Position numbers and translations under genes: made by a program. Below, one piece after another: positions 1 to 64,000 of a stretch of DNA of 64,000 bases (the stretch's first letter is position 1; the number at the start of each line of letters is the position of its first letter). The notes beneath the pieces are model-generated. The model searched no databases. It had not been told where the DNA came from and saw nothing but the letters and a program-made list of their open reading frames with translations. Where the stretch lies: contig JANINW010000006.1 in NCBI GenBank assembly GCA_024508935.1, positions 1 through 64,000 on the forward strand. The letters are read 5' to 3'. The DNA comes from Flavipsychrobacter sp. (GTDB lineage Bacteria > Bacteroidota > Bacteroidia > Chitinophagales > Chitinophagaceae).

Positions 1-13
1 TGATCTTTTTCAT
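1..13 (-). CDS. 5' end of a truncated gene, probably a secreted protein
   Basis: Only the first four codons lie in the window, reading M-K-K-I on the minus strand from an ATG at 13-11. The leader is A/C-rich. Together with the promoter it is almost a copy of the region upstream of the secreted protein gene at 1207-1752, which starts M-K-K-V. This gene is therefore probably a paralogue or co-regulated partner of that gene. Nothing can be said about its product beyond a likely signal peptide. Confidence 0.6.
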
Positions 14-68
14 TTTGTTGTTTGTTTGTATGATTTTAAAATTTTGTTTGTTTTTTCCTTTGATGACA

Positions 69-151
69 CAAAGATGCAGCAGCATATCACCACAGGGAAA
101 TTTTAATGCCTTCTTAACCTCATATTAGTAACCGGTTAACGAAGCGTTAGG
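69..151 (-). promoter_or_regulatory. Promoter with phased GTTAA operator, copy A
   Basis: On the minus strand a CATCTTTG box (TAnnTTTG-like, 69-76) lies 37 bp downstream of GTTAAG (118-113). GTTAAC (140-135) is 22 bp further upstream and CCTAAC (151-146) another 11 bp. Hexamer steps and the 37-bp gap match copy C at 1792-1874 exactly, although the sequence between the hexamers differs. No -33 TTTG is evident, which suggests an activator-dependent promoter. Confidence 0.6.
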
Positions 152-243
152 AAACAGGCTTCTCCATTACGATAAAGAATACGCTGAAACGCCTACCTGC
201 AAAGTGTTTAACAAAACCAGCCAATATATACGCTATCCGTTTT

Positions 244-349
244 CTTAATGGTTGGTTAACCATTATAAACGCTAATAGTTAAGCGCTGATAAAACACTCG
301 TTAAAGCAGGGCATAAATTTCATTGACTTTATTATAAACTCAATTTTTG
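244..349 (+). promoter_or_regulatory. Promoter with phased GTTAA operator, copy B
   Basis: Plus-strand hexamers are CTTAAT (244), GTTAAC (255), GTTAAG (278) and GTTAAA (300), with steps of 11, 23 and 22 bp. The last ends 37 bp before an ATTTTTG box (343-349), the same gap as in copies A and C. The ATG at 393 follows after an A/C-rich leader. Confidence 0.6.
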
Positions 350-392
350 TGTGGTAACCCTTTTTGAAAACAAAAAATAAAAACACACAAAC

Positions 393-560
393 ATGAAATC
401 TGTATTACTCCTGCCTGTAGCTATTTTGCTGCGCGTGTACCTTGGGTTTGCATTTGTGCTAATATACCTGGATAAGCTAAAACAGAAACGTCAAACCAGG
501 AAACAGGCTTACGCAGCCATCCACAGGCGCTACGCAAAACGTCATAAATACTCTCATTAA
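393..560 (+). CDS. Small 55-residue ORF with N-terminal hydrophobic segment (possible 5' part of a broken gene)
   Basis: The ATG follows a typical Bacteroidota leader (AAACACACAAAC) and a well-formed promoter. Residues 4-26 are hydrophobic, like a signal peptide or single membrane helix, but interrupted by Arg14. The rest is very basic (many Lys, Arg, His). It could be a small membrane protein. It could also be the start of a frameshifted secreted gene: the +1 frame is open and Thr/Asn-rich from about 448 to 700, and a T9SS-like tail follows in the third frame at 656-895. The sequence alone does not decide. Confidence 0.4.
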   Translation: MKSVLLLPVAILLRVYLGFAFVLIYLDKLKQKRQTRKQAYAAIHRRYAKRHKYSH

Positions 561-655
561 ACTGCATACCCACCAGTACGGATATACAAATACCTTTTAC
601 AGGGTATGGAATAAAGCAGGTGCAGTTTGGAATTTTATATGTCCAAACCGTACCG

Positions 656-895
656 ATGGAAAAGAACCTAACCGTATATCCTATATCTACCGGTAATGAG
701 CTGACTGTATTCGCTACCGAACAGATCTCAGCCATTAAAATAATGGACATGCACGGCATCGTAATGTATGAAGCACATTCACAAGATGCACAACAGAACG
801 TAATAGATATACAAAGCTTCCCCAACGATACCTATATAGTAGAGGTTGATTTTTGCAACCAGAGAAAGGGCCGATCGATGTTTGTAAAACTGTGA
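656..895 (+). CDS. T9SS type A sorting-domain-like protein or fragment (79 residues)
   Basis: From the ATG at 656 the product is almost entirely a C-terminal sorting-like domain: an LTVYP start, an 'IKIMDMHG' strand, 'IDIQSFPNDTYIVEV' and a final MFVKL. In complete proteins this domain directs export through the type IX system and cleavage at the cell surface. The frame is open from 548, and a GTG at 620 is an alternative start. There is no signal peptide in frame. It is therefore either a stand-alone tail or the 3' remnant of a gene that began at 393. A strong terminator follows. Confidence 0.5.
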   Translation: MEKNLTVYPISTGNELTVFATEQISAIKIMDMHGIVMYEAHSQDAQQNVIDIQSFPNDTYIVEVDFCNQRKGRSMFVKL

Positions 896-904
896 GACAA
901 TAAA

Positions 905-931
905 AAAGTGCTGCAGGATATGCAGCACTTT
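905..931. terminator. Bidirectional terminator
   Basis: An 11-bp stem (AAAGTGCTGCA / TGCAGCACTTT) with a 5-nt loop sits between the convergent ends of the genes at 656-895 and 957-1157. A runs on the left and T/A on the right suit both strands. Confidence 0.85.
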
Positions 932-956
932 GTATAAATAATTAACAACTTCCTTT

Positions 957-1157
957 TTATAAATGGGCCAGGGTAGCTTCAGTAGTATATTCAAGTGCTA
1001 TCTCCAATGCCTTCAACTCATTGCTTTTGCAGGTCTTGTTCATCCTGTTTTGCGTGATCAGCTGTAAACCTTTCTCCAGCAATTCAGAATAACTTTCAAA
1101 GCTGATAAGCTTACGGTACTTGTTATCATACAACTTCTTCGCGATCATAGCTTCCAT
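957..1157 (-). CDS. Hypothetical 66-residue protein
   Basis: A small, mostly helical charged protein with no signal peptide or recognised domain. An alternative start is the Met at residue 4. It lies 49 bp downstream of the secreted protein gene (1207-1752) on the same strand and before a strong terminator, so the two may be co-transcribed. The leader before its ATG is A-rich, as usual here. Confidence 0.6.
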   Translation of the reverse strand: MEAMIAKKLYDNKYRKLISFESYSELLEKGLQLITQNRMNKTCKSNELKALEIALEYTTEATLAHL

Positions 1158-1206
1158 TTTTCTGAGATTTAGGTGTTAATTATTTTGAGTTTTCTTTGTT
1201 TTGTTT

Positions 1207-1752
1207 TTACAACTGGGTGGCAGTATATACTACATCTACCGAGTAGTTACCTGCAGGATAGCTGAAGCCCGGTGTAGCCTGGTATTGTACAGAGAAAGTC
1301 TGGTTGCCACCACGTGTACCGTTGGTGATCAGGCTTTGGTTAGTAGCTGTGATATCTGCATAGTTAGCAAAAGAGCCTGCTATAGTACCGCCTGTACCAT
1401 TGGTGCTCACTTTTACATCCAGTACACCACTTACCGGCATTACAGGTACTGGTGTAGTAGAACCTACATAAGTAAAATTGGTAGCGTTAGATTTCACCGC
1501 TACGGTAAAGTTTTTATTAGAACGTACTTTCAGGGCTTGTGCTGCCGAAGTAACGCCGTTTGCGTAATCATTAACGGTTGTAAATGGCAGGGTTACAGCT
1601 GCACCTGTGGCAGTACCACTACCGGTGAAGGTCAGCTCGATGGCATCTGTAAGGGCAAGGTTTACTGTTTGCTGGCCTGTTGAGTTGGCCTGTGCGTTAG
1701 CTGCTATACTGAAAGAAACTAAAACTGCTGCGATTGCGATTACCTTTTTCAT
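1207..1752 (-). CDS. Secreted beta-strand-rich protein (DUF4402/fimbria-like)
   Basis: The product is 181 residues with a clear signal peptide (residues 1-21, ending AANAQ). The mature part is rich in Thr, Gly, Asn and Val in alternating strand patterns and ends with 'YSVDVVYTATQL', a pattern seen in DUF4402 and spore-coat-U or fimbria-like secreted proteins of Bacteroidota. No catalytic motif is visible, so a structural surface role is likely. The ATG at 1752 is chosen because upstream codons encode only the A/C-rich leader. The promoter carries phased GTTAA operator copy C. The truncated gene at the left edge shares its promoter type and start. Confidence 0.75.
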   Translation of the reverse strand: MKKVIAIAAVLVSFSIAANAQANSTGQQTVNLALTDAIELTFTGSGTATGAAVTLPFTTVNDYANGVTSAAQALKVRSNKNFTVAVKSNATNFTYVGSTTPVPVMPVSGVLDVKVSTNGTGGTIAGSFANYADITATNQSLITNGTRGGNQTFSVQYQATPGFSYPAGNYSVDVVYTATQL

Positions 1753-1791
1753 TTTGTTTGTTGTTTGTTGTTGTTTGTTCGTTTGATGACA

Positions 1792-1874
1792 CAAAGATGC
1801 AGCGGCGCTACAGCCCGTAGAAATATTCAGGCCCTGTTAACCCCGTTTTTGCAAACGGTTAACCAACGCTTAAC
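1792..1874 (-). promoter_or_regulatory. Promoter with phased GTTAA operator, copy C
   Basis: Minus strand: GTTAAG (1874-1869), then GTTAAC 11 bp later (1863-1858), then GTTAAC 22 bp later (1841-1836). A 37-bp gap follows and then the box CATCTTTG (1799-1792). The transcription start should fall about 30 bp before the ATG at 1752. Spacing matches copy A base for base. Confidence 0.65.
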
Positions 1875-1919
1875 AAGTAAAAGAGGGGTAAAATGGAGAA
1901 AAATGGATGGAATGCTGTA

Positions 1920-2636
1920 TTAGCGGGCACTGCGGCTTGGCGCCATACGGGCACGGATACCTCTTTCACGATAAATGGCCACCGTACGCTTAACATATAG
2001 CAAACGCGTATATTCATTCATGCTGCGCAGCTGCTCGTAAGTAGGCCTGAACATGCGCACATACGCATCTGCGCTATCGCCCTGCAGCCCTGTAAGCTGT
2101 GCAACAAGCTTAGTATTAAAATTATAGTCTATGTATTTCTGCTGCTGGGATGATTTGAAATTATCCTGGAAGGCCCATATTTCCTGGTTGCGCTTGCTGA
2201 GGGCGCTAAATGGGTGCTGTATTGCCTTCAGTCCTGTAAGTTTTTCAAATTCCAGTTCATGCTTATAAAGCTGGTAGTAGCGCTGGCTGTCGGTCTCATA
2301 ATCAGGGGCAGCACCGGTAACGGCAGTAACAGGGGCTATCATGGTTTCCAGGTTTACTTTAAATACGGGAAGGTGTCCCTGTGGTATGCGTACCCGTTGT
2401 ATACGATAGCCCGGTTTGCTGAATTCTACCAGCTGACCCTGGCTGGCAGTGATAGAAAAGTTACCCTTTTCATCACTGTTAAGGGTTTCGCCGGTATAGA
2501 TATTATGCACCGTAACCCCTGGTAGGATCTGCCCGCCATCCATAGTAACTATCTGTCCTTGTATAGTTTGCGCCGAAACTGTACTGGAGAGCAGTGCACT
2601 GAACAATAGGATAACCGGGAAAATATAAGCGCGCAT
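1920..2636 (-). CDS. Carboxypeptidase-regulatory-like domain protein, exported
   Basis: A 238-residue protein with a signal peptide (1-22, ending VSAQ). Residues 24-95 form a carboxypeptidase D regulatory-like beta-sandwich ('[17 protein letters not shown]', 'SDEKGNFSI'), as found at the N-terminus of TonB-dependent receptors and in stand-alone Bacteroidota envelope proteins. The remainder is helical and charged with no known motif. It has no obvious partner; the neighbouring pyrD is divergent. The exact function is unknown. Confidence 0.75.
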
Positions 2637-2713
2637 AAATCTTGGACTAAAGATAAGATTTAGGGCGTATCACGAGGGTTTCATTTTGTTAAAAAACATA
2701 CGTACACCCATTG

Positions 2714-2721
2714 TATCTTTG
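2714..2721 (+). promoter_or_regulatory. -7 box of pyrD (TATCTTTG)
   Basis: A perfect TAnnTTTG box ends 6 bp before the chosen pyrD ATG at 2728. Transcription would then start at or next to the start codon. A TTTG at 2685 is the only upstream -33 candidate, and its spacing is longer than usual. Confidence 0.6.
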
Positions 2722-2727
2722 CCCCGC

Positions 2728-3759
2728 ATGTACAGTATCATACGCAAATTATTGTTCAGCATTAACCCGGAGAAGGTACACTACCTGGTGATGAATGCCC
2801 TGAACACAGCTTACAAAACGCCGTTTCGCGGATTAATAAAATCTCTGTTTAGCATCCGGTCTTCCGGCCTTGAGCGGGAACTTTGGGGCATTAAATTTCC
2901 CAATCCGGTAGGCCTGGCTGCAGGTTTTGATAAAGATGCAAAGTATACGGATGCCTTGGCAAGTCTTGGTTTCGGTTTTGTAGAGATAGGTACGGTAACC
3001 CCGCGCCCCCAGCCTGGCAATCCACGGCCAAGGCTATTTCGTTTGCCGCAGGATAAAGCCCTCATAAACCGCATGGGCTTTAATAATGATGGTGCAAAAG
3101 CTGCTGCGGAAAGACTGAAACACCGCAAAGAAAAACTGATAATAGGCGGCAATATTGGTAAGAATAAGGATACGGCCAATGAAAATGCCACCAGCGATTA
3201 TATAGCCTGCTTCAAAGACCTGTATGAAGTGGTAGATTATTTTGTGGTAAATGTAAGCAGCCCCAATACCCCCGGCCTGCGCGCCCTGCAGGACAAAGAG
3301 CCACTGATGCAATTGCTGGGCACTTTGCAAAAGCTGAACCATGACATGGGCAGCCCCAAACCATTGCTGCTGAAAATAGCGCCGGACCTTACCAATGAGC
3401 AACTGGATGATATTGTAGAAATAGTTAAGGCCACTAAAATAGATGGGCTGGTAGCTACCAATACAACTATAGACCGCAGCAATCTCCAAACTTCGAAAAC
3501 GGCAGTAGAAGAGATTGGAGCAGGAGGGCTGAGTGGCAAACCTTTAACCAAAAGAGCCACAGAAGTGATCAGCTACCTGCACAAAAAAAGCAATGGACAA
3601 ATACCTATTATAGCCGTAGGTGGCATATTTACAGCTGCCGACGCCATCGAAAAACTGCAGGCCGGTGCCGTACTAGTACAAGTGTATACGGGTTTTGTAT
3701 ATGAAGGGCCTGCTATTGCAAAAAACATCTGTAAAGGCATACTACAGCACAATAAATAA
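2728..3759 (+). CDS. pyrD: Dihydroorotate dehydrogenase (quinone), class 2
   Basis: The 343-residue enzyme oxidises dihydroorotate to orotate in pyrimidine synthesis and passes electrons to quinone at the inner membrane. It shows the class 2 N-terminal helical extension, '[10 protein letters not shown]' (FMN site), 'NRMGFNNDG', 'NVSSPNTPG' with the catalytic-base serine, 'KIAPDLT', 'ATNTT' and 'IAVGGI' (phosphate binding of FMN). The Met at 2728 is preferred to the upstream one at 2686, because a perfect -7 box lies between them and the M-Y-S-I start matches family length. It is followed after 5 bp by the TerC-like gene, so the two are co-transcribed. pyrF of the same pathway is at 34343. Confidence 0.95.
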
Positions 3760-3764
3760 TCGCA

Positions 3765-4538
3765 ATGAACGAAATACTTTCTGCAGACGGCATTATAAGC
3801 CTCATTACCCTCACCCTGCTGGAAATAGTACTGGGCATAGACAATGTAATATTTGTATCGATAGTAATGGGTAAGCTGCCGGCCAACCAGCAACCCAAGG
3901 CCCGCCGTATCTGGATGTTTACCGGCATAGCTATACGGGTATTATTGCTGATAGGCCTTACCTGGCTGGTGAATAATCCGCTTGAATTTATGGTAGCCGG
4001 TTACCGTTTTGAACTGGGTAATTTCGTAATGCTGGCAGGCGGCCTTTTCCTGATTGTAAAAACGGTAAAGGAAATACACGAAAAGCTGGAAGGCAATGAA
4101 GCAGAACGCGAAGCATCGACGACAAAGAAAATGGGCACTACACTGGGCAATGCTGTGGTACAGATCATGCTGATAGACCTGGTCTTTTCTTTTGATAGTA
4201 TGATAACAGCGGTAGGCCTGGCCAGGCATATACAGGTAATGATCATTGCAGTGGTTATAGCTATGTTCATCATGTTCCTGTTCAGCGCAAAAATTGCAGC
4301 CTTCATACATAAACATCCCACCCTTAAAATGCTGGCACTATCGTTCCTGGTAATGGTAGGGTTTACCTTATTTTTCGAAGGATTTGAACCAGTGCACGGC
4401 CAACACATACCTAAAGGGTATGTTTATTTTGCAATGGCCTTCTCCTTTGCAGTAGAATTGCTGAACATGCAATTGCGCAAACGTTCGGATAAAACAGTAG
4501 AACTCCAGGAGCCTGACCCAGGGGACCTGAAAGATTAG
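3765..4538 (+). CDS. TerC family integral membrane protein
   Basis: A 257-residue polytopic protein with about seven membrane segments. It carries the two acidic TerC signatures 'EIVLGIDNVIF' near residue 20 and 'IDLVFSFDSMITAV' near residue 140. TerC/Alx-type proteins are implicated in manganese or other metal export and in tellurite resistance; the substrate here cannot be read from sequence. It begins 5 bp after pyrD and ends before a strong terminator. Confidence 0.9.
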   Translation: MNEILSADGIISLITLTLLEIVLGIDNVIFVSIVMGKLPANQQPKARRIWMFTGIAIRVLLLIGLTWLVNNPLEFMVAGYRFELGNFVMLAGGLFLIVKTVKEIHEKLEGNEAEREASTTKKMGTTLGNAVVQIMLIDLVFSFDSMITAVGLARHIQVMIIAVVIAMFIMFLFSAKIAAFIHKHPTLKMLALSFLVMVGFTLFFEGFEPVHGQHIPKGYVYFAMAFSFAVELLNMQLRKRSDKTVELQEPDPGDLKD

Positions 4539-4560
4539 TTTTTACCTCAAACATATGCTT

Positions 4561-4593
4561 CATACCCCACGCTTTCGTGGGGTATGATTTTTA
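4561..4593 (+). terminator. Rho-independent terminator after the TerC gene
   Basis: An 11-bp GC-rich stem (CATACCCCACG / CGTGGGGTATG) with a 4-nt loop is followed by ATTTTTATAT. Confidence 0.85.
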
Positions 4594-4630
4594 TATACAT
4601 TATCTTTAATACAGTTAATTCAACTTTATT

Positions 4631-4999
4631 ATGAAAGCCATATACGTCCTATTGTTATTCAGCATCCTAAGCTCTGCAAACGTGTTTGCCCAGGCAACAA
4701 GCACTGCAACTGTGCATGCAGGTATCAAAATCAATCGTTCCAACCAGGCGGGTAAACTGGACCTCTACCCTAACCCTGCCAAAACCTATATGAATGTGTA
4801 TGTTGACTGGAAAGAACCGCAAACCTTCCGGGTGGCTATATATGACAGCACCAATACGCTGGTAAAAGAATGGGACGAGCAGGTTCGTACCAGCTATCAG
4901 AAAAGTGTGGATGTGGCCCAACTACCCGATGGAAAATATGCCATAGTTATCACAGGTAAAAAGGGAGAACTGGCCGACTATTTTACGGTTAAACATTAA
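4631..4999 (+). CDS. Small exported protein consisting mainly of a T9SS sorting domain
   Basis: 122 residues: a signal peptide (1-21, ending VFAQ), a linker of about 25 residues, then a type A sorting domain ('LDLYPNPAKTYMNVYV' to 'ADYFTVKH'). There is no room for a catalytic domain, so the protein would deliver little more than its own sorting domain. Such mini-proteins may act as surface or structural peptides or be relics. It lies alone between two intergenic spacers. A TATCTTTA box near 4601 is a candidate promoter. Confidence 0.8.
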   Translation: MKAIYVLLLFSILSSANVFAQATSTATVHAGIKINRSNQAGKLDLYPNPAKTYMNVYVDWKEPQTFRVAIYDSTNTLVKEWDEQVRTSYQKSVDVAQLPDGKYAIVITGKKGELADYFTVKH

Positions 5000-5247
5000 G
5001 GCTTGGAGCAATTATTTTCATGACAATTGATTTCTGTGAAGCTAAAATTCGTAACTTGAATTAACTGTTTTAATCTAAAACCAATAGTTAATAACGGCAA
5101 CAATTCTGTCATTGGGACGAAAGGAATTGTAATGTAGTTGTCAAAATACGGTCATATCGCTGTATGCTATCCAAACATTACAAAAAAGATATGTTAGATT
5201 TATAACGCAGGATTGAAATAATAAACATTAAAAACCGCCGCCAAATT

Positions 5248-6612
5248 ATGAGACAGCTATACTTTCTTATACCGGCCCTGGTATTAAGCCAGGTAATTGC
5301 ACATGCAAAAGGCACCGCCGATGCATTTGCAACAGGCATCTATGTAAATGGCGCCTTCCCTCATTTCAATGGCCAATCATCAGTACTGGCCAATTCCAAT
5401 TCGAGGCTGATAGCTAAAACCTATCTTAAATATAGCAATAGCAAATTTGTAGCTGTTGATTCGAATACCTACACTTATAGTGCAGGCCGTGGTGGCTTTA
5501 CAGATATAGAACAACCCAACGACGACCAGTTATTGAGCTTTGATGAGAGCTATACTTATGCATTTAATATAGCCGCTTCGGCATACGACAATCTTACGCA
5601 CCGTACACAGGCTTTTGATTCTTATGAAAAAGTAACCAGGCTTACCTATGGCAACTGGCGCAGTACCGGCTGGAAAGATACAGCACGGTATGTGTATGAA
5701 TACAATAGCGCTAACCATAAAATGAGCAAGTCGAACTACCAGATTTGGTACGGAGGTTTCTGGTCTGACCATGGTGAGTCTATCATTAACTACGACAATA
5801 ATAACAATATTACGTCTATGAACTCTGCCAACTATACTGTTGACTTTGTTTATGACAATAATAATAACCTGCTTACCATGACCGATGAGGTGTGGGATCA
5901 TGCATCCAGCAGCCTGGTGAAAAATGAAAGAAAAAATTACACCTATACAGGCACTAATATTGCCACTTACCAGCTTGAAAAATGGGATGCATCGGCCGCT
6001 AAATGGACCAATTCAGAATACTGGACATATACTTATACCGGTAATGATGTAAAAGATGCCGTAAAGCAAACATGGAATGGTGGTACATGGGTAAATGCTT
6101 TGAGAAATACCTACACATACGACAATAACCATAACAGGCTGACAGAAACACGTGAAAGCTGGGATGCAGGTAGCGGCAGTTTTGTGAATGCATTACTTAC
6201 TTCCTATACCTATAATAGCTACAACCAGGCAACTGTTATTACTACATCGTCATGGGATAATAATAACAGCGCCTGGATACATACTGCTGCCGACGAGGAA
6301 ATGCATTTTTATTACGAATACTATGCACCTACTATAGTTAATAATTTCAATGGCACCGATGCTATGGAACTGAAACTATACCCTGTACCCGCCCGCGACA
6401 ATATTTCTATTACTTTCAACACCAATAGTGCTGCTTCTTTTAACATAGCATTGTTCGATACAAAAGGCAGCATACTTCAGCAATGGCACGATAATTCAAC
6501 AGGTCAATACACTAAATCAATAGATGTTTCGTCATTACCCGCAGGCAATTATTTTGTTAGCATAAAAGGTGAAGCCGGGCATATTACCAAGCAGTTTTCT
6601 ATTGTACGGTAG
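5248..6612 (+). CDS. Secreted repeat protein with T9SS type A sorting domain
   Basis: 454 residues: a signal peptide (1-20), about seven imperfect repeats of 35-40 residues from roughly residue 125 to 360, and a C-terminal sorting domain ('LKLYPVPARDNISITF' to 'KQFSIVR'). Each repeat has a Trp-rich strand followed by a 'YTYDNNxN'-type turn, resembling YD/RHS-like or MORN-like beta repeats. It is probably displayed on the cell surface, perhaps as an adhesin or matrix component. No enzyme motif is seen. The upstream 248-bp spacer has AT-rich sequence but no clear promoter, and a perfect-symmetry terminator follows. Confidence 0.8.
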   Translation: MRQLYFLIPALVLSQVIAHAKGTADAFATGIYVNGAFPHFNGQSSVLANSNSRLIAKTYLKYSNSKFVAVDSNTYTYSAGRGGFTDIEQPNDDQLLSFDESYTYAFNIAASAYDNLTHRTQAFDSYEKVTRLTYGNWRSTGWKDTARYVYEYNSANHKMSKSNYQIWYGGFWSDHGESIINYDNNNNITSMNSANYTVDFVYDNNNNLLTMTDEVWDHASSSLVKNERKNYTYTGTNIATYQLEKWDASAAKWTNSEYWTYTYTGNDVKDAVKQTWNGGTWVNALRNTYTYDNNHNRLTETRESWDAGSGSFVNALLTSYTYNSYNQATVITTSSWDNNNSAWIHTAADEEMHFYYEYYAPTIVNNFNGTDAMELKLYPVPARDNISITFNTNSAASFNIALFDTKGSILQQWHDNSTGQYTKSIDVSSLPAGNYFVSIKGEAGHITKQFSIVR

Positions 6613-6631
6613 ATAGAAATATTTTAAAGAC

Positions 6632-6667
6632 AAAAAAGAGCGCTTACTGCAGTAAGCGCTCTTTTTT
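6632..6667. terminator. Perfectly symmetrical bidirectional terminator
   Basis: A 17-bp stem (AAAAAAGAGCGCTTACT and its complement) has only GC between the arms, so the real loop is made by opening a few pairs. A and T tails make it active on both strands, for the gene at 5248-6612 and the tiny minus-strand ORF at 6679-6741. Confidence 0.85.
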
Positions 6668-6678
6668 GTATCAACAGG

Positions 6679-6741
6679 TTACATCAATAATGCGGCTACC
6701 AGGCAACTAAGCAAGGCGGCAAAGGCAATAAGTTTCTGCAT
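6679..6741 (-). CDS. Possible 20-residue hydrophobic peptide
   Basis: The minus-strand ORF reads M-Q-K-L-I-A-F-A-A-L-L-S-C-L-V-A-A-L-L-M and then stops. It is preceded by an A-rich leader (ACAAAAAAGAAAC) typical of starts in this window and ends 12 bp before a bidirectional terminator. The peptide would span a membrane once or look like an isolated signal peptide. Codon evidence is weak at this length, and it could be chance. Confidence 0.35.
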   Translation of the reverse strand: MQKLIAFAALLSCLVAALLM

Positions 6742-6890
6742 GTTTCTTTTTTGTTAATGTGATAAGGGAATTTTTCCAGGTGCAAATATTGTTATAACAT
6801 AGCTACCAGATAAGGCAAACGGCTACCATTAACAGCTCTTTTACACGGGCGCTAACCAGCTGATTGAGAACATACATAACATACATCATT

Positions 6891-7286
6891 ATGAGGAAAT
6901 GGATATTGGCAGCCCTAATGGCCAGCCCTTTAATGTGTGCTGCCCAACTGAAGTCGTCTATCGATACATTTAGCTGGAAGGAAAATGTGATACTGGCCCA
7001 GCGCTCTACCCTGCCGCAGATCGATTCTTTTCGTTCTTTAAGCCGCATAGCATTCCAGCTCGGCGGATATATTATACGGCTGCAACGGCAACTGAACGAT
7101 GCCCGCCAGGCAGTACGAGACAACCGGGAAATATATGACTATACCATATCGGCAGCTGCCGATGAGATACAGCATATTAAAGATTTTTACCCCCGTTTTG
7201 ACGTAAAGCTATTTGAAGCGGAGCTGGCTATTTACCGCAAATACAAGGCGGAATTTGAAATAACCCCGCCACCGGCAGACAAATAA
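6891..7286 (+). CDS. Hypothetical exported protein (131 residues)
   Basis: The Met at 6891 gives a good signal peptide (1-18, ending MCAAQ); the longer reading from 6864 adds only leader codons. The mature protein is helical and charged, with a coiled-coil-like stretch at about 50-80 ('RLQRQLNDARQAVRDNREI'). It has no known domain. It precedes another exported unknown (7338) on the same strand, 51 bp away, so the two may form a unit. Confidence 0.65.
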   Translation: MRKWILAALMASPLMCAAQLKSSIDTFSWKENVILAQRSTLPQIDSFRSLSRIAFQLGGYIIRLQRQLNDARQAVRDNREIYDYTISAAADEIQHIKDFYPRFDVKLFEAELAIYRKYKAEFEITPPPADK

Positions 7287-7337
7287 TGCCTGTATTCGCC
7301 TACTATTTTTTATATTAGTGAGCTAAATACAAAGCCA

Positions 7338-7850
7338 ATGCGGTTTTTACTTGGTTTTTTATTGGTTCTTTCCTGTTTTTCACGGGCTGTGGCGCAAACA
7401 GAGTCTGATGATGAATTACTCACTCCCCGTATCCTGGCGCTTGACACCAGCATACAGGTAGCGCACCGGTTTAACGAAATGGTGGCACAAGTGGCTGCCG
7501 GTTATCAACTTGCATTTATCGACGAAGAGAATAAGCCTTCCATACGTTTTGTATACAAAACAGAAAAGAACGCTACCCTGCGCCTGGATTATAAATATTC
7601 GATGTATGCTGCTGATGACAACCCCGCTGCCCCAAAAAGAAAGGTAGTAGTTTATCAGCGCATCAGCGGGGAGCTGCAGGTGATAACTGATATATACAAT
7701 TATCTTTTCAACGCCAATCTTACTCCTGGCGGGGTAATGGCAGCCGCTACACAGGGTTCAGGCATCTTTTATCACGGGCATACTTACCAATTCATTTTTC
7801 AGCCCGATGATTACGACCCAGGCTATTGGGTAATGACCTTTGTAAAATAA
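7338..7850 (+). CDS. Hypothetical exported protein (170 residues)
   Basis: A clear signal peptide (1-20, ending AVAQT) precedes a mixed alpha/beta mature domain with no recognised motif. It lies downstream of the exported protein at 6891 and ends at the terminator shared with dnaA. Confidence 0.65.
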   Translation: MRFLLGFLLVLSCFSRAVAQTESDDELLTPRILALDTSIQVAHRFNEMVAQVAAGYQLAFIDEENKPSIRFVYKTEKNATLRLDYKYSMYAADDNPAAPKRKVVVYQRISGELQVITDIYNYLFNANLTPGGVMAAATQGSGIFYHGHTYQFIFQPDDYDPGYWVMTFVK

Positions 7851-7860
7851 TACACACATA

Positions 7861-7890
7861 AAAATGCCTTAGCTTTCACTAAGGCATTTT
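7861..7890. terminator. Bidirectional terminator between the 7338 gene and dnaA
   Basis: A 12-bp stem (AAAATGCCTTAG / CTAAGGCATTTT) with a 6-nt loop lies between convergent genes. Confidence 0.85.
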
Positions 7891-7917
7891 GTTTATTCCA
7901 CTTACTAAATAATTCTC

Positions 7918-9402
7918 TTAAATGCTGGCCAGCTGTACTTTCTGCTGCAGTTCCAGCAGGTGCTCTTTGTACTCTGTATCTGTATCCATCAGGTTTTCTA
8001 CCGTTTGGCAGGAGTGGATAACTGTTGTGTGATCGAAGCCCCCAAAGTGCTCGCCTATATTCTTCAATGAGCTCTTGGTAAACTTCTTAGCCAGGTACAT
8101 GGTTATCTGGCGTGCCTGTACTACTTCGCGTTTGCGGGTTTTAGCCAGCAGGCGGTCGTAAGGCAGGTGGAAATAATCACACACCATTTTCTGGATATTC
8201 TCTATGGTCAGCTCACGCGCTGCCGTCTTCACAAAGTTCTTCATCACACGCTTAGCCAGGTCTATATCTATTTCTTTCTTATTAAGGGTAGCCTGTGCAA
8301 ACAAAGCTATCAGCGCACCTTCCAGTTCGCGCACATTGCTTTGCACATTATAGGCTACATACTTCACTACTTCTTCCGGTATCTCCAGGCCTTCCTGCCT
8401 CATCTTCACCTGCAGTATCTGCTGGCGTGTTTCAAAATCAGGCGGCTGTATATCGGTATTCAGGCCCCAGCGGAAACGGCTCAGCAAACGCTCCTGCATA
8501 CCATCCAGGTCTTTGGGAGGCGTATCGCTGGTAAGAATTATCTGCTTGCCACTTTGGTGCAGGTGGTTGAATATAGCAAAGAATACATCCTGTGTTTTAG
8601 CAGCAGGTACAAACAAATGAATATCATCCAGTATCAATACATCTATCAGCTGATAGAAGTGGATGAAGTCATTTATCTCGTTATTCTTGGAATGCTCTAT
8701 AAACTGGTTGATGAATTTTTCGGCACTTACATACAGCACTGCTTTATTAGGATGCAGGCGGCGTACTTCGTTGCCTATGGCCTGTACCAGGTGGGTCTTG
8801 CCCCAGCCTACACCACCAAATATCACCAATGGATTGAAAGAGGTAGCACCGGGTTTTTGCGCAACATGCAAACCTGCTGAACGGGCAACACGGTTACAAT
8901 CACCTTCTACATAGTTTTCGAAGGTGTAGTTCGCGTTCAGCTGCGGGTCTATCTGCATGCGCTTCAGGCCCGGTATAGCATAAGGCGTTTTAATATTATG
9001 CGGGTCGTCCCATTTCATCGGCATATCCACATAGTTATTTTCCTTAGGCGGCTTTGTGTAGGTGCTACCCGGCATATTTATAGAGGCAGGAGTTCTTTGC
9101 GAACTGTTATTCTCCATAAGTATGCGGTATTCCAGCCGGCCTTCTTTCCCTAAGATACGCTTTATGGTCTTCCCAAGCAACTCAACATAATGCTCTTCCA
9201 GCCATTCATAAAAGAACTGGCTTGGAACCTGGAGCGTAAGGATGTTCTTTTCAAGCAGTACCGCCTTGATCGGTTCAAACCATGTCTGGTAGGTACGCCA
9301 GTTGACATTATCCTTTATAATACCCAGGCATTTATCCCAGGCAGCCTCAGCGTCATTATTTATATTAGTGTTGATATTATTGTTGTAAAAATTGTTGCTC
9401 AT
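7918..9402 (-). CDS. dnaA: Chromosomal replication initiator DnaA
   Basis: A 494-residue DnaA. Domain I is at about 20-90, a variable linker at 100-160, and the AAA+ core at about 168-370, with Walker A 'GGVGWGKT' at 196-203 and Walker B 'VLILDDIH'. Domain IV holds the helix-turn-helix signature 'GFDHTTVIHS' near 450. The Walker A carries Trp where most DnaA proteins have Leu. The first 17 residues are Asn-rich. It is transcribed alone. The 238 bp upstream contain one near-match to a DnaA box (TTATCCCAG at about 9471) but no box cluster. Confidence 0.97.
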   Translation of the reverse strand: MSNNFYNNNINTNINNDAEAAWDKCLGIIKDNVNWRTYQTWFEPIKAVLLEKNILTLQVPSQFFYEWLEEHYVELLGKTIKRILGKEGRLEYRILMENNSSQRTPASINMPGSTYTKPPKENNYVDMPMKWDDPHNIKTPYAIPGLKRMQIDPQLNANYTFENYVEGDCNRVARSAGLHVAQKPGATSFNPLVIFGGVGWGKTHLVQAIGNEVRRLHPNKAVLYVSAEKFINQFIEHSKNNEINDFIHFYQLIDVLILDDIHLFVPAAKTQDVFFAIFNHLHQSGKQIILTSDTPPKDLDGMQERLLSRFRWGLNTDIQPPDFETRQQILQVKMRQEGLEIPEEVVKYVAYNVQSNVRELEGALIALFAQATLNKKEIDIDLAKRVMKNFVKTAARELTIENIQKMVCDYFHLPYDRLLAKTRKREVVQARQITMYLAKKFTKSSLKNIGEHFGGFDHTTVIHSCQTVENLMDTDTEYKEHLLELQQKVQLASI

Positions 9403-9640
9403 TTGGGTCGCTCAGTTCATCAAGTTAATACCAAATTTTCAAATCCGGTAATATTAGGGAGACGAAATTTTTATCCCAGAAAATATTATTCATTTTAAGG
9501 GAGCTATCTCCTGACTTACCTAAATTAAAAATGTTAAATTCCGACGCTTCGATTTCCTTTCTGCACTAGTAAAACTTACTGCTACGGGTTTCTTTAGCAG
9601 GAGGACGAAATTGCTAACAATTTGTGTAAAAAAAAAATTT

Positions 9641-10573
9641 CTAACCCCTTGTTTGTTTACCTACGATTACAGATTGGGCATTCAAAAATTCATTAGTTTT
9701 TTTGCCCGAAAATTCAAAATCCAGCCGTCCTAATTTTATTCCGCCCCAGCCTACCTGGTTTATCAAAGTCTTCTCTCCGCTTTTATTTACAACTGCTACC
9801 GGATTATCTAAAAACGTATGTGTATGCCCGCCTATTATCAGGTCTATATAATGGGTTTCCTGTGCCAGCACCTTGTCACTTACCTTAGGCGTATCATAAC
9901 TATACCCCAGGTGTGACAAGCAAATGACCATATCGCATTTCTCCTCTTTTTTTAATCTTTCAGACACTGCATTTGCCACAGGTAAAGGGTCTATATATTT
10001 TGTTTGCTGATACGCTCCGGCTGCTACTAAACCCTCCAGCTCAATACCCAGTCCAAACAGCCCAATTTTCAACCCATTTTTTTTAATGATGGTATAGGGC
10101 GGGATCTTGTTCTCCAGTGCTGTATGTGTGAAATCATAATTTGCTACCAGTACAGGGAACTTAGCATGAGGCAGCTGATTGGCAAAACCTTCTACACCCG
10201 CGTCAAAATCATGGTTACCCATGGTGCAGGCGTCATAGCCCATCATACTCATGGCTTTTATTTCCGGTTCGCCTTTGTAAATATTGAAATAATTGGTACC
10301 CTGAAAAATATCCCCCGCGTCCAGCAGCAATACATTTTCCTCCTCTGCCCGTATTTGTTCTATCAGTTGGGCCCGCGCTGCTATACCACCACATCCGGCA
10401 AACTTTCCGCCATCCTGCGGAAAAGGATCCAACCGGCTATGGGTATCATTGGTATGTAGTATAGTGAGTTTGCGCCTGCGTTCGCCGGCCATAGATTCAA
10501 ATGGAAATGAACCGGCCAGCAGCAATGCCCCGCCGTATAATGATTGCTGTATGAACTTTCGCCTATTCTGCAT
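9641..10573 (-). CDS. Metallophosphatase, catalytic half of a split UshA-type 5'-nucleotidase
   Basis: 310 residues with a twin-arginine-like leader ('NRRKFIQQSLYGG'). Calcineurin-type metal motifs follow: 'HTNDTHS', 'DAGDIFQG', 'MGNHDFD', 'LSHLGY' and 'GGHTHT'. These form the two-metal phosphoesterase domain of UshA-type nucleotidases acting outside the inner membrane. The substrate-binding C-terminal domain is absent here and encoded by the upstream gene (10563-11306), which this one overlaps by 11 bp. The two products probably work together on exported nucleotides. Confidence 0.88.
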   Translation of the reverse strand: MQNRRKFIQQSLYGGALLLAGSFPFESMAGERRRKLTILHTNDTHSRLDPFPQDGGKFAGCGGIAARAQLIEQIRAEEENVLLLDAGDIFQGTNYFNIYKGEPEIKAMSMMGYDACTMGNHDFDAGVEGFANQLPHAKFPVLVANYDFTHTALENKIPPYTIIKKNGLKIGLFGLGIELEGLVAAGAYQQTKYIDPLPVANAVSERLKKEEKCDMVICLSHLGYSYDTPKVSDKVLAQETHYIDLIIGGHTHTFLDNPVAVVNKSGEKTLINQVGWGGIKLGRLDFEFSGKKTNEFLNAQSVIVGKQTRG

Positions 10574-11306
10574 AGCTCACTCTTTTTTCAATATATGCAT
10601 GCACCGGCTTGTTTTGTTTTGCCAGGTTTCTTATTTCGTCTATCAATATATCCCGTATAAATCGGTTGGTAGTCTCGCTCTTTAATGAGGTAAGGAAACT
10701 ACAGTTATCACCGCCATACAATAAGTAATCATTTGTAGCCAAAACATATACTTCCTTCTCTTTCAATGGCAGTCCACCGACTTTAATGTCTATAGCCTGC
10801 TTATCTTTTATTTTATAGCTGAGGCCGCTTACCGGCCACCCGCCATTCACAGCCATATGCCCGCAAAACTGGAGCAATACACTTCCCGGTATGCTTACTA
10901 TTACCAGTGCATTATCATAAGGCATCCATTCATATACTTTGCCTAAGGTTATATTACCCGGTGCTAACTGGCTGATGCGTATACCGCCGCTATTGGCCAC
11001 CGCTATTGCTACAGCCGGGTTGATGCGCTTTGCTTCCTGCAGCATGGCGTCTGCAGTAAAATTCCCTAAAGCTCCTTCCGGGCGGCCCTTTGCAAGCAAG
11101 GTATCGGTAAAACCTATCACTACCTGCATTTGTTCTTCCATACGCTGCCGGTACGGTTGCAGCATTCTTACATAAGCACTGTCTGCAACACGCGCAGTAT
11201 CAATGGCGTAAGACTTTGATGTATATGCAACGGGATAATAGTGTTTATGGCAGCTTATTATAAAGCAGACTGACATCAACCATATTATTCCTTTTAACTT
11301 TTGCAT
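10563..11306 (-). CDS. 5'-nucleotidase C-terminal domain lipoprotein
   Basis: From the Met at 11306 the 247-residue product begins with a lipoprotein signal ('CFIISC'). It continues as the substrate-specificity domain of UshA-type 5'-nucleotidases ('LGNFTADAML', 'NSGGIR', 'GNITLGKVYEWMPYDN', 'YLLYGGDN'). The upstream codons to 11444 run through the divergent nhaA start and are discarded. The catalytic metallophosphatase follows with an 11-bp overlap, so the enzyme is encoded in two pieces in reversed order. Confidence 0.87.
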   Translation of the reverse strand: MQKLKGIIWLMSVCFIISCHKHYYPVAYTSKSYAIDTARVADSAYVRMLQPYRQRMEEQMQVVIGFTDTLLAKGRPEGALGNFTADAMLQEAKRINPAVAIAVANSGGIRISQLAPGNITLGKVYEWMPYDNALVIVSIPGSVLLQFCGHMAVNGGWPVSGLSYKIKDKQAIDIKVGGLPLKEKEVYVLATNDYLLYGGDNCSFLTSLKSETTNRFIRDILIDEIRNLAKQNKPVHAYIEKRVSYAE

Positions 11307-11360
11307 GAATAGACAAAAATACGGACTGTAGCTGCGCCCGCACGTTAATTCTGTATTGAT

Positions 11361-11368
11361 TATTTTTG
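11361..11368 (+). promoter_or_regulatory. -7 box of nhaA (TATTTTTG)
   Basis: A perfect TAnnTTTG box ends 4 bp before the nhaA ATG at 11373. The message would then start inside or at the very edge of the coding region, unless another promoter or a later start is used. Confidence 0.45.
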
Positions 11369-11372
11369 AGCA

Positions 11373-12551
11373 ATGCCTAATGCACCTACTCCGGGCCAGT
11401 ACCTGAAAAGGTTTATTATATCTCCCGTAAAAGAATTCATTCACGATAGCCGTGCTGTGGGCATAGTACTGATATGCTGCACCATCCTATCTATGGTGCT
11501 GGCCAACAGCCCTTTCACAGAATCATATGCAAGCTTTTGGCAAACGGAACTAAAAATGCCGGCAGAAGGCGTTCACCTGCCGCACACTGTATTGCACCTT
11601 ATCAATGACGCCTTAATGGCTGTGTTCTTCTTCCTGGTGGGCCTGGAGATAAAACGCGAGCTATTAGTTGGTGAGTTGGCCAGTATAAAAAAATCGATCT
11701 TACCCATAATAGCAGCCATAGGAGGTATGGCTGTGCCTGCTATTATTTACCTGCTGTGGTGCGGGGGTACTCCTTTTAGCAAAGGCTGGGGCATACCCAT
11801 GGCTACAGATATTGCGTTCTCCCTTGGCGTATTATCATTGCTGGGCAAACGCGCACCGCTCTCATTAAGAATATTTCTTACTGCATTGGCTATAATAGAT
11901 GACCTGGGCGGCATATTAGCCATAGCTATTTTTTATGCCGGTGAGATAAACTGGAGCTACCTGTTTTTTGCCGCAGCACTCTTATTTTTCTTAGGCATGC
12001 TTAACCTCGCAAAAGTAAAGCGCTATTATATCTACCTTATTTTCGGCATTTTCTTATGGTACTTTGTATTCAATTCGGGTGTACACGCAACCATAGCTGG
12101 CGTTTTGCTGGCATTTACAATACCCCTTCATAAAATAGAAGAACTGGAACATGCCCTGCACGACCCCGTTAACTTTATTATACTTCCCTTATTTGCATTA
12201 GCTAACACAGCCATTACGCTGCCTGCCGATTTTAATCTTATTTTCTCCTCACCTGTTACCTATGGCATCATCTGCGGCTTGATACTGGGAAAACCCATTG
12301 GTATCTACCTTTTCAGTATGGCCTCTGTGCGCCTGAAAATAGCATCGCTGCCAGAGGGCATGCACCGTAAACAGTTGCTGGGTATGGGCATGATAGCCGG
12401 CATAGGCTTTACCATGTCTATTTTTATGGCAACACTTGCTTTTGAAATACCCGAAGTACAGCTCATTGCAAAGGTGGCCATTATTGCAGCATCTTTTATA
12501 GCAGGTATTGCAGGGTTCATCTTCCTGAAAGCAGTAATAATTAAACGCTGA
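11373..12551 (+). CDS. nhaA: Na+/H+ antiporter NhaA
   Basis: 392 residues with about twelve membrane helices. It exchanges intracellular Na+ for protons at the inner membrane. The family motifs are present: 'INDALMAVFFFLVGLEIKREL', 'ATDIAFSLGVLSLLG' and the paired aspartates of the ion site in 'AIIDDLGGI'. Length matches the family. It is divergent from the nucleotidase pair with a 66-bp gap and followed by the radical SAM gene after a 44-bp gap that has its own promoter. Confidence 0.95.
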   Translation: MPNAPTPGQYLKRFIISPVKEFIHDSRAVGIVLICCTILSMVLANSPFTESYASFWQTELKMPAEGVHLPHTVLHLINDALMAVFFFLVGLEIKRELLVGELASIKKSILPIIAAIGGMAVPAIIYLLWCGGTPFSKGWGIPMATDIAFSLGVLSLLGKRAPLSLRIFLTALAIIDDLGGILAIAIFYAGEINWSYLFFAAALLFFLGMLNLAKVKRYYIYLIFGIFLWYFVFNSGVHATIAGVLLAFTIPLHKIEELEHALHDPVNFIILPLFALANTAITLPADFNLIFSSPVTYGIICGLILGKPIGIYLFSMASVRLKIASLPEGMHRKQLLGMGMIAGIGFTMSIFMATLAFEIPEVQLIAKVAIIAASFIAGIAGFIFLKAVIIKR

Positions 12552-12568
12552 TATATACGCTATACGCG

Positions 12569-12576
12569 TACCTTTG
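12569..12576 (+). promoter_or_regulatory. -7 box of the radical SAM gene (TACCTTTG)
   Basis: A perfect TAnnTTTG box lies 19 bp before the TTG chosen as start at 12596. It supports independent expression and a start downstream of this point. Confidence 0.55.
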
Positions 12577-12595
12577 CCTATTAAATTTTGTTGAT

Positions 12596-14791
12596 TTGAG
12601 TGCTACAGTGTTCCTGCTAACACCTCCGTTTACACAACTGAATACCCCCTACCCGGCTACTGCCTACCTGAAAGGTTTTCTGAATACCCGGAATATCTCC
12701 TCTTTCCAGGCCGACCTTGGTATTGAAGTTACGCTGGCACTATTCTCAAACGCTGGCTTAGAGCGCCTTTTTGCACATATAAACCCAAACAAAGATTATT
12801 CAGATAATATACGCAGGATCATAACCCTGCGCGACGACTATATACAAACGATAGATGATGTAATACTATTCCTGCAAGGTAAGAACCCTACGCTGGCGCA
12901 CCTCATCTGCAAAAGGAATTTCCTGCCGGAAGCCAGCCGCTTTGCACAACTGGATGACCTGCACTGGGCCTTTGGCAGTATGGGCACGCAGGATAAAGCC
13001 AAACACCTGGCTACTATGTACCTCGAAGACTTGTCGGACCTGGTAAAGGAATGCGTGGATGACCATTTCGGTTTCAGCCGTTACGCTGAAAGGTTAGGCC
13101 GCTCTGCCAGTACGTTCGATGAATTGTACACTGCATTGCAACAGGAGTACACTTTCGTAGATAAAATACTGGCCGACATACTGAAAGAACGAATGGCAAT
13201 GGTACAACCACGTATGGTGGCTATATCTGTACCATTTCCCGGCAATCTTTATTCGGCCTTCCGCTGTGCACAATGGATAAAACAAAACTGCCCCGGCGTA
13301 AAAGTGACAATGGGTGGCGGTTTCCCTAACACAGAGTTGCGCTCACTTTCAGATGCCCGCGTGTTTGAATTTTTTGATTTTATAACGCTGGATGACGGAG
13401 AAGCACCGATTGAAAACCTGGTGCAGCATATTGATGGCAAACTACCTGTCGAGGCATTGAAAAGAACGTTCACGCTTATCAATGGAAATGTTATATATAT
13501 CAATAACCAGGCTTGTACCGATTACAGGCAGGGACAGGTGGGCACGCCTGACTACAGCGATTTTTGGCTGGATAAATACATCTCTGCTATTGAAGTAGTA
13601 AACCCCATGCACAGCCTGTGGAGCGATGGCCGCTGGAACAAACTTACTATGGCACATGGCTGCTATTGGGGTAAATGTACCTTCTGCGATATATCGCTGG
13701 ACTATATAAAAAATTACGAACCAGTAAGCGCACAGTTGCTGTGCGACAGGATGGAAGAAATTATAGCCCAGACCGGGCAAAATGGTTTTCACTTTGTAGA
13801 TGAAGCAGCACCGCCGGCTTTGATGCGGGAGCTTGCATTGGAGATACTCCGCCGTAAACTGGTAGTAAGCTGGTGGACGAATGTACGGTTTGAAAAAAGC
13901 TTCACGCGTGACCTGTGCCTTCTGTTGAAGGCCTCAGGCTGTATTGCTGTGTCAGGCGGGCTGGAAGTGGCATCCGACCGGTTACTGCAACTAATACAGA
14001 AAGGTATTACCGTAGCGCAGGTAGCCAGGGTGAACCGCAACTTCACCGAGGCCGGCATCATGGTACATGCCTACCTGATGTATGGTTTCCCAACACAAAC
14101 GGCACAAGAAACAATCGACTCACTGGAAATGGTGCGGCAAATGTTTGCTGCCGGCATATTACAGTCCGCTTTCTGGCACCAGTTTGCCATGACAGCCCAC
14201 AGCCCTGTAGGTTTGCACCCCGAAACCTTTAGCGTAGAGAAAGAAACAGGCATTCCCGGCAGCTTTGCCAACAACGATATCGTACACCGCGACCCAACCG
14301 GTGCCGATCATGAGGCTTTTAGTTATGGATTGAAAAAATCATTGCTCAATTATATGCATGGCGCCTGTTTTGACATGCCCTTGCATAAATGGTTTGATTT
14401 TAAAACACCTAAAACATCCATTGCACCAGACTATGTAATGAATGCATTGAAAGAAGATGAATTTGCTACATACAAGCCAACTGCTAAAATAGTATGGTTG
14501 GGGAAAATACCTACCCTGGAAATTGTCACAAAATCGAAGAAAGGCGCACAGTGGGAAATAGCCTCACTCACCTTTCAAAGCAGGCAAGATAGCCTGGAGA
14601 TAAAAGTAGACAAGGCACAGGGTGAATGGCTGGCCGGGATACTAAAAAAGATAAGCCTTGGAGATGGCAAAATAGCCACCATGCAGGAAATAAAAGCAGA
14701 TTATGATGCTGCCGGCCTGGAAGATTTTGAGCTCTTCTGGGATAACAAACCGATTAACGGCCTGTATAGATATGGTTTACTACGCCTGTAA
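12596..14791 (+). CDS. B12-binding-type radical SAM protein, function unknown
   Basis: 731 residues. The N-terminal part resembles the cobalamin-binding domain of B12 radical SAM enzymes ('LLTPPFTQLNTPYPA', 'AISVPFPGNLYSAFRCAQWIK', 'VTMGGGFPN') but lacks the DxHxxG cobalamin-ligand motif. The radical SAM core has its cluster cysteines at 356, 361 and 364 ('GCYWGKCTFCD'), spaced CX4CX2C rather than CX3CX2C. 'SGGLEVASDRLL' and 'HAYLMYGFPTQT' complete the barrel. No ATG fits; TTG at 12596 or GTG at 12608 must start it. Known relatives include methyltransferases and RiPP-modifying enzymes; the substrate is unknown. A 26-codon ORF with its own promoter lies 150 bp downstream. Confidence 0.8.
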   Translation: MSATVFLLTPPFTQLNTPYPATAYLKGFLNTRNISSFQADLGIEVTLALFSNAGLERLFAHINPNKDYSDNIRRIITLRDDYIQTIDDVILFLQGKNPTLAHLICKRNFLPEASRFAQLDDLHWAFGSMGTQDKAKHLATMYLEDLSDLVKECVDDHFGFSRYAERLGRSASTFDELYTALQQEYTFVDKILADILKERMAMVQPRMVAISVPFPGNLYSAFRCAQWIKQNCPGVKVTMGGGFPNTELRSLSDARVFEFFDFITLDDGEAPIENLVQHIDGKLPVEALKRTFTLINGNVIYINNQACTDYRQGQVGTPDYSDFWLDKYISAIEVVNPMHSLWSDGRWNKLTMAHGCYWGKCTFCDISLDYIKNYEPVSAQLLCDRMEEIIAQTGQNGFHFVDEAAPPALMRELALEILRRKLVVSWWTNVRFEKSFTRDLCLLLKASGCIAVSGGLEVASDRLLQLIQKGITVAQVARVNRNFTEAGIMVHAYLMYGFPTQTAQETIDSLEMVRQMFAAGILQSAFWHQFAMTAHSPVGLHPETFSVEKETGIPGSFANNDIVHRDPTGADHEAFSYGLKKSLLNYMHGACFDMPLHKWFDFKTPKTSIAPDYVMNALKEDEFATYKPTAKIVWLGKIPTLEIVTKSKKGAQWEIASLTFQSRQDSLEIKVDKAQGEWLAGILKKISLGDGKIATMQEIKADYDAAGLEDFELFWDNKPINGLYRYGLLRL

Positions 14792-14829
14792 TCGGCATTG
14801 AAAATCAACAATTTACACCTCCCTCATTT

Positions 14830-14913
14830 CTTAACCATCTGTTATCCAATTGTAAATGCGTTGTTAATGAGCGCTTTTGATGCGTATGGATTTTAGACCT
14901 CGTCCTACTTTAG
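14830..14913 (+). promoter_or_regulatory. Promoter with phased GTTAA operator, copy D
   Basis: Plus-strand hexamers are CTTAAC (14830), GTTATC (14841) and GTTAAT (14863), in the same 11- and 22-bp steps as copies A and C. The last ends 38 bp before the A of a TACTTTAG box (14906-14913), which resembles TAnnTTTG. An A/C-rich leader then leads to the ATG at 14942. Confidence 0.55.
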
Positions 14914-14941
14914 CATTATAACACACAAACAACAAACATAT

Positions 14942-15022
14942 ATGGTACAAGAGGTTAAAAACATCGTAGTTATGACAGCAGCACAGGAAGCCATCGTAGA
15001 CCTGATGGTATTATTAGACTAG
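14942..15022 (+). CDS. Possible 26-residue peptide gene
   Basis: The ORF starts M-V-Q-E-V-K-N-I-V-V and ends L-M-V-L-L-D. It follows a textbook leader (ACACACAAACAACAAACATAT) and phased operator copy D, which supports real expression. The peptide looks like a short amphipathic helix with no Cys and only one Thr. It lies 150 bp after a B12-type radical SAM gene, so a modified-peptide precursor is conceivable, but it shows no leader-core boundary. It could also be a regulatory or remnant ORF. Confidence 0.45.
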   Translation: MVQEVKNIVVMTAAQEAIVDLMVLLD

Positions 15023-15056
15023 ACTGCATCCATAATTTTATACAAGCTTCAAGGCC

Positions 15057-15413
15057 TTACCCATGGTATACCCTTGAAGCTTTAATATTTCCGGCATCGT
15101 TCAATTCCAGCACTTCTGCCACCAGCATATCCGGCTCTCCATCTACCTGTCGCACATATTCCATAAATACTCTTTCATTATTGGCTGTCAGCAGGGTAAC
15201 ATTATAATGCAGACTTGGCAATCTATCGAATGCATCACGCCACCAATCGCGCAGCGCCTGTTTGCCTTTTACATAACCGTTTGTTTGCGGTTGTCTCAGC
15301 TTCAGCTTAGGACTATAGTGTGCGGCATTATCATCATATAATGATAACAGCTTTTCCAGGTCATGCTCATTAAAAGCTTCGAACCATTTTAGTGCAATAT
15401 TCTCAGGTGTCAA
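15057..15413 (-). CDS. SnoaL/NTF2-like protein
   Basis: 118 residues forming a cone-shaped NTF2-like fold: the helix 'IALKWFEAFNEHDLEKLLSL', the strand 'AAHYSPK' and the helix 'GKQALRDWWRDAF' are typical of SnoaL-like domains. Members bind small hydrophobic ligands or act as isomerases and hydrolases; the role here is not evident. It is a monocistronic gene convergent with the radical SAM side. Confidence 0.8.
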   Translation of the reverse strand: MTPENIALKWFEAFNEHDLEKLLSLYDDNAAHYSPKLKLRQPQTNGYVKGKQALRDWWRDAFDRLPSLHYNVTLLTANNERVFMEYVRQVDGEPDMLVAEVLELNDAGNIKASRVYHG

Positions 15414-15531
15414 TTTTATGCAGTTCTTAATTGTTATTAAAACATCAATGGCACAATGTTATATAGTAAGTCGCTGAACCTTATGCAAATAGTGAAATTT
15501 ACTTCTGATATTTATAAAAAATAGCATCATC

Positions 15532-15993
15532 ATGTCAAAAAACAAATCAGAGCTCAGGAAGTTCTTCGATACGTTTTCAAATAAAGTTACCAAAGCAACC
15601 GGCAGCCCGTACGCATTTATTATTGCTTCGCTGGTGATAATTATCTGGGCCGTTAGCGGGCCGTTATTCGGCTTTTCCGATACATGGCAATTGGTTATTA
15701 ACACCGGCACCACCATCATTACGTTTTTAATGGTATTCGTGATACAGCAATCGCAGAATAAAGATACGATGGCCCTGCACCTGAAACTGAATGAGCTGAT
15801 AGCCGCAACCAAAACAGCCAGTAACCGCCTGGTAGATATAGAAGATCTTACGGAGGACGAGCTTGTGGCTATTAAGCAATTCTATATAGAACTATCGGAA
15901 TTGGCAGAACAGGAAAAAAGCCTGTTTACCACACACTCGCTGGACGAAGCAAGGGATAACCACCTGAAAAAACATACGAAAGGTATAGAATAA
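15532..15993 (+). CDS. Low-affinity iron permease family protein
   Basis: 153 residues. Two adjacent membrane segments (about 27-45 and 55-72) are followed by 'FVIQQSQNKDTMALHLKLNELI', the signature of the low-affinity iron permease family (fungal Fet4-related N-terminal unit), and a charged helical tail. A role in iron transport is inherited from the family name; for bacterial members it is little tested. It is monocistronic. Confidence 0.85.
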   Translation: MSKNKSELRKFFDTFSNKVTKATGSPYAFIIASLVIIIWAVSGPLFGFSDTWQLVINTGTTIITFLMVFVIQQSQNKDTMALHLKLNELIAATKTASNRLVDIEDLTEDELVAIKQFYIELSELAEQEKSLFTTHSLDEARDNHLKKHTKGIE

Positions 15994-15995
15994 GC

Positions 15996-16023
15996 AAAAA
16001 AAGGGGGTTGAAAATCAACCCCC
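15996..16023 (-). terminator. dnaJ terminator overlapping the last codons
   Basis: The minus-strand stem GGGGGTTGA / TCAACCCCC with a 3-nt loop is followed by seven T. The 5' arm includes the dnaJ stop codon and the final Gly codons. Confidence 0.8.
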
Positions 16024-17193
16024 GAAAGCATCTTTTATTTTATCAAAAAAACTGCGGTCTTCCTTCATACTCTTAGCCTCCGGGCCGGGAACAAAATTGG
16101 GTGAGCGTTTCAGTTTTTCCAGCATTTCTTTTTCTTCATTGCTCAGGTTCTGCGGCGACCATACGTTTACCTCCACCAGCTCATCTCCTTTTTCATAAGA
16201 CTGGAACGCAGGAAAACCTTTACCCTTCAGCCTGAATATTTTACCGCTTTGTGTACCGGCAGGTATTTTTATTTTAGCCTTGCCATCGATAGTAGGCACT
16301 TCTACCTGTGTACCTAAAACCGCATCGGGGAACGACAGGTGCAATTCATGTATCACATCCAGGTCTTTCCTTATCAGGTGCGGGTGCTTTTCTTCTTCTA
16401 TAAGTATCAAGAGGTCTCCGGCAGGGCCACCACGTTCGCCGGCATTACCGGCGCCGTTCATGCTTAGCTGCATACCATCCTGCACGCCTGCAGGTATATC
16501 CAGGCTTAGTGTTTCTTCACCGTATACACGTCCTTCTCCTTTACAAGAGCCACATTTAGCAGTTATCTGCGTACCCTCACCATTACAGGTAGGGCAGGTA
16601 GTAACTGTTTGCATCTGCCCCAGAAAGGTATTGGTCACGCGGCGCACCTGGCCACTGCCACCGCAGCTGCCGCAGGTTTGTATAGAGCTTTTATCTTTTG
16701 CACCACTGCCGCTACAAGTATTGCAGGGTACATACTTCTTCACCTTTATTTTCTTATTGGCACCATGGGCTATTTCAGCATAATCCATTTTCAGCTTTAC
16801 GCGCAGGTTGGCACCACGTGTACCTTGCCTGCGGCCGCCGCCTTGCCTTCCGCCGCCACCGCCGAAAAAGCTGCCAAACATATCGTCGCCGAATATGTCG
16901 CCAAAATTCTGGAAGATATCTTCCATACGCATACCTCCGGGACCGCCACCGTAGTTGCCACCGCCGCTACCCATACCCGCATGGCCAAACCGGTCGTACT
17001 GTGCTTTTTTATCCGCACTGCTCAACACATCATAGGCTTCAGCAGCTTCCTTAAATTTCTCTTCGGCTGCTTTATCGCCCGGGTTACGGTCGGGGTGGTA
17101 CTGCATGGCTATCTTGCGGTACGCCTTCTTTATCTCGTCGGCACTTGCGCTTTTCGATACTCCTAATACCTCGTAATAATCTCTTTTTGCCAT
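16015..17193 (-). CDS. dnaJ: Chaperone DnaJ
   Basis: 392 residues. J domain 1-70 with 'YHPDRNPGD' (HPD stimulates DnaK ATPase), a Gly/Phe-rich region at about 75-125, then four CxxCxGxG zinc repeats ('CNTCSGSG', 'CGSCGGSG', 'CPTCNGEG', 'CGSCKGEG') and two C-terminal substrate-binding domains. It acts in the cytoplasm with DnaK and GrpE. It lies 37 bp downstream of grpE in one operon; dnaK is not in the window. Confidence 0.97.
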
Positions 17194-17230
17194 ATATAAA
17201 TCCCCACGGGGACTTCTTTAATAATTAATC

Positions 17231-17851
17231 TTATTTACCCACCACCACTTTTGCGTACCGTATCAGCTTGTCGTTCAGGTAATAGCCCGGCTGTACTACG
17301 TCTATTATCTTACCAACCATATCTTCAGACGGGGCCGGAATTTCAGTAATAGCCTCATGCAGGTCTGCATCAAAAGGCTGGTTAACACTTTCCATAACCT
17401 TTAAGCCCTGCTGCTGCAGCGTGTGCTGCAATTTATTGAAGACCAGTGATACACCTTCTTTGATGATCTTTACATCATCGGTACTATCCATTTGTTTCTG
17501 CGCACGCACACTATCATCCAGCACATCCAGCAGCGATTGTACTACATCTTTTCCGGCTGTTTGTATCAATTCTACCCTTTCCTTGGCATTACGCTTGCGG
17601 AAATTATCAAATTCAGCCACCAGCCTCAGGTATTTATCTTTATAATCAGCCAATTCTTCACGCAGTTTCTCCAGTTCATCTTCCGTGGCCACTTCGTCAT
17701 CCAGGTGCTGCATGCCGCTCACGCTGTCATCCGTGTTCAGCTCATTTGCCAATGCTTCATCCAGGTTAGCGTCTTCCGCCAAATTGTCGCCGGTTTGATT
17801 TTCTTTGTCCATTAAATTGTCACCCATTTGTTTCTTCTTTTTGAAAAACAT
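17231..17851 (-). CDS. grpE: Nucleotide exchange factor GrpE
   Basis: 206 residues. An acidic N-terminal tail is followed by the long dimerisation helix (about 57-110, 'EKLREELADYKDKYLRLVAEF') and the C-terminal beta domain ('VMESVNQPFDADLHEAI', 'VVQPGYYLNDKLIRYAKVVV'). It releases ADP from DnaK. First gene of the grpE-dnaJ operon. A TACTTTTG -7 box lies four bases upstream of its ATG. Confidence 0.96.
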   Translation of the reverse strand: MFFKKKKQMGDNLMDKENQTGDNLAEDANLDEALANELNTDDSVSGMQHLDDEVATEDELEKLREELADYKDKYLRLVAEFDNFRKRNAKERVELIQTAGKDVVQSLLDVLDDSVRAQKQMDSTDDVKIIKEGVSLVFNKLQHTLQQQGLKVMESVNQPFDADLHEAITEIPAPSEDMVGKIIDVVQPGYYLNDKLIRYAKVVVGK

Positions 17852-17855
17852 CGTG

Positions 17856-17863
17856 CAAAAGTA
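17856..17863 (-). promoter_or_regulatory. -7 box of grpE (TACTTTTG)
   Basis: On the minus strand a perfect TAnnTTTG box lies 4 bp before the grpE ATG (17851), again implying a nearly leaderless message. No CIRCE-like inverted repeat was seen. Confidence 0.5.
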
Positions 17864-17908
17864 TGTTCAATTATTTTGCCATCATTATTTGTGGGACAAA
17901 ATGTCGCA

Positions 17909-17916
17909 TATTTTTG
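17909..17916 (+). promoter_or_regulatory. -7 box of the SIMPL gene (TATTTTTG)
   Basis: A perfect TAnnTTTG box 50 bp before the ATG at 17967 would give a conventional leader of about 45 nt. Confidence 0.5.
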
Positions 17917-17966
17917 CTTCATATTGCCAATTTGTTTATGTAACTTGAACTAACAGATAGAAATCA

Positions 17967-18698
17967 ATGAAAAACACCGCAGCAGCCATAAGCCTCGCCT
18001 TAGGCTTGATCATCACCGCCTGGATAGCAGGGAAAGCACTTAATTACAAATTCCGCACCCGTAACATCATTAATGTGGTGGGTAGTTCGGCGCACGATTT
18101 TACTGCCGACCTGGTAGTATGGTCGGGTACCTATACCCGTACCTCTATGGAATTGAAAGATGCTTATGCCAACCTGAAAACAGACGAAAAATTAGTACGG
18201 GAGTATTTAAAGAACCGGGGCATTTCCGATAACGAGGTCATTTTTTCTTCTGTAGTGATAGAAAAGCAATTCAGCTACAACTATGACCAGAATGGCCGCC
18301 AGACAGGCTCCACATTTACCGGCTACCAGCTCCGGCAGACGGTAAAAATTGAATCAAAGAATATTGAGAAAACAGAAAAGATATCGCGGGAGATAACTGA
18401 ACTACTGGAATCGGGTATGGAGCTTAGCTCTGAAGAACCGCAGTACTATTATACAAAATTGTCTGACCTGAAAATAAGCCTGCTGGCCAAAGCTGCTGCC
18501 GATGCCTATACTCGTGCCAATACGGTGGCTACCAACGCCCATGGCGAACTGGGGCATCTTCGCAAAGCGTCTATGGGTGTGTTCCAGATAACCGGGCAGC
18601 ATAGCAATGAGGATTTCAGTTACGGAGGTGCATTTAATACAGCCAGCAAAGACAAAACCGCTACTATTACGGTGAGACTGGAATATGAATTGGAATAG
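17967..18698 (+). CDS. SIMPL-domain (DUF541) protein
   Basis: 243 residues with an N-terminal membrane anchor or uncleaved signal (4-25). The SIMPL/DUF541 domain follows ('VVGSSAHDFTADLVVWSGTY', repeated helix-strand units, 'SLLAKAAADAYTRANTVA'). Bacterial members are periplasmic or surface proteins (Brucella BP26-like) of unclear biochemical role. It ends 3 bp from the convergent FemAB-like gene. Confidence 0.85.
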   Translation: MKNTAAAISLALGLIITAWIAGKALNYKFRTRNIINVVGSSAHDFTADLVVWSGTYTRTSMELKDAYANLKTDEKLVREYLKNRGISDNEVIFSSVVIEKQFSYNYDQNGRQTGSTFTGYQLRQTVKIESKNIEKTEKISREITELLESGMELSSEEPQYYYTKLSDLKISLLAKAAADAYTRANTVATNAHGELGHLRKASMGVFQITGQHSNEDFSYGGAFNTASKDKTATITVRLEYELE

Positions 18699-18701
18699 GC
18701 C

Positions 18702-19643
18702 TTAGCCTCTTAGCATAGTTTTCAGCTTCCACAAAAGGGAGCTGTTTTTTTGTATGGTGAGATACAATTCCCTTTCGCCGCCGAAGTTCCTGAAAAACTT
18801 CTCCACCCCAGGGTCCATACTACCTTCAAAATCGAAATACTGCTTGCCCATTTTTTTCGATTCACTGATAGCTTTCCAGATAAGGGCGGTCATAGCACGA
18901 TTGTCTTTTGCATTTGGGTTCTTTGCCCCAGCCAGGTAATAAGCGCGTTCATTGTCCCAAACATGCCAGAGAATTGCCTGTATAACCCCATCTTTACAGG
19001 CTACCCAAAGATAGCAACGCAAGTTTGCCTTGCAGGCATCAAAAAGCGCCTGCAGCTTTGCCTGGCTAAAATGCACACCCAGACCTTTCCTGTCCAGTGT
19101 CGCCTTTTGGTATTCCCATAACTGGGGTAAAGCGGAAGCATCGGTGGCAATTTCCAATTCAGCTTCTGCCTTGCGTATATTACGCCGGTAGTCTTCGTGC
19201 AGCCTTGAAAAAATAGCATGCTCATCTTCCTGCAAAGGCATCAGGAAAGTCTGCCGCGGGTTAATGCCAAAGCCTTTTGACCTGTAAAGTCCTGCCTGCT
19301 TATGCCCCGGTGACAGCGCAATAGCCATGACCTGCGCAGCCTGCATTTGTTCGAGCAAGGCATTTACTGTTTCATGTTCAAAATTATCGCGCTTGGTTTT
19401 TTTCAGGTCGGTCGGATAAAAGATATACGGGCCGAGATAAGGCGTTAAAACGGGAGTGCGGTAAATAGTTACGCCTATTTTTCGCTCTATACTATATGGC
19501 CATACACCTGAAATATGATCACCGTTCCTGGCTATAGCTACATCCCAATCTTCGCAAACAGTATCCAACCACCAGTCTTTATGAAAAAGCGGCAGATCAT
19601 TTTGCTCGTTGCAAAGTTTCCGGTACTGTTCTTTATTGGTCAA
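18702..19643 (-). CDS. FemAB-like GNAT acyltransferase
   Basis: About 313 residues from a TTG at 19643. Longer readings run into the permease gene upstream, and no ATG lies near the natural N-terminus. The fold is that of a FemAB/BioF2-like double GNAT protein: 'FHKDWWLDTVC' near the start, 'LHEDYRRNIRKAE' in the middle, 'WDNERAYYLAGA' and 'YFDFEGSMDPGVEKFFRNFGG' near the end. Relatives add amino acids to peptidoglycan precursors or acylate sugars. It follows the FtsX-like permease by 2 bp, so the two are translationally coupled. Confidence 0.78.
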   Translation of the reverse strand: MTNKEQYRKLCNEQNDLPLFHKDWWLDTVCEDWDVAIARNGDHISGVWPYSIERKIGVTIYRTPVLTPYLGPYIFYPTDLKKTKRDNFEHETVNALLEQMQAAQVMAIALSPGHKQAGLYRSKGFGINPRQTFLMPLQEDEHAIFSRLHEDYRRNIRKAEAELEIATDASALPQLWEYQKATLDRKGLGVHFSQAKLQALFDACKANLRCYLWVACKDGVIQAILWHVWDNERAYYLAGAKNPNAKDNRAMTALIWKAISESKKMGKQYFDFEGSMDPGVEKFFRNFGGERELYLTIQKNSSLLWKLKTMLRG

Positions 19644-19645
19644 TA

Positions 19646-20875
19646 TTATTTGAATTGTAGCACCCTTGCAGGTTGTATGCGACGAATATACAACGTAGGC
19701 AGCCACATACAAAGTATACACAATACCAGTGTCACAATATCGATGGTAATGGGCTGCCACCATTCAATACGCACCGGCACATACTTCATATAATACGTTG
19801 ACTCTGATAACTGGAGAAAGCCTGTTTTCTTTTGCAGCAGGCAAAAGCCGATGCCCATAATATTGCCGGCCACAATGCCTATGCCCGCAATAAGGGCAGC
19901 ATGGTATAAAAATATCTGCCGCATGGCAGCCGGGGCCATACCCTGTGCTTTTAACAGCCCCACCATACGTGCCTGCTCTACTATCAGTATCAACAACGCC
20001 ACAGCCAGGTTAATGATAGCCACAATACTCATGATGATCATAATGACCCTTGTATTCACATCCTGCAATTGCAGCCAGTCAAATATATTAGGGAAGATAT
20101 CCTGCATGGTGTAGGTAGTTTGTGGCAGCTCTAAATAATTGAGCCGTATATACTCCGCTACGCTATCTGCATTTTTTTCTTCATCCAGGCTCAGCTGGTA
20201 CCCGTTAATATCATCGGCATCCCAGCCGTTGATGCGCTGCAACAAACGCAGATCGCAAATGGCGTATTCCTTGTCCACCTCTTCCATACCGGTATGGAAT
20301 ATACCGGCAACAAGCAGCTTACGCACCCGCGGAAATGAATTACCCGGTTCCAGGAAATACATCTGCACCTCATCGCCCGGTTTTACATCCATACGGTCGG
20401 CCGTAGTTTGCGAAAGGATGATCTGTTTCGAATAAGCACTATCACTATAGTCTATCCATTTTCCATTCAATTCGATATTAGCCGGTAATTGGTATTCATT
20501 ATTCACTCCTTTTAACTGTAGCCCTTCCATCAGCTTATTGGCATTGAGTATAGCCGGCCGCACAGCAAAAGGCGCTATAGTGAGCACATGTGGCGTATGG
20601 ATCACTTTTTGCTCCAACTGCAGATCGCGCCGGATAGGTGTGGGCGTAATGATGGTAGCTGAATTGGGAGTGAAGGGTGATATATGCACATGCCCCCAGA
20701 AGCTGAATAACTTTTCCCGTATCTCGTATTTGAAACCTGTAACAAAGGCTGCTGAAGCGATCATAGTAGCCACGCTGAGCGCAGTGGCTATAATAGCCAG
20801 CCGGATGATGAATGACGAAAACCCTCCCTTGCGGCGGAGCAGGTATCGGCGGGCTATGAAAAAAGGCAGGTTCAC
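19646..20875 (-). CDS. FtsX-like ABC transporter permease (LolC/E-like)
   Basis: 409 residues with the MacB/LolCE layout: one N-terminal membrane helix (about 25-48), a large periplasmic domain, and three C-terminal helices (about 275-300, 325-350, 375-400). The N-terminus 'FIARRYLLRRKGGFSSFIIRLAI' is typical of LolE-type permeases that extract lipoproteins from the inner membrane. No ATPase gene is adjacent. It is the first gene of a pair with the FemAB-like gene. Confidence 0.88.
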   Translation of the reverse strand: MNLPFFIARRYLLRRKGGFSSFIIRLAIIATALSVATMIASAAFVTGFKYEIREKLFSFWGHVHISPFTPNSATIITPTPIRRDLQLEQKVIHTPHVLTIAPFAVRPAILNANKLMEGLQLKGVNNEYQLPANIELNGKWIDYSDSAYSKQIILSQTTADRMDVKPGDEVQMYFLEPGNSFPRVRKLLVAGIFHTGMEEVDKEYAICDLRLLQRINGWDADDINGYQLSLDEEKNADSVAEYIRLNYLELPQTTYTMQDIFPNIFDWLQLQDVNTRVIMIIMSIVAIINLAVALLILIVEQARMVGLLKAQGMAPAAMRQIFLYHAALIAGIGIVAGNIMGIGFCLLQKKTGFLQLSESTYYMKYVPVRIEWWQPITIDIVTLVLCILCMWLPTLYIRRIQPARVLQFK

Positions 20876-20920
20876 TATGGTTTCAAAAATAAAACTTCAA
20901 AACTAAAGCAGGGCTTAAAA

Positions 20921-20954
20921 TATTAAGGGACTACCTGGCGGTAATCCCTTAATT
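20921..20954 (-). terminator. Terminator after atpD-atpC
   Basis: A stem of 13 positions with one mismatch (TTAAGGGA...TACC / GGTA...TCCCTTAA) and a 4-nt loop lies just downstream of atpC; the minus strand then reads TATTTTAAG. Confidence 0.65.
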
Positions 20955-20975
20955 CGTATCAAAACCCTGTGTTAC

Positions 20976-21230
20976 TTAGTCCAGGGCCGTTGCGCTTTCT
21001 ATCAGCACGCTGGCCTTGTTGTTCAGTATCTCTACAAAGCCGCCCGAAATTTCGTACTGCTCGGTAGTGTTCTTATCTTTTATGATCTTCATCTTACCCT
21101 TGCCCAGCGTAGCTATCATAGGGGCGTGGTTCTCCAATATCTCGAAAGAACCTTCTATGCCCGGTAACTGTATACCGTAAACATTACCGCTATAAACTTT
21201 GTGCTCGGGTGTTAATATATCTAATTGCAT
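20976..21230 (-). CDS. atpC: ATP synthase epsilon subunit
   Basis: 84 residues from the Met at 21230 ('MQLDILTPEHKVYSGNV'). It comprises the epsilon beta-sandwich domain ('GIQLPGIEGSFEILENHAPMIATLGKG'), while the C-terminal helical hairpin of longer homologues is absent, as is usual in Bacteroidota. It belongs to the F1 central stalk and follows atpD by 51 bp. Confidence 0.94.
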   Translation of the reverse strand: MQLDILTPEHKVYSGNVYGIQLPGIEGSFEILENHAPMIATLGKGKMKIIKDKNTTEQYEISGGFVEILNNKASVLIESATALD

Positions 21231-21281
21231 ATTGCAAATTAAAAAGTCAAAATTCAAAAATCCTGCTGACCGGTGAAGCTA

Positions 21282-22796
<1,515 letters not shown>

Positions 22797-22829
22797 TTAT
22801 AAAATAATATTGTTTCTTGAAATTTGGCG

Positions 22830-22837
22830 CAAAGGTA
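22830..22837 (-). promoter_or_regulatory. -7 box of atpD (TACCTTTG)
   Basis: A perfect TAnnTTTG box on the minus strand, 42 bp before the atpD ATG, gives a normal leader. Confidence 0.6.
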
Positions 22838-22941
22838 AGACTAAGGGTGCTAAAATTCAAAAAATGTGACGGGTATTATTATATATAGGGTCATCATTTT
22901 GCAAGAATAGACATATCATATCTGCCCGCTATATAAAACAC

Positions 22942-22960
22942 TTGAACATAATATGTTCAA
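22942..22960 (-). terminator. Palindrome after the TonB-like gene, possible terminator
   Basis: TTGAACATA and its complement are separated by a single A, 3 bp past the stop codon of the gene at 22964-23920. The minus strand then reads GTGTTTTATATAG. It could be a weak terminator or a dimeric protein site. Confidence 0.45.
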
Positions 22961-22963
22961 AAA

Positions 22964-23920
22964 CTATTCTAACCGAAAACTCAAAGGTATAAATGTTTCA
23001 TATGTGATAGGTCTGTTATATACTCTTACAGGTTCTATTTTAGGAATACTGGTTATGGCATTTACAGCTTCATTAATACAACTTTGGGTAACTGTAGGAC
23101 TCCAGCCATACGCTTTCACCCCCGTTATTGTTCCATCATCGTTAATAATACAATGTATCAGCACAATTCCCTCTGCTCCACTTTCACGCGCATCATCAGG
23201 ATAATGCAAATTATTTGAGGCCAACTTTCCCAGATTACTTTTAACTAGTGTGAGATTAAAACTATCACAGCTATTTAAAATATTTCCATTTTCATCATAA
23301 CAATCCATCTTGAGCACCTTCCCTTTTTCAAAAATTAGTTTACTTGCGGGCTTTTGGTTTACATAAAAAAAAGTCCACACGCTATCTTTTTGATGTCCGT
23401 CTGCGTATTTGCCGAAAGACGCCATGGCACCATCTAAGTAATATTCGGTTTCATATCCCGTGCCTTTCCCATCTTTATCATATTCACCTTTGAAGACGAG
23501 TTTGCCATCCTCGCTCCATCGGTGAGATGACATGTATGGCATCCCATTAAGATAGTATGATGAATCTATTATTACGTCATTTTCAGAATAGCTTTTCCAT
23601 ATGCCCACTTTTTTACCATGAACATACCTACCTTTTTGAGACAGATGGCGATTGGGATGGTACCAATAAAAGAAACCTTCGGCTATTTGCCTGTTAGTAT
23701 CTGAATACGCCCCTTCCATTTGCAATGTTCCTGATTGAATGTAATAGTCTTTTATAAAATGTAAAATGCCATCATTAACCTCCCTGCGAATCAGAACAGC
23801 ATCTTTAGCCTTACACTTTTCTGATTTTGAATTGATGTAGTATTGAGAGGTATCCTGAACAAATCCAAGGGTTGAGATGCTATATAATAATAGTGCAGAA
23901 ATAATAAAACACAGCCGCAT
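22964..23920 (-). CDS. TonB C-terminal-domain protein with MORN/YwqK-like repeats
   Basis: 318 residues: a signal peptide (1-20) and MORN/YwqK-type repeats at about 60-200 ('MEGAYSDTNRQIAEGFFYWYHPN', 'GRYVHGKKVGIW', 'GEYDKDGKGTGY'). A TonB C-terminal domain follows ('YPDDARESGAEGIVLIHCIINDDG', 'AVNAITSIPKIEPV'). TonB domains contact outer-membrane receptors, but this protein lacks the usual inner-membrane anchor and proline-rich linker, so energy transduction is doubtful. It is monocistronic. Confidence 0.8.
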   Translation of the reverse strand: MRLCFIISALLLYSISTLGFVQDTSQYYINSKSEKCKAKDAVLIRREVNDGILHFIKDYYIQSGTLQMEGAYSDTNRQIAEGFFYWYHPNRHLSQKGRYVHGKKVGIWKSYSENDVIIDSSYYLNGMPYMSSHRWSEDGKLVFKGEYDKDGKGTGYETEYYLDGAMASFGKYADGHQKDSVWTFFYVNQKPASKLIFEKGKVLKMDCYDENGNILNSCDSFNLTLVKSNLGKLASNNLHYPDDARESGAEGIVLIHCIINDDGTITGVKAYGWSPTVTQSCINEAVNAITSIPKIEPVRVYNRPITYETFIPLSFRLE

Positions 23921-23979
23921 AGGAACAATAGTATCGCCCCAAAATAATTACTATTTTCACTACATCAAAACCTCCAGCC

Positions 23980-24873
23980 ATGCCAACAGATCTCAGCACG
24001 CGTATAAAATCTATACAAAAGCAATTATCAGTTCCGGGAACAGGGATAATAGATATGCCTACCTGCCTGGAGCTGGAACAGCAGCTATCTGTTGTGGTAA
24101 ACAGTAATAATCTTAATACCCATATCAAGAACATACAGCGCGGCCTGCATATAGATGATGACGGACTGGTGGGCCCGATAACCGTATCCCGTATAGAAGC
24201 GTTAATAGCCACCAAATTGCCGCCTATACCGGCAGGCGCTTCCATGATGGTATCGCAACGTTCACTGGAGTTAATCCTGGAATCAGAAGTAAGTTCGAAA
24301 GAAACCTATACCCGCTTGTACCAAAGTCCGGTATGGCCCGGTGGCGAAAGCGGAGTGACCATAGGCATTGGCTATGACTTGGGCTATATGAGCAAACAGG
24401 CGTTTACCGAAACATGGGGAGGGCTGCTAAGCGCAGCAGATATGCAGACATTGTTGCCTGTAATAGGCCTGAAGGGAGAGAAAGCTCACAAGGCACTGGC
24501 TGGCTGCAAATCGGTTAAGATCAGCTACGATAAGGTTATACAAGTATTTTACCATACTGTGCTGCCCGCTTGTGCAAAAGATACGCGTAAGGCATTCCCC
24601 GGGGTGCAAAAACTGCCGCCCGATGCGCAAGGAGCGCTACTCTCCCTGGTTTACAACCGGGGACCATTGATAAACGATACCGACAAGCGCAAGGAAATGA
24701 AAGCCATAGTGCCGCTGGTAGCCAAGGGAGACTTAGCAGGTATCGCCGCCCAGCTCCGGAGCATGAAACGCCTATGGACTGCAAAAGGGCTTATCAGCCG
24801 GCGCGAAAAAGAAGCGGTGCTTACAGAAAATGCAAGCACCGCTATATTGCCCGAGGCTATAATCTTTGTATAG
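23980..24873 (+). CDS. Peptidoglycan-binding, pesticin/T4-lysozyme-like protein
   Basis: 297 residues without a classical signal peptide. Residues 1-80 carry two peptidoglycan-binding-like segments ('IKSIQKQLSVPGTGIID', 'IKNIQRGLHIDDDGLVGPIT'). Residues 90-285 resemble pesticin/T4-type muramidases: an early Glu ('LESEVSSKETY'), the strand 'GVTIGIGYDLG' and the late 'LLSLVYNRG'. It probably cleaves murein glycan strands, as a remodelling or antagonistic enzyme. The export route is not visible. No phage genes surround it. Confidence 0.75.
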   Translation: MPTDLSTRIKSIQKQLSVPGTGIIDMPTCLELEQQLSVVVNSNNLNTHIKNIQRGLHIDDDGLVGPITVSRIEALIATKLPPIPAGASMMVSQRSLELILESEVSSKETYTRLYQSPVWPGGESGVTIGIGYDLGYMSKQAFTETWGGLLSAADMQTLLPVIGLKGEKAHKALAGCKSVKISYDKVIQVFYHTVLPACAKDTRKAFPGVQKLPPDAQGALLSLVYNRGPLINDTDKRKEMKAIVPLVAKGDLAGIAAQLRSMKRLWTAKGLISRREKEAVLTENASTAILPEAIIFV

Positions 24874-24875
24874 TA

Positions 24876-25862
24876 CTAGTATAAATTTTGTATCTCGAAA
24901 CTTGGATAACCGGGTACACCGTTGCTTTCAAAACTCAGGAAGTGCATTTTTACAAAATCGCCGTTCTGCGTTTTTACTACAAAGGTCTTTTTCTGATCTA
25001 CAATATAACGATTGGTCTTACCCAGGTCGTAATATTTCCAATCAAAACCTATCACATCCCTGAAATTAGAGAAGTTCATAGACGTGATGCTGTTGATATT
25101 AATATTCTCGAAACCGGTAGTATCATCTTTTACAGCAGTAGTTTTATAGGGATTCAGCAATACACCTGTCACGCCATAAGGCATATTTTCCAGTTCATGA
25201 TAAATATGCTGGTAGCGTGTAAATACTATATCCCAGGTATCTTTAGCCGGCTCCATTTCTACCTGGCCTTTGGCATCGTAAGAGAAATAAATAAAATTGA
25301 AGCGGGGATCTTTAGTTAATGTAATGATAGTGCCTGTCGGGCTTTCTATATCGGCATAAGATATCTTGTACTCCTTATCATCACTGTACAGGAACATTAC
25401 CTTCTTATATGCCTTTTGGCTATCGGCAATTGTTTTCACTATGTAAACCTCACCAGGGTTTATTCTCCAGTCGCCTACCGCAGTAGAATCAGGCAAACCG
25501 CAATCGGCGTCAAACTGCCATTCATTATCCTTCAGGTTGGGTACAACGGTTACCTGGTCCATGCTTGTTTTACCCGTCCTATATACGCCCATCTGTTTAC
25601 CACCATTTATAAAAACATGATAACCACTGGCTGAGGCATCAAAAGCCAGGTCCCAGCCATTTATTTTGCTGCTGAATACCACCTGATTTTTTACCATATT
25701 GTAAAATACCTGGTCGGTACGGTCTGAACCACCCATGTTTATGGTAACCTGCTGGGCACCAATATCTGCGGGTAGTCGTACGGGTTGTTCTTTTTTCTCA
25801 CAAGAACTGAAAAAGACGCCTAGGGCTAAAGCAATTGTAGCAGAAAATAAAAATTTCTTCAT
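24876..25862 (-). CDS. HmuY family heme-binding-like lipoprotein
   Basis: 328 residues from the Met at 25862, with a lipobox 'VFFSSC' (Cys near 21). The body matches the HmuY fold: 'NMGGSDRTDQVFYNM', 'INGWDLAFDASASGYHVFINGG', 'TWDIVFTRYQH' and 'GFDWKYYDL'. HmuY proteins capture heme at the surface for TonB-linked uptake, usually beside an HmuR receptor. No receptor is adjacent, so the ligand is uncertain. Confidence 0.85.
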   Translation of the reverse strand: MKKFLFSATIALALGVFFSSCEKKEQPVRLPADIGAQQVTINMGGSDRTDQVFYNMVKNQVVFSSKINGWDLAFDASASGYHVFINGGKQMGVYRTGKTSMDQVTVVPNLKDNEWQFDADCGLPDSTAVGDWRINPGEVYIVKTIADSQKAYKKVMFLYSDDKEYKISYADIESPTGTIITLTKDPRFNFIYFSYDAKGQVEMEPAKDTWDIVFTRYQHIYHELENMPYGVTGVLLNPYKTTAVKDDTTGFENININSITSMNFSNFRDVIGFDWKYYDLGKTNRYIVDQKKTFVVKTQNGDFVKMHFLSFESNGVPGYPSFEIQNLY

Positions 25863-25990
25863 TACTCTGCAAATATCCACAGATACCTTCAAATATCGAA
25901 GGGTCATTGTCATGCTCTTGTAATATGTTAAAAATTCACCCATAATATAACCTCAGGATGATAATCGGGCTAATAACAGGAATAATTTTT

Positions 25991-25998
25991 TAGGTTTG
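25991..25998 (+). promoter_or_regulatory. -7 box of the TlpA-like gene (TAGGTTTG)
   Basis: A TAnnTTTG match 22 bp before the ATG at 26021. Confidence 0.5.
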
Positions 25999-26020
25999 CA
26001 GCGGAAAAACTGATCCATAA

Positions 26021-27157
26021 ATGCAAATCAAACAAATACGTTTCCTTCTATTGCCGCTATTATTCCTGGCAGCCTGTACCGGCAGCGAGAATAAATTTAC
26101 TGTTTCGGGCAATATCAGCAATATGCCGGAGCAATGGGTGTACCTGGAAGAAATGAACATTAACGACCTGGTGGTATTGGATTCCGTAAAATCGGATAAA
26201 AAAGGAAGCTTCGACCTGAACGGCAAGGCTCCTGAAACCGGCTTATACCGTCTCCGTTTTGAACAAGGCAAATTTGTATTACTATCTATAGACAAAGGCA
26301 CTGTAAAGCTGACTGCCGACTGGAACGAGCTGGAAAACTATAAAGTAGCCGGATCGCCGTCATCTGAAAGCCTGCGCGGTTTCCTGAGCACGGTAAGAAA
26401 CACCATGCGCGATTTCCAGACAATGGGCATAGTAATAGACTCTATGACCGCTCGCGGCAATGATAGTATGCTGGCATCTGCACAGGCAGATATGAAGAAC
26501 CTGAATATGGAATTTACCCGCTACATAGAGCAATATGCAGATACTACCCAGTACCTGCCCAATGCGCTTTTTGCCGTACAAATGCTGAATGCGCCTGCAG
26601 AAAAAGATTACCTGGCCGTATTTGTACAGAGCATTGCCGGCCGCTTCCCTAAATCTAAACTGGCTAAAGACTTCAGTGCTAAATACAGCCAGATGGTGAC
26701 CCAGCAAAACCAGCAGCAGGCTGCAGAAAATGCAGGACCGCAAATTGGCGGCGCCGCACCTGAAATATCACTGAACACTATAGATGGCAAAGCGGTTACC
26801 TTGTCTTCGTTCAAAGGCAAATATGTACTGGTAGATTTCTGGGCATCATGGTGCGGGCCTTGCCGTAAGGAAAACCCTAATGTACTTGCAGCTTACAACA
26901 AATTCAAGGATAAGAACTTTACCATACTGGGCGTATCCCTGGATGATGATAAAGAAAAATGGCAATCAGCAATAGAAAAAGATGGCCTGCCATGGACACA
27001 TGTAAGCGACCTGAAAGGCTGGGAAAGCGTTGCTGCCAGAACATATAATATACAGTCCATCCCAGCCAACTTCCTGGTAGACCCTGATGGCAATATACTG
27101 GCCAAGGACCTGCGTGGTGAAGACCTTGCCGCAAAACTTGCCGAAGTACTTAAGTAA
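26021..27157 (+). CDS. TlpA-like thiol-disulfide oxidoreductase lipoprotein with DUF4369-like N-terminus
   Basis: 378 residues: lipobox 'LAAC' (Cys 19), a DUF4369-like beta domain (about 26-110) and a helical region to about 230. A thioredoxin-fold AhpC/TSA-TlpA domain follows, with the active site 'WASWCGPCRKENPN' near 275 and cis-Pro 'SIPANFLVDPDG'. It reduces or isomerises disulfides in the periplasm, a very common Bacteroidota architecture. It is monocistronic, with its own promoter and terminator. Confidence 0.93.
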   Translation: MQIKQIRFLLLPLLFLAACTGSENKFTVSGNISNMPEQWVYLEEMNINDLVVLDSVKSDKKGSFDLNGKAPETGLYRLRFEQGKFVLLSIDKGTVKLTADWNELENYKVAGSPSSESLRGFLSTVRNTMRDFQTMGIVIDSMTARGNDSMLASAQADMKNLNMEFTRYIEQYADTTQYLPNALFAVQMLNAPAEKDYLAVFVQSIAGRFPKSKLAKDFSAKYSQMVTQQNQQQAAENAGPQIGGAAPEISLNTIDGKAVTLSSFKGKYVLVDFWASWCGPCRKENPNVLAAYNKFKDKNFTILGVSLDDDKEKWQSAIEKDGLPWTHVSDLKGWESVAARTYNIQSIPANFLVDPDGNILAKDLRGEDLAAKLAEVLK

Positions 27158-27175
27158 CAACAATACGCTTACTAT

Positions 27176-27209
27176 AAAAAATCCCTTACCGTCGCGTAAG
27201 GGATTTTTT
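27176..27209 (+). terminator. Terminator after the TlpA-like gene
   Basis: A 14-bp stem (AAAAAATCCCTTAC and complement) with a 6-nt loop and a T tail. Confidence 0.85.
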
Positions 27210-27250
27210 ATTTAAGGTGGGTGAAGTATCTTGTCTCAAACCTCACCTGT

Positions 27251-28006
27251 ATGCTGCGCAAAATATTTACCGCTAAAACGAAAGAGAATAAAGATATTAT
27301 TAAATGGAGAGGGCATGAAGTAACCCGTATGGAGGCCTTTAGCGATGCTGTATTTGCATTTGCCATTACCTTGCTTATTGTAGCACTGGAAGTACCCGAA
27401 ACGTATGAAGAGCTCATGCACAGCATGCATTTCTTTATCCCGTTTGCCATATGCTTTATCATAGTCTTCCAGATATGGCTGGCGCAGAACCTGTTCTTTC
27501 GCCGGTTTGGCCTGCACGATGAATGGACACATATATTAAATGGCATCTTGCTGTTTACAGTGCTTTTCTTCATGTACCCGCTGAAATTTCTTTTTGCAGG
27601 CATATTCTCACCAGACAATACATTTAAATTAAACGGCGAAGAAGAAGCAAAAACTTTATTCTATATCTACAGTGGCGGCTTTGCTTTCATCTATCTACTA
27701 TTTACACTCATGTACCTGAATGCCCTCAGGAGAAGATTGCTATTGGGACTATCGGACGAAGAAAGCTTTGAAGTAAAAACTTACCTGTACCGCTTTGCGG
27801 GCATAACTGCCCTGGCAGTATTGTCGGTTTGCTTTGCCTTTTTGGGTGGTGCATTTCTTATACCCGCCTGGGTGGTGTATATATTCATTGGGCCAATGAT
27901 AGGGCTGATCCATGCGCGCAGAAACAAGAAATTCAAAAAGCTGTTCCCAAACTACCACGCAGTTGTAACAGTTTCTTTACAAGAAGAACTGGCAGAAAAA
28001 AACTAA
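27251..28006 (+). CDS. TMEM175-type potassium channel family protein (DUF1211)
   Basis: 251 residues from the Met at 27251. The signature 'RMEAFSDAVFAFAITLLIV' contains the FSD motif in the first helix of bacterial TMEM175 channels. Six hydrophobic segments follow in total. Homologues are tetrameric K+-permeable channels of the inner membrane, although many DUF1211 proteins are untested. The start at 27221 would extend into the region just after the terminator and is less likely. Confidence 0.87.
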   Translation: MLRKIFTAKTKENKDIIKWRGHEVTRMEAFSDAVFAFAITLLIVALEVPETYEELMHSMHFFIPFAICFIIVFQIWLAQNLFFRRFGLHDEWTHILNGILLFTVLFFMYPLKFLFAGIFSPDNTFKLNGEEEAKTLFYIYSGGFAFIYLLFTLMYLNALRRRLLLGLSDEESFEVKTYLYRFAGITALAVLSVCFAFLGGAFLIPAWVVYIFIGPMIGLIHARRNKKFKKLFPNYHAVVTVSLQEELAEKN

Positions 28007-28022
28007 GGTCTTCAAGTGTAAT

Positions 28023-28053
28023 AAAAAAGCCACCCTTTAAGGTGTCTTTTTTA
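28023..28053 (+). terminator. Terminator after the TMEM175-like gene
   Basis: An imperfect stem (AAAAAAGCCACC / GGTGTCTTTTTT, one mismatch) with a 6-nt loop and a T tail. Confidence 0.7.
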
Positions 28054-28091
28054 TTGGTATGGTTTTTAATCATTTAGATAAAAAGGAGCGT

Positions 28092-28403
28092 ATGAGTTTT
28101 TTATTGCTGATGGCTATGTACAAAAGACTAATAGGCATTGCAGCAGGCGTATTTACTGCAATTTCGCTCATACCACAACTTGTAAAGATCGTAAAAGAAA
28201 AGCACGGAGATGATGTATCTATTTCTATGCTGCTCATTTTATTAGGCGGGCTGATATTATGGATATGCTATGGCTACCTGATAAAGGACTGGCCATTGAT
28301 AATAACCAATAGCTTTTCTTTACTGTTCAACATCCTCATAATAACCTTAAAAGCCTACCATAAAAAAAGAAAGCTCAAACCTAAGACGGCAGGTTATAGG
28401 TGA
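28092..28403 (+). CDS. SemiSWEET-type sugar transporter
   Basis: 103 residues with three membrane helices and the PQ-loop motif 'SLIPQLVKI' in the first, plus 'GGLILWICYGYL' and 'PLIITNSFSLLFN'. SemiSWEETs form dimers that let sugars cross the inner membrane. An AAGGAG just upstream supports the ATG at 28092. Family alignment would also fit the Met codons at 28110 or 28116. The 3' end overlaps the convergent gene at 28381 by 23 bp. Confidence 0.85.
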   Translation: MSFLLLMAMYKRLIGIAAGVFTAISLIPQLVKIVKEKHGDDVSISMLLILLGGLILWICYGYLIKDWPLIITNSFSLLFNILIITLKAYHKKRKLKPKTAGYR

Positions 28404-28716
28404 CGCCATTGGCCGCAATATATTCCCTTATAGGCTGCGCGATCACTTCGTCTCCGTCATCTATATTACAGGCAAGTATTACTACGTCATAAGCATCATC
28501 CTTGCACTGTGCCAGTGCTTCCGATAATTTTTTGTTCTTGCTGTAAGTACTAATAAAGCGTTCCAGTTCCGCCTCATCATGCGGGGCCATTGTAACGTGG
28601 TCTATCACGCAACGTACAGCTGTAAGATCGGTACGTATCACTACCTCCGTATCTATCAGGTCTTCGAAATCCTCACATATTTCCTCTGCCTGTTCCTTTG
28701 TAAAAGCAATCCTCAT
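28381..28716 (-). CDS. Hypothetical cytoplasmic protein (111 residues)
   Basis: No signal peptide or recognised domain. The protein is acidic with mixed helices and strands. It is last in a four-gene minus-strand unit, 7 bp after the symporter gene, which suggests linkage to transport or its regulation, but this is only context. Its end overlaps the convergent SemiSWEET gene. Confidence 0.65.
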   Translation of the reverse strand: MRIAFTKEQAEEICEDFEDLIDTEVVIRTDLTAVRCVIDHVTMAPHDEAELERFISTYSKNKKLSEALAQCKDDAYDVVILACNIDDGDEVIAQPIREYIAANGVTYNLPS

Positions 28717-28723
28717 TGTTTGT

Positions 28724-30406
28724 TTATTTGTATCCGGTTTCTTTTGTTTTAATAGTCAAAGTGCTTATTAATACAACCATTAATGCACCTATCACATTCA
28801 GCCATAAAAACGATACAATATTAAGATTGTAAATGACAATCACGCATATCTCTGTAATAATTGCTGCAAAAAAAACACCGTTTGCATGCGCCTTTTTTAT
28901 GTAGAATGCTGTAAGGAATATACCCAATATCGTGCCATAAAATAATGACCCGAGAATATTAACCGCTTCTATCAGCGAACCCATTTTTGTAGCGAACATG
29001 GCCACGGCAATGCAAAACACACCCCAGCCCAGCGTATGCGCACGCCCATAAAACAATTGCTGTTTTTCATTGAGATATGGATGCTTTAGCAAATGTATAT
29101 CCATCATAGATGAGGCTGCGAGCGAATTGATCGCTGCAGAAATAGAGCCCCAGGAAGCCAGGAAAATAACAGCAAATAACAAGCCTACCAATCCCTTTGG
29201 AAGTGTATGCTTGATGAAGTACAGGAAAATATAATTGGTATCATTCGTATCAGAACTATACCCGTATGCGGTAACCTTGCGGCGCACGCTGTCGTGCAAC
29301 CGGCTTAATTGGCCTTGGGTTTCCCGGAACTGATCGATTAAACCCGGCGATACAACCTGCCCTCCTTCTTTTGCCTGTACCAATGCAGCTGTTTGTATCC
29401 TGTATTGCTGGTGCAAAGCATTGTACTGCTGCTCTATCTCTTTCGTTTCCTGCATCCTTTCCTGCTTCATGGCATGATAAGCGCCGTCATTAAAGTATAG
29501 CGGTGCAGGATAGAAACAATAATAGGCAAACAGCAAGGCGCCTATCAGCAAAATAGAGAACTGCATAGGTATTTTTACAATACCGTTAATCAGTAAACCC
29601 AGCTTACTCTCCTTTTCATCCTTGCCGCTTATATACCTGCCTACCTGGCTGTTATCGGTACCGAAATACGATAGCGCCAGGAAAAACCCTCCTATCACAC
29701 CACTCCATATATTGTATTTATCCTGCCAGTTGAAACTTGTGGTGATCACATTTAGCTTACCCGATTTACCGGCTACATACAGGGCATCTGAAAACCCTAT
29801 ACCTGCAGGCAGATTCTTCACTACCAAATAACCTGCAATACCCATAGATGCAAGAATAATTAGGAATTGAAGTTTCTGCGTATGCGCAATAGCTTTAGCA
29901 CCTCCGCTAAAGGTATATACCATCAGCAAGCCGCCGGTTATAATATTGGTAACGTAAATATTCCAGCCCATAATGGAAGACAGGATGATGGAAGGTGCGT
30001 AGATACTAATGCCGGTAGACAATCCCCTCGAGAGCAGGAATAATATGGCGGTCAGCAATCTCGTTTTTCGGTCGAAGCGCTGCTCGAGATATTCGTAGGC
30101 GGTATATACATTCAGTTTTTTGAAAATGGGTATGAAGGTGATGCAGATGACCACCATTGCAATGGGTAAACCGAAATAATATTGCACAAAGCGCATACCA
30201 TCGGTATACGCCTGCCCCGGTGCCGATAAAAATGTTATTGCACTGGCTTGCGTAGCCATAATACCCAGCAACACTATATACCAGGGCATATTCTTATCTG
30301 CTAGCAGGTAAGTATCAGCACCATGCTGACCACGACCTTTATACACGCCGTAGCTGATGATGCCTAAAAGTGTAGCAAATAATATGATCCAGTCTATAGC
30401 GCTCAT
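28724..30406 (-). CDS. Sodium:solute symporter family protein
   Basis: 560 residues from the Met at 30406 ('MSAIDWIILFATLLGIISYG'), with about thirteen membrane helices. SSS family signatures include 'MPWYIVLLGIMATQASAITFLSAPGQAY', 'NIITGGLLMVYTFSGGAKA' and 'LSYFGTDNSQVGRY'. A charged, coiled-coil-like insert of about 80 residues lies between late helices ('MKQERMQETKEIEQQYNALHQQ'). It imports an organic solute with Na+; the upstream deacetylase suggests an amino sugar or related glycan product. Its ATG overlaps the TGA of a 34-residue membrane peptide gene. Confidence 0.9.
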   Translation of the reverse strand: MSAIDWIILFATLLGIISYGVYKGRGQHGADTYLLADKNMPWYIVLLGIMATQASAITFLSAPGQAYTDGMRFVQYYFGLPIAMVVICITFIPIFKKLNVYTAYEYLEQRFDRKTRLLTAILFLLSRGLSTGISIYAPSIILSSIMGWNIYVTNIITGGLLMVYTFSGGAKAIAHTQKLQFLIILASMGIAGYLVVKNLPAGIGFSDALYVAGKSGKLNVITTSFNWQDKYNIWSGVIGGFFLALSYFGTDNSQVGRYISGKDEKESKLGLLINGIVKIPMQFSILLIGALLFAYYCFYPAPLYFNDGAYHAMKQERMQETKEIEQQYNALHQQYRIQTAALVQAKEGGQVVSPGLIDQFRETQGQLSRLHDSVRRKVTAYGYSSDTNDTNYIFLYFIKHTLPKGLVGLLFAVIFLASWGSISAAINSLAASSMMDIHLLKHPYLNEKQQLFYGRAHTLGWGVFCIAVAMFATKMGSLIEAVNILGSLFYGTILGIFLTAFYIKKAHANGVFFAAIITEICVIVIYNLNIVSFLWLNVIGALMVVLISTLTIKTKETGYK

Positions 30407-30507
30407 GCCCAGTATTGGGTAAACAGGTAGTATAAAACAATTTGAAGCAGCAGTACTGCCAGTACTGCTGCATACCATTTATTCCATTTTTCTTTTTGCA
30501 GCCGCAT
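30403..30507 (-). CDS. 34-residue single-span membrane peptide coupled to the symporter
   Basis: The ORF reads M-R-L-Q-K-E-K-W-N-K, then a hydrophobic helix 'AAVLAVLLLQIVLYYLF' and T-Q-Y-W-A. A charged N-terminus and one membrane helix fit a transporter microsubunit. It starts 3 bp after the deacetylase stop, and its TGA overlaps the symporter ATG (ATGA), so ribosomes pass from one to the next. It is too short for routine gene finding, but the spacing strongly suggests a real gene. Confidence 0.75.
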   Translation of the reverse strand: MRLQKEKWNKWYAAVLAVLLLQIVLYYLFTQYWA

Positions 30508-30510
30508 ACT

Positions 30511-32967
30511 TTATTTTCCTATGCTCAGCATATTCATCATCAGCCTTATTGCCCCTTTATTACCTGCCGGCAACTGGCGGAAGAAAGATAAAGAGGTATA
30601 GATATAATGTCCTTTACCATACGGTGCATACAGTGTACTGCCGGTAAGCGGCTGTTCGCCGGTATCGTGCATACTGAAGAGCGCCTGGTATTTCTCATCA
30701 TACTTTATAGGATAGTATAAACCACGCTCCTGCACCCAGTCACTGAAGTCGTCATTGGTAATGACGTTTGGATAGCTCATCAGTTTATGCTTCGGCAAAA
30801 GAAAATCTACTTTAGCATCTTCTTCAGTGGTTCTCTGCGAAGTAAGCGTCAGCGGATAAGGTCCTATATTGGTTGTAGACATATCCTGCAGGGTATTATA
30901 CTGCATTACAAGCGTTCCGCCATTATGTACATATTCTAGCAGCGGGTGCATCCACAATGCCATACGCTTTTCAGTGTTTACAGCGCGCACCCCAACTAAT
31001 ACTGCATCGTATTTCTTCAGTTTGTCGGCGTGCATGTCTTCCGCTTTCAAAACATCTACCTGCAAACCGGTTAGCGACAGGATATTGCCTGTCAGATCTC
31101 CAGCGCCCGGGATATAACCTATGCGTTTAGCCGTGGTTTTCCAATTTGGCTTCAACACCTTGATAGCAGTCCGTGTAAAATATTGCAGCGTGGGTATATG
31201 CTCATACTGTATGAGGTTTTGCTTCCTGTTTGCATAATCTGCATCTGAAGACAGGTCTGCATACAGTGTGAAGTCGCTGTTGATGTTTTTAGTCTTTTCT
31301 GCCGGTATCGTTAATGTAATAGTCGTATCTCCTTTAGGAAGATTCAGATTATCGGCTACAGCAGATTGCATATTGCCATATACTCTCAGGCGTCCGTTAT
31401 GAATATCTTTAAATGCACGGATATGCACCTCTGCCTTAATGCTGCCATCCGGCTGCATCACCAGCAGGTTTCCTGAAGTAAAATCCAAAGACGCTGGTGG
31501 AACAATACGTAGCGGCTCTATCATATCGCCATGTGTAGGATCCAATTTTTTATACGACAATGGCACCTGCATATCGAAATAATTGCTTCCGATCTTTACA
31601 CGCACGGTAGCAGCTAAAGTATTAGGTGCTTCTGGATAACCTCTTTGCATTGCGTTGCCGGGTGTATAATGGTCATTTGCCGGGCCAACCTGCGATAGCC
31701 AATATGGTTCTGTAACCGGTGTATTGGCAGGTATCGTTATATTATGGTCAAGCGTAAACAAAGTGTCTTCACTCAGCCTGATATTAGTAGTTGTATCAGC
31801 ATCCGGCCATTTGATAGATTTTACCCTCACCGGCATACCTGCACGGGCTATCATACGCAACGTAAATGGCATTTTACTGCCGGCTGTAGCCTCGGGCTGT
31901 TTAGTGGTCAGCTCTGCCATTATACCGGCGCAGTGCAAAATAATTTCATCTAGCTCTGCAAGCTTCTGCGTACGCCAGTAGGCATTCTCTACAGTCTCTA
32001 TTTGTTTACGGAGCGCCATCAACGATTCCAGGCTTTCTTCGGGATGCCTGAAATTATATGTCTTCAATATTTGCCTGATAGCATCGCCTATCTCTGGCCT
32101 GTCTACACGGTTCCAGGTGATATCTATACCATCAAACAGCGATTCAGATAATGAATCTCCGTCCACGTACTTAAAGTATTCTGTTTGCACACCCGGTACA
32201 CTTGGCGTGCCAGCACCCTGGCTGCGATGTATGCTGCGGCTAATACCGGCCAATTCACCCGAGCCCATGCCTGACAAAGGGCTGTATTGCCCAACAGGTA
32301 GTTTCAACTGGTTCTCAGCAGTCGTATTGCGGTCACCAAATTTGAAGGTATTCCATACCAGGCTTTTCGGGCTCCACGGTTTAACATAGGCCAGCTGGTC
32401 GGTAAATTGGGTTTTATCGCCTGCAGCTTTAAATGCTTTTTCTGCTATAATCGCCGAAGCGGCATGTTGCCCATGGCCTGCCTGTTCATTAGGCGGAAAG
32501 CGACAGATGATCACATCGGGCCTGAACTTGCGTATGACCCATACAGCATCTTCTGTCAGCCATTGTGCATTCCAGTGCTTAAATGTTTCATTGTAGTTTT
32601 TAGAAAAACCAAAATCTACCGCGCGCGAAAAATATTGTTCGGCGCCATCCAGTTTACGCGCTTCTATCAGTTCGTGGGTACGTATCAATCCAAGGGCGGC
32701 ACCTTGTTCTGTGCCCAATATATTCTGCCCTCCATCACCTCGTGTAAGTGAGAAGTAAGCAGTACGGATATTTTTTTCATTTACCAGCCATGCCAGCAAA
32801 CGAGTATTTTCATCATCGGGGTGGGCAGCGAAATAGAGTACATTGGTCAGGTTCTTAAGCTGCGCTATTTCATGGTATATCTGCGCCGAGTTGGCAGGCC
32901 TTACCTGTTGTGCGGTAGTGTGTTGATATGCAGCCAATGCTGCCAGTGCCAGTAGTATTTTCTTCAT
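30511..32967 (-). CDS. Exported PIG-L (LmbE) family deacetylase, large form
   Basis: 818 residues with a signal peptide (1-19). A PIG-L domain at about 38-250 carries the metal motif 'AAHPDDENTRLL' and a later 'GHGQH'. A long beta-rich middle follows, and then a C-terminal ThuA/GATase1-like domain ('KKYDAVLVGVRAVNTEKRM', 'EYVHNGGTLVMQYN'). PIG-L enzymes remove acetyl groups from N-acetylglucosamine-type sugars using zinc. It is first in an operon with the microprotein, symporter and a hypothetical gene, so it may process a glycan whose product is then imported. Confidence 0.88.
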   Translation of the reverse strand: MKKILLALAALAAYQHTTAQQVRPANSAQIYHEIAQLKNLTNVLYFAAHPDDENTRLLAWLVNEKNIRTAYFSLTRGDGGQNILGTEQGAALGLIRTHELIEARKLDGAEQYFSRAVDFGFSKNYNETFKHWNAQWLTEDAVWVIRKFRPDVIICRFPPNEQAGHGQHAASAIIAEKAFKAAGDKTQFTDQLAYVKPWSPKSLVWNTFKFGDRNTTAENQLKLPVGQYSPLSGMGSGELAGISRSIHRSQGAGTPSVPGVQTEYFKYVDGDSLSESLFDGIDITWNRVDRPEIGDAIRQILKTYNFRHPEESLESLMALRKQIETVENAYWRTQKLAELDEIILHCAGIMAELTTKQPEATAGSKMPFTLRMIARAGMPVRVKSIKWPDADTTTNIRLSEDTLFTLDHNITIPANTPVTEPYWLSQVGPANDHYTPGNAMQRGYPEAPNTLAATVRVKIGSNYFDMQVPLSYKKLDPTHGDMIEPLRIVPPASLDFTSGNLLVMQPDGSIKAEVHIRAFKDIHNGRLRVYGNMQSAVADNLNLPKGDTTITLTIPAEKTKNINSDFTLYADLSSDADYANRKQNLIQYEHIPTLQYFTRTAIKVLKPNWKTTAKRIGYIPGAGDLTGNILSLTGLQVDVLKAEDMHADKLKKYDAVLVGVRAVNTEKRMALWMHPLLEYVHNGGTLVMQYNTLQDMSTTNIGPYPLTLTSQRTTEEDAKVDFLLPKHKLMSYPNVITNDDFSDWVQERGLYYPIKYDEKYQALFSMHDTGEQPLTGSTLYAPYGKGHYIYTSLSFFRQLPAGNKGAIRLMMNMLSIGK

Positions 32968-32980
32968 GATATCTGTAAAA

Positions 32981-33012
32981 ATAAACCCACAGCGTTAATA
33001 GCCGTGGGTTTT
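32981..33012 (-). terminator. Terminator after the DUF2911 gene
   Basis: The minus-strand stem AAACCCAC / GTGGGTTT has a 13-nt loop with inner pairing, followed by ATTTTTAC. Confidence 0.7.
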
Positions 33013-33036
33013 AGGTTTTTATAAGTTTTTACATGC

Positions 33037-33876
33037 TTACATTTTGTTTGCAGCATCAATTATTTTCTGCCCCTGGCTTACATAGTCTGCTTCAAAAGCA
33101 GAACCTTTAGCAGTTTCCATAGAAGTTTTAGCTGCAGTGATAGCATCCTGCTTTTTACCCAGTTTCTGAGCTATACGTGCTTTCAGCATCCACATATAGA
33201 AAGCCTTAGGATTTTGCTCTACCGCTTTGTTTACATAGCTGTATGCTTTATCCAGGTTCTGGTTTGTTTCAAAATAGTAGCTGGCTGCCTGGTAGTAAGG
33301 TATAGAAGGATTGTTGATAGCCTGGTCGATAGATTTATTCAGGCGCTCTTCATTATCAGCTTTTACAGGTATTACAACCTTAGTTTTCTCCCAAACCAGT
33401 TCTATATTGCAGCTATTGAAAGTGATATTGCCAATATTGATCGTAAAGGTATTGGTCAGTTTTTCCTGCGTCCTTGCTTTTACTTTAAAGCGGGTTATAT
33501 CATCTGCTTTGTCATAACCGGCTGTACCCCAGTTACCTGTACCTTTATTGAATATAACTTCCCAGTCTTCTTTACCCGGAATTGTATATAAAGCGTATTC
33601 ACCTGCTTTGAACAAGGTATTATTGATGATCACATCCTCGCCGAATTTTATTTTTGTGGCAGAGTTAGCCCCGGTGCGCCATACATTGCCATAAGGCACC
33701 AGGTCGCCAAATATTTTACGGCCGCGCATAGAAGGACGGCTGTAAGTGATCTCTATACTTGAGGTAGAAAAATCCTGGCTGATCTTAGCGCCTGGGCTCA
33801 GTGCAGGTAATTTCAGTTGTGCAGAAGCATCGGCTACAGAAAAGAACAATGCTAATGCAAGTAATACTTGTTTCAT
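33037..33876 (-). CDS. DUF2911 domain exported protein with TPR-like tail
   Basis: 279 residues from the Met at 33876, with a signal peptide (1-20, ending ASAQ). DUF2911 spans about 25-165 ('RGRKIFGDLVPYGNVWRTGANSATKIKF', 'GEYALYTIPGKEDWEVIFNK'). The C-terminal 90 residues form TPR-like helices ('YYFETNQNLDKAYSYVNKAVEQNPKAFYMW'). The family is abundant in Bacteroidota and has no proven role. It is monocistronic. Confidence 0.87.
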   Translation of the reverse strand: MKQVLLALALFFSVADASAQLKLPALSPGAKISQDFSTSSIEITYSRPSMRGRKIFGDLVPYGNVWRTGANSATKIKFGEDVIINNTLFKAGEYALYTIPGKEDWEVIFNKGTGNWGTAGYDKADDITRFKVKARTQEKLTNTFTINIGNITFNSCNIELVWEKTKVVIPVKADNEERLNKSIDQAINNPSIPYYQAASYYFETNQNLDKAYSYVNKAVEQNPKAFYMWMLKARIAQKLGKKQDAITAAKTSMETAKGSAFEADYVSQGQKIIDAANKM

Positions 33877-34017
33877 ATGTTGTGTGATTTTGCGAGACAC
33901 AAAAATATAGGTTTCATGTAGCTACACAAAAGTTATTATCTATAGGGCCTAAAGATTTTATAAATAGCCCGTTTAAAACAGAATGCTATTTAACTTGCAG
34001 CCCTCAAACATATTTTC

Positions 34018-34314
34018 ATGGATCATACAATCAATTTAGCCATACAGGTACTACCATTACATAAAGACCAGCAGGAAGCGTATGCCATTATAGACGAGGC
34101 CATCGCCTGTATCAACAGGTCTGGCCTGAAATACTTGGTTTGCCCTTTCGAAACAGTAATAGAAGGCCCTTATGATCAAGTGATGAAACTGGTGGACGAA
34201 ATACAGGATACATGCCGCACCGCAGGGGCAAGCTCTATCCTTATCAATATGAAGCTACACCGCAGCTTTGAAAAAGACATGGCTATTGACGATAAAATAG
34301 GCAAGTACAAATAA
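34018..34314 (+). CDS. MTH1187/YkoF-type thiamine-binding protein
   Basis: 98 residues forming a ferredoxin-like fold. The family features are 'AIQVLPL' at the start, 'YLVCPFETVIEGPYDQVMKLV' and 'ILINMKLHRS'. Homologues bind thiamine or its pyrimidine part and form tetramers. It lies 28 bp before pyrF, but a -7 box sits in that gap, so pyrF may be transcribed separately. Confidence 0.85.
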   Translation: MDHTINLAIQVLPLHKDQQEAYAIIDEAIACINRSGLKYLVCPFETVIEGPYDQVMKLVDEIQDTCRTAGASSILINMKLHRSFEKDMAIDDKIGKYK

Positions 34315-34315
34315 T

Positions 34316-34323
34316 TACCTTTG
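34316..34323 (+). promoter_or_regulatory. -7 box of pyrF (TACCTTTG)
   Basis: A perfect TAnnTTTG box directly after the preceding stop codon and 19 bp before the pyrF ATG. Confidence 0.55.
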
Positions 34324-34342
34324 CAGCCCAATAGGAATTGTT

Positions 34343-35143
34343 ATGAACCGCACGCAACTGGTAAATGCCATCAGGGAAAAGAAATCTGTATTATGTGTAG
34401 GACTGGACACGGACACTACCAAAATACCCAAACATCTTTTTGCAGAAGAAGACCCCGTATTTGCTTTTAATAAGGCTATTATAGATGCTACAAAAGATTA
34501 TACGGTAGCTTATAAAATAAATACGGCATTCTACGAGGCGCAAGGCATCAAGGGCTGGATAAGCCTGGGCAAGACCCTTGACTACATTCCGAAAGACATA
34601 TTTACTATTGCCGATGCCAAACGGGGTGATATAGGCAATACGGCTGAGCAATATGCACTTACCTTTTTTAATACCTACCCTTTCGACAGTGTAACGGTGG
34701 CGCCATACATGGGTTCTGATAGTGTAAAACCATTTTTGCAGTTTGAAGGTAACTGGGCGATTGTATTGGGGCTGACTTCAAACGCAGGCAGTGCTGATTT
34801 CCAATTACAGCAATGCGGTGATGAATTGCTGTACGAAAAAGTATTGAAGACAGTAGCCGGCTGGGGCAACCCGGGCAACCTGATGTTTGTAATAGGCGCT
34901 ACCCGCATGGAGCAACTGAAACATATACGCACCATCCTGCCCGATCATTTCTTTTTAGTGCCAGGCGTAGGTGCGCAGGGCGGCGATGTAGATACTGTAT
35001 GCCAAAATGCTATGAATAAAGATGGCGGTATTCTTATAAACGTTTCCCGCGGCGTGATATATGTAAGCGAGGGGCAGGATTTTGCTGAACGTGCCGGCGA
35101 AGCAGCGAAAGCTTACCAGCAGCAAATGGCTGCTTATTTATAA
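34343..35143 (+). CDS. pyrF: Orotidine 5'-phosphate decarboxylase, class 2
   Basis: 266 residues. It decarboxylates OMP to UMP, the last step of pyrimidine synthesis. The long-form (class 2) signature 'DAKRGDIGNT' occupies residues 91-100 with the catalytic Asp/Lys network, 'LCVGLDTD' is near the start, and 'VPGVGAQGGD' binds phosphate. Length fits the class. pyrD of the same pathway is at 2728. Confidence 0.96.
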   Translation: MNRTQLVNAIREKKSVLCVGLDTDTTKIPKHLFAEEDPVFAFNKAIIDATKDYTVAYKINTAFYEAQGIKGWISLGKTLDYIPKDIFTIADAKRGDIGNTAEQYALTFFNTYPFDSVTVAPYMGSDSVKPFLQFEGNWAIVLGLTSNAGSADFQLQQCGDELLYEKVLKTVAGWGNPGNLMFVIGATRMEQLKHIRTILPDHFFLVPGVGAQGGDVDTVCQNAMNKDGGILINVSRGVIYVSEGQDFAERAGEAAKAYQQQMAAYL

Positions 35144-35234
35144 TTGCAAGGATCAGCAGTTAAGGTGAGGTAAACATTAAAGAGGTGTTTTTTTACCTTT
35201 TAAGTTTTTATTTTTAAATCATCAATTGTCCCCT

Positions 35235-36500
35235 ATGCAAGAAAAACTGTTGCAGTTCATCTGGCAACATAGCCTGTATAATCCTGCCAACCTGGAAACT
35301 ACTGACGGAGAGCCTTTAACTATTATTTCCCCCGGACGCTATAATACCGATGCCGGCCCCGATTTCTTAGAAGCTAAAATACGTGTGGGCAATACTATGC
35401 TCGCCGGGCATATAGAGCTGCACGTAAATACGGGTGACTGGCACAAACACGGTCATCAGCACGATGATGCTTATAAAAATATCATCCTGCATGTGGTACA
35501 TACCGATGATGCACCAAAAGTAGCCGATCATATCCCGGTACTGGAACTCAAAAAACATATTCCTGCAACGGTGCTTTCGGGTTATGCATCATTAGAAAAT
35601 ACACCAGAACGCATCCCCTGCTCCAGGCAACTGCATACTGTAAAAGACATTACTAAAGAAAGCTGGCTAAGCCGCTTGCTGGCCGAACGCTGGGAAGAAA
35701 AGCTGCAAACCTGGCATGAACTGCTGGAGCAGTCTGCGGGCGACTGGCGTAGCCTTATGTACTGGCGTACGGCTGCCAATTTTGGGTTTAAGGTAAACGC
35801 TACTCCCTTCCTGATGCTGGCACAATCACTGCCATTGAATATACTGGCAAAGCACCGAGAAAACCTGCAGCAGGTGGAAGCGCTATTGTTTGGGCAGGCA
35901 GGAATGCTGAATGGAACATTTAAAGACGATTACCCTAATGCCCTGAAAAAGGAATATGATTACCTGAAGGTTAAATACAAACTGGATCCTGTCCCTGCAC
36001 ACCTTTGGAAATTCCTTCGCCTGAGACCTGCTAATTTCCCCACTATACGCATAGCACAATTTGCTGCACTAGTGCATAGATCGCTCCACCTTTTCTCGCA
36101 AATAATTGAAGTGTATACGGTAAAAGAAATAGAACCACTTATAGATGTGACTGCAAGTAGCTATTGGGATGACCATTACACCTTCGATGAACCAGCCGAC
36201 ATTGCATCAAAAAAGCACCTGGGAAAATCTTCTGTACTCAATATTATCATTAACACCATTGCCCCTATCCAGTTCCTGTATGCAGGCGAGCAAGGCTCAT
36301 CGAAACAGCAGGACAAAGCACTGCAACTGCTGGATTCCGTACCCGCGGAGAAAAACAATATTATCAATCAATGGCAGGACATAGGCTGGAAGCCAGCCAA
36401 TGCATCGCAGGCACAGGCTATGATACAATTATACAACCAGTACTGCACCCAAAAACGCTGCCTGGAATGTAGTATAGGGTTGAGTATTTTGAAAAACTAA
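35235..36500 (+). CDS. DUF2851 family protein
   Basis: 421 residues, cytoplasmic, matching DUF2851 ('IISPGRYNTDAGPDFLEAKIRVGNTMLAGHIELHV', 'WHKHGHQHDDAYKNIILHVV', C-terminal 'CTQKRCLECSIGLSIL' with three Cys). The conserved Asp/His residues suggest metal binding or hydrolysis, but no activity is known. The ATG at 35235 is preferred to the upstream TTG at 35226. Confidence 0.88.
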   Translation: MQEKLLQFIWQHSLYNPANLETTDGEPLTIISPGRYNTDAGPDFLEAKIRVGNTMLAGHIELHVNTGDWHKHGHQHDDAYKNIILHVVHTDDAPKVADHIPVLELKKHIPATVLSGYASLENTPERIPCSRQLHTVKDITKESWLSRLLAERWEEKLQTWHELLEQSAGDWRSLMYWRTAANFGFKVNATPFLMLAQSLPLNILAKHRENLQQVEALLFGQAGMLNGTFKDDYPNALKKEYDYLKVKYKLDPVPAHLWKFLRLRPANFPTIRIAQFAALVHRSLHLFSQIIEVYTVKEIEPLIDVTASSYWDDHYTFDEPADIASKKHLGKSSVLNIIINTIAPIQFLYAGEQGSSKQQDKALQLLDSVPAEKNNIINQWQDIGWKPANASQAQAMIQLYNQYCTQKRCLECSIGLSILKN

Positions 36501-36509
36501 TATTAAAAT

Positions 36510-36917
36510 CTATCCCCAAAAGAAACTAAGCGTTTGCTTCAGGTCGGGGTGCAGGCTTTTGGCTACCGGGCAGGTATGAGCAGCGCGCTCCATAATGGTC
36601 TTTTCTTTATCAGTATACTCCCTGTCCTTGGGCATGTAAATATTGATCTTGATCTCCCCTATCCGGCGCGGATCTGCTGCCATTATTTTCTCCACTTCAC
36701 ATTCCGTTCCATCAATATTGATACTATGGGTATTGCCTGCAATACCCATAGTGGTAACGATGCAGGCGGCCAGCGCTGTGGCTACCAGGTCTGTGGGTGA
36801 AAAACGTTCGCCTTTGCCCTGGTTATCAACCGGTGCATCGGTTTCTATTTCAGAGCCTGAACGTAAATGGGTGGCTGTTGAGCGGAGGTCGCCGTTATAT
36901 ACAACTTTTGAGGTCAC
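36510..36917 (-). CDS. OsmC family protein
   Basis: 135 residues. OsmC-like peroxidases reduce organic hydroperoxides with two cysteines. Here 'ALAACIVTTMG' (peroxidatic Cys position) and 'HTCPVAKSLHP' (second Cys) are both present, so the protein may be active. It is cytoplasmic and monocistronic, convergent with the DUF2851 gene. Confidence 0.9.
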   Translation of the reverse strand: MTSKVVYNGDLRSTATHLRSGSEIETDAPVDNQGKGERFSPTDLVATALAACIVTTMGIAGNTHSINIDGTECEVEKIMAADPRRIGEIKINIYMPKDREYTDKEKTIMERAAHTCPVAKSLHPDLKQTLSFFWG

Positions 36918-37032
36918 TTCTGGTAATTTTGCCTAAATTTACGATACTGCGGCTACCTATGTATCAAATAGTCGTATATTGATATTTATACCGGGCTGCT
37001 ATGCTCAGCCTGCATTAACAGTGTTGCGTTTT

Positions 37033-37887
37033 ATGAAATTGATCGCGAAAATATTTTCTATAGCAGTGGCCGGCAGCATGTTTGCATTTTCAGCAAACGC
37101 CCAAACAATGGGCAGGCCGTCAGACACCACAAAAATAAACCCTGTGGCTAAACCAGCTCCACCCCGCATCATGCCTAAACGCCCGAAACCGTTGAGCAAA
37201 GAATTCAGCGTGGGTTTCCGGCTGAACACAGACGGCTGGAGCCTGTTTGCAGACAGGGGTACAGTGCAAAGTGAGGAGAAATTCAGCGATTTGTTTTATA
37301 ATATAAAACTGATGCAGCTTGAATTTGGCGAACACAAACATCCCATGGAGATAAAGCGCTCCAATACCACCAATAATATCAGCAACGATAAATCGCGCCC
37401 ATTCATTTACGGCAAGATCAATAATTTTTACGCTTTAAAGCTGGGCTATGGCAGACGCAAACTAATAGCAGGAAAACCAGAAACCGGTACTATTTCCGTA
37501 CACTGGGTATACCTGGGCGGTTTGTCTGTAGGCTTACTGAAACCATACTACCTGGAAGCTTATGTTCCGGTCGACCAGTTTGGTACCCTTGGACAGGAAT
37601 CTATCAAATACTCAGACTCTACAAAAGGGCCTTTCCTTTCCAAGCAAAACATCCTGGGCAGTTCCGGTTTCACCAAAGGTATAGGCGAAATAAAGATCAT
37701 TCCGGGTATACACCTGAAAACAGCGCTTCATTTCGACTTTGCCTCGACCAAACACGCCAAACTGGCTATAGAAACCGGTATCAATGCCGAATTTTATGCT
37801 AAAAAAGTAGAAATTATGGCCAACCAGAAGGCACAGCCATATATGGTTAATGTTTATGCGTCGCTACAATTTGGCAGACGCAAGTGA
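37033..37887 (+). CDS. Outer-membrane beta-barrel-like hypothetical protein
   Basis: 284 residues from the Met at 37033, with a signal peptide (1-23, ending ANAQ). A proline-rich stretch ('[17 protein letters not shown]') is followed by alternating strands with aromatic ends ('[15 protein letters not shown]', '[14 protein letters not shown]'), closing with '[16 protein letters not shown]', like a small outer-membrane barrel. The function is unknown. lipA begins 22 bp downstream. Confidence 0.75.
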
Positions 37888-37909
37888 TGGTTGTAATTTG
37901 CACACTGTT

Positions 37910-38842
37910 ATGCAAGAATTGCCAGTAATTAGTTCAGCAGAAATAGGAACCGAGACCAGAGTAAAGAAACCAAATTGGCTGCGTGTAAAGCTGCCAACAG
38001 GCGAAGGTTATCGTCATGTGCGCAACCTCGTAGATACGCACAAACTCCATACTATTTGCGAAAGCGGCAATTGCCCGAATATGGGCGAATGCTGGGGAGA
38101 AGGTACGGCTACGTTCATGATACTGGGCAATATATGCACCCGCTCCTGCGGTTTTTGCGCGGTAGCTACCGGCAGGCCCGAACCTGTGGATTGGGATGAG
38201 CCCCAACGCGTGGCTGAAGCCATTTACCTGATGAAGGTGAAACATGCCGTGATCACATCGGTAGACCGCGACGAACTAAAAGATGGCGGCTCTATCATTT
38301 GGGCCAATACAATAAAAGCCGTACGGGCTTTAAATCCTGAAACAACACTGGAAACACTGATACCTGATTTTCGCGGCCAGTGGGAAAACCTGGAACGCAT
38401 TATAGAAGTGGCACCAGAAGTAGTTTCTCACAACCTGGAAACAGTAGAACGTATGACACGTAAAGTGCGCATACAAGCTAAATACCACCGCAGCCTGGAA
38501 GTGATACGTCGCCTGAAAGATGGCGGTATGCGTACCAAGAGCGGCATTATGCTGGGCCTTGGAGAAACTAAGGAAGAAGTATTGCAAAGCCTGCAGGATC
38601 TGAAAGATAATGGCTGCGATGTAGTAACACTGGGCCAGTACCTGCAGCCCACACAAAAACACTTACCTGTTGTACGGTTTGTGCACCCTGATGAATTTGC
38701 TTTCTACCGCGAAGAAGGTTATAAAATGGGGCTGGACTATGTAGAAAGTGGTCCACTGGTACGTTCTTCTTATCATAGTGAACGCCATGTGATAGCAGGC
38801 GAAGGCAGAAGGCAGTGGGAAGCAAGTAAGCAAGCAGAATAA
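37910..38842 (+). CDS. lipA: Lipoyl synthase
   Basis: 310 residues. This radical SAM enzyme inserts two sulfurs into protein-bound octanoyl groups. The auxiliary cluster Cys are at 50, 55 and 61 (CX4CX5C), the SAM cluster Cys at 76, 80 and 83 ('CTRSCGFC'), and the C-terminal 'RSSYHSE' provides the serine ligand. The start at 37910 is chosen because the longer reading overlaps the previous gene. Its product serves lipoyl enzymes such as the E2 at 49685. Confidence 0.97.
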
Positions 38843-38857
38843 TCTCCCTGAAAATAT

Positions 38858-39229
38858 ATGCATCAGAAATTGCAAGGTATCCGTACCGCTATATACCGTG
38901 TTGCGGATATAGTGCAGGCAAAGGAGTGGTATAGCCGTGTGTTAGGTATACAACCTTATTTCGACCAGCCTTTTTATGTAGGCTACAATGTAGCGGGCTA
39001 TGAACTGGGCCTGCAACCGGACGAAAGTATTGAGCCAAAGGGCACAAGCGTTATCACCTATTGGGGTGTCGATGATGTATCGTCTGCGTTCAGCGACCTG
39101 CTTGCAGCCGGTGCCACTGCTTTTGAACAACCTTCAGATGTAGGCGACGGCATAGTGGTAGCTGCAGTAAAAGACCCTTGGGGCAATATTTTCGGCATTA
39201 TCAGCAATCCTCATTTTAAACTTCCGTAA
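38858..39229 (+). CDS. VOC (glyoxalase/bleomycin-resistance) family protein
   Basis: 123 residues with the paired beta-alpha-beta-beta-beta fold: 'IRTAIYRVADIVQAKEWYSRVLGIQPYFDQP' in the first half and 'KDPWGNIFGIISNP' at the end. The family binds a divalent metal and acts on varied small molecules; the substrate is not evident. It follows lipA by 15 bp and may be in the same transcript. Confidence 0.85.
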   Translation: MHQKLQGIRTAIYRVADIVQAKEWYSRVLGIQPYFDQPFYVGYNVAGYELGLQPDESIEPKGTSVITYWGVDDVSSAFSDLLAAGATAFEQPSDVGDGIVVAAVKDPWGNIFGIISNPHFKLP

Positions 39230-39246
39230 CACGGTTATCCATCGTT

Positions 39247-40044
39247 ATGTCATCAGCCCAGCGCGAAATAAGAACGGTAAACGTGACCCGGTATGTGACC
39301 CCCCTGCGGGAAGGTGGTTCTATGCCGGCCATTGCTGAGGCCGATGATGATTTTTTGTATGTACTAAAATTCCGTGGCGCAGGGCAGGGTAAAAAAGCGC
39401 TCATTGCTGAACTGGTAGGTGGTGAAATAGCCCGCACTTTAGGACTGCGGGTGCCCGAAATTGTTTTTGCCAACCTGGATACTGCTTTCGGCAGAAGCGA
39501 ACCGGATGAAGAAATACAAGACCTGCTTAAAGCCAGTGTAGGACTTAACCTGGCATTGCACTACCTGTCGGGCTCTATTACTTTCGACCCCGCGGTGACA
39601 ATGGTTGACACAGACCTCGCCTCACGTATCGTATGGCTCGATTGCCTGCTGATGAATGTAGACCGCACCTGCCGTAATACCAATATGCTGCTGTGGTATA
39701 AAGATGTGTGGCTGATAGACCACGGTGCCAGCCTATATTTCCATCATTCATGGCAAAACTGGGAAGAAAAAGCGCAATTGCCGTTCACCCAGGCAAAAGA
39801 CCATGTACTGCTGCCACAGGCAAGCGAACTTGAGAAGGTAGATAAGGCATTTAAAGAAATACTTACTCCGGAACAGATCAGATCAATAGTCGGGCTGATA
39901 CCTGATGAATGGCTGGACGAGGATGGTATATTTGCATCAAAAGAAGCACACCGCAACGCCTATGCGCATTTTCTTGAAATACGCGTGGCACATTCCGAAA
40001 CCTTTGTAAAAGCAGCACAAGATGCAAGAGCAACACTTATTTGA
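39247..40044 (+). CDS. HipA-like kinase family protein
   Basis: 265 residues. It resembles the C-terminal kinase lobe of HipA: 'LYVLKFRGAGQGKKALIAELVGGEIARTLGL' (ATP-binding Lys region), 'LLMNVDRTCRNTNML' (catalytic Asp/Asn segment) and 'WLIDHGASLYFHH' (metal-binding Asp). HipA itself phosphorylates GltX in a toxin-antitoxin pair with HipB, but there is no HipB-type gene here. Instead it overlaps a DUF3037 gene by 23 bp, an association I recall from other genomes. Its role may not be toxic. Confidence 0.82.
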   Translation: MSSAQREIRTVNVTRYVTPLREGGSMPAIAEADDDFLYVLKFRGAGQGKKALIAELVGGEIARTLGLRVPEIVFANLDTAFGRSEPDEEIQDLLKASVGLNLALHYLSGSITFDPAVTMVDTDLASRIVWLDCLLMNVDRTCRNTNMLLWYKDVWLIDHGASLYFHHSWQNWEEKAQLPFTQAKDHVLLPQASELEKVDKAFKEILTPEQIRSIVGLIPDEWLDEDGIFASKEAHRNAYAHFLEIRVAHSETFVKAAQDARATLI

Positions 40045-40420
40045 GTATGCTGTGATACGCGTGGTGCCGCAGGTAGAACGTGAAGAATTTCTCAATGCCG
40101 GTGTTGTGCTTTATTGTGCTGCTCAAAAATTTCTGCAGGTAAAATTCCAACTGGATGAAGAGCGCCTGAAGCTATTTTCAGACAGGCTGGATATTGAGGA
40201 GATCAAAGAATACTTGTGCGCATTCGAACGCATCTGTGCAGGCGAGCCTGACGGTGGGCCCATTGCAAAACTCTCCATGCCCGAACGCTTCCGGTGGCTT
40301 ACGGCTACACGCAGCACTATCGTGCAAACCTCCAAAGTACACCCCGGTTTTTGTACCAATGCCGCTGAGATGTTGGCAAAACTCTTCAGGCAAATGGTAT
40401 TACCGCCTGTTACCCAGTAA
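40022..40420 (+). CDS. DUF3037 domain protein
   Basis: 132 residues typical of DUF3037 ('YAVIRVVPQVEREEFLNAGVVLYC', 'GGPIAKLSMPERFRWLTATRSTIVQTSKVHPGF'). No catalytic motif is assigned. The start lies inside the HipA-like gene in another frame, so translation is coupled and the two products probably interact. Confidence 0.85.
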   Translation: MQEQHLFEYAVIRVVPQVEREEFLNAGVVLYCAAQKFLQVKFQLDEERLKLFSDRLDIEEIKEYLCAFERICAGEPDGGPIAKLSMPERFRWLTATRSTIVQTSKVHPGFCTNAAEMLAKLFRQMVLPPVTQ

Positions 40421-40935
40421 TCAACTTATACTGCTGCAATAAAAAAGGCCCCGGAGAACCGGGGCCACAACATACATATAGAGGATAAGATCTTGGTTCG
40501 TATTTAATATTGCTTCAGAAAAGCAAGCTACCATTAAAGAAATGGGAAAATCACACTCACCCGAAACCTGATTTAAAAACCAATTACCAGGGCATGATAA
40601 TTGAGATTTCGCCTTATGGAATGAACTATGTCTTTGTTTTTCAGTACAATTATACGGAATAATGGCATAAATATAAAAAAACTAACATCATTTTTTATAC
40701 AATATTGCTATGTATTTAATCCGCTTATAATTGTCAATAACAATTCAATAACAAAATTTAGAGGGTGATTATTCTAATTTTACAGCCCTGCTGATTAAAT
40801 TTATACTTACCAATTATAGTCATTATTGCCGTAAGGCTGTTAATAAAGAAGTTTGTTTGTTTTGTTTGATAAAGAATGCCACCCTTTTGGGTGGCTTCTA
40901 TATTTTTGATAATCAAGCGAATACAAATAATACGT
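40421..40935. other. AT-rich 515-bp gene-free stretch with two hairpins
   Basis: It holds two GC-rich hairpins: GGCCCCGG / CCGGGGCC (40447-40466), with T runs only in the minus direction, and GCCACCC / GGGTGGC (40878-40895), a likely terminator for the minus-strand gene ending at 40936. Between them the sequence is AT-rich. One minus-strand ORF of about 21 codons (M-T-I-I-G-K..., near 40758-40823) follows an A/C-rich stretch but is too weak to call. A small RNA is possible. Confidence 0.5.
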
Positions 40936-42456
40936 TTATTCCGCAACTATATGTTTCGATAAGATCAGCTTATTGTCTGACAACTGGTAAATGGCCGCCT
41001 GCCCTCTTTGATTCGCAGGCAGAATGTCGTTGTACAGGTCGCTTTTGTCCTGCATTATTGCATTATCGGCCATATCCAGGTACACGATCTTGCTGCTTTT
41101 AGGCGCATCTGCTGAGGGGTGAACATTCATATCAACAGGCGGCATAGGGGCGGTAAGGCCAACGGCCTCAAAAGCAAGCTTGGGGTATTCGTCTTTATAG
41201 CTTTTGTAATAAACATAATTCTTATTACCAGCCTGGGTCATGCCCCTGTAGCTAAAGAAATGCTGGCCAGCCAGCCAATCTGCTACCTGTGCGTCTGGCA
41301 TAGTAGCCGGCTTATTAGCCACAATGGCTATTCTCGATGGCTTTGACGCCTGGTCTACAGCCGTTATTTCTCCTTCTTCACTAAGCCTAAGAAATATGAA
41401 ATCAGTAGAAACATAGCCGGCACCTTTCTTAGCTGCATCTTTTATTTCTTCATCGGCAGCCGGCATGTAGCACTCCAGTACCAATGTATAGCCGCCTTCC
41501 ATATTATGCATGGCATCTACCGGCTGCACTCTAAGCTTACCTTGCGCCAGCAGCCTTACTGCTTCTACCTTATTATGCTCGTACAGTTTGCTAAAAGGTA
41601 TTTTTATAGTACGCATGCTGTGGCCGCTGGGGTCTAATGGCGCTATAAATACCCCAGCCTCTTCTGCCTTCAGTTTTACACCTTTGTAGTACAAACCGCA
41701 AACAGTTGTCATATTCCCTTCATGTTCATTAATGGTACTGAAACGAAATGCATCCTCTCCATCTATCATATCCGGCGTAGGTTCAGCATCGCCCTGCATT
41801 ACCTGTATGGTTTGTATGGAATAAATAGACGCATCATCATGCTCCCATTTGCGCACCAGCATTACCCGGTCCATAATTGCTTTGGCACTAAGAACAGTCC
41901 ATGAACCTTTTTCAGGCACAAATGCTTTCTTCCACTTAGTATTCAGGTCTTTATCAAGCGCCTTGAATTCATACCCTTTCTGCTTGCCATTTACTGCCGA
42001 AAGCACTATAAATCCTTCGCTCATAGCTGGAAATATTCTCGGTGCGTTTTCTGGCAGGAAATCTGCGGCAGCAAGCCCTTCTTCGGTTTTCTTTTTCATC
42101 ACATTCCCCATACGGTCTATTAAAACAATCGTGCGTGTTTTCTTAGACCTGTTATTGAGAAACAACAATGAGCCCAGATCCCCATTGCAATAAGCACCTA
42201 ATTCTGTACCATCTTTCACCCTCAGCCTGGCATCGAATATAGTTTGCATACTGGGGTTCAATTGTACCAGTTTTATATCGAAGGAATCTTTGCGGGAAGT
42301 CCTTACAGCATAGGCTGTGCTGTAAAATATATTTTGCTGCACAGCTTGCACACCCTGGAATCCTTTGGTATCAACACTATCCAGTATTGTTTCCTGCGCA
42401 AAAGATGCTGCACTTGCAGTACCGGCCAAAATTAATGTAAGTATTGTATTCTTCAT
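40936..42456 (-). CDS. Hypothetical exported protein (506 residues)
   Basis: Signal peptide 1-20 ('AASFAQE'). The mature protein shows repeated strand-turn patterns ('VLIDRMGNVMKKKTEEG', 'FKALDKDLNTKWKKAF') that suggest a beta-propeller-like scaffold, but no motif fixes a family. It lies 66 bp downstream of the glutaminyl cyclase gene on the same strand. Unknown function. Confidence 0.7.
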   Translation of the reverse strand: MKNTILTLILAGTASAASFAQETILDSVDTKGFQGVQAVQQNIFYSTAYAVRTSRKDSFDIKLVQLNPSMQTIFDARLRVKDGTELGAYCNGDLGSLLFLNNRSKKTRTIVLIDRMGNVMKKKTEEGLAAADFLPENAPRIFPAMSEGFIVLSAVNGKQKGYEFKALDKDLNTKWKKAFVPEKGSWTVLSAKAIMDRVMLVRKWEHDDASIYSIQTIQVMQGDAEPTPDMIDGEDAFRFSTINEHEGNMTTVCGLYYKGVKLKAEEAGVFIAPLDPSGHSMRTIKIPFSKLYEHNKVEAVRLLAQGKLRVQPVDAMHNMEGGYTLVLECYMPAADEEIKDAAKKGAGYVSTDFIFLRLSEEGEITAVDQASKPSRIAIVANKPATMPDAQVADWLAGQHFFSYRGMTQAGNKNYVYYKSYKDEYPKLAFEAVGLTAPMPPVDMNVHPSADAPKSSKIVYLDMADNAIMQDKSDLYNDILPANQRGQAAIYQLSDNKLILSKHIVAE

Positions 42457-42522
42457 TGTAATACTATTATTATACGGATGAATATAAGTATAAAGACGGT
42501 TGATTATTTCCGGCAGGCACAT

Positions 42523-43383
42523 TTAGTTATCCAGTTTTATTTCTATGAGCTTGGGCCAGTTTTTACCTGTAATGAAAATGCGGTTGTTCTGCGCATCATA
42601 TGCAATACCATTCATTACTTCAGGGGCATTTTCATTATTCGGGTCAGGCTCTGGTATACCTGTACGGCTGCGTAAGCTTTGCAGGTCGGCCTGGCCAATC
42701 ACCTTACCTGTAGCAGGGTCTATTTTTAAAATATTATTAGCCTGCCACTGGTTGGCATAAATACTGCCGTTAATAAATTCCAGTTCATTGATATTGCTCA
42801 CTTTACCGTATTGGTCGGTTGCACTAATATGCTTCACTTCTTTAAAGGTAGCAGGGTCTATAAAATAAATGATGTCAGAACCATCACTGTAAATGAGGTG
42901 TGTTCCATCGGTGGTCATTCCCCAGCCTTCATTGGCGGTAAAACTGAATGTACCCAATTGTTTCAGGGTTGCTTTATCGTATATAAAGCCGGTCTTTTCC
43001 CTGTAAGTAAGTTGGTATATTTTCCCGTTCAGCACCGCAATCCCCTCGCCGAAATAGCGATTATCCAGTTTGTGCTGCTGCAACACCTTACCTGTTTTAA
43101 GGTCAGTTTTCCGCAAGTCGGATTTGCCATATTGACCTGTGCTTTCATACATGTATCCATCTACAAACTGCAAGCCCTCGGTAAATGCTGTAGGGTCATG
43201 TGGAAATTCATTGACTATCTGGTAGCTGATAACGGCGGGCGCACTTGCAGTGTTGTTGCTACTGCTATCTGCCGGGGCAGTTGTTTCACTCGTTTCTGTA
43301 CGGTTTTTACAGGCATTCAGGCATAACAAAACACATAATGCCGTCAAAAGGCTATATACCGGTAAAAATCTGGCCTTGATCAT
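42523..43383 (-). CDS. Glutaminyl-peptide cyclotransferase (beta-propeller type), lipoprotein
   Basis: 286 residues with a lipobox ('CLNAC', Cys 25) and a Ser/Thr/Ala linker. A five-bladed propeller of the plant/bacterial type follows: 'FTEGLQFVDGYMYESTGQYG', 'GEGIAVLNGKIYQLTYRE', 'NEGWGMTTDGTHLIYSDGS', 'LNELEFINGSIYANQW' and 'EVMNGIAYDAQNNRIFITGKNWP'. It cyclises N-terminal Gln of exported proteins to pyroglutamate. This is relevant here because many T9SS substrates begin with Gln after signal cleavage, as several proteins in this window do. Confidence 0.93.
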   Translation of the reverse strand: MIKARFLPVYSLLTALCVLLCLNACKNRTETSETTAPADSSSNNTASAPAVISYQIVNEFPHDPTAFTEGLQFVDGYMYESTGQYGKSDLRKTDLKTGKVLQQHKLDNRYFGEGIAVLNGKIYQLTYREKTGFIYDKATLKQLGTFSFTANEGWGMTTDGTHLIYSDGSDIIYFIDPATFKEVKHISATDQYGKVSNINELEFINGSIYANQWQANNILKIDPATGKVIGQADLQSLRSRTGIPEPDPNNENAPEVMNGIAYDAQNNRIFITGKNWPKLIEIKLDN

Positions 43384-43410
43384 ATCTCGTCAAAAAATCA
43401 GTTAAAAAAA

Positions 43411-43441
43411 GAAAGCCTGCTAAGTTAAGAAGCAGGCTTTA
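43411..43441 (-). terminator. Terminator after the tandem-HTH gene
   Basis: The stem AAAGCCTGCT / AGCAGGCTTT is followed on the minus strand by CTTTTTTT. The same stem core recurs at 44036-44076. Confidence 0.75.
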
Positions 43442-43458
43442 AAGAAATATAGTTAGGA

Positions 43459-43899
43459 TTACAGTTTATACTTAATAATTCGCAAAATTTCCAACAGCAT
43501 GTCGGGCGTAAACAGTTTCTTTTTGCAATGGAGTATGCGGCTGAGTATTTGCTGATCGGTCTTTAAATGCACTGCAAGTTCTGCCTGCGTTACCCTCCGG
43601 AGCTCCATATAATTTTGCAAACCTTCAGCTATTACCTCGTACATATTCTTAGGCGGCTTCTTCGACAGCAGTATTTCGTTTACACTATTGGCCCGCGCAT
43701 ATTTCAGAAACTTTGTGAGGAATGCCTGTGTAAGGGGAGTTTCTCCGTTTATCACTTTAGAATAGTAATAGGGAGTAACTTTTATTTTTTCAGCCATTTC
43801 ACCTTTTGTGCCAATATTCCTGCGCTTCATCAAAATGGCTGCTGCCTGCTTTAGCTGAAGAGGTTTGACGTCTTTGATATGGTTTGCTTTTGGAGGCAT
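43459..43899 (-). CDS. Small DNA-binding protein with two HTH (XRE-like) motifs
   Basis: 146 residues. Two helix-turn-helix candidates are visible: 'TKGEMAEKIKVTPYYYSKVINGETPL' at about 31-57 and 'TQAELAVHLKTDQQILSRILHCKK' at about 104-127. It is probably a dimer-like transcription regulator or antitoxin-like protein without its toxin. Neighbours are unrelated, and no operator was identified. Confidence 0.7.
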   Translation of the reverse strand: MPPKANHIKDVKPLQLKQAAAILMKRRNIGTKGEMAEKIKVTPYYYSKVINGETPLTQAFLTKFLKYARANSVNEILLSKKPPKNMYEVIAEGLQNYMELRRVTQAELAVHLKTDQQILSRILHCKKKLFTPDMLLEILRIIKYKL

Positions 43900-44035
43900 A
43901 AAAATTTCAATTGGGAATGTAAATATACATACAACTTTATATTGTTACAACATTTATTGTAAAATTGGTGCAGACTGAAATAGGCGGATTTCCTTGGCGG
44001 GAAAGGCATACAATTTGTCGTAACTCGCTGGATAT

Positions 44036-44076
44036 AAATAACAAAGCCTGCTGTTAAAAAGCAGGCTTTGTTATTT
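44036..44076. terminator. Long symmetrical terminator
   Basis: A 17-bp perfect stem (AAATAACAAAGCCTGCT and complement) with a 7-nt loop lies downstream of the EGF-like lipoprotein gene on the minus strand. Confidence 0.85.
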
Positions 44077-44091
44077 ATCGGGAAGAAATGA

Positions 44092-44631
44092 TTAGCGGTT
44101 CCAAACAGACGGCTCACCTATATTATAGCCAAAATCGTTTACCAGGCCAGACTGTGTATTCTTTATAGAATAGCGGATAGTAAGCATACCGTGTTTTGCA
44201 TAATATGCATCCCTGTCCAGTACACCGGTACCTTGTATTTCATAGCCGTCAACAGTTTGCAGCGGTATATATATAGTATCCGCTTTCAAACGTACACTTA
44301 CCGGAGATTTCAGCAGGTTGTAGAAATTGGTGATCTGCATATCAGTCATACCAACTCCATATTTAAATGTCACGTCATATGAATTAGACTGTGTAACAGT
44401 ACCTTTTTCAAATACCGTCCACACGCCTACATATTTATCCCTTGTAATGGTTTCACACTGGGCACCTTCGTATCCGCTGGGGCATACACAGTTACCGTCT
44501 TTACAAACACCGCCATAAGCACAGGCAATGGCCTTGCATTTATCATTATTGCACGAACTATAAGTTATTGCTGAAAACGCAGCAATAGCACCCAACGCTG
44601 AAAGAATAATAGTTTTAATACGGGCTTTCAT
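44092..44631 (-). CDS. EGF-like domain lipoprotein
   Basis: 179 residues with a lipobox 'AITYSSC'. One EGF-like module follows (about 32-60: 'CKAIACAYGGVCKDGNCVCPSG' plus 'YEGAQCE', six Cys), and then a beta-rich domain of about 115 residues without known family. EGF modules are uncommon in bacteria but recur in Bacteroidota lipoproteins. Probably a surface protein of unknown ligand. Confidence 0.8.
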   Translation of the reverse strand: MKARIKTIILSALGAIAAFSAITYSSCNNDKCKAIACAYGGVCKDGNCVCPSGYEGAQCETITRDKYVGVWTVFEKGTVTQSNSYDVTFKYGVGMTDMQITNFYNLLKSPVSVRLKADTIYIPLQTVDGYEIQGTGVLDRDAYYAKHGMLTIRYSIKNTQSGLVNDFGYNIGEPSVWNR

Positions 44632-44785
44632 TAACCAATGGTTTTATCGAAGCTTAAAGATAAACGAAACAATTTTAAAATGCAACTGACAGAAAAATTT
44701 ATCCGTATATCTGTTGTCAAAGCCCTTCTAAGCGGAAAGATGGCTTTAATATTTAATTAATCCCAAAGCGTTTAAAGAAAATTAT

Positions 44786-45628
44786 TTAACGCTCTACTTC
44801 CATTTTATAGGCTTTTATACCGCGGTATATAGCCATAGCCACATCCATCTGTCCTTTATCGGAGTTCAGGTAAGTCTCTTCATTCGGATTATTAATAAAC
44901 CCGATTTCTACAAGTACACCCGGCATGGCGCTGCCAGCCAGTACTTCCAGGCCTTTTTGCTTCACACCTTTATCATCACGGCCCTGGTTGGCAAACTCCT
45001 GTTGTATTTTTGTTCCCAGTGATACGCTGCGGCTAAGAAATGCCTGTGAATACTGGGCTATAATAATAGCCGTTTCCGGGTCATTCTCGTTCAGCATACC
45101 CGGTTCTTCGGTAACTGCTTCGCTATATTCACCTATTGCATTTTCTTTTTGCGAATTGCGGTGCAGCCCTAGCACATAGGTTTCCGTGCCAGTGGCCGTA
45201 TAGTTTTCATGATGCCTTACCACCCTGTATACGGGTTGCTTCATGCGCTTTTTGCCCTTCTTCACCATCCTGTAGCCGGTCAGCTGGCGCTCTATCCTGT
45301 CGGCAGTAGAGTTTACGTGCACAGAAATAAACACATCTGCATTGGCCTTATTGGCTATTTCATGCCGCTCAGCCAGTTGGGGATAGTCGTCGGTTGTACG
45401 GGTATAGATTACCTGTACGCCCTTCATACTATCATTAATGATCTTCCCTAAACGCATTACCACATCCAGTGTCAGGTTCTTTTCCATAGAAAATTGCCCC
45501 CTGGCACCTATATCATGGCCCCCGTGGCCTGCATCCAGCACAATTTTTGTGATCTTTTTACCGTTAGCGGTTACTATATTAGGTAGGGATATAAGAATCG
45601 TAAAAACCAATAACAGCCTTATATACAT
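44786..45628 (-). CDS. N-acetylmuramoyl-L-alanine amidase (Amidase_3)
   Basis: 280 residues from the Met at 45628, with a signal peptide. Zinc ligands and the catalytic site are visible: 'VLDAGHGGHDIGA', the Glu in 'MEKNLTLDVV', 'VFISVHVNS' and 'GVLVEIGFINNPNEE'. It cleaves the amide link between MurNAc and stem peptide in the periplasm, as in cell separation. An insert rich in Lys/Arg (about 120-150) lies between the motifs. Divergent from the LptD-like gene. Confidence 0.93.
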   Translation of the reverse strand: MYIRLLLVFTILISLPNIVTANGKKITKIVLDAGHGGHDIGARGQFSMEKNLTLDVVMRLGKIINDSMKGVQVIYTRTTDDYPQLAERHEIANKANADVFISVHVNSTADRIERQLTGYRMVKKGKKRMKQPVYRVVRHHENYTATGTETYVLGLHRNSQKENAIGEYSEAVTEEPGMLNENDPETAIIIAQYSQAFLSRSVSLGTKIQQEFANQGRDDKGVKQKGLEVLAGSAMPGVLVEIGFINNPNEETYLNSDKGQMDVAMAIYRGIKAYKMEVER

Positions 45629-45691
45629 ATGTTTATTTGACTTGCAATGAGTAAAAACAGACAAATTCATGAACGTAAGATACCATTTAAC

Positions 45692-45699
45692 TATTTTTG
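45692..45699 (+). promoter_or_regulatory. -7 box of the LptD-like gene (TATTTTTG)
   Basis: A perfect TAnnTTTG box 9 bp before the ATG at 45709, giving an almost leaderless transcript. Confidence 0.55.
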
Positions 45700-45708
45700 C
45701 ACACGTTG

Positions 45709-48438
45709 ATGAACCCGAGCGGTAAAATTATTTCAAAAATTCAATCATTTCACTGCCTTTTTATACTTATGGCAGTGATTTTCATATTTATAACATTTAC
45801 TAAAGGATTAGCCCAGGAAAATAAAAAAACCTTTGGTGGCCTTAAATCCATAAAAAATGCAGCAGATTCTGTGCATACCGACACCCTGACTGCAGACTCC
45901 GTTGCCCTATATGCTGACTCACTGGCACTGAGAGATACTGTACGTAGAGACACGATTGCGGAAAAACGCATGGAGGATTCATTGGGCATCCGCATTTCGA
46001 AAAATACCTTACCTTCTATTGTCACTGCAGAAGCTGCCGATTCTGCGGTGATAGACATGCATAATAACCGCTTCTACCTGTATGGCAAAGCCAAGGTGAA
46101 CTATGAAGATATGCAATTGAACGCAGGCATTGTAAGCTATAGCCAGGCAGAAAACATTGTTACCGCAGCACCATCGCAGGACAGTGTGGAAGCAGCACAG
46201 GGACGCCCGTCATTTGCCCAGGGTCAGGAAAAGTTCACTTACGATTCCCTGCAATACAATTTTAAAAGCAAACGCGCTATAGTACGCAATACCCGTTCGC
46301 AGTATGGCGAGGGGTTTGTGTATAGTGAACAGGTGAAACGAAATCCTGACCAATCGATATATGGCCTGCACAATGTATATACTACTTGTGCTTTAGACAC
46401 ACCGCATTTTGGTATCACTGCACGCAAAATAAAAGTGATACCGGGACGCGTTGTTGCTTCAGGTCCTGCCAATATTGCTATACAAAATGTCCCTACTCCA
46501 CTCTTTCTCCCATTCGGGCTATTCCCTATTACCCAGGGACACCGTTCAGGTTTCATACTGCCTACTTATACTATAGAAGAAGTAAGGGGCCTCGGCCTGC
46601 TGAACGGCGGCTATTATTTATATCTGAATGATTATGTAGACCTCGCTGTACAAAGCAATATATATTCTAAAGGAAGCTGGAGTGCAGGCTTCCTTTCCAA
46701 TTATGTAAACAAATACCATTATAGCGGCACGTTGAATTTCAACTACGCTTACAACAAAACAGGTGAATCTTACGACCCCAATGGTTCGATACAAAAAGAT
46801 TTCAGGGTACAGTGGACACACCGCTCTGATCCAAAATCGCGGCCGGGTGTAAGCTTTAATGCTGCAGTAGAGGCAGGTACTTCTACCTACAACGCGTTCA
46901 ATACTTATAGCGTAAACCAGATACTGCAAAACCAGTACACCTCTAATATTGCCTATACCAAGGCATGGCAGAACAAACCCTATTCCCTGACTATAGCAGC
47001 CCGCCATAGCCAAAACACACAAACCCGCAGGGTGGATGTGACCTTACCCGAGATTAGTTTTTTCCTGGCGCAGTTCAACCCCTTCCAGCGTAAAAACAGC
47101 GTAGGCACACATTGGTACGATAAGATCACCATGTCTTATACCTTCAATGCAGTTAACCAGACTTCATTTTATGACAGCCTGTTCAGTTTCGACAAACTGG
47201 CCCTGACTGATTTCAATAATGGTATGGTGCACACCATTCCCATATCGGCTACTTATAATGTACTGAGGCACCTAAACATGAGCTTCAACGTCAACTACAA
47301 AGAATACTGGCTGACGCGTAGGATGTACAAGTTTTACGACTACCAGCAGGACAGGCTGGACACTAATATATATCATGGCTTTTTTGCTGCCAGGGATTTC
47401 AATGCGGGCATCAATTTCAATACCCGCATTTATGGCATGAAGATGTTTAAGCATGGTAAAATAGCCGGTATCAGGCACGTACTCATACCCAGTGCCGGAC
47501 TAAACTATACACCAGACTATGCAGCCTATCCATTTAACTATGGCTACCAGACCCGCCTCGACAGGAATGGCGCTTTGCAATACCAATCTGTTTATGAAGG
47601 CAACGTACCTTCTATTCCATCTACACAGTTCGGCAAATTCAGCAGCCTGGTGAATTTTGGCATTGATAACCAGCTGCAGGTAAAAGTGCGTACAGAGAAT
47701 GATACCACAGGTTTCAAAAATATACGTCTTATAGATAATTTCAGGATAGGAAGTGCCTATAACCTTGCTGCAGATTCTTTCAACTGGAGCCCTATATCTA
47801 TGAGCTTTGCCACACTGTTATTCAATGTAATAAACATGACGGCAGGTGCCAACTTCGACCCCTATGCTTTTGACTACGAAAAAGGCATCCGACTGAAACA
47901 AACGATGTGGGATGCAGGCAAAGGGCTGGCCAGGTTTGTAAATGCTTCGGCAAGTGTGGGTGGTTCATTTCATGCCAAGTCCAAAACAGCACCAACCGAT
48001 AAAGCCGCCGGGAAAACAGATGAGTTCAAGCGTACCATGCAGTTTGGCCGCTATAACGATTATGTAGATTTCAATGTACCCTGGAACCTGAATATAGATT
48101 ACCGGATACAAGTAAATAAATCGCAAATACTGAAAGCACCTGAATTACCGGGTAAAAAAGACACAATCACTATAGACCACTCTGCCACATTCGGGGGCGA
48201 TTGTAACCTGACACCCCGCTGGAAGCTGGCTATACGCAGCGGTTACAATTTTACACAGAAACAACTGACCCTTACTTCTATAGATATATACCGCGACCTG
48301 CATTGCTGGGAAATGCGTTTGAGCACTATCCCATTTGGGTTCAATAAAAACTTCAGTTTCACTATAAATGTAAAAGCTTCTGTGCTGCAGGATTTGAGAT
48401 TGATACGCAGGAGAGATTACCGGGATGCTGTCAACTAA
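45709..48438 (+). CDS. LPS-assembly protein LptD-like outer-membrane protein
   Basis: 909 residues from the ATG at 45709. An N-terminal hydrophobic signal is followed by a Ser/Asp-rich linker. An OstA/LptA-like jellyroll lies at about 100-230 ('FYLYGKAKVNYEDMQLNAGIVSY', 'AQGQEKFTYDSLQYNFKSKRAIV'). A large beta-barrel begins around 'PTPLFLPFGLFPITQGHRSGFILP', a phrase characteristic of LptD. It inserts LPS into the outer leaflet. The usual LptE partner is not adjacent. Confidence 0.9.
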   Translation: MNPSGKIISKIQSFHCLFILMAVIFIFITFTKGLAQENKKTFGGLKSIKNAADSVHTDTLTADSVALYADSLALRDTVRRDTIAEKRMEDSLGIRISKNTLPSIVTAEAADSAVIDMHNNRFYLYGKAKVNYEDMQLNAGIVSYSQAENIVTAAPSQDSVEAAQGRPSFAQGQEKFTYDSLQYNFKSKRAIVRNTRSQYGEGFVYSEQVKRNPDQSIYGLHNVYTTCALDTPHFGITARKIKVIPGRVVASGPANIAIQNVPTPLFLPFGLFPITQGHRSGFILPTYTIEEVRGLGLLNGGYYLYLNDYVDLAVQSNIYSKGSWSAGFLSNYVNKYHYSGTLNFNYAYNKTGESYDPNGSIQKDFRVQWTHRSDPKSRPGVSFNAAVEAGTSTYNAFNTYSVNQILQNQYTSNIAYTKAWQNKPYSLTIAARHSQNTQTRRVDVTLPEISFFLAQFNPFQRKNSVGTHWYDKITMSYTFNAVNQTSFYDSLFSFDKLALTDFNNGMVHTIPISATYNVLRHLNMSFNVNYKEYWLTRRMYKFYDYQQDRLDTNIYHGFFAARDFNAGINFNTRIYGMKMFKHGKIAGIRHVLIPSAGLNYTPDYAAYPFNYGYQTRLDRNGALQYQSVYEGNVPSIPSTQFGKFSSLVNFGIDNQLQVKVRTENDTTGFKNIRLIDNFRIGSAYNLAADSFNWSPISMSFATLLFNVINMTAGANFDPYAFDYEKGIRLKQTMWDAGKGLARFVNASASVGGSFHAKSKTAPTDKAAGKTDEFKRTMQFGRYNDYVDFNVPWNLNIDYRIQVNKSQILKAPELPGKKDTITIDHSATFGGDCNLTPRWKLAIRSGYNFTQKQLTLTSIDIYRDLHCWEMRLSTIPFGFNKNFSFTINVKASVLQDLRLIRRRDYRDAVN

Positions 48439-49526
48439 GGCAATTCATTTAGTGCTGCTAATTTTTCATTTACTTTTTTCAGCCATATCTGCATACCATT
48501 ATTATTCCAGTGCGTATCGCCCGGCCTGAATATTTTTTGCTTTGCAGTGGTAAACTCTTTATACACGCTTATTGTTTTCATTTCAAGCCTGGGATCATTT
48601 TCTATCAATGGCAGCAAATGATTGTATCTATCTCCCGGCTGTAAGATACTTACGGGACTAGGTATCATAGAAAGGTACACATCATAAAAGCCCTCGGCTT
48701 TATAGTGTCGGTACAGCGCATTCAGATTAAAAATAATTTTCGATATCTCGGCCGTATCAATTTTTGCGTAAGAACTTTCGGAGTGGTGTTTCAAAACAGT
48801 TTCTTTTAAAAAAAGCTGCTGCCCGTTATCAGATATTACTACACTGCCCGATGCCCGCGAAAACATATAATAAGTAAATGCGCCTTTCGCCTCGCGTATG
48901 GGGTTGATAAAATTGTAATTGAATAAATTGAATTCGAGATTCTGGTTGATATAAGGATTAAACAAAGCCTCTAAACTTCGTGGCATGAATGGCAGGGCCG
49001 CATAGTGAGCTCGTTTTTTTATAGGACTTAAAAAGTTTAGTGCTGTCTTTGGCGGTTCCTCCCTATGCACATTGTGCATAAGGCTCGTATCATTGAATAT
49101 AGATCGTATGTACCTTTCGGTGGTCTCTATCAGCAGTACATTTTTTTTAGTTGAGTCGAGCGTATACGGAAGCGGATTTTGTGCCCGCCACGAAAATTTA
49201 TACTTATCTACAGCCGCAAAAGCCGAATCGGGCACCAGGAATATATAACTATCACCCGAGGCATACAGGTCTATGCCTTTTTTACCTTGGTATGCAGCCT
49301 TCTTGAAAACATAAATGCGGGGGCTGCAAAACTTCTTCACCTGGTCCAGGTAACTCATATAAACAAGATCACCGTTATCGCCCCGCATAGCCCCCCACCA
49401 TGTGCCTATTTCGTTGCGGTCAGACAACCAGTTCATAGCCTTATGCGATGTGGAAATAGCCATAACGGCCAGCCCGGCTACAATGCCTGTATATGCTAAT
49501 ATGCGCTTTACCACCACAGTATGCAA
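48435..49526 (-). CDS. AlgX/AlgJ-like SGNH-fold protein, membrane-anchored
   Basis: 363 residues with an N-terminal membrane anchor (about 8-27). 'LYASGDSYIF' near residue 91 is a GDS-type nucleophile motif, and 'RPGDTHWNNNGMQIWL' near residue 338 is the D-x-H-W motif of AlgJ/AlgX and DHHW proteins. Such proteins help O-acetylate exported polysaccharides together with an MBOAT protein, which is not found nearby. The stop overlaps the LptD-like gene's stop by 4 bp in convergent orientation. Confidence 0.7.
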   Translation of the reverse strand: MHTVVVKRILAYTGIVAGLAVMAISTSHKAMNWLSDRNEIGTWWGAMRGDNGDLVYMSYLDQVKKFCSPRIYVFKKAAYQGKKGIDLYASGDSYIFLVPDSAFAAVDKYKFSWRAQNPLPYTLDSTKKNVLLIETTERYIRSIFNDTSLMHNVHREEPPKTALNFLSPIKKRAHYAALPFMPRSLEALFNPYINQNLEFNLFNYNFINPIREAKGAFTYYMFSRASGSVVISDNGQQLFLKETVLKHHSESSYAKIDTAEISKIIFNLNALYRHYKAEGFYDVYLSMIPSPVSILQPGDRYNHLLPLIENDPRLEMKTISVYKEFTTAKQKIFRPGDTHWNNNGMQIWLKKVNEKLAALNELP

Positions 49527-49637
49527 ATATTGAAGAAATAACGCAAAAATCAGAAAGACTTCCCGGCACGGGAACTATATTTAGCTTTCAATGATATGAT
49601 GTGGAAAGGCAGATTAGACTTTTGAGCGTCATTTAAT

Positions 49638-49645
49638 TACTTTTG
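49638..49645 (+). promoter_or_regulatory. -7 box of the E2 gene (TACTTTTG)
   Basis: A perfect TAnnTTTG box 39 bp before the ATG at 49685, giving a conventional leader. Confidence 0.55.
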
Positions 49646-49684
49646 TACCGTTTTCTAATAATAAATAATAACTAAACGCTATTT

Positions 49685-51043
49685 ATGGCTATTGTTGATT
49701 TGGTAATGCCCAAGATGGGTGAAAGTATCATGGAAGCTACGGTGCTGAAATGGCATAAGCAAGCCGGAGATACGGTTAAGATGGATGAAACTATACTGGA
49801 GATAGCTACTGATAAAGTAGACAGTGAAGTTCCGTCTACTGCTGCAGGCACCATTACCGAAATTCTGTTTAAAGAAAATGATGTGGTACCGGTGGGTACC
49901 GTGATAGCCCGTATAGATAGTGCGGGCGGTGCTGCCGTTCAAGCCGCACCTGCCGCTGCGCCTGTAGCGGCGCCACAGCCCGCACCTGCACCGCAACCTG
50001 TGGCCGCTGCCATACCACAGCAGGCACCTGCCGCTGCACCTGCCATAGCAGCTTCAGGCGATGGAAATCGTTTTTATTCTCCGCTGGTACTAAATATTGC
50101 CTCGAAAGAAGGCATTGGCATGGCCGAACTGGAACGTATTGCCGGTACAGGCAATGAAGGCCGCGTTACCAAAAAAGATATACTTAACTATGTTGCTACC
50201 CGAGGTAACGGTGCTGCAGCCCCGGCGGCTGTGCAGGTCGCTGCACCTGCTCCGCAACCTGCTCCTGCCCAGCAGGTAGCACCTGTTGCTGCTGCACCGG
50301 CTAGCGCTCCCGCAGTTTCGGGCAACTATGGCGGCAATGTAGAAATCATTGAAATGGACCGTATGCGTAAGCTGATAGCCGACCATATGGTGCGCAGTAA
50401 AGCTACGTCTCCGCACGTTACCAGCTTTACAGAATGCGACGTGACCAATATTGTAAAATGGCGCGACAGGGCTAAGAAAGAATTTGAAAAGAAATATGGT
50501 GAGAAGATAACTTTCACACCAATATTTATTGAAGCGATCGTAAATTGTATCCGCAAATTCCCAATGATAAACAGTAGCCTGGATGGCGACAAGATCATCG
50601 TGAAAAAAGATATCAATATAGGCATGGCTACCGCATTACCAAGTGGTAACCTGATCGTACCGGTTATAAAAAATGCTGATACCAAGAACTTGTTGGGCCT
50701 GAGCCGCGATGTAAACGGCCTGGCGAATGCAGCGCGCAACAACAAGCTGAAAGCAGACGATACACAAGGCGGCACCTTTACACTGACCAACGTAGGCACG
50801 TTCGGCAGCCTGATGGGCACGCCTATCATCAACCAGCCGCAGGTAGCTATACTGGCAGTAGGCAGCATTAAAAAGCGTCCTATGGTATTGGAAACGGAAG
50901 AAGGTGATGTAATTGCCATCCGCCACATGATGTACTTGTCCTTGAGCTACGACCATCGTATTGTTGATGGTTCACTGGGCGCCAGCTTCCTCACCGCAGT
51001 AGCCAATGAACTGGAAGCATTTGACCCGAACAGGGAGATATAA
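49685..51043 (+). CDS. 2-oxoacid dehydrogenase E2 (dihydrolipoyl acyltransferase)
   Basis: 452 residues: a lipoyl domain 1-78 with the lipoylated Lys44 in 'IATDKVDSEVPS', an Ala/Pro-rich linker, and an E1/E3-binding domain at about 135-172 ('FYSPLVLNIASKEGIGMAEL', 'GRVTKKDIL'). A second Ala/Pro linker and the catalytic acyltransferase domain (about 220-452) with 'DHRIVDG' follow. It transfers acyl groups to CoA; whether it serves 2-oxoglutarate or branched-chain oxoacids cannot be told. E1 and E3 genes are not adjacent. Confidence 0.93.
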   Translation: MAIVDLVMPKMGESIMEATVLKWHKQAGDTVKMDETILEIATDKVDSEVPSTAAGTITEILFKENDVVPVGTVIARIDSAGGAAVQAAPAAAPVAAPQPAPAPQPVAAAIPQQAPAAAPAIAASGDGNRFYSPLVLNIASKEGIGMAELERIAGTGNEGRVTKKDILNYVATRGNGAAAPAAVQVAAPAPQPAPAQQVAPVAAAPASAPAVSGNYGGNVEIIEMDRMRKLIADHMVRSKATSPHVTSFTECDVTNIVKWRDRAKKEFEKKYGEKITFTPIFIEAIVNCIRKFPMINSSLDGDKIIVKKDINIGMATALPSGNLIVPVIKNADTKNLLGLSRDVNGLANAARNNKLKADDTQGGTFTLTNVGTFGSLMGTPIINQPQVAILAVGSIKKRPMVLETEEGDVIAIRHMMYLSLSYDHRIVDGSLGASFLTAVANELEAFDPNREI

Positions 51044-51057
51044 GTAACAGATTTATT

Positions 51058-51101
51058 CCATAAAGAAAAAGGCTGCCAGAAGGCAGCCTTTTTCTTTATG
51101 G
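51058..51101. terminator. Bidirectional terminator with 20-bp stem
   Basis: CCATAAAGAAAAAGGCTGCC and its perfect complement flank a 4-nt AGAA loop between the convergent E2 and GH16 genes. Confidence 0.9.
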
Positions 51102-51111
51102 AAAGTTTTTT

Positions 51112-52647
51112 TTACTTGATCACAGACAGTTTTTCAACATACTTAACTTTTGAATTTGAAATCAGCAATGTATAGTTACCAGGAGGAAGAATATTGCTAA
51201 GTAACATTTCATTTCTTTGATTACCTTTTATTTCTTGTTCCGCTATTACCATTCCAACACTATTTACAACCTGCATATTATAGGCCCCGTTTTCGTCGAG
51301 ATAAACAATAAAATCTCCCTTATTAGGATTAGGGTATAATTTAATTTTTGCATGATCTACAGTTAATGCATTGCTGGCATTAGCAGAAGCAATAGCTACG
51401 GAAGTACTAGCTTCTTTAGAGGGCTTATGTGCGCCGCATTGTTTTGCTTCGAAAATAAACGCCCCCCATTTATTATCACTGCTTGTGCCATTGTTAGGAT
51501 CTGGATCATAATATTCTGGCTCATACTTATAATTGGGTAATATCTCTATTTTATTGGCTTCGTACTTTGCGGCACCCCATTCATGCGGGCAATAATTATC
51601 CCATCCGTAGTTTATATTGTTTGTCCCAACTGCAATTGAGTTGGCGTTTAAATAAGGAAATTGGAACAAGTGTGAATTAGGCATGACAATGTTGTCCGTA
51701 CAGTCATCCCTTTTCCACACTTTAACGTAATCAATCTGCATATATCCCGGCAACCCAGAAGGTGAACCAGAACTCGATTCTAAACTAAATATCAGTGTAG
51801 CATTAGCATTGGAACCTAAGTACTCAGGTCGAACTATATAATTTCCAGCAACTGTTGAACAAGGTTGATAAGGAGCTGGCGGTAACGTTATGTTTGTTAA
51901 ACTTAAACGCGGTTCATAGAATGTACGACTAGCGCCAACGCCTTCTATATAATATTTAATTAAATTCCTATCCCATTCAACTGTGTATTTCATCCATTCG
52001 TTTGAAAAATCCGTATGAACAGGAGATCCGGGATAATTTAAACCAGATAAATGCTGCGAATGACCTTGCTGGATACCGGGCACGTCATGATGTATAGTCA
52101 TCATAACATCATCTGTGTTAGGCCCCCATGATTCTGCAAAATCTATTTCGCCACTACTCCCTCCCCAAAGCCACAATGTACTCCAGGCATCAGGCTTTCC
52201 ACATATTTTAACCATAGCTTCGAATTTACCGCTACTAAATCTCATATAATCATCTCTTAATTTTAAAATACCAGCGGTGTAATCTTTCGTTTCATTACCA
52301 TGCTCAGGACAATTCCAGATTGTATTAGGTTCTTGTTTTAGTGCTAGTGAGCATATACCATTAGCCACAGTCACATTATTATCCCAATAGAAAAACCATG
52401 GTTTAGATGGTTCATTTCTTGAGTCATGACAACATGCACCCGAACAATTCCAACATTCATCATGTGTCAACCATTTGCTATTATCTATCGAATTTCCATT
52501 GAATTCTTCATCAAGAACCAATTGCCAATTTCCATGTTGACAAAGATCTATACCTGCAGGTAAAAATTCACCGGTTTGTCCTTTAGCCTTTAAAGAGGAA
52601 AGTATCAATAATGAAGGCATTAATAGTTTTAATACTATTTTTTTCAT
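51112..52647 (-). CDS. Secreted glycoside hydrolase family 16 protein with T9SS sorting domain
   Basis: 511 residues: a signal peptide (1-23) and a GH16 beta-jellyroll at about 40-315 with the catalytic ExDxxE motif 'GEIDFAESWGP' (nucleophile Glu167, acid/base Glu172). A Cys-rich segment lies at 65-75 ('CWNCSGACC'), and a type A sorting domain follows at about 435-511 ('IKLYPNPNKGDFIVYL'). GH16 enzymes cut beta-1,3/1,4-glucans, agar or carrageenan; laminarin-type glucans are a reasonable guess. This gene is visibly richer in A/T than its neighbours, hinting at transfer. Confidence 0.88.
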   Translation of the reverse strand: MKKIVLKLLMPSLLILSSLKAKGQTGEFLPAGIDLCQHGNWQLVLDEEFNGNSIDNSKWLTHDECWNCSGACCHDSRNEPSKPWFFYWDNNVTVANGICSLALKQEPNTIWNCPEHGNETKDYTAGILKLRDDYMRFSSGKFEAMVKICGKPDAWSTLWLWGGSSGEIDFAESWGPNTDDVMMTIHHDVPGIQQGHSQHLSGLNYPGSPVHTDFSNEWMKYTVEWDRNLIKYYIEGVGASRTFYEPRLSLTNITLPPAPYQPCSTVAGNYIVRPEYLGSNANATLIFSLESSSGSPSGLPGYMQIDYVKVWKRDDCTDNIVMPNSHLFQFPYLNANSIAVGTNNINYGWDNYCPHEWGAAKYEANKIEILPNYKYEPEYYDPDPNNGTSSDNKWGAFIFEAKQCGAHKPSKEASTSVAIASANASNALTVDHAKIKLYPNPNKGDFIVYLDENGAYNMQVVNSVGMVIAEQEIKGNQRNEMLLSNILPPGNYTLLISNSKVKYVEKLSVIK

Positions 52648-52674
52648 AGTAGTTCATTTTTAGATTATTAATAC

Positions 52675-53787
52675 CTATTTATTGGTCAACACTTCTTTCA
52701 GTTGCTCTATCTCCTTCTGTTGTTGTATTACATATAAAGTGAGTTCTTCTATTTTTTGCAAAAGCTTTGCATCCATTTTAGCTAAGTCAAGACCATTCTC
52801 TACCACTTCTTTAGCAGAAGGCACATCGGGTAAATGTTGGTTATCACTAATAAATATTTCTAATTCATGTAATGATTTTAATTTATAAGAATTTGCAAAT
52901 ACATAATCAGACCAATCATTCGTATTTTTAACAGCCACTTTTATTTTCTCCGTAAGGATACCCTGTTCTACAAATAATTTAAATCCATCGGGAGATGAAG
53001 TAGGCGTGCTGGTAATATTAGCAATAAGCCATGAACCTATTACCACTTTACCATTTTTCAAAACGGTCATTGATGGGGCCCATCCATTATCACGCTGTAG
53101 TATATCAAAAGCCCTGGCATTGCTAGCACCACCACCCGAAACAAAACGTATCATGCCTTCCGTACCTGTATTGCTGTTACCAGTAACTGTTATACCAGCG
53201 CCAGAGTTACCACCATCTTCAGCATAAAGACTTAGGGAACCTTGAGGTGCATGCCCGTATATAGCTCTTACTGCAGGAGTAACGCCTTCGTTATCAAATC
53301 CTATATTACCACCAACGGTTAAATGGTCATTAAAATGATAAGCATTAATACCTACACGGCCACTTTTCTTGATTGTAAGGGACGGATTATAATAAGCGAA
53401 ACTACCTGTAGGATTATTATACTGGAGAATGTCGAATGCTATGTCATCGTTTGGAATATTATTAGTCGGATGATCCAGATAATTTGTGCCCGGTATAATG
53501 AAACGTACCATATCCGCCGGCGATCCTGCATGTCCCATCATATAAAGACCCGGGCCGGAAGTACCGCCTGAAAATGTGCCATCTGTGGCATGTATACCGA
53601 GTCCATAAGAATTATTACCTTTTATAGTAAAGCCTGAACCTGAAGAAGGCCTAAACTGCATGGTATTAATATTAACATCAGAAATAAGCGTACTGGATGT
53701 ACTGCCGGACCATTGTGCATATAGGCTGTTGACAGATAAAACAGAAAATGCAGCGCATGTCAACACCTTGGATATATTCCTTTTCAT
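52675..53787 (-). CDS. Exported surface protein with C-terminal trimeric-coil-like motif
   Basis: 370 residues with a signal peptide (1-24). The body is a Gly/Asn/Ser-rich beta repeat region with tail-fibre-like features. It ends in 'QHLPDVPSAKEVVENGLDLAKM' followed by a coiled coil ('LLQKIEELTLYVIQQQKEIEQLKEVL'). This C-terminus recurs in large Bacteroidota surface proteins and resembles the region around peptidase S74/fibre chaperone modules, but without a catalytic Ser-Lys dyad. It lies upstream of the GH16 gene (27-bp gap), so the two are likely co-transcribed. Confidence 0.75.
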   Translation of the reverse strand: MKRNISKVLTCAAFSVLSVNSLYAQWSGSTSSTLISDVNINTMQFRPSSGSGFTIKGNNSYGLGIHATDGTFSGGTSGPGLYMMGHAGSPADMVRFIIPGTNYLDHPTNNIPNDDIAFDILQYNNPTGSFAYYNPSLTIKKSGRVGINAYHFNDHLTVGGNIGFDNEGVTPAVRAIYGHAPQGSLSLYAEDGGNSGAGITVTGNSNTGTEGMIRFVSGGGASNARAFDILQRDNGWAPSMTVLKNGKVVIGSWLIANITSTPTSSPDGFKLFVEQGILTEKIKVAVKNTNDWSDYVFANSYKLKSLHELEIFISDNQHLPDVPSAKEVVENGLDLAKMDAKLLQKIEELTLYVIQQQKEIEQLKEVLTNK

Positions 53788-53862
53788 AATTAGGTTATTG
53801 GTTTAAAATGTTAGTTATGCTGCTAAGCTAATTCTGTAAACGAGAGATTCTTAAAAAACTAA

Positions 53863-53892
53863 ACGAACGGGCAGAAAAACTTAATGAACGGT
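53863..53892 (-). promoter_or_regulatory. LytTR-type direct repeat upstream of the surface protein gene
   Basis: On the minus strand ACCGTTCAT (53892-53884) and CCCGTTCGT (53871-53863) start 21 bp apart, and each is followed by TTAAGTTTTT-like sequence. The nonamers fit the published LytTR consensus (W-M-M-GTT-N-R-K) fully and with one mismatch. The site lies 76-105 bp before the ATG at 53787. Confidence 0.5.
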
Positions 53893-53947
53893 AAAATCAC
53901 AATTCACATTTTCCAGTAATGAAATTTTTTTGACATAATTTACAACC

Positions 53948-54505
53948 ATGATCACGCTCAACTTTACACCTTTCCCTGAACTGGAAACCGAAAGAATGAT
54001 ATTGCGCAAACCGTCTTATGATGATAAGATGGATTTCTTCGAGATGCGCTCCAACCCGGACACGATGCGCTTTATACCTCGCCCGGTGGCACAAGTACCC
54101 GATGATGTATTGCCCGTAATGGACATGGTATTAAATTCGCTGGAAACGAAGGAACGTATCAACTGGGCAATGACCGACAAGACGAGTGGGAAAATGATCG
54201 GCATGATAGGGTATGTGCGCATATCGCCTGATAATGCACGTGCAGAAGTAGGTTACAGCTTACATCATGATTACCGGCGCACCGGACTTATGTATGAGGC
54301 ACTACAAGCTGTATTGGATTATGGTTTTAGAGAAATGAAATTGAACTCTATAGAAGCAGTCATCCATCCTGACAATATAGCGTCCTGGAAACTTGTAGAA
54401 AAAGCAGGCTTCAGCCGGGATGCTTATTTTAAAGATTACAACTACCACAACAACAAATTTGTTGATGCGGTAGTGTATTCGCTTATAACGCCTTTAAAAG
54501 ATTAA
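53948..54505 (+). CDS. GNAT acetyltransferase, RimJ/RimL type
   Basis: 185 residues: 'LETERMILRKPSYDD' at the start, 'GKMIGMIGYVRISPDNARAEVGYSLHHDYRRTGLMYEALQAVLDYGF' (acetyl-CoA loop with R/Q-x-x-G-like 'YRRTGL') and 'IEAVIHPDNIASWKLVEKAGF'. It acetylates an N-terminal or side-chain amine; the target is unknown. Its stop overlaps the end of a convergent 51-residue gene. Confidence 0.9.
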   Translation: MITLNFTPFPELETERMILRKPSYDDKMDFFEMRSNPDTMRFIPRPVAQVPDDVLPVMDMVLNSLETKERINWAMTDKTSGKMIGMIGYVRISPDNARAEVGYSLHHDYRRTGLMYEALQAVLDYGFREMKLNSIEAVIHPDNIASWKLVEKAGFSRDAYFKDYNYHNNKFVDAVVYSLITPLKD

Positions 54506-54657
54506 CTGCCTCTTGTACCACCTGTTCTTACGGGTTTCTTAGAAAAGGCTGCTGCTTTACCTGGCTTTATGAAAGACTTGGCACCGGGCAGGTTGCTTTT
54601 AGCATTCTTGCCCTTCTTTCCATCCTTTTTATTATTGGCATTTGACAATAGCGACAT
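54502..54657 (-). CDS. Small basic protein (51 residues)
   Basis: The ORF runs M-S-L-L-S-N-A-N-N-K-K-D and ends R-T-G-G-T-R-G-S. It is strongly basic (about a third Lys/Arg) with Asn, Gly and Ser, and has no hydrophobic segment. It could bind RNA, DNA or ribosomes. The reading frame is open throughout, and the gene fills the gap between the GNAT and metallo-hydrolase genes. The A/T-rich leader (CTAAATGAAATATT) precedes the ATG. Confidence 0.6.
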   Translation of the reverse strand: MSLLSNANNKKDGKKGKNAKSNLPGAKSFIKPGKAAAFSKKPVRTGGTRGS

Positions 54658-54708
54658 AATATTTCATTTAGTACTTAACAAATATAGCAACTGCCCGCGT
54701 TAATAAAA

Positions 54709-55722
54709 TCAGAAATCCCACCATACCTTATCAGGGTAATGCCTGTTCACCATTATAGGCTCTCCTATCATAGGATGTGTGATCTTTACCTGTTGGTGAC
54801 CGGCGGCAGTAACAACCCGCATTATAGGTTCGTTCCAAGGGTGATTTGCCAGCGTGAACTTACCCCAATGTACAGGAAACAGCACCTTTGCTTTTAAATC
54901 TATACTAGCCTGCACAGTTTCTTCCGGCATCATATGGATGTGTGGCCATGCTTTATTGTATTGCCCGCACTCAAGTATGGCTATATCGAAAGGGCCGTAT
55001 TTATTGCCTATATCCCTGAAATGAAAATCGTAACCTGAATCTCCGCCCAGGAATATACTATAGCCATGAATATTGAGCACAAAAGATGACCAGAGTGTAC
55101 CCCCTCTTTTCAGCCCTCTGCCCGAAAAATGGCGTGCAGGGGTTGCAGTCAACTGTATATCGCGTCTTACTTCTACACCTTCCCACCAGTCGAGCTCTGT
55201 AATTTTCTCCTGCGGTATTTTATAGCATTCAAGGTCATCACCAACGCCTAATGAAGTATACACTGCTTTTACTTTGGGCATCAGTTCCATTACCGTACGG
55301 CGATCGAGGTGATCGTAATGATTATGCGTAATAAGCAATACGTCAATATCCGGCATATCGGCAACGCTATAAGCATCTGCCCCGGCAAATGCTTTTACAA
55401 TAACAGGCACCGGCGATGCGCTACCGCTAAAAACAGGATCTACTAATATATTGAACCCTTTTACGTGTACGAGGTAAGATGAATGACCAAACCAGACGAT
55501 GACGGGTTCATCTGCATACAGCTTCTTCAGATCAGTATTCACTGAAGGAAGCGCAGCCGCAGGCTTTACCGTTTTAGGGCGGCTCACTGCTTCCTTAAGC
55601 ACTTTAAGCATCGACGCATCTTCAGCCAGCGTAGGTGTGGGTGAAAGATTCTGAAATACGCCGTTCTTATAGTTGGGCGACCTTTGCATACGGTCTGTAC
55701 GGCTGGCTGATGCTTTTCTCAT
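54709..55722 (-). CDS. MBL-fold metallo-hydrolase (UlaG/NAPE-PLD-like)
   Basis: 337 residues. The metallo-beta-lactamase fold carries 'THNHYDHLD' (HxHxDH), 'ATPARHFSGRGLKRGG', 'LGGDSGYD' and 'PVHWGKF'. The N-terminal 'VIVWFGHSSYLVHVKG' and overall length match the UlaG/N-acyl-phosphatidylethanolamine phospholipase D-like group. The substrate is unknown. Residues 1-50 are a basic extension without a clear signal peptide. Confidence 0.9.
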   Translation of the reverse strand: MRKASASRTDRMQRSPNYKNGVFQNLSPTPTLAEDASMLKVLKEAVSRPKTVKPAAALPSVNTDLKKLYADEPVIVWFGHSSYLVHVKGFNILVDPVFSGSASPVPVIVKAFAGADAYSVADMPDIDVLLITHNHYDHLDRRTVMELMPKVKAVYTSLGVGDDLECYKIPQEKITELDWWEGVEVRRDIQLTATPARHFSGRGLKRGGTLWSSFVLNIHGYSIFLGGDSGYDFHFRDIGNKYGPFDIAILECGQYNKAWPHIHMMPEETVQASIDLKAKVLFPVHWGKFTLANHPWNEPIMRVVTAAGHQQVKITHPMIGEPIMVNRHYPDKVWWDF

Positions 55723-55850
55723 TCCTGCTATTTCCTATCTAAGTTAGGGCCTTGTACTTAAAAAAGCCCTAATACTATGCAGGTTATACAATTAAGCGAT
55801 TATTATCTATATTCAGTGTCTTATTTATTCACGTCAAAGCCATTTACATT

Positions 55851-57518
55851 ATGCTTTCAGACATAGAAATATCAAGGGCTACGCAATTGAAGCCTATAGC
55901 AGAAATAGCCCAAAAACTGGGCATTACACCGGATGATATCATACCCTATGGAAAGTATAAAGCGAAGGTGCCGCTTACTTACCTTGATGAGGAAAGAATA
56001 AGAACAAGCAACCTCATACTCGTTACGGCTGTGACACCTACCAAAGCCGGTGTTGGCAAAACGGTTACCAGCGTGGCGTTATCATTAGGATTGAATCATA
56101 TTGGCAAGAAAGCTGCCGTAGCCTTGCGCGAACCTAGCCTGGGCCCATGCTTCGGCATGAAAGGTGGTGCGGCAGGCGGTGGTTACTCACAGGTGCTACC
56201 CATGGAAGAGATCAACCTACACTTCACCGGCGATTTTCATGCCATTACCTGCGCCAATAATATGATATCAGCCCTGCTGGATAATTACCAATACCAGAAC
56301 CGCAATACCGGCAATGCCCTCGAGCGCATCGTATGGCGCCGTGTGCTGGATGTAAATGACCGCTCGCTGCGCAATATGGTAACCGGCCTTGGAGGCTCTG
56401 CCAATGGTATACCTACTGAAGCGGGTTTTGATATCACACCTGCATCAGAGATCATGGCATTGCTCTGCCTGTCTGAAGGGCTGCATGATCTGCGCCAGCG
56501 TATAGAACGCATAGTCCTCGGCTATACTTTCGATAAAAAACCATTCACAGTAAAAGACCTGGGTGTAGCAGAAGCAATTACCGTGCTGCTAAAAGACGCT
56601 ATAATGCCCAACCTGGTGCAAACTACAGAACATACTACAGCATTTGTGCATGGCGGTCCATTTGCAAATATTGCCCATGGCTGCAATTCAGTGCTCGCTA
56701 CAAAAATGGCACTCAGCACATGCGATTACGTAGTGACCGAATCTGGCTTCGGCAGCGATCTGGGCGCTGAAAAATTCCTGGATATTAAATGCCGCCTTAC
56801 CGGCCTTAGGCCGAAAGCTACGGTGATAGTGGTAACATCAGGCGCACTTAAATTACACGGTGGTGTGTCAGACAAAGACATAACCCAGCCCAATTTTGAA
56901 GCTTTAAAAGACGGGCTGCCCAACCTGCAGAGGCATATACAGAACATGAAAAATTTCGGGCAGAGTGTAATTGTATCCTTCAATCGCTTTGGCTACGATA
57001 CCGATGAAGAAGTAAATTACCTGAAAGAATGGTGCGAAAATGAAGGAGTGGCATTTGCCATCAATCTGGGGTTCGCCAAGGGCGGAGAAGGCGCGGCAGA
57101 ACTTGCACAAAAAGTGGTTGGCATGATAGAGAACAACCCTTCAAAAGAGATCAACTTCACCTACAACCTGGGAGATAGCATACAAACCAAAATTGAAAAA
57201 ATAGCGCAAAAGATATACCGCGCAGGCGAAGTGATATTTAACGGCAGCGCTTTTACCAAGCTAAAGCAATATGAAAAAATGGGCTGGGGCAACCTGCCGG
57301 TTTGTATTGCCAAAACACAGTACTCCTTCAGCGACGATGCAAAGCGCATCAATGCACCGGAAGGATTTACATTCAACATACGCGACCTGGTAATAAATGC
57401 AGGTGCCGGCTTTATTGTAGCTATTGCCGGCGAGATCATGCGCATGCCGGGCCTACCTCCCGACCCGCAAGCCAATCGTATAAAGCTGGTAAACGGTGAG
57501 ATAGAAGGCCTAAGCTGA
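55851..57518 (+). CDS. fhs: Formate-tetrahydrofolate ligase
   Basis: 555 residues, full length. It makes 10-formyl-THF from formate, THF and ATP in one-carbon metabolism. The ATP-binding segment '[20 protein letters not shown]' (about 63-82), '[20 protein letters not shown]' and '[13 protein letters not shown]' are hallmark motifs. It is monocistronic with a 128-bp upstream gap. Confidence 0.97.
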
Positions 57519-57547
57519 CGCAATATGGTGAAGTACCTGTAATAACT

Positions 57548-57555
57548 TAGTTTTG
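57548..57555 (+). promoter_or_regulatory. -7 box of the CDGSH gene (TAGTTTTG)
   Basis: A perfect TAnnTTTG box 17 bp before the ATG at 57573. Confidence 0.5.
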
Positions 57556-57572
57556 CGCCATTAAATAAAAAT

Positions 57573-57800
57573 ATGGCAGCAACGAAAATTACAGTTAACA
57601 GCAACGGATCTCTTAAGGTAGAAGGCGATTTTGAGATAGTAGATAAAAACGGGAATGTTTATGGTCTGAACGGAAGAGAAGTTATTTCCTTTTGCCGATG
57701 CGGACTTTCAAACAATAAACCATTCTGCGACGGTTCACACAAAGGGCATTTTGAACATGAGGCCGCCGCGTTTGACCTTCCCCCAAAAAAACAGGCATAA
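57573..57800 (+). CDS. CDGSH iron-sulfur domain protein
   Basis: 75 residues. The motif 'CRCGLSNNKPFCDGSH' supplies Cys41, Cys43, Cys52 and His56 as ligands of a redox-active 2Fe-2S cluster (mitoNEET type). It is cytoplasmic with no membrane anchor, unlike eukaryotic members. The role is probably electron or cluster transfer. It ends directly at a terminator. Confidence 0.93.
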   Translation: MAATKITVNSNGSLKVEGDFEIVDKNGNVYGLNGREVISFCRCGLSNNKPFCDGSHKGHFEHEAAAFDLPPKKQA

Positions 57801-57830
57801 AAAGAAGGATACTGGAAAGTATCCTTCTTT
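57801..57830. terminator. Bidirectional terminator between the CDGSH gene and the carotenoid operon
   Basis: A 13-bp stem (AAAGAAGGATACT and complement) with a 4-nt loop; T tail on the plus strand and T run also on the minus strand. Confidence 0.85.
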
Positions 57831-57835
57831 CATTT

Positions 57836-58036
57836 TTATTCCGGCAATAATTTCCCTAGTCTCGTACACAAACCCGTTGGCAAGCCTTCTGCCTGCCACG
57901 CTTCACCCTTCCTGTACAGCCTATACATCTTTCCTTCCACCGTTACGGAATAAAAATCCTCGTGCGCCCGCCTTGCTTCTATAATTACCTCAAATCTTTT
58001 GCCTTCACTGTATATCGTGCCCAAAAAAATAACCAT
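57836..58036 (-). CDS. Hypothetical 66-residue protein at the end of the crt operon
   Basis: It starts 10 bp after the crtB stop and ends 5 bp before the terminator, so it is the last gene of the sigma-crtI-crtB transcript. The sequence ('MVIFLGTIYSEGKRFEVIIEA', 'MYRLYRKGEAWQAEGLP') looks like a small beta-rich domain. No family is recognised. A role in carotenoid synthesis is only inferred from position. Confidence 0.6.
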   Translation of the reverse strand: MVIFLGTIYSEGKRFEVIIEARRAHEDFYSVTVEGKMYRLYRKGEAWQAEGLPTGLCTRLGKLLPE

Positions 58037-58046
58037 TATATTTTCT

Positions 58047-58886
58047 CTATATCCAGTTCAACTTATTATACATACCTGCCTGCAAAATGATCAGCAGTTT
58101 CTGCAGATCGGGTACTCGTACCCGGTTTTGCAATATGGCCGCGGGCTTCATTGCCTTGATCTTCAGGTGCAGCTTGTAATAATACCTGTATGCGGTATAA
58201 ACCCCCATTTTTGCTTTCCATGGCAATTTCCTTATACCTTCCAGTCCGGCCCTAAAATCATCTTCTATGGATGCAGCTATCTGCATTTTCGCAGCATCTG
58301 TAAAATCATGAAAATTCACACCCGGAAAATAACTTCGGCTAAGGCCTAATACGTCTGCTTTTATATCCCGGAGGAAATTGATCTTCTGAAAAGCAGCGCC
58401 CAACCGGCGTGCATGATCCTTTAGCGATTCATACTGCGCTGCATTACCTTCACAAAAAACATATAGGCACATCAACCCTACTACTTCTGCCGAGCCATAG
58501 ATATACTCATCCAGTTCCAGTTCATTTACATAAGCTGTTTTGTACAAGTCCATCCTCATGCTATGCAAAAAAGACCTTATTAAATGATGCGGTATACTAT
58601 ATTGGTTTACTACAGACTGGAAACTGTGTAATATCGGGTTCAAACTGATGCCAGACTTTATAGCGTCCCAGGTATCCTGTTCAAATTTATCAAGCAGTTC
58701 AACCTTATTGTATGCATGAAATGTATCAACGATCTCATCGGCCAGCCTTACAAAGCCGTAGATATTGTAAACCGGCCTACGCAGGTCTTTGTGCAATAGC
58801 TTTATGGCCCCTGAGAATGAAGTACTGTATTGCTCTGTAATTTGCTTACTGCACCGGAAAGACACAGCATGATATAAGGACATCAT
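58047..58886 (-). CDS. crtB: Phytoene synthase (squalene/phytoene synthase family)
   Basis: 279 residues. It condenses two geranylgeranyl-diphosphates into phytoene. Both Asp-rich regions are visible: 'RLADEIVDTF' near residue 47 and 'INFLRDIKADVLGLSRSYFP' near residue 170. 'YIYGSAEVVGLMCLYVF' is the family signature helix. Its ATG overlaps the crtI stop by 4 bp (ATGA), so translation is coupled. Confidence 0.95.
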   Translation of the reverse strand: MMSLYHAVSFRCSKQITEQYSTSFSGAIKLLHKDLRRPVYNIYGFVRLADEIVDTFHAYNKVELLDKFEQDTWDAIKSGISLNPILHSFQSVVNQYSIPHHLIRSFLHSMRMDLYKTAYVNELELDEYIYGSAEVVGLMCLYVFCEGNAAQYESLKDHARRLGAAFQKINFLRDIKADVLGLSRSYFPGVNFHDFTDAAKMQIAASIEDDFRAGLEGIRKLPWKAKMGVYTAYRYYYKLHLKIKAMKPAAILQNRVRVPDLQKLLIILQAGMYNKLNWI

Positions 58887-60367
58887 ATAAATACAGTGTT
58901 TGGTTTGAGCGTTTTAATAATTTCTTTTGCAACTATTTCTCCTGATATAAGCGCAGGCGGAACGCCCGGGCCAGGTACCGTCAGTTGTCCTGCGTAATAC
59001 AGGTTAGGCAGTTTCTTATTCCTTACTGACGGCTTTAGTATTGCTGTTTGCATAAGTGTATTTGACAAGCCGTAAGCATTCCCTTTAAACGAAAAATAAT
59101 CTGCTTCAAAGTCGTTATGTGCATAACTGCGCTTATACAATATATTGTCGCGAATATTGCGCCCGGTCTTTTCTTCCAGCTTCTGCATTACCTTATCAAA
59201 GTATACATCCCTGTTAGCAGCAGTATCATGCAGGCCGGGCGCTACTGGTATAAGCACAAACAGGTTTTCGCAGCCTTCCGGTGCAACCGTATTATCTGTT
59301 TTAGACGGACAGCATACATACATCAGTGGATCATCGGGCCAGGCAGGTTTTTCATAGAGCGTGCTGGCATGCTCGTCAAAAGCTGCGTCAAAAAACAAAT
59401 TGTGATGTTCCAGGTTATCAAGTCTTCCGTTTACACCTATATAAAAAATAAGCGATGAAGGAGAAAGCTTCCGGGTAGCCCAATATTTTTTTGAATAGTT
59501 CCTATATGGCTCCTGCAGTAAATACTGGTCGGCGTAATGATAGTCGCAGGCTGCTACGCAATAATCGGCTTCGTAATATCCATTGATTGTTTTAAGTGCT
59601 GTTACTTCCCTGCCATTAGAGATGATCTCTTCTGCCGGTTCATTCATTTTAAATTCGACACCCAGGGAAACGGCCAGCTGATACATGGCATTTACAATTT
59701 CTACCATGCCTCCCATAGGATACCAGGTACCCAGTTTCATGTCGGCATAGTTCATCATACTATATAATGCCGGCGTATTTTTAGGCAATGCACCCAAAAA
59801 CAATATGGGAAATTCTGCAAGCTGTATAAGCTTTGGATGACGAAAGTACCTGCGTATGTGGCTATGCATAGAAGTGAACAGGTCTATGCGCGTAAGAGAC
59901 CTGGCCACGTCCCAGCTTATAAACTCTGTAATAGAAAGGCCGGGGTTGTACACCAGGCTATTCATACTGATATTATATTTCTCAGCTGCTTCGGCAAGAA
60001 ATGCATCCAGTTTTTCGGCAGCACCCTTTTCCATGGTTTCAAACACCTGCCTTAGCTCGCTATATGCTGCCGGCATGCACACCTCACCGTCTTGCCATAC
60101 TACCTTATAAGATGGGTTCAGTCGTTTGAGATCGTAAAATGCTGACGAGCTTGAATTGAAACTTTCGAAAAACCGTTCAAACACATCCGGCATCCAATAC
60201 CAGCTGGGACCCATGTCGAACTTAAACCCCTCTGCAGTAAAACTACGGGCACGCCCACCTGGTTGCTCATTCTTTTCCAATACAGTAACGTGCATCCCTG
60301 CTTTAGCAAGGAAACATGCTGCAGATAAACCAGCGAAACCACTACCTATTATTACTGCTTTATTCAT
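58883..60367 (-). CDS. crtI: Phytoene desaturase
   Basis: 494 residues from the Met at 60367. The N-terminal dinucleotide fold 'AVIIGSGFAGLSAACFLAKAG' with 'EKNEQPGGRARSF' binds FAD. The C-terminal 'NLYYAGQLTVPGPGVPPALISGEIVA' is the bacterial-type phytoene dehydrogenase signature. It converts phytoene to lycopene in four steps. It sits 14 bp after the ECF sigma gene and overlaps crtB by 4 bp. Confidence 0.96.
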   Translation of the reverse strand: MNKAVIIGSGFAGLSAACFLAKAGMHVTVLEKNEQPGGRARSFTAEGFKFDMGPSWYWMPDVFERFFESFNSSSSAFYDLKRLNPSYKVVWQDGEVCMPAAYSELRQVFETMEKGAAEKLDAFLAEAAEKYNISMNSLVYNPGLSITEFISWDVARSLTRIDLFTSMHSHIRRYFRHPKLIQLAEFPILFLGALPKNTPALYSMMNYADMKLGTWYPMGGMVEIVNAMYQLAVSLGVEFKMNEPAEEIISNGREVTALKTINGYYEADYCVAACDYHYADQYLLQEPYRNYSKKYWATRKLSPSSLIFYIGVNGRLDNLEHHNLFFDAAFDEHASTLYEKPAWPDDPLMYVCCPSKTDNTVAPEGCENLFVLIPVAPGLHDTAANRDVYFDKVMQKLEEKTGRNIRDNILYKRSYAHNDFEADYFSFKGNAYGLSNTLMQTAILKPSVRNKKLPNLYYAGQLTVPGPGVPPALISGEIVAKEIIKTLKPNTVFI

Positions 60368-60381
60368 AATCTGCTCTGTTC

Positions 60382-60876
60382 TCAATTAGCTAAGGCCAAG
60401 GCAAGCGCTTTCCTGGCCAGGTGTATACGGCTTTTTATAGTACCTAAGGGCTCATCCAGCATTTCTGCTATTTCTTTATACAAGTATCCCTGGGCGTATA
60501 ATTCAATGGCAGTACGGTGCGATGCGGGCAGTTCGCTCATAGATTTTTTTATTGCACGGGTATGCAGGCTGCTTATACCTGTATTATACGCGCGTGGAAC
60601 AGCATATTCATTTTGCGGTTCAGAAAGGTCGCTATTGATGAATCTGTGGCTGCTTTGTTTGCGATAGTTATTGATGAAAATATTTTTCATCATAGTATAA
60701 AGCCATGCCCTTATGTTAGACCCTACGGCAAATTTTTCTCTTTTCACCAGCGCCCGCATCATCGTCTCCTGCATCAGATCGTGCGCATCATCATAGTCTT
60801 TGGTAAGCGTGGTTGCGTAAGCTACTAATACGCCCTGGTTGGATACCAACAAACAATTAAAATCAGCTTGAGTCAT
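60382..60876 (-). CDS. ECF sigma factor
   Basis: 164 residues. Region 2 ('YDDAHDLMQETMMRALVK', 'SNIRAWLYTMMKNIFINNYRK') and region 4 ('LPASHRTAIELYAQGYLYKEIAEMLDEPLGTIKSRIHLARKAL') are complete. No anti-sigma gene lies beside it. It starts the crtI-crtB transcript, and its upstream region carries inverted ATTGTTTAA repeats, so it is probably repressed by the CarH-like protein and may amplify the light response. Confidence 0.92.
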   Translation of the reverse strand: MTQADFNCLLVSNQGVLVAYATTLTKDYDDAHDLMQETMMRALVKREKFAVGSNIRAWLYTMMKNIFINNYRKQSSHRFINSDLSEPQNEYAVPRAYNTGISSLHTRAIKKSMSELPASHRTAIELYAQGYLYKEIAEMLDEPLGTIKSRIHLARKALALALAN

Positions 60877-60968
60877 ATTGTTTAACTTTTACACTATAAA
60901 CATTAAACAATATTATACAAACCAAACGAACATTTTGTTTAATATTTATCTATTAAAAATTAAACAAA
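60877..60968 (-). promoter_or_regulatory. Two inverted-repeat pairs, likely CarH-type operators
   Basis: Four copies of (A/T)TTGTTTAA occur in alternating orientation: 60877-60885 forward, 60902-60910 reverse, 60935-60942 forward and 60959-60967 reverse. They form two pairs with arms about 24-25 bp apart. They lie just upstream of the sigma gene ATG (60876) and between it and carH. Binding by the CarH-like protein is inferred. Confidence 0.5.
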
Positions 60969-61025
60969 AACTATAATGCGGTTATAGTATTTAGCAAACT
61001 GCTGATAATGAATATGGTGTAACTA

Positions 61026-61940
61026 TTAAATATTGGCAGCCAGATCTCTTGCTTCAGCAAGCGATTTGACGAGGAAAAACTGCTTAGGCAGTTTAAAATC
61101 TATTCGCCCTACCATATTGCCGGATATATAAACTTTGACCGACGGGCACTTTTTATGCAATTCCTGAACAAATGACTTGAAATCAAAATTCTCAGCAGCA
61201 GAGGTAATATGAGTATATACAGCACGGGGCTTTTTTACCTGGCATACATATATAACTTCTTTCAGTGGTGTATTGCTGCCCAGGTAAATGGGATACTTCC
61301 CATTTTTATAAAACTGGTATTGCATGTACAGGAGGCCTATATCATGTATCTCTCCTTCCGGCAGGAAAAGAAGCACTGCCGGTTTTGATGCCAGGTTTTT
61401 GCGAGGTAACTGCTCAATAGCATTAGACAGCTTCCGGGTGATAATATTGCTTACTATATGCTCTTGCGCCGGGAACAGGCGGTCAGTCATCCACATAAGC
61501 CCTATCCGCTGTAAGAAATTGAATAATAACCGCTCAACAGTCTTGTCAATACCGTGCTTCTGCATGTACAAATCAAGGCTGCTTTCCAGCGCCTCTGTTT
61601 GCATAGACAATGCATACTGCAACAAGTCATTTACCAAAGCCTGTTCCTTAAATGCTGTGTCATCAATTTCAGCTATCAACCGGTTGGCTTCACCCTCAGA
61701 CATCTTATTGATAGCCGATATCTTATAGCCATAGTTATTAAGCAACGATACCCTGAGTGCATTTTTCAGGTCTATATCGTTATAATACCTGATATTGGTT
61801 TCCGTACGTTTAGGTTGCAGAATACCGTACCTCGATTCCCATATACGCAATGTATGAGCCTTTATGCCCGTAAGATTTTCAATATCGCGTATAGAAAATT
61901 TGTTCATCGATTTGCTGGAACCGGCATTTTCCATATTCAT
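61026..61940 (-). CDS. B12-dependent MerR-family photoreceptor, CarH/LitR type
   Basis: 304 residues. A MerR DNA-binding domain at about 15-80 ('FSIRDIENLTGIKAHTLRIWESRYGILQPKRT') precedes a four-helix cap with the Wx9EH motif (Trp150, Glu160, His161). The B12-binding domain has ExHxxG (Glu197, His199, Gly202), where His199 would ligate adenosylcobalamin. These are the light-sensing features of CarH: bound in the dark, released by light. It lies between crtY and the sigma gene and probably controls the cluster. An alternative start is Met12. Confidence 0.92.
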   Translation of the reverse strand: MNMENAGSSKSMNKFSIRDIENLTGIKAHTLRIWESRYGILQPKRTETNIRYYNDIDLKNALRVSLLNNYGYKISAINKMSEGEANRLIAEIDDTAFKEQALVNDLLQYALSMQTEALESSLDLYMQKHGIDKTVERLLFNFLQRIGLMWMTDRLFPAQEHIVSNIITRKLSNAIEQLPRKNLASKPAVLLFLPEGEIHDIGLLYMQYQFYKNGKYPIYLGSNTPLKEVIYVCQVKKPRAVYTHITSAAENFDFKSFVQELHKKCPSVKVYISGNMVGRIDFKLPKQFFLVKSLAEARDLAANI

Positions 61941-61985
61941 AGGATTGATTCTACATGCTGGCGCCGGGGCACCAAAGATATTATT

Positions 61986-62726
61986 TTACACAAAATGATG
62001 TTCATCTCCGATCAATACCATATGACTGTGCTTAACCGGTGTTGTTTTACTGCGCAGGTATTCAAACCCGGCTACATTCATCAGCATCATCAGCATAGCG
62101 TAAAAGCAGTCTTCTACAGGAATAGTAGAGAGGCGAACAGAGAGGTTAAAATTATTGTTGTACCAAACAATAGGCTCATCTGTAAATGAACCTGTCAGCG
62201 CACCGTTTGACAACAGGAAAGGCAGAAATACCATTACATACATAACCATAAATGGTGCCGTGTAATTCACCTGGAATACACGCGTTAATAGTAGTGCCGC
62301 TGCCAGCAATAAAAGCGTAACAGAAGTATACAACCTGGCGATGTTGCATATAGCTGCTGAAGTCAGCAGGATAACAAGTATCCACACAACATACCCGGCA
62401 AGGCGCTCCAGTCCATCGGTTGGCAGGAACTTCCGGACACAGTAATAGGTAAATACACAGGCATAAGGAATACAAATAAAAAAAGCTATCTCTTCAACCG
62501 GCAAATTAACCAGATAGACACCAGATATATAGCGGGGATTAAAACCCCATATTCCCCTCGCTGTAAAAGCCATATCCCAGCCAATGAAAAATAAAGCAGT
62601 CAACAAACAAGGTAGCAGAAAATTCCGCCATTGCCTGTAAAACTGTATCCTTGGCCAGAACGAAGCAATGAACGGAACAATAATACATGCTATATCTATC
62701 AACGTATATGTATAGCGTGTATCCAT
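61986..62726 (-). CDS. Lycopene cyclase, fused CrtYcd-type membrane protein
   Basis: 246 residues from the Met at 62726, with about seven membrane helices. The two repeated PxEE/PxED motifs of the heterodimeric-type cyclase ('LPVEEIAFFICIPYA' near 82 and 'IPVEDCFYAMLMML' near 215) are fused in one chain. It cyclises the ends of lycopene to beta-carotene. Its start overlaps the crtZ stop (TAATG), and carH follows after 45 bp. Confidence 0.93.
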   Translation of the reverse strand: MDTRYTYTLIDIACIIVPFIASFWPRIQFYRQWRNFLLPCLLTALFFIGWDMAFTARGIWGFNPRYISGVYLVNLPVEEIAFFICIPYACVFTYYCVRKFLPTDGLERLAGYVVWILVILLTSAAICNIARLYTSVTLLLLAAALLLTRVFQVNYTAPFMVMYVMVFLPFLLSNGALTGSFTDEPIVWYNNNFNLSVRLSTIPVEDCFYAMLMMLMNVAGFEYLRSKTTPVKHSHMVLIGDEHHFV

Positions 62727-63193
62727 TAGTTTCTTTTCATTTCTTCTTTCAGATACCTGGCCGGAAACAGCAACATGCCAAAACATTCACCATCCTCTTT
62801 GCCAAGATGTTTGTGATGCATTTTGTGGGCCCTGCGTAACGCCCGCAGATATACATTGTTTGAATTTCGCAACCACTTAAAGCGTTGGTGTATAAAAATA
62901 TCATGCACCAGGAAATAGGTAAAACCATAAGCTGTAATACCAATACCTATAAATAGTAAATAATATAGCGAACCGACAAATGAACCTAATGCCAGCAAGG
63001 CTATGCCCGGCAGCGCAAATATGAGGAAGAAATAATCGTTCTTTTCAAAAAAAGAAGATCCATCCTTCTTATGATGATCGGCATGCAAATGCCAGAGCCA
63101 CCCGTGCATAAGATATTTATGAGCCAGCCATGCCACGCCTTCCATGCTGCAAAACGCCAGTATTACCAAGCTTATTGCCAAAAACATAACCAC
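62726..63193 (-). CDS. crtZ: Beta-carotene hydroxylase
   Basis: 155 residues of the fatty-acid-hydroxylase superfamily. The di-iron histidine clusters are present: 'HKYLMHGWLWHLHADHH', 'HDIFIHQR' and 'HKMHHKH'. It hydroxylates both rings of beta-carotene to zeaxanthin. It is first in the crtZ-crtY-carH unit. The Met at residue 3 is an alternative start. Confidence 0.95.
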   Translation of the reverse strand: MVMFLAISLVILAFCSMEGVAWLAHKYLMHGWLWHLHADHHKKDGSSFFEKNDYFFLIFALPGIALLALGSFVGSLYYLLFIGIGITAYGFTYFLVHDIFIHQRFKWLRNSNNVYLRALRRAHKMHHKHLGKEDGECFGMLLFPARYLKEEMKRN

Positions 63194-63272
63194 TTTTTGT
63201 ATGATACTAAAGCAGGTAAACAGGAGAAAACGCGGAAATGTTTAGAATAAGCCTATAAGAGCCTGGAAAACA

Positions 63273-63304
63273 AAGAAGGCTTACGTTAATTCGTAAGCCT
63301 TCTT
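63273..63304 (-). terminator. Terminator downstream of the tRNA gene
   Basis: A 13-bp stem (AAGAAGGCTTACG and complement) with a 6-nt loop, 5 bp after the tRNA 3' end on the minus strand, followed by TTTGTTTTCC. Confidence 0.8.
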
Positions 63305-63308
63305 CTTG

Positions 63309-63382
63309 TGGTCCCACTAGGACTTGAACCTAGGACCCCCTGATTATGAGTCAGGTGCTCTAACCAACTGAGCTATAGGACC
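63309..63382 (-). tRNA. tRNA with anticodon CAT (Met, elongator; Ile2 not excluded)
   Basis: A 74-nt cloverleaf: acceptor GGTCCTA / TGGGACC, D-arm AGCTCAGTTGGTTAGAGC, anticodon stem CCTGA / TCAGG with loop CTCATAA (anticodon at 63348-63346), and T-arm with GGTTCAAGTCC. The discriminator is A, and CCA is not encoded. The loop suits elongator tRNA-Met; a lysidine-modified tRNA-Ile with the same anticodon shares these features, so identity should be checked. Confidence 0.92.
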
Positions 63383-63452
63383 CTGGCGTATTGCCAAATT
63401 TGGATTGCAAATGTATTGGTTTTTCTGAAAAAAGGAAAAACTTGTTTCATAT

Positions 63453-63460
63453 TATTTTTG
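63453..63460 (+). promoter_or_regulatory. -7 box of the HAD gene (TATTTTTG)
   Basis: A perfect TAnnTTTG box 5 bp before the ATG at 63466. Confidence 0.5.
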
Positions 63461-63465
63461 CAACC

Positions 63466-64000
63466 ATGATAACCGGTATCAAACACATCATATTCGACCT
63501 GGGCGGGGTATTATTAAATATAGATTATTCATTAACTGAGCAAAGCTTCGTAGCTCTTGGCATTGAAAATTTTCCACAGTTATATTCTCAGCTGAAGCAA
63601 ACCAGCCTGTTCGATGATCTTGAGACAGGCAAAATTGACACGGAACACTTCCTTAGTGAACTGGCAAAAATATCGGGGCAAGATCTGCAACACCACCAGC
63701 TAACCGGAGCCTGGAATGCAATGCTACTGGACTTCCCGTTGAGGCGCCTGCAAATATTGCAGCAACTGCGCCTGCATCATGATCTTATATTGCTGAGCAA
63801 CACCAACGAGATACACGAAGCTGCTTTTAATAAGATACTGATGGATACACATTCCATTCCCAACATAGGTGTGTTTTTCGATAAGGTGTACCTCTCGCAC
63901 AGGGTAGGCATGCGCAAGCCGGATACAGAAATCTTCCAGAGAATACTGGATGATACCGGCTTTAAACCGGAACATACCCTGTTCATAGATGACAGCCCCC
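63466..64000 (+). CDS. HAD-superfamily hydrolase (HAD-IA), 3' end outside the window
   Basis: The first 178 residues are present. Motif I 'IIFDLGGVLLN' (nucleophile Asp), motif II 'LLSNTNE', motif III 'GMRKPD' (Lys) and the start of motif IV 'FIDDS' are all visible, with an alpha-helical cap between I and II. The group resembles YihX-type sugar-phosphate phosphatases, which act on alpha-glucose-1-phosphate or related small phosphates in the cytoplasm. The gene is cut by the window end. Confidence 0.9.
   Translation, partial: MITGIKHIIFDLGGVLLNIDYSLTEQSFVALGIENFPQLYSQLKQTSLFDDLETGKIDTEHFLSELAKISGQDLQHHQLTGAWNAMLLDFPLRRLQILQQLRLHHDLILLSNTNEIHEAAFNKILMDTHSIPNIGVFFDKVYLSHRVGMRKPDTEIFQRILDDTGFKPEHTLFIDDSP

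Follow-up and report, generated by a model that had tools for sequence, protein, structure and literature searches.

The 34-residue open reading frame (ORF) between a PIG-L family deacetylase gene and a sodium:solute symporter (SSS) gene of Flavipsychrobacter sp. is a real, conserved gene under purifying selection. We propose, with a probability of roughly three in four, that its product is a constitutive single-helix accessory subunit of this subfamily of SSS (SLC5) transporters, held in the membrane with its N terminus inside; we infer both its binding to the symporter and its effect there. A sequence-only reading of the window, the whole stretch of 64,000 nucleotides that was analyzed, had raised the possibility of a transporter microsubunit. 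That suggestion is now supported by the link of the peptide to the symporter, by its retention when the two genes are unlinked, and by its covariation with one surface of the symporter. The features of the locus are as follows.

32983..33011, minus strand: terminator-like 11-pair hairpin in the gap from the upstream DUF2911 gene to the deacetylase gene (consensus match)
30511..32967, minus strand: 818-aa deacetylase of the PIG-L family, whose gene opens the trio (PF02585)
30403..30507 including the stop codon, minus strand: gene of the single-helix membrane peptide, 34 aa (ORF translation, homology, selection, AF2)
30409..30486, minus strand: helix codons, residues 8 to 33, with the conserved stripe (conservation periodicity, AF2 helix 3 to 33)
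30403..30406, minus strand: ATGA, in which the symporter start ATG overlaps the peptide stop TGA (sequence; recurs in relatives)
28724..30406, minus strand: sodium:solute symporter (SSF/SLC5), 560 aa, proposed partner (PF00474; 13 predicted transmembrane [TM] helices)

The ORF, read on the minus strand from 30507 to 30403, translates as MRLQKEKWNKWYAAVLAVLLLQIVLYYLFTQYWA, followed by the stop codon. Between the last base of the deacetylase stop, at 30511, and the peptide ATG, which begins at 30507, there are 3 nt, and the peptide TGA (30405-30403) and the symporter ATG (30406-30404) together read ATGA. These coordinates agree with the 3-bp spacing and the overlap that the sequence-only reading had described, and the charged head and one membrane helix that it had proposed are recovered as a basic N-terminal head and a single predicted helix at residues 3 to 33 (AF2, mean pLDDT of 81). 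The upstream gene matches PIG-L (PF02585, E value of 2.8e-13) and the downstream gene matches SSF (PF00474, 1.3e-32), with no other Pfam domain in the symporter at an E value of ≤1. A 584-aa form of the symporter that starts at 30478, given in the ORF listing, is unsupported. Position 30406 is the likely start, because the alignments with other genomes almost all begin within five residues of it (at residues 1 to 5 of the 560-aa protein). The trio of PIG-L, peptide, and symporter genes is probably its own transcription unit, since the hairpin sets it apart from the upstream DUF2911 gene; the hairpin call is a consensus match only, with 6 such matches in the region versus 4.8 expected. An Rfam search of 27000-35000 gave no match. 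The next two genes downstream (27221-28403) are convergent with the symporter; their products are a TMEM175-like channel protein and a PQ-loop protein.

Symporter orthologs were found at an E value of ≤1e-60 in 69 of 99 genomes, counting that of the window, and 68 loci were examined, the one genome with two partial symporter matches (G083) being left out. In 65 of the 68 loci, that of the window included, the symporter gene is immediately preceded by a homologous ORF for a one-helix peptide. The stop/start overlap is exactly that of the window in 48 loci, and in 4 more it is an ATGA at a symporter start lying two codons further upstream; together, 52 of the 65 peptide-carrying loci show the ATGA overlap. 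The peptides of relatives are 29 to 56 aa long, depending on the start chosen. Over the last 28 peptide codons of 20 close relatives, the median dN/dS was 0.20 in the peptide frame (107 of 190 pairs with finite dS), versus 0.73 and 1.86 in the two other frames over the same codons; symporter codons 6 to 33 gave 0.15 (66 of 190 pairs finite). The sequence-only reading had argued for a real gene, had asked for conservation upstream of homologous symporters, and had looked to frame-disrupting changes in close relatives as grounds for giving the gene up. The conservation is there, no such changes were seen, and the copies are intact.

A chance ORF is ruled out by this conserved position and by the purifying selection. 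The same conservation and selection bear on a second form of artifact, in which the ORF would be a mis-framed N terminus of the symporter, for example one joined to it by a programmed frameshift to give a 14-helix protein. The C terminus of the peptide and the N terminus of the symporter would lie on the same side of the membrane, and a fusion would thus be topologically possible. However, the spacing between the two varies among relatives, from overlap up to 96 nt, separate copies of the peptide exist, and a scan of 259 loci, 99 of them with an in-frame extension of at least 15 codons upstream of the symporter start, found no peptide match in those extensions. The lone value from that scan was an E value of 0.9, in the paralog L002. 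The fusion is rejected on the spacing, the separate copies, and the scan, and we give a chance or mis-framed ORF practically no weight.

To follow the peptide more widely, a profile (A1) of 57 rows, from 57 of the 65 peptides, was run against 395 genomes of the phylum, giving 135 matches in 124 genomes; the symporter (E value of ≤1e-50) is present in 143 of the 395. The great majority of the profile matches, 114 of 135 (in 113 genomes), precede the symporter on the same strand by no more than 94 nt, and among matches at an E value of ≤1e-6, 67 adjoin the symporter versus 2 that do not. Most of the genomes with an adjacent peptide (101 of 113) had not contributed to A1. At an E value of ≤1e-4, 107 genomes have both genes, 2 the peptide only, 36 the symporter only, and 250 neither (Fisher P value of 5e-62, to be taken as a guide only, the genomes being related). 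Among the 30 symporter genomes without an adjacent A1 match, 21 have another short one-helix ORF ≤50 nt upstream (15 reached by an iterated, lenient profile and 6 assigned solely from their position and hydrophobicity). In 5 others the peptide gene lies elsewhere, and the last 4 have no peptide (G254, G205, G228, and G236). The symporter start was examined in 29 of these 30, and G192 was examined on the peptide side only.

A search of related loci gave the peptide in 22 of 26 loci that cover the symporter start, with carriers that include Taibaiella lutea, T. helva, T. chishuiensis, Chitinophaga tropicalis, C. ginsengisegetis, and C. terrae. Five of these 26 (L166, L172, L176, L179, and L191) repeat relatives already counted, and three of the 29 related loci were left out: L187, without the symporter start, and L193 and L194, which are distant. 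Two paralogous symporters that were examined (L002 and L155) have no peptide. The trio also occurs in the phylum of a candidate division KSB1 genome, where 9 of 79 genomes gave a match at an E value of ≤0.01, 7 of them at ≤1e-6. Six of those seven loci were examined, and the match stands beside a symporter in five and downstream of PIG-L in all six. In two of these loci (L290 and L291), an ORF scan requiring ATG did not recover the peptide.

The recurrence of PIG-L raises an alternative partner. The peptide could serve the deacetylase, as an anchor or otherwise, or the trio as a whole, and not the symporter. PIG-L lies upstream in 20 of the 25 related loci having at least 3 kb of upstream sequence, and L290, one of the six loci from the KSB1 genome's phylum, has PIG-L and a peptide match with no symporter visible within its 3.1 kb. 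However, the peptide adjoins the symporter in L172, where PIG-L is 853 nt away, and in L174, L176, and L177, where PIG-L was not found within 3.5 kb upstream. The data support a tie to the symporter more than to the deacetylase, and we regard a peptide that serves PIG-L or the whole trio as highly improbable. Two further sets of loci do not bear on the choice. L109, L111, L114, and L192 lack the peptide and have PIG-L immediately next to the symporter, with PIG-L extending to the symporter start in L109, L111, and L114; this is neutral as to the partner. Peptides on other contigs (L275-L279) have no symporter or PIG-L match within about 1.5 kb and favor neither.

The remaining 21 of the 135 A1 matches are not adjacent to the symporter, the better ones being in G123, G365, G185, and a genus represented by G122, G132, G148, and G192. 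In the four genomes of that genus, the peptide and symporter genes are about 15 kb apart, and in G365 they are 108 kb apart. In G098, G482, G483, and G484, the symporter has no adjoining peptide and the peptide is found on another contig, as judged by contig number or length, at E values of 1.5e-12 to 2.3e-11. The unlinked copies retain the motif, and pooled pN/pS was 0.13 for the copies separated by 15 kb and 0.15 in the comparison of L277 with L278. The match in G185 (E value of 9.4e-5) is in a 202-aa frame with a stop. Six weaker nonadjacent matches in long frames (L156-L161) were set aside; the loci show no symporter match, and by eye these look like ordinary membrane helices.

Some of these loci were also read by eye. 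The loci of the 15-kb separation are L126 (G122:C17:7000-25500), L162-L165, and L272, and the distance is common to four species of the genus. The intervening 15 kb or so in G122 holds genes of SusC/SusD type, sigma/anti-sigma, nagB-like, small PIG-L, ROK-like, and SLC13-like genes, and reads as a SusC/SusD-type and amino-sugar cluster. In L173, L175, and L178, the symporter has been relocated beside a divergent FeoA-like gene, and in L276-L278, the peptide stands alone on another contig near a lipoprotein-like gene. In G123, an intact peptide lies beside a symporter remnant that aligns only at residues 1 to 30 and 500 to 545 (L128, G123:C19:30500-34500).

The natural separations of the genes provide a test between a protein and a leader ORF, in which translation alone matters, ribosomes re-initiate at the overlapping ATG, and the peptide is a by-product. 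The ATGA overlap in most loci counts in favor of such a leader, and there is a precedent in cbrX, upstream of the SLC5 gene cbrA in Pseudomonas, which was first argued to be a leader-type ORF in a report where a same-length, frame-shifted peptide kept CbrA made (PMC6591292). However, here the amino acid sequence itself is under purifying selection and is conserved on one face, the peptide ORF ends tens of nucleotides before the symporter in some loci, and nine genomes keep the peptide away from the symporter, with the low pN/pS values given above in the two sets compared. Persistence of unlinked copies would be expected of a trans-acting protein and not of a leader. The leader-only reading is rejected on selection and on the persistence of those copies, and we consider it very unlikely.

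The peptide sequence itself is consistent with a helix that has a partner. A conserved stripe of residues (W8, Y12, V15, L19, I23, Y26, T30, and W33) runs along the helix, and conservation over residues 8 to 33 is periodic at 100 degrees, to an extent reached by 17 of 20,000 permutations. Among 190 nonredundant peptides, Y12 is kept in 188, W8 in 178, and T30 in 141. The eight residues before the helix contain 414 lysines and arginines in these peptides versus 105 after it, with the count higher before the helix in 144 of the 190 and tied in 39. Because this excess precedes the helix, the positive-inside rule would place the N terminus in the cytoplasm and the C terminus outside.

The symporter was modeled with AF2 (pLDDT of 75.9), and 13 membrane helices were counted, named TM0 to TM12, the last at residues 535 to 550. 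The model matches NIS, SMCT1, and SiaT with Z scores of 33.0 to 35.6 over 445 to 462 residues, as a LeuT-type SLC5 fold. It aligns with SGLT2 residues 21 to 549 and ends after TM12, and so has no TM13. A long insert between TM7 and TM8 (29267-29506, symporter residues about 301 to 380) is variable among relatives, with predicted long helices on the outer side by model topology.

Covariation was analyzed by mean-field direct coupling analysis (DCA) on 190 peptide-symporter pairs, left after identity filtering of 228 loci whose symporter has 440 aa or more; the set is thin, with a Neff of 122 for 493 columns. Symporter residues 301 to 388 were left out, as the insert had taken 15 of the top 40 interprotein pairs in a first run. 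The top pairs (symporter-peptide) were L218-F29, A290-F29, I82-L16, L125-Q31, Y101-L16, I87-Q22, and I276-V18. Seven of the top 10 fall in TM2, TM7, or the TM5/6 loop, which hold 99 of 462 columns with helix borders derived from the model. In a null set with peptides permuted within clades (36 runs), the mean was 2.0 and the maximum was 5, with 0 of 36 runs reaching 7. The combination of TM2, TM7, and the TM5/6 loop ranks first among the 390 ways of taking two helices with one loop, nearly tied with the runner-up of TM7, TM12, and the same loop (4.92 versus 4.86). L218 and A290 lie at the periplasmic end by model topology, where F29 should also lie. Single regions were each reached by null runs (TM7 by 2 of 36, the TM5/6 loop by 4, and TM2 by 6), and none is decisive alone. 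Over the top 100 pairs the excess fades, with 5 of 36 null runs reaching the observed count; the helix borders for that test had been set after the DCA result, and the top-10 test was repeated with borders from the model. Three top pairs fit poorly: L125-Q31 and L542-Q4 are off the site, and L292-N9 is at the wrong membrane depth. A mutual-information version was noisier, with L218-F29 again first and TM7 in 14 of the top 100 pairs with 8.4% of columns. The covariation favors, as a statistical prediction, docking at TM2 and TM7 beneath the TM5/6 loop.

On these grounds we envisage the following for the accessory subunit. One helix would span the inner membrane, with the basic N terminus in the cytoplasm, and its conserved face would rest against the exterior of the symporter bundle domain, with TM2 and TM7 alongside and the periplasmic TM5/6 loop above. 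Termination and re-initiation at the ATGA overlap would give matched synthesis of the peptide and the symporter, a translational coupling that the gene overlap suggests. The peptide would then help the 13-helix symporter to fold, to be stable, or to pair, as MAP17 does for SGLT2.

A helix bound to the symporter could alternatively be a conditional regulator that inhibits it, alters its specificity, or marks it for proteolysis, after the manner of MgtS, MgtR, or AcrZ; small regulators of 28 to 49 aa are described (PMC10710835). Losses in some lineages would suit a modulator. Whole-genome searches for the peptide gave as best matches E values of 0.36 in G066 (287-aa frame), 0.023 in G097 (326-aa frame), 0.46 in G228, and 0.054 in G254 (59-aa frame), and none in G205, G236, or G485. 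True losses are probable in G066 and G097 (one genus), G205, G228 and G236 (one genus), G254, and G485, and the peptide would therefore not be indispensable everywhere. However, the overlap would imply a roughly constant stoichiometry with no separate control, unlike the stress-induced regulators. We think a conditional regulator unlikely and prefer the constitutive subunit.

A Pfam search with the window peptide gave no family at an E value of ≤1, and Pfam and NCBIfam searches with the A1 members gave scattered weak matches, the best at 0.0014 and 0.0018, with each family matched by a few of the A1 members at most. A1 against PDB chains gave nothing at an E value of ≤0.5 and two matches at 0.56 and 0.94, neither of them MAP17. 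A search of the literature in open full-text papers found no description of the peptide family. Small membrane proteins of the DUF485 (YjcH/ActP), DUF4212, and DUF997 families are encoded beside bacterial SSS genes, and these and DUF3311 proteins are longer, with two helices. The peptide resembles all four in being a small membrane protein encoded beside an SSS permease. No match to any of the four was found for the window peptide, and none is among the 25 families listed of the 47 weak ones found with the 57 A1 members. DUF3311 is described as a small protein encoded beside a bacterial SSS gene in the MctP system (PMC9100948). AcrZ, MgtS, MgtR, and MgtU are likewise peptides of 28 to 49 aa that act on a transporter but, as described, act on other transporter classes, as regulators and not as co-encoded SLC5 partners (PMC10710835).

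The known parallels also include two SLC5 auxiliary subunits, CbrX and MAP17. CbrX of Pseudomonas is also a tiny membrane peptide whose gene overlaps an SLC5 start (PMC6591292, PMC13022988). As described, however, CbrX is about 58 aa and a two-helix hairpin with both ends inside, in contrast to 34 aa and one helix here; its partner is an SLC5 protein fused to STAC and histidine kinase domains, whereas the 560-aa SSF protein here has no such domains; and its description is from Pseudomonadaceae, whereas the present peptide is found across Bacteroidota and in the KSB1 genome's phylum. In a 2026 cryo-EM preprint (PMC13022988), the bundle of CbrA is given as TM2, TM3, TM7, and TM8, and CbrX is described as lying against TM3 and TM8, under the TM6/7 loop on the periplasmic side. 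In our numbering these elements are TM2, TM7, and the TM5/6 loop, the site favored by covariation, with TM7, TM12, and the loop nearly tied; the CbrX site was learned after the first covariation runs. Because CbrX is reported there to copurify with CbrA and yet to be dispensable for growth on histidine, loss of the peptide may possibly have a mild or conditional phenotype. MAP17 (PDZK1IP1) of human SGLT2 is likewise an auxiliary SLC5 subunit with a single TM helix. It contacts TM13 of SGLT2, a helix that the symporter here does not have; the outer face of the SGLT2 bundle is described as staying fixed together with MAP17, and a role in localization and folding is suggested by the authors (PMC10803289). 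We file the peptide as a putative SLC5 micro-subunit outside the CbrX and MAP17 families, CbrX having been compared by description only.

The resemblance of the predicted site to that of CbrX suggests a broader idea, that a family of single-helix SLC5 subunits, found in Bacteroidota and in the KSB1 genome's phylum and matching no Pfam or NCBIfam family, uses one micropeptide docking site (TM2/TM7 under the TM5/6 loop) at which CbrX arrived independently. We hold this tentatively, with the balance tipped slightly against it. If true, bacterial SLC5 transporters would in general have micro-subunits, most of them unannotated, and anyone who studies the structure or transport of a bare symporter would have only half a complex in hand. 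The present case is a dependable example of a gene of 29 to 56 codons that is absent from the family libraries searched, and genome comparison points to its partner and to a predicted site of docking. The case extends the idea of SLC5 auxiliary subunits, known from MAP17 and CbrX, into a large set of environmental bacteria, and it is a reason to coexpress symporters of this subfamily with their peptides.

A search of a plasmid collection with the symporter protein gave no match at an E value of ≤1e-60. In L100-L107 (G302, G173, G230, G396, G109, G356, G187, and G419), which belong to other families of the class, the symporters are 64 to 66% identical to that of the window. Within the window's own family, outside its genus, identity is mostly lower, at 52 to 62%, with G056 at 69%. 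This pattern points to possible horizontal transfer of the trio.
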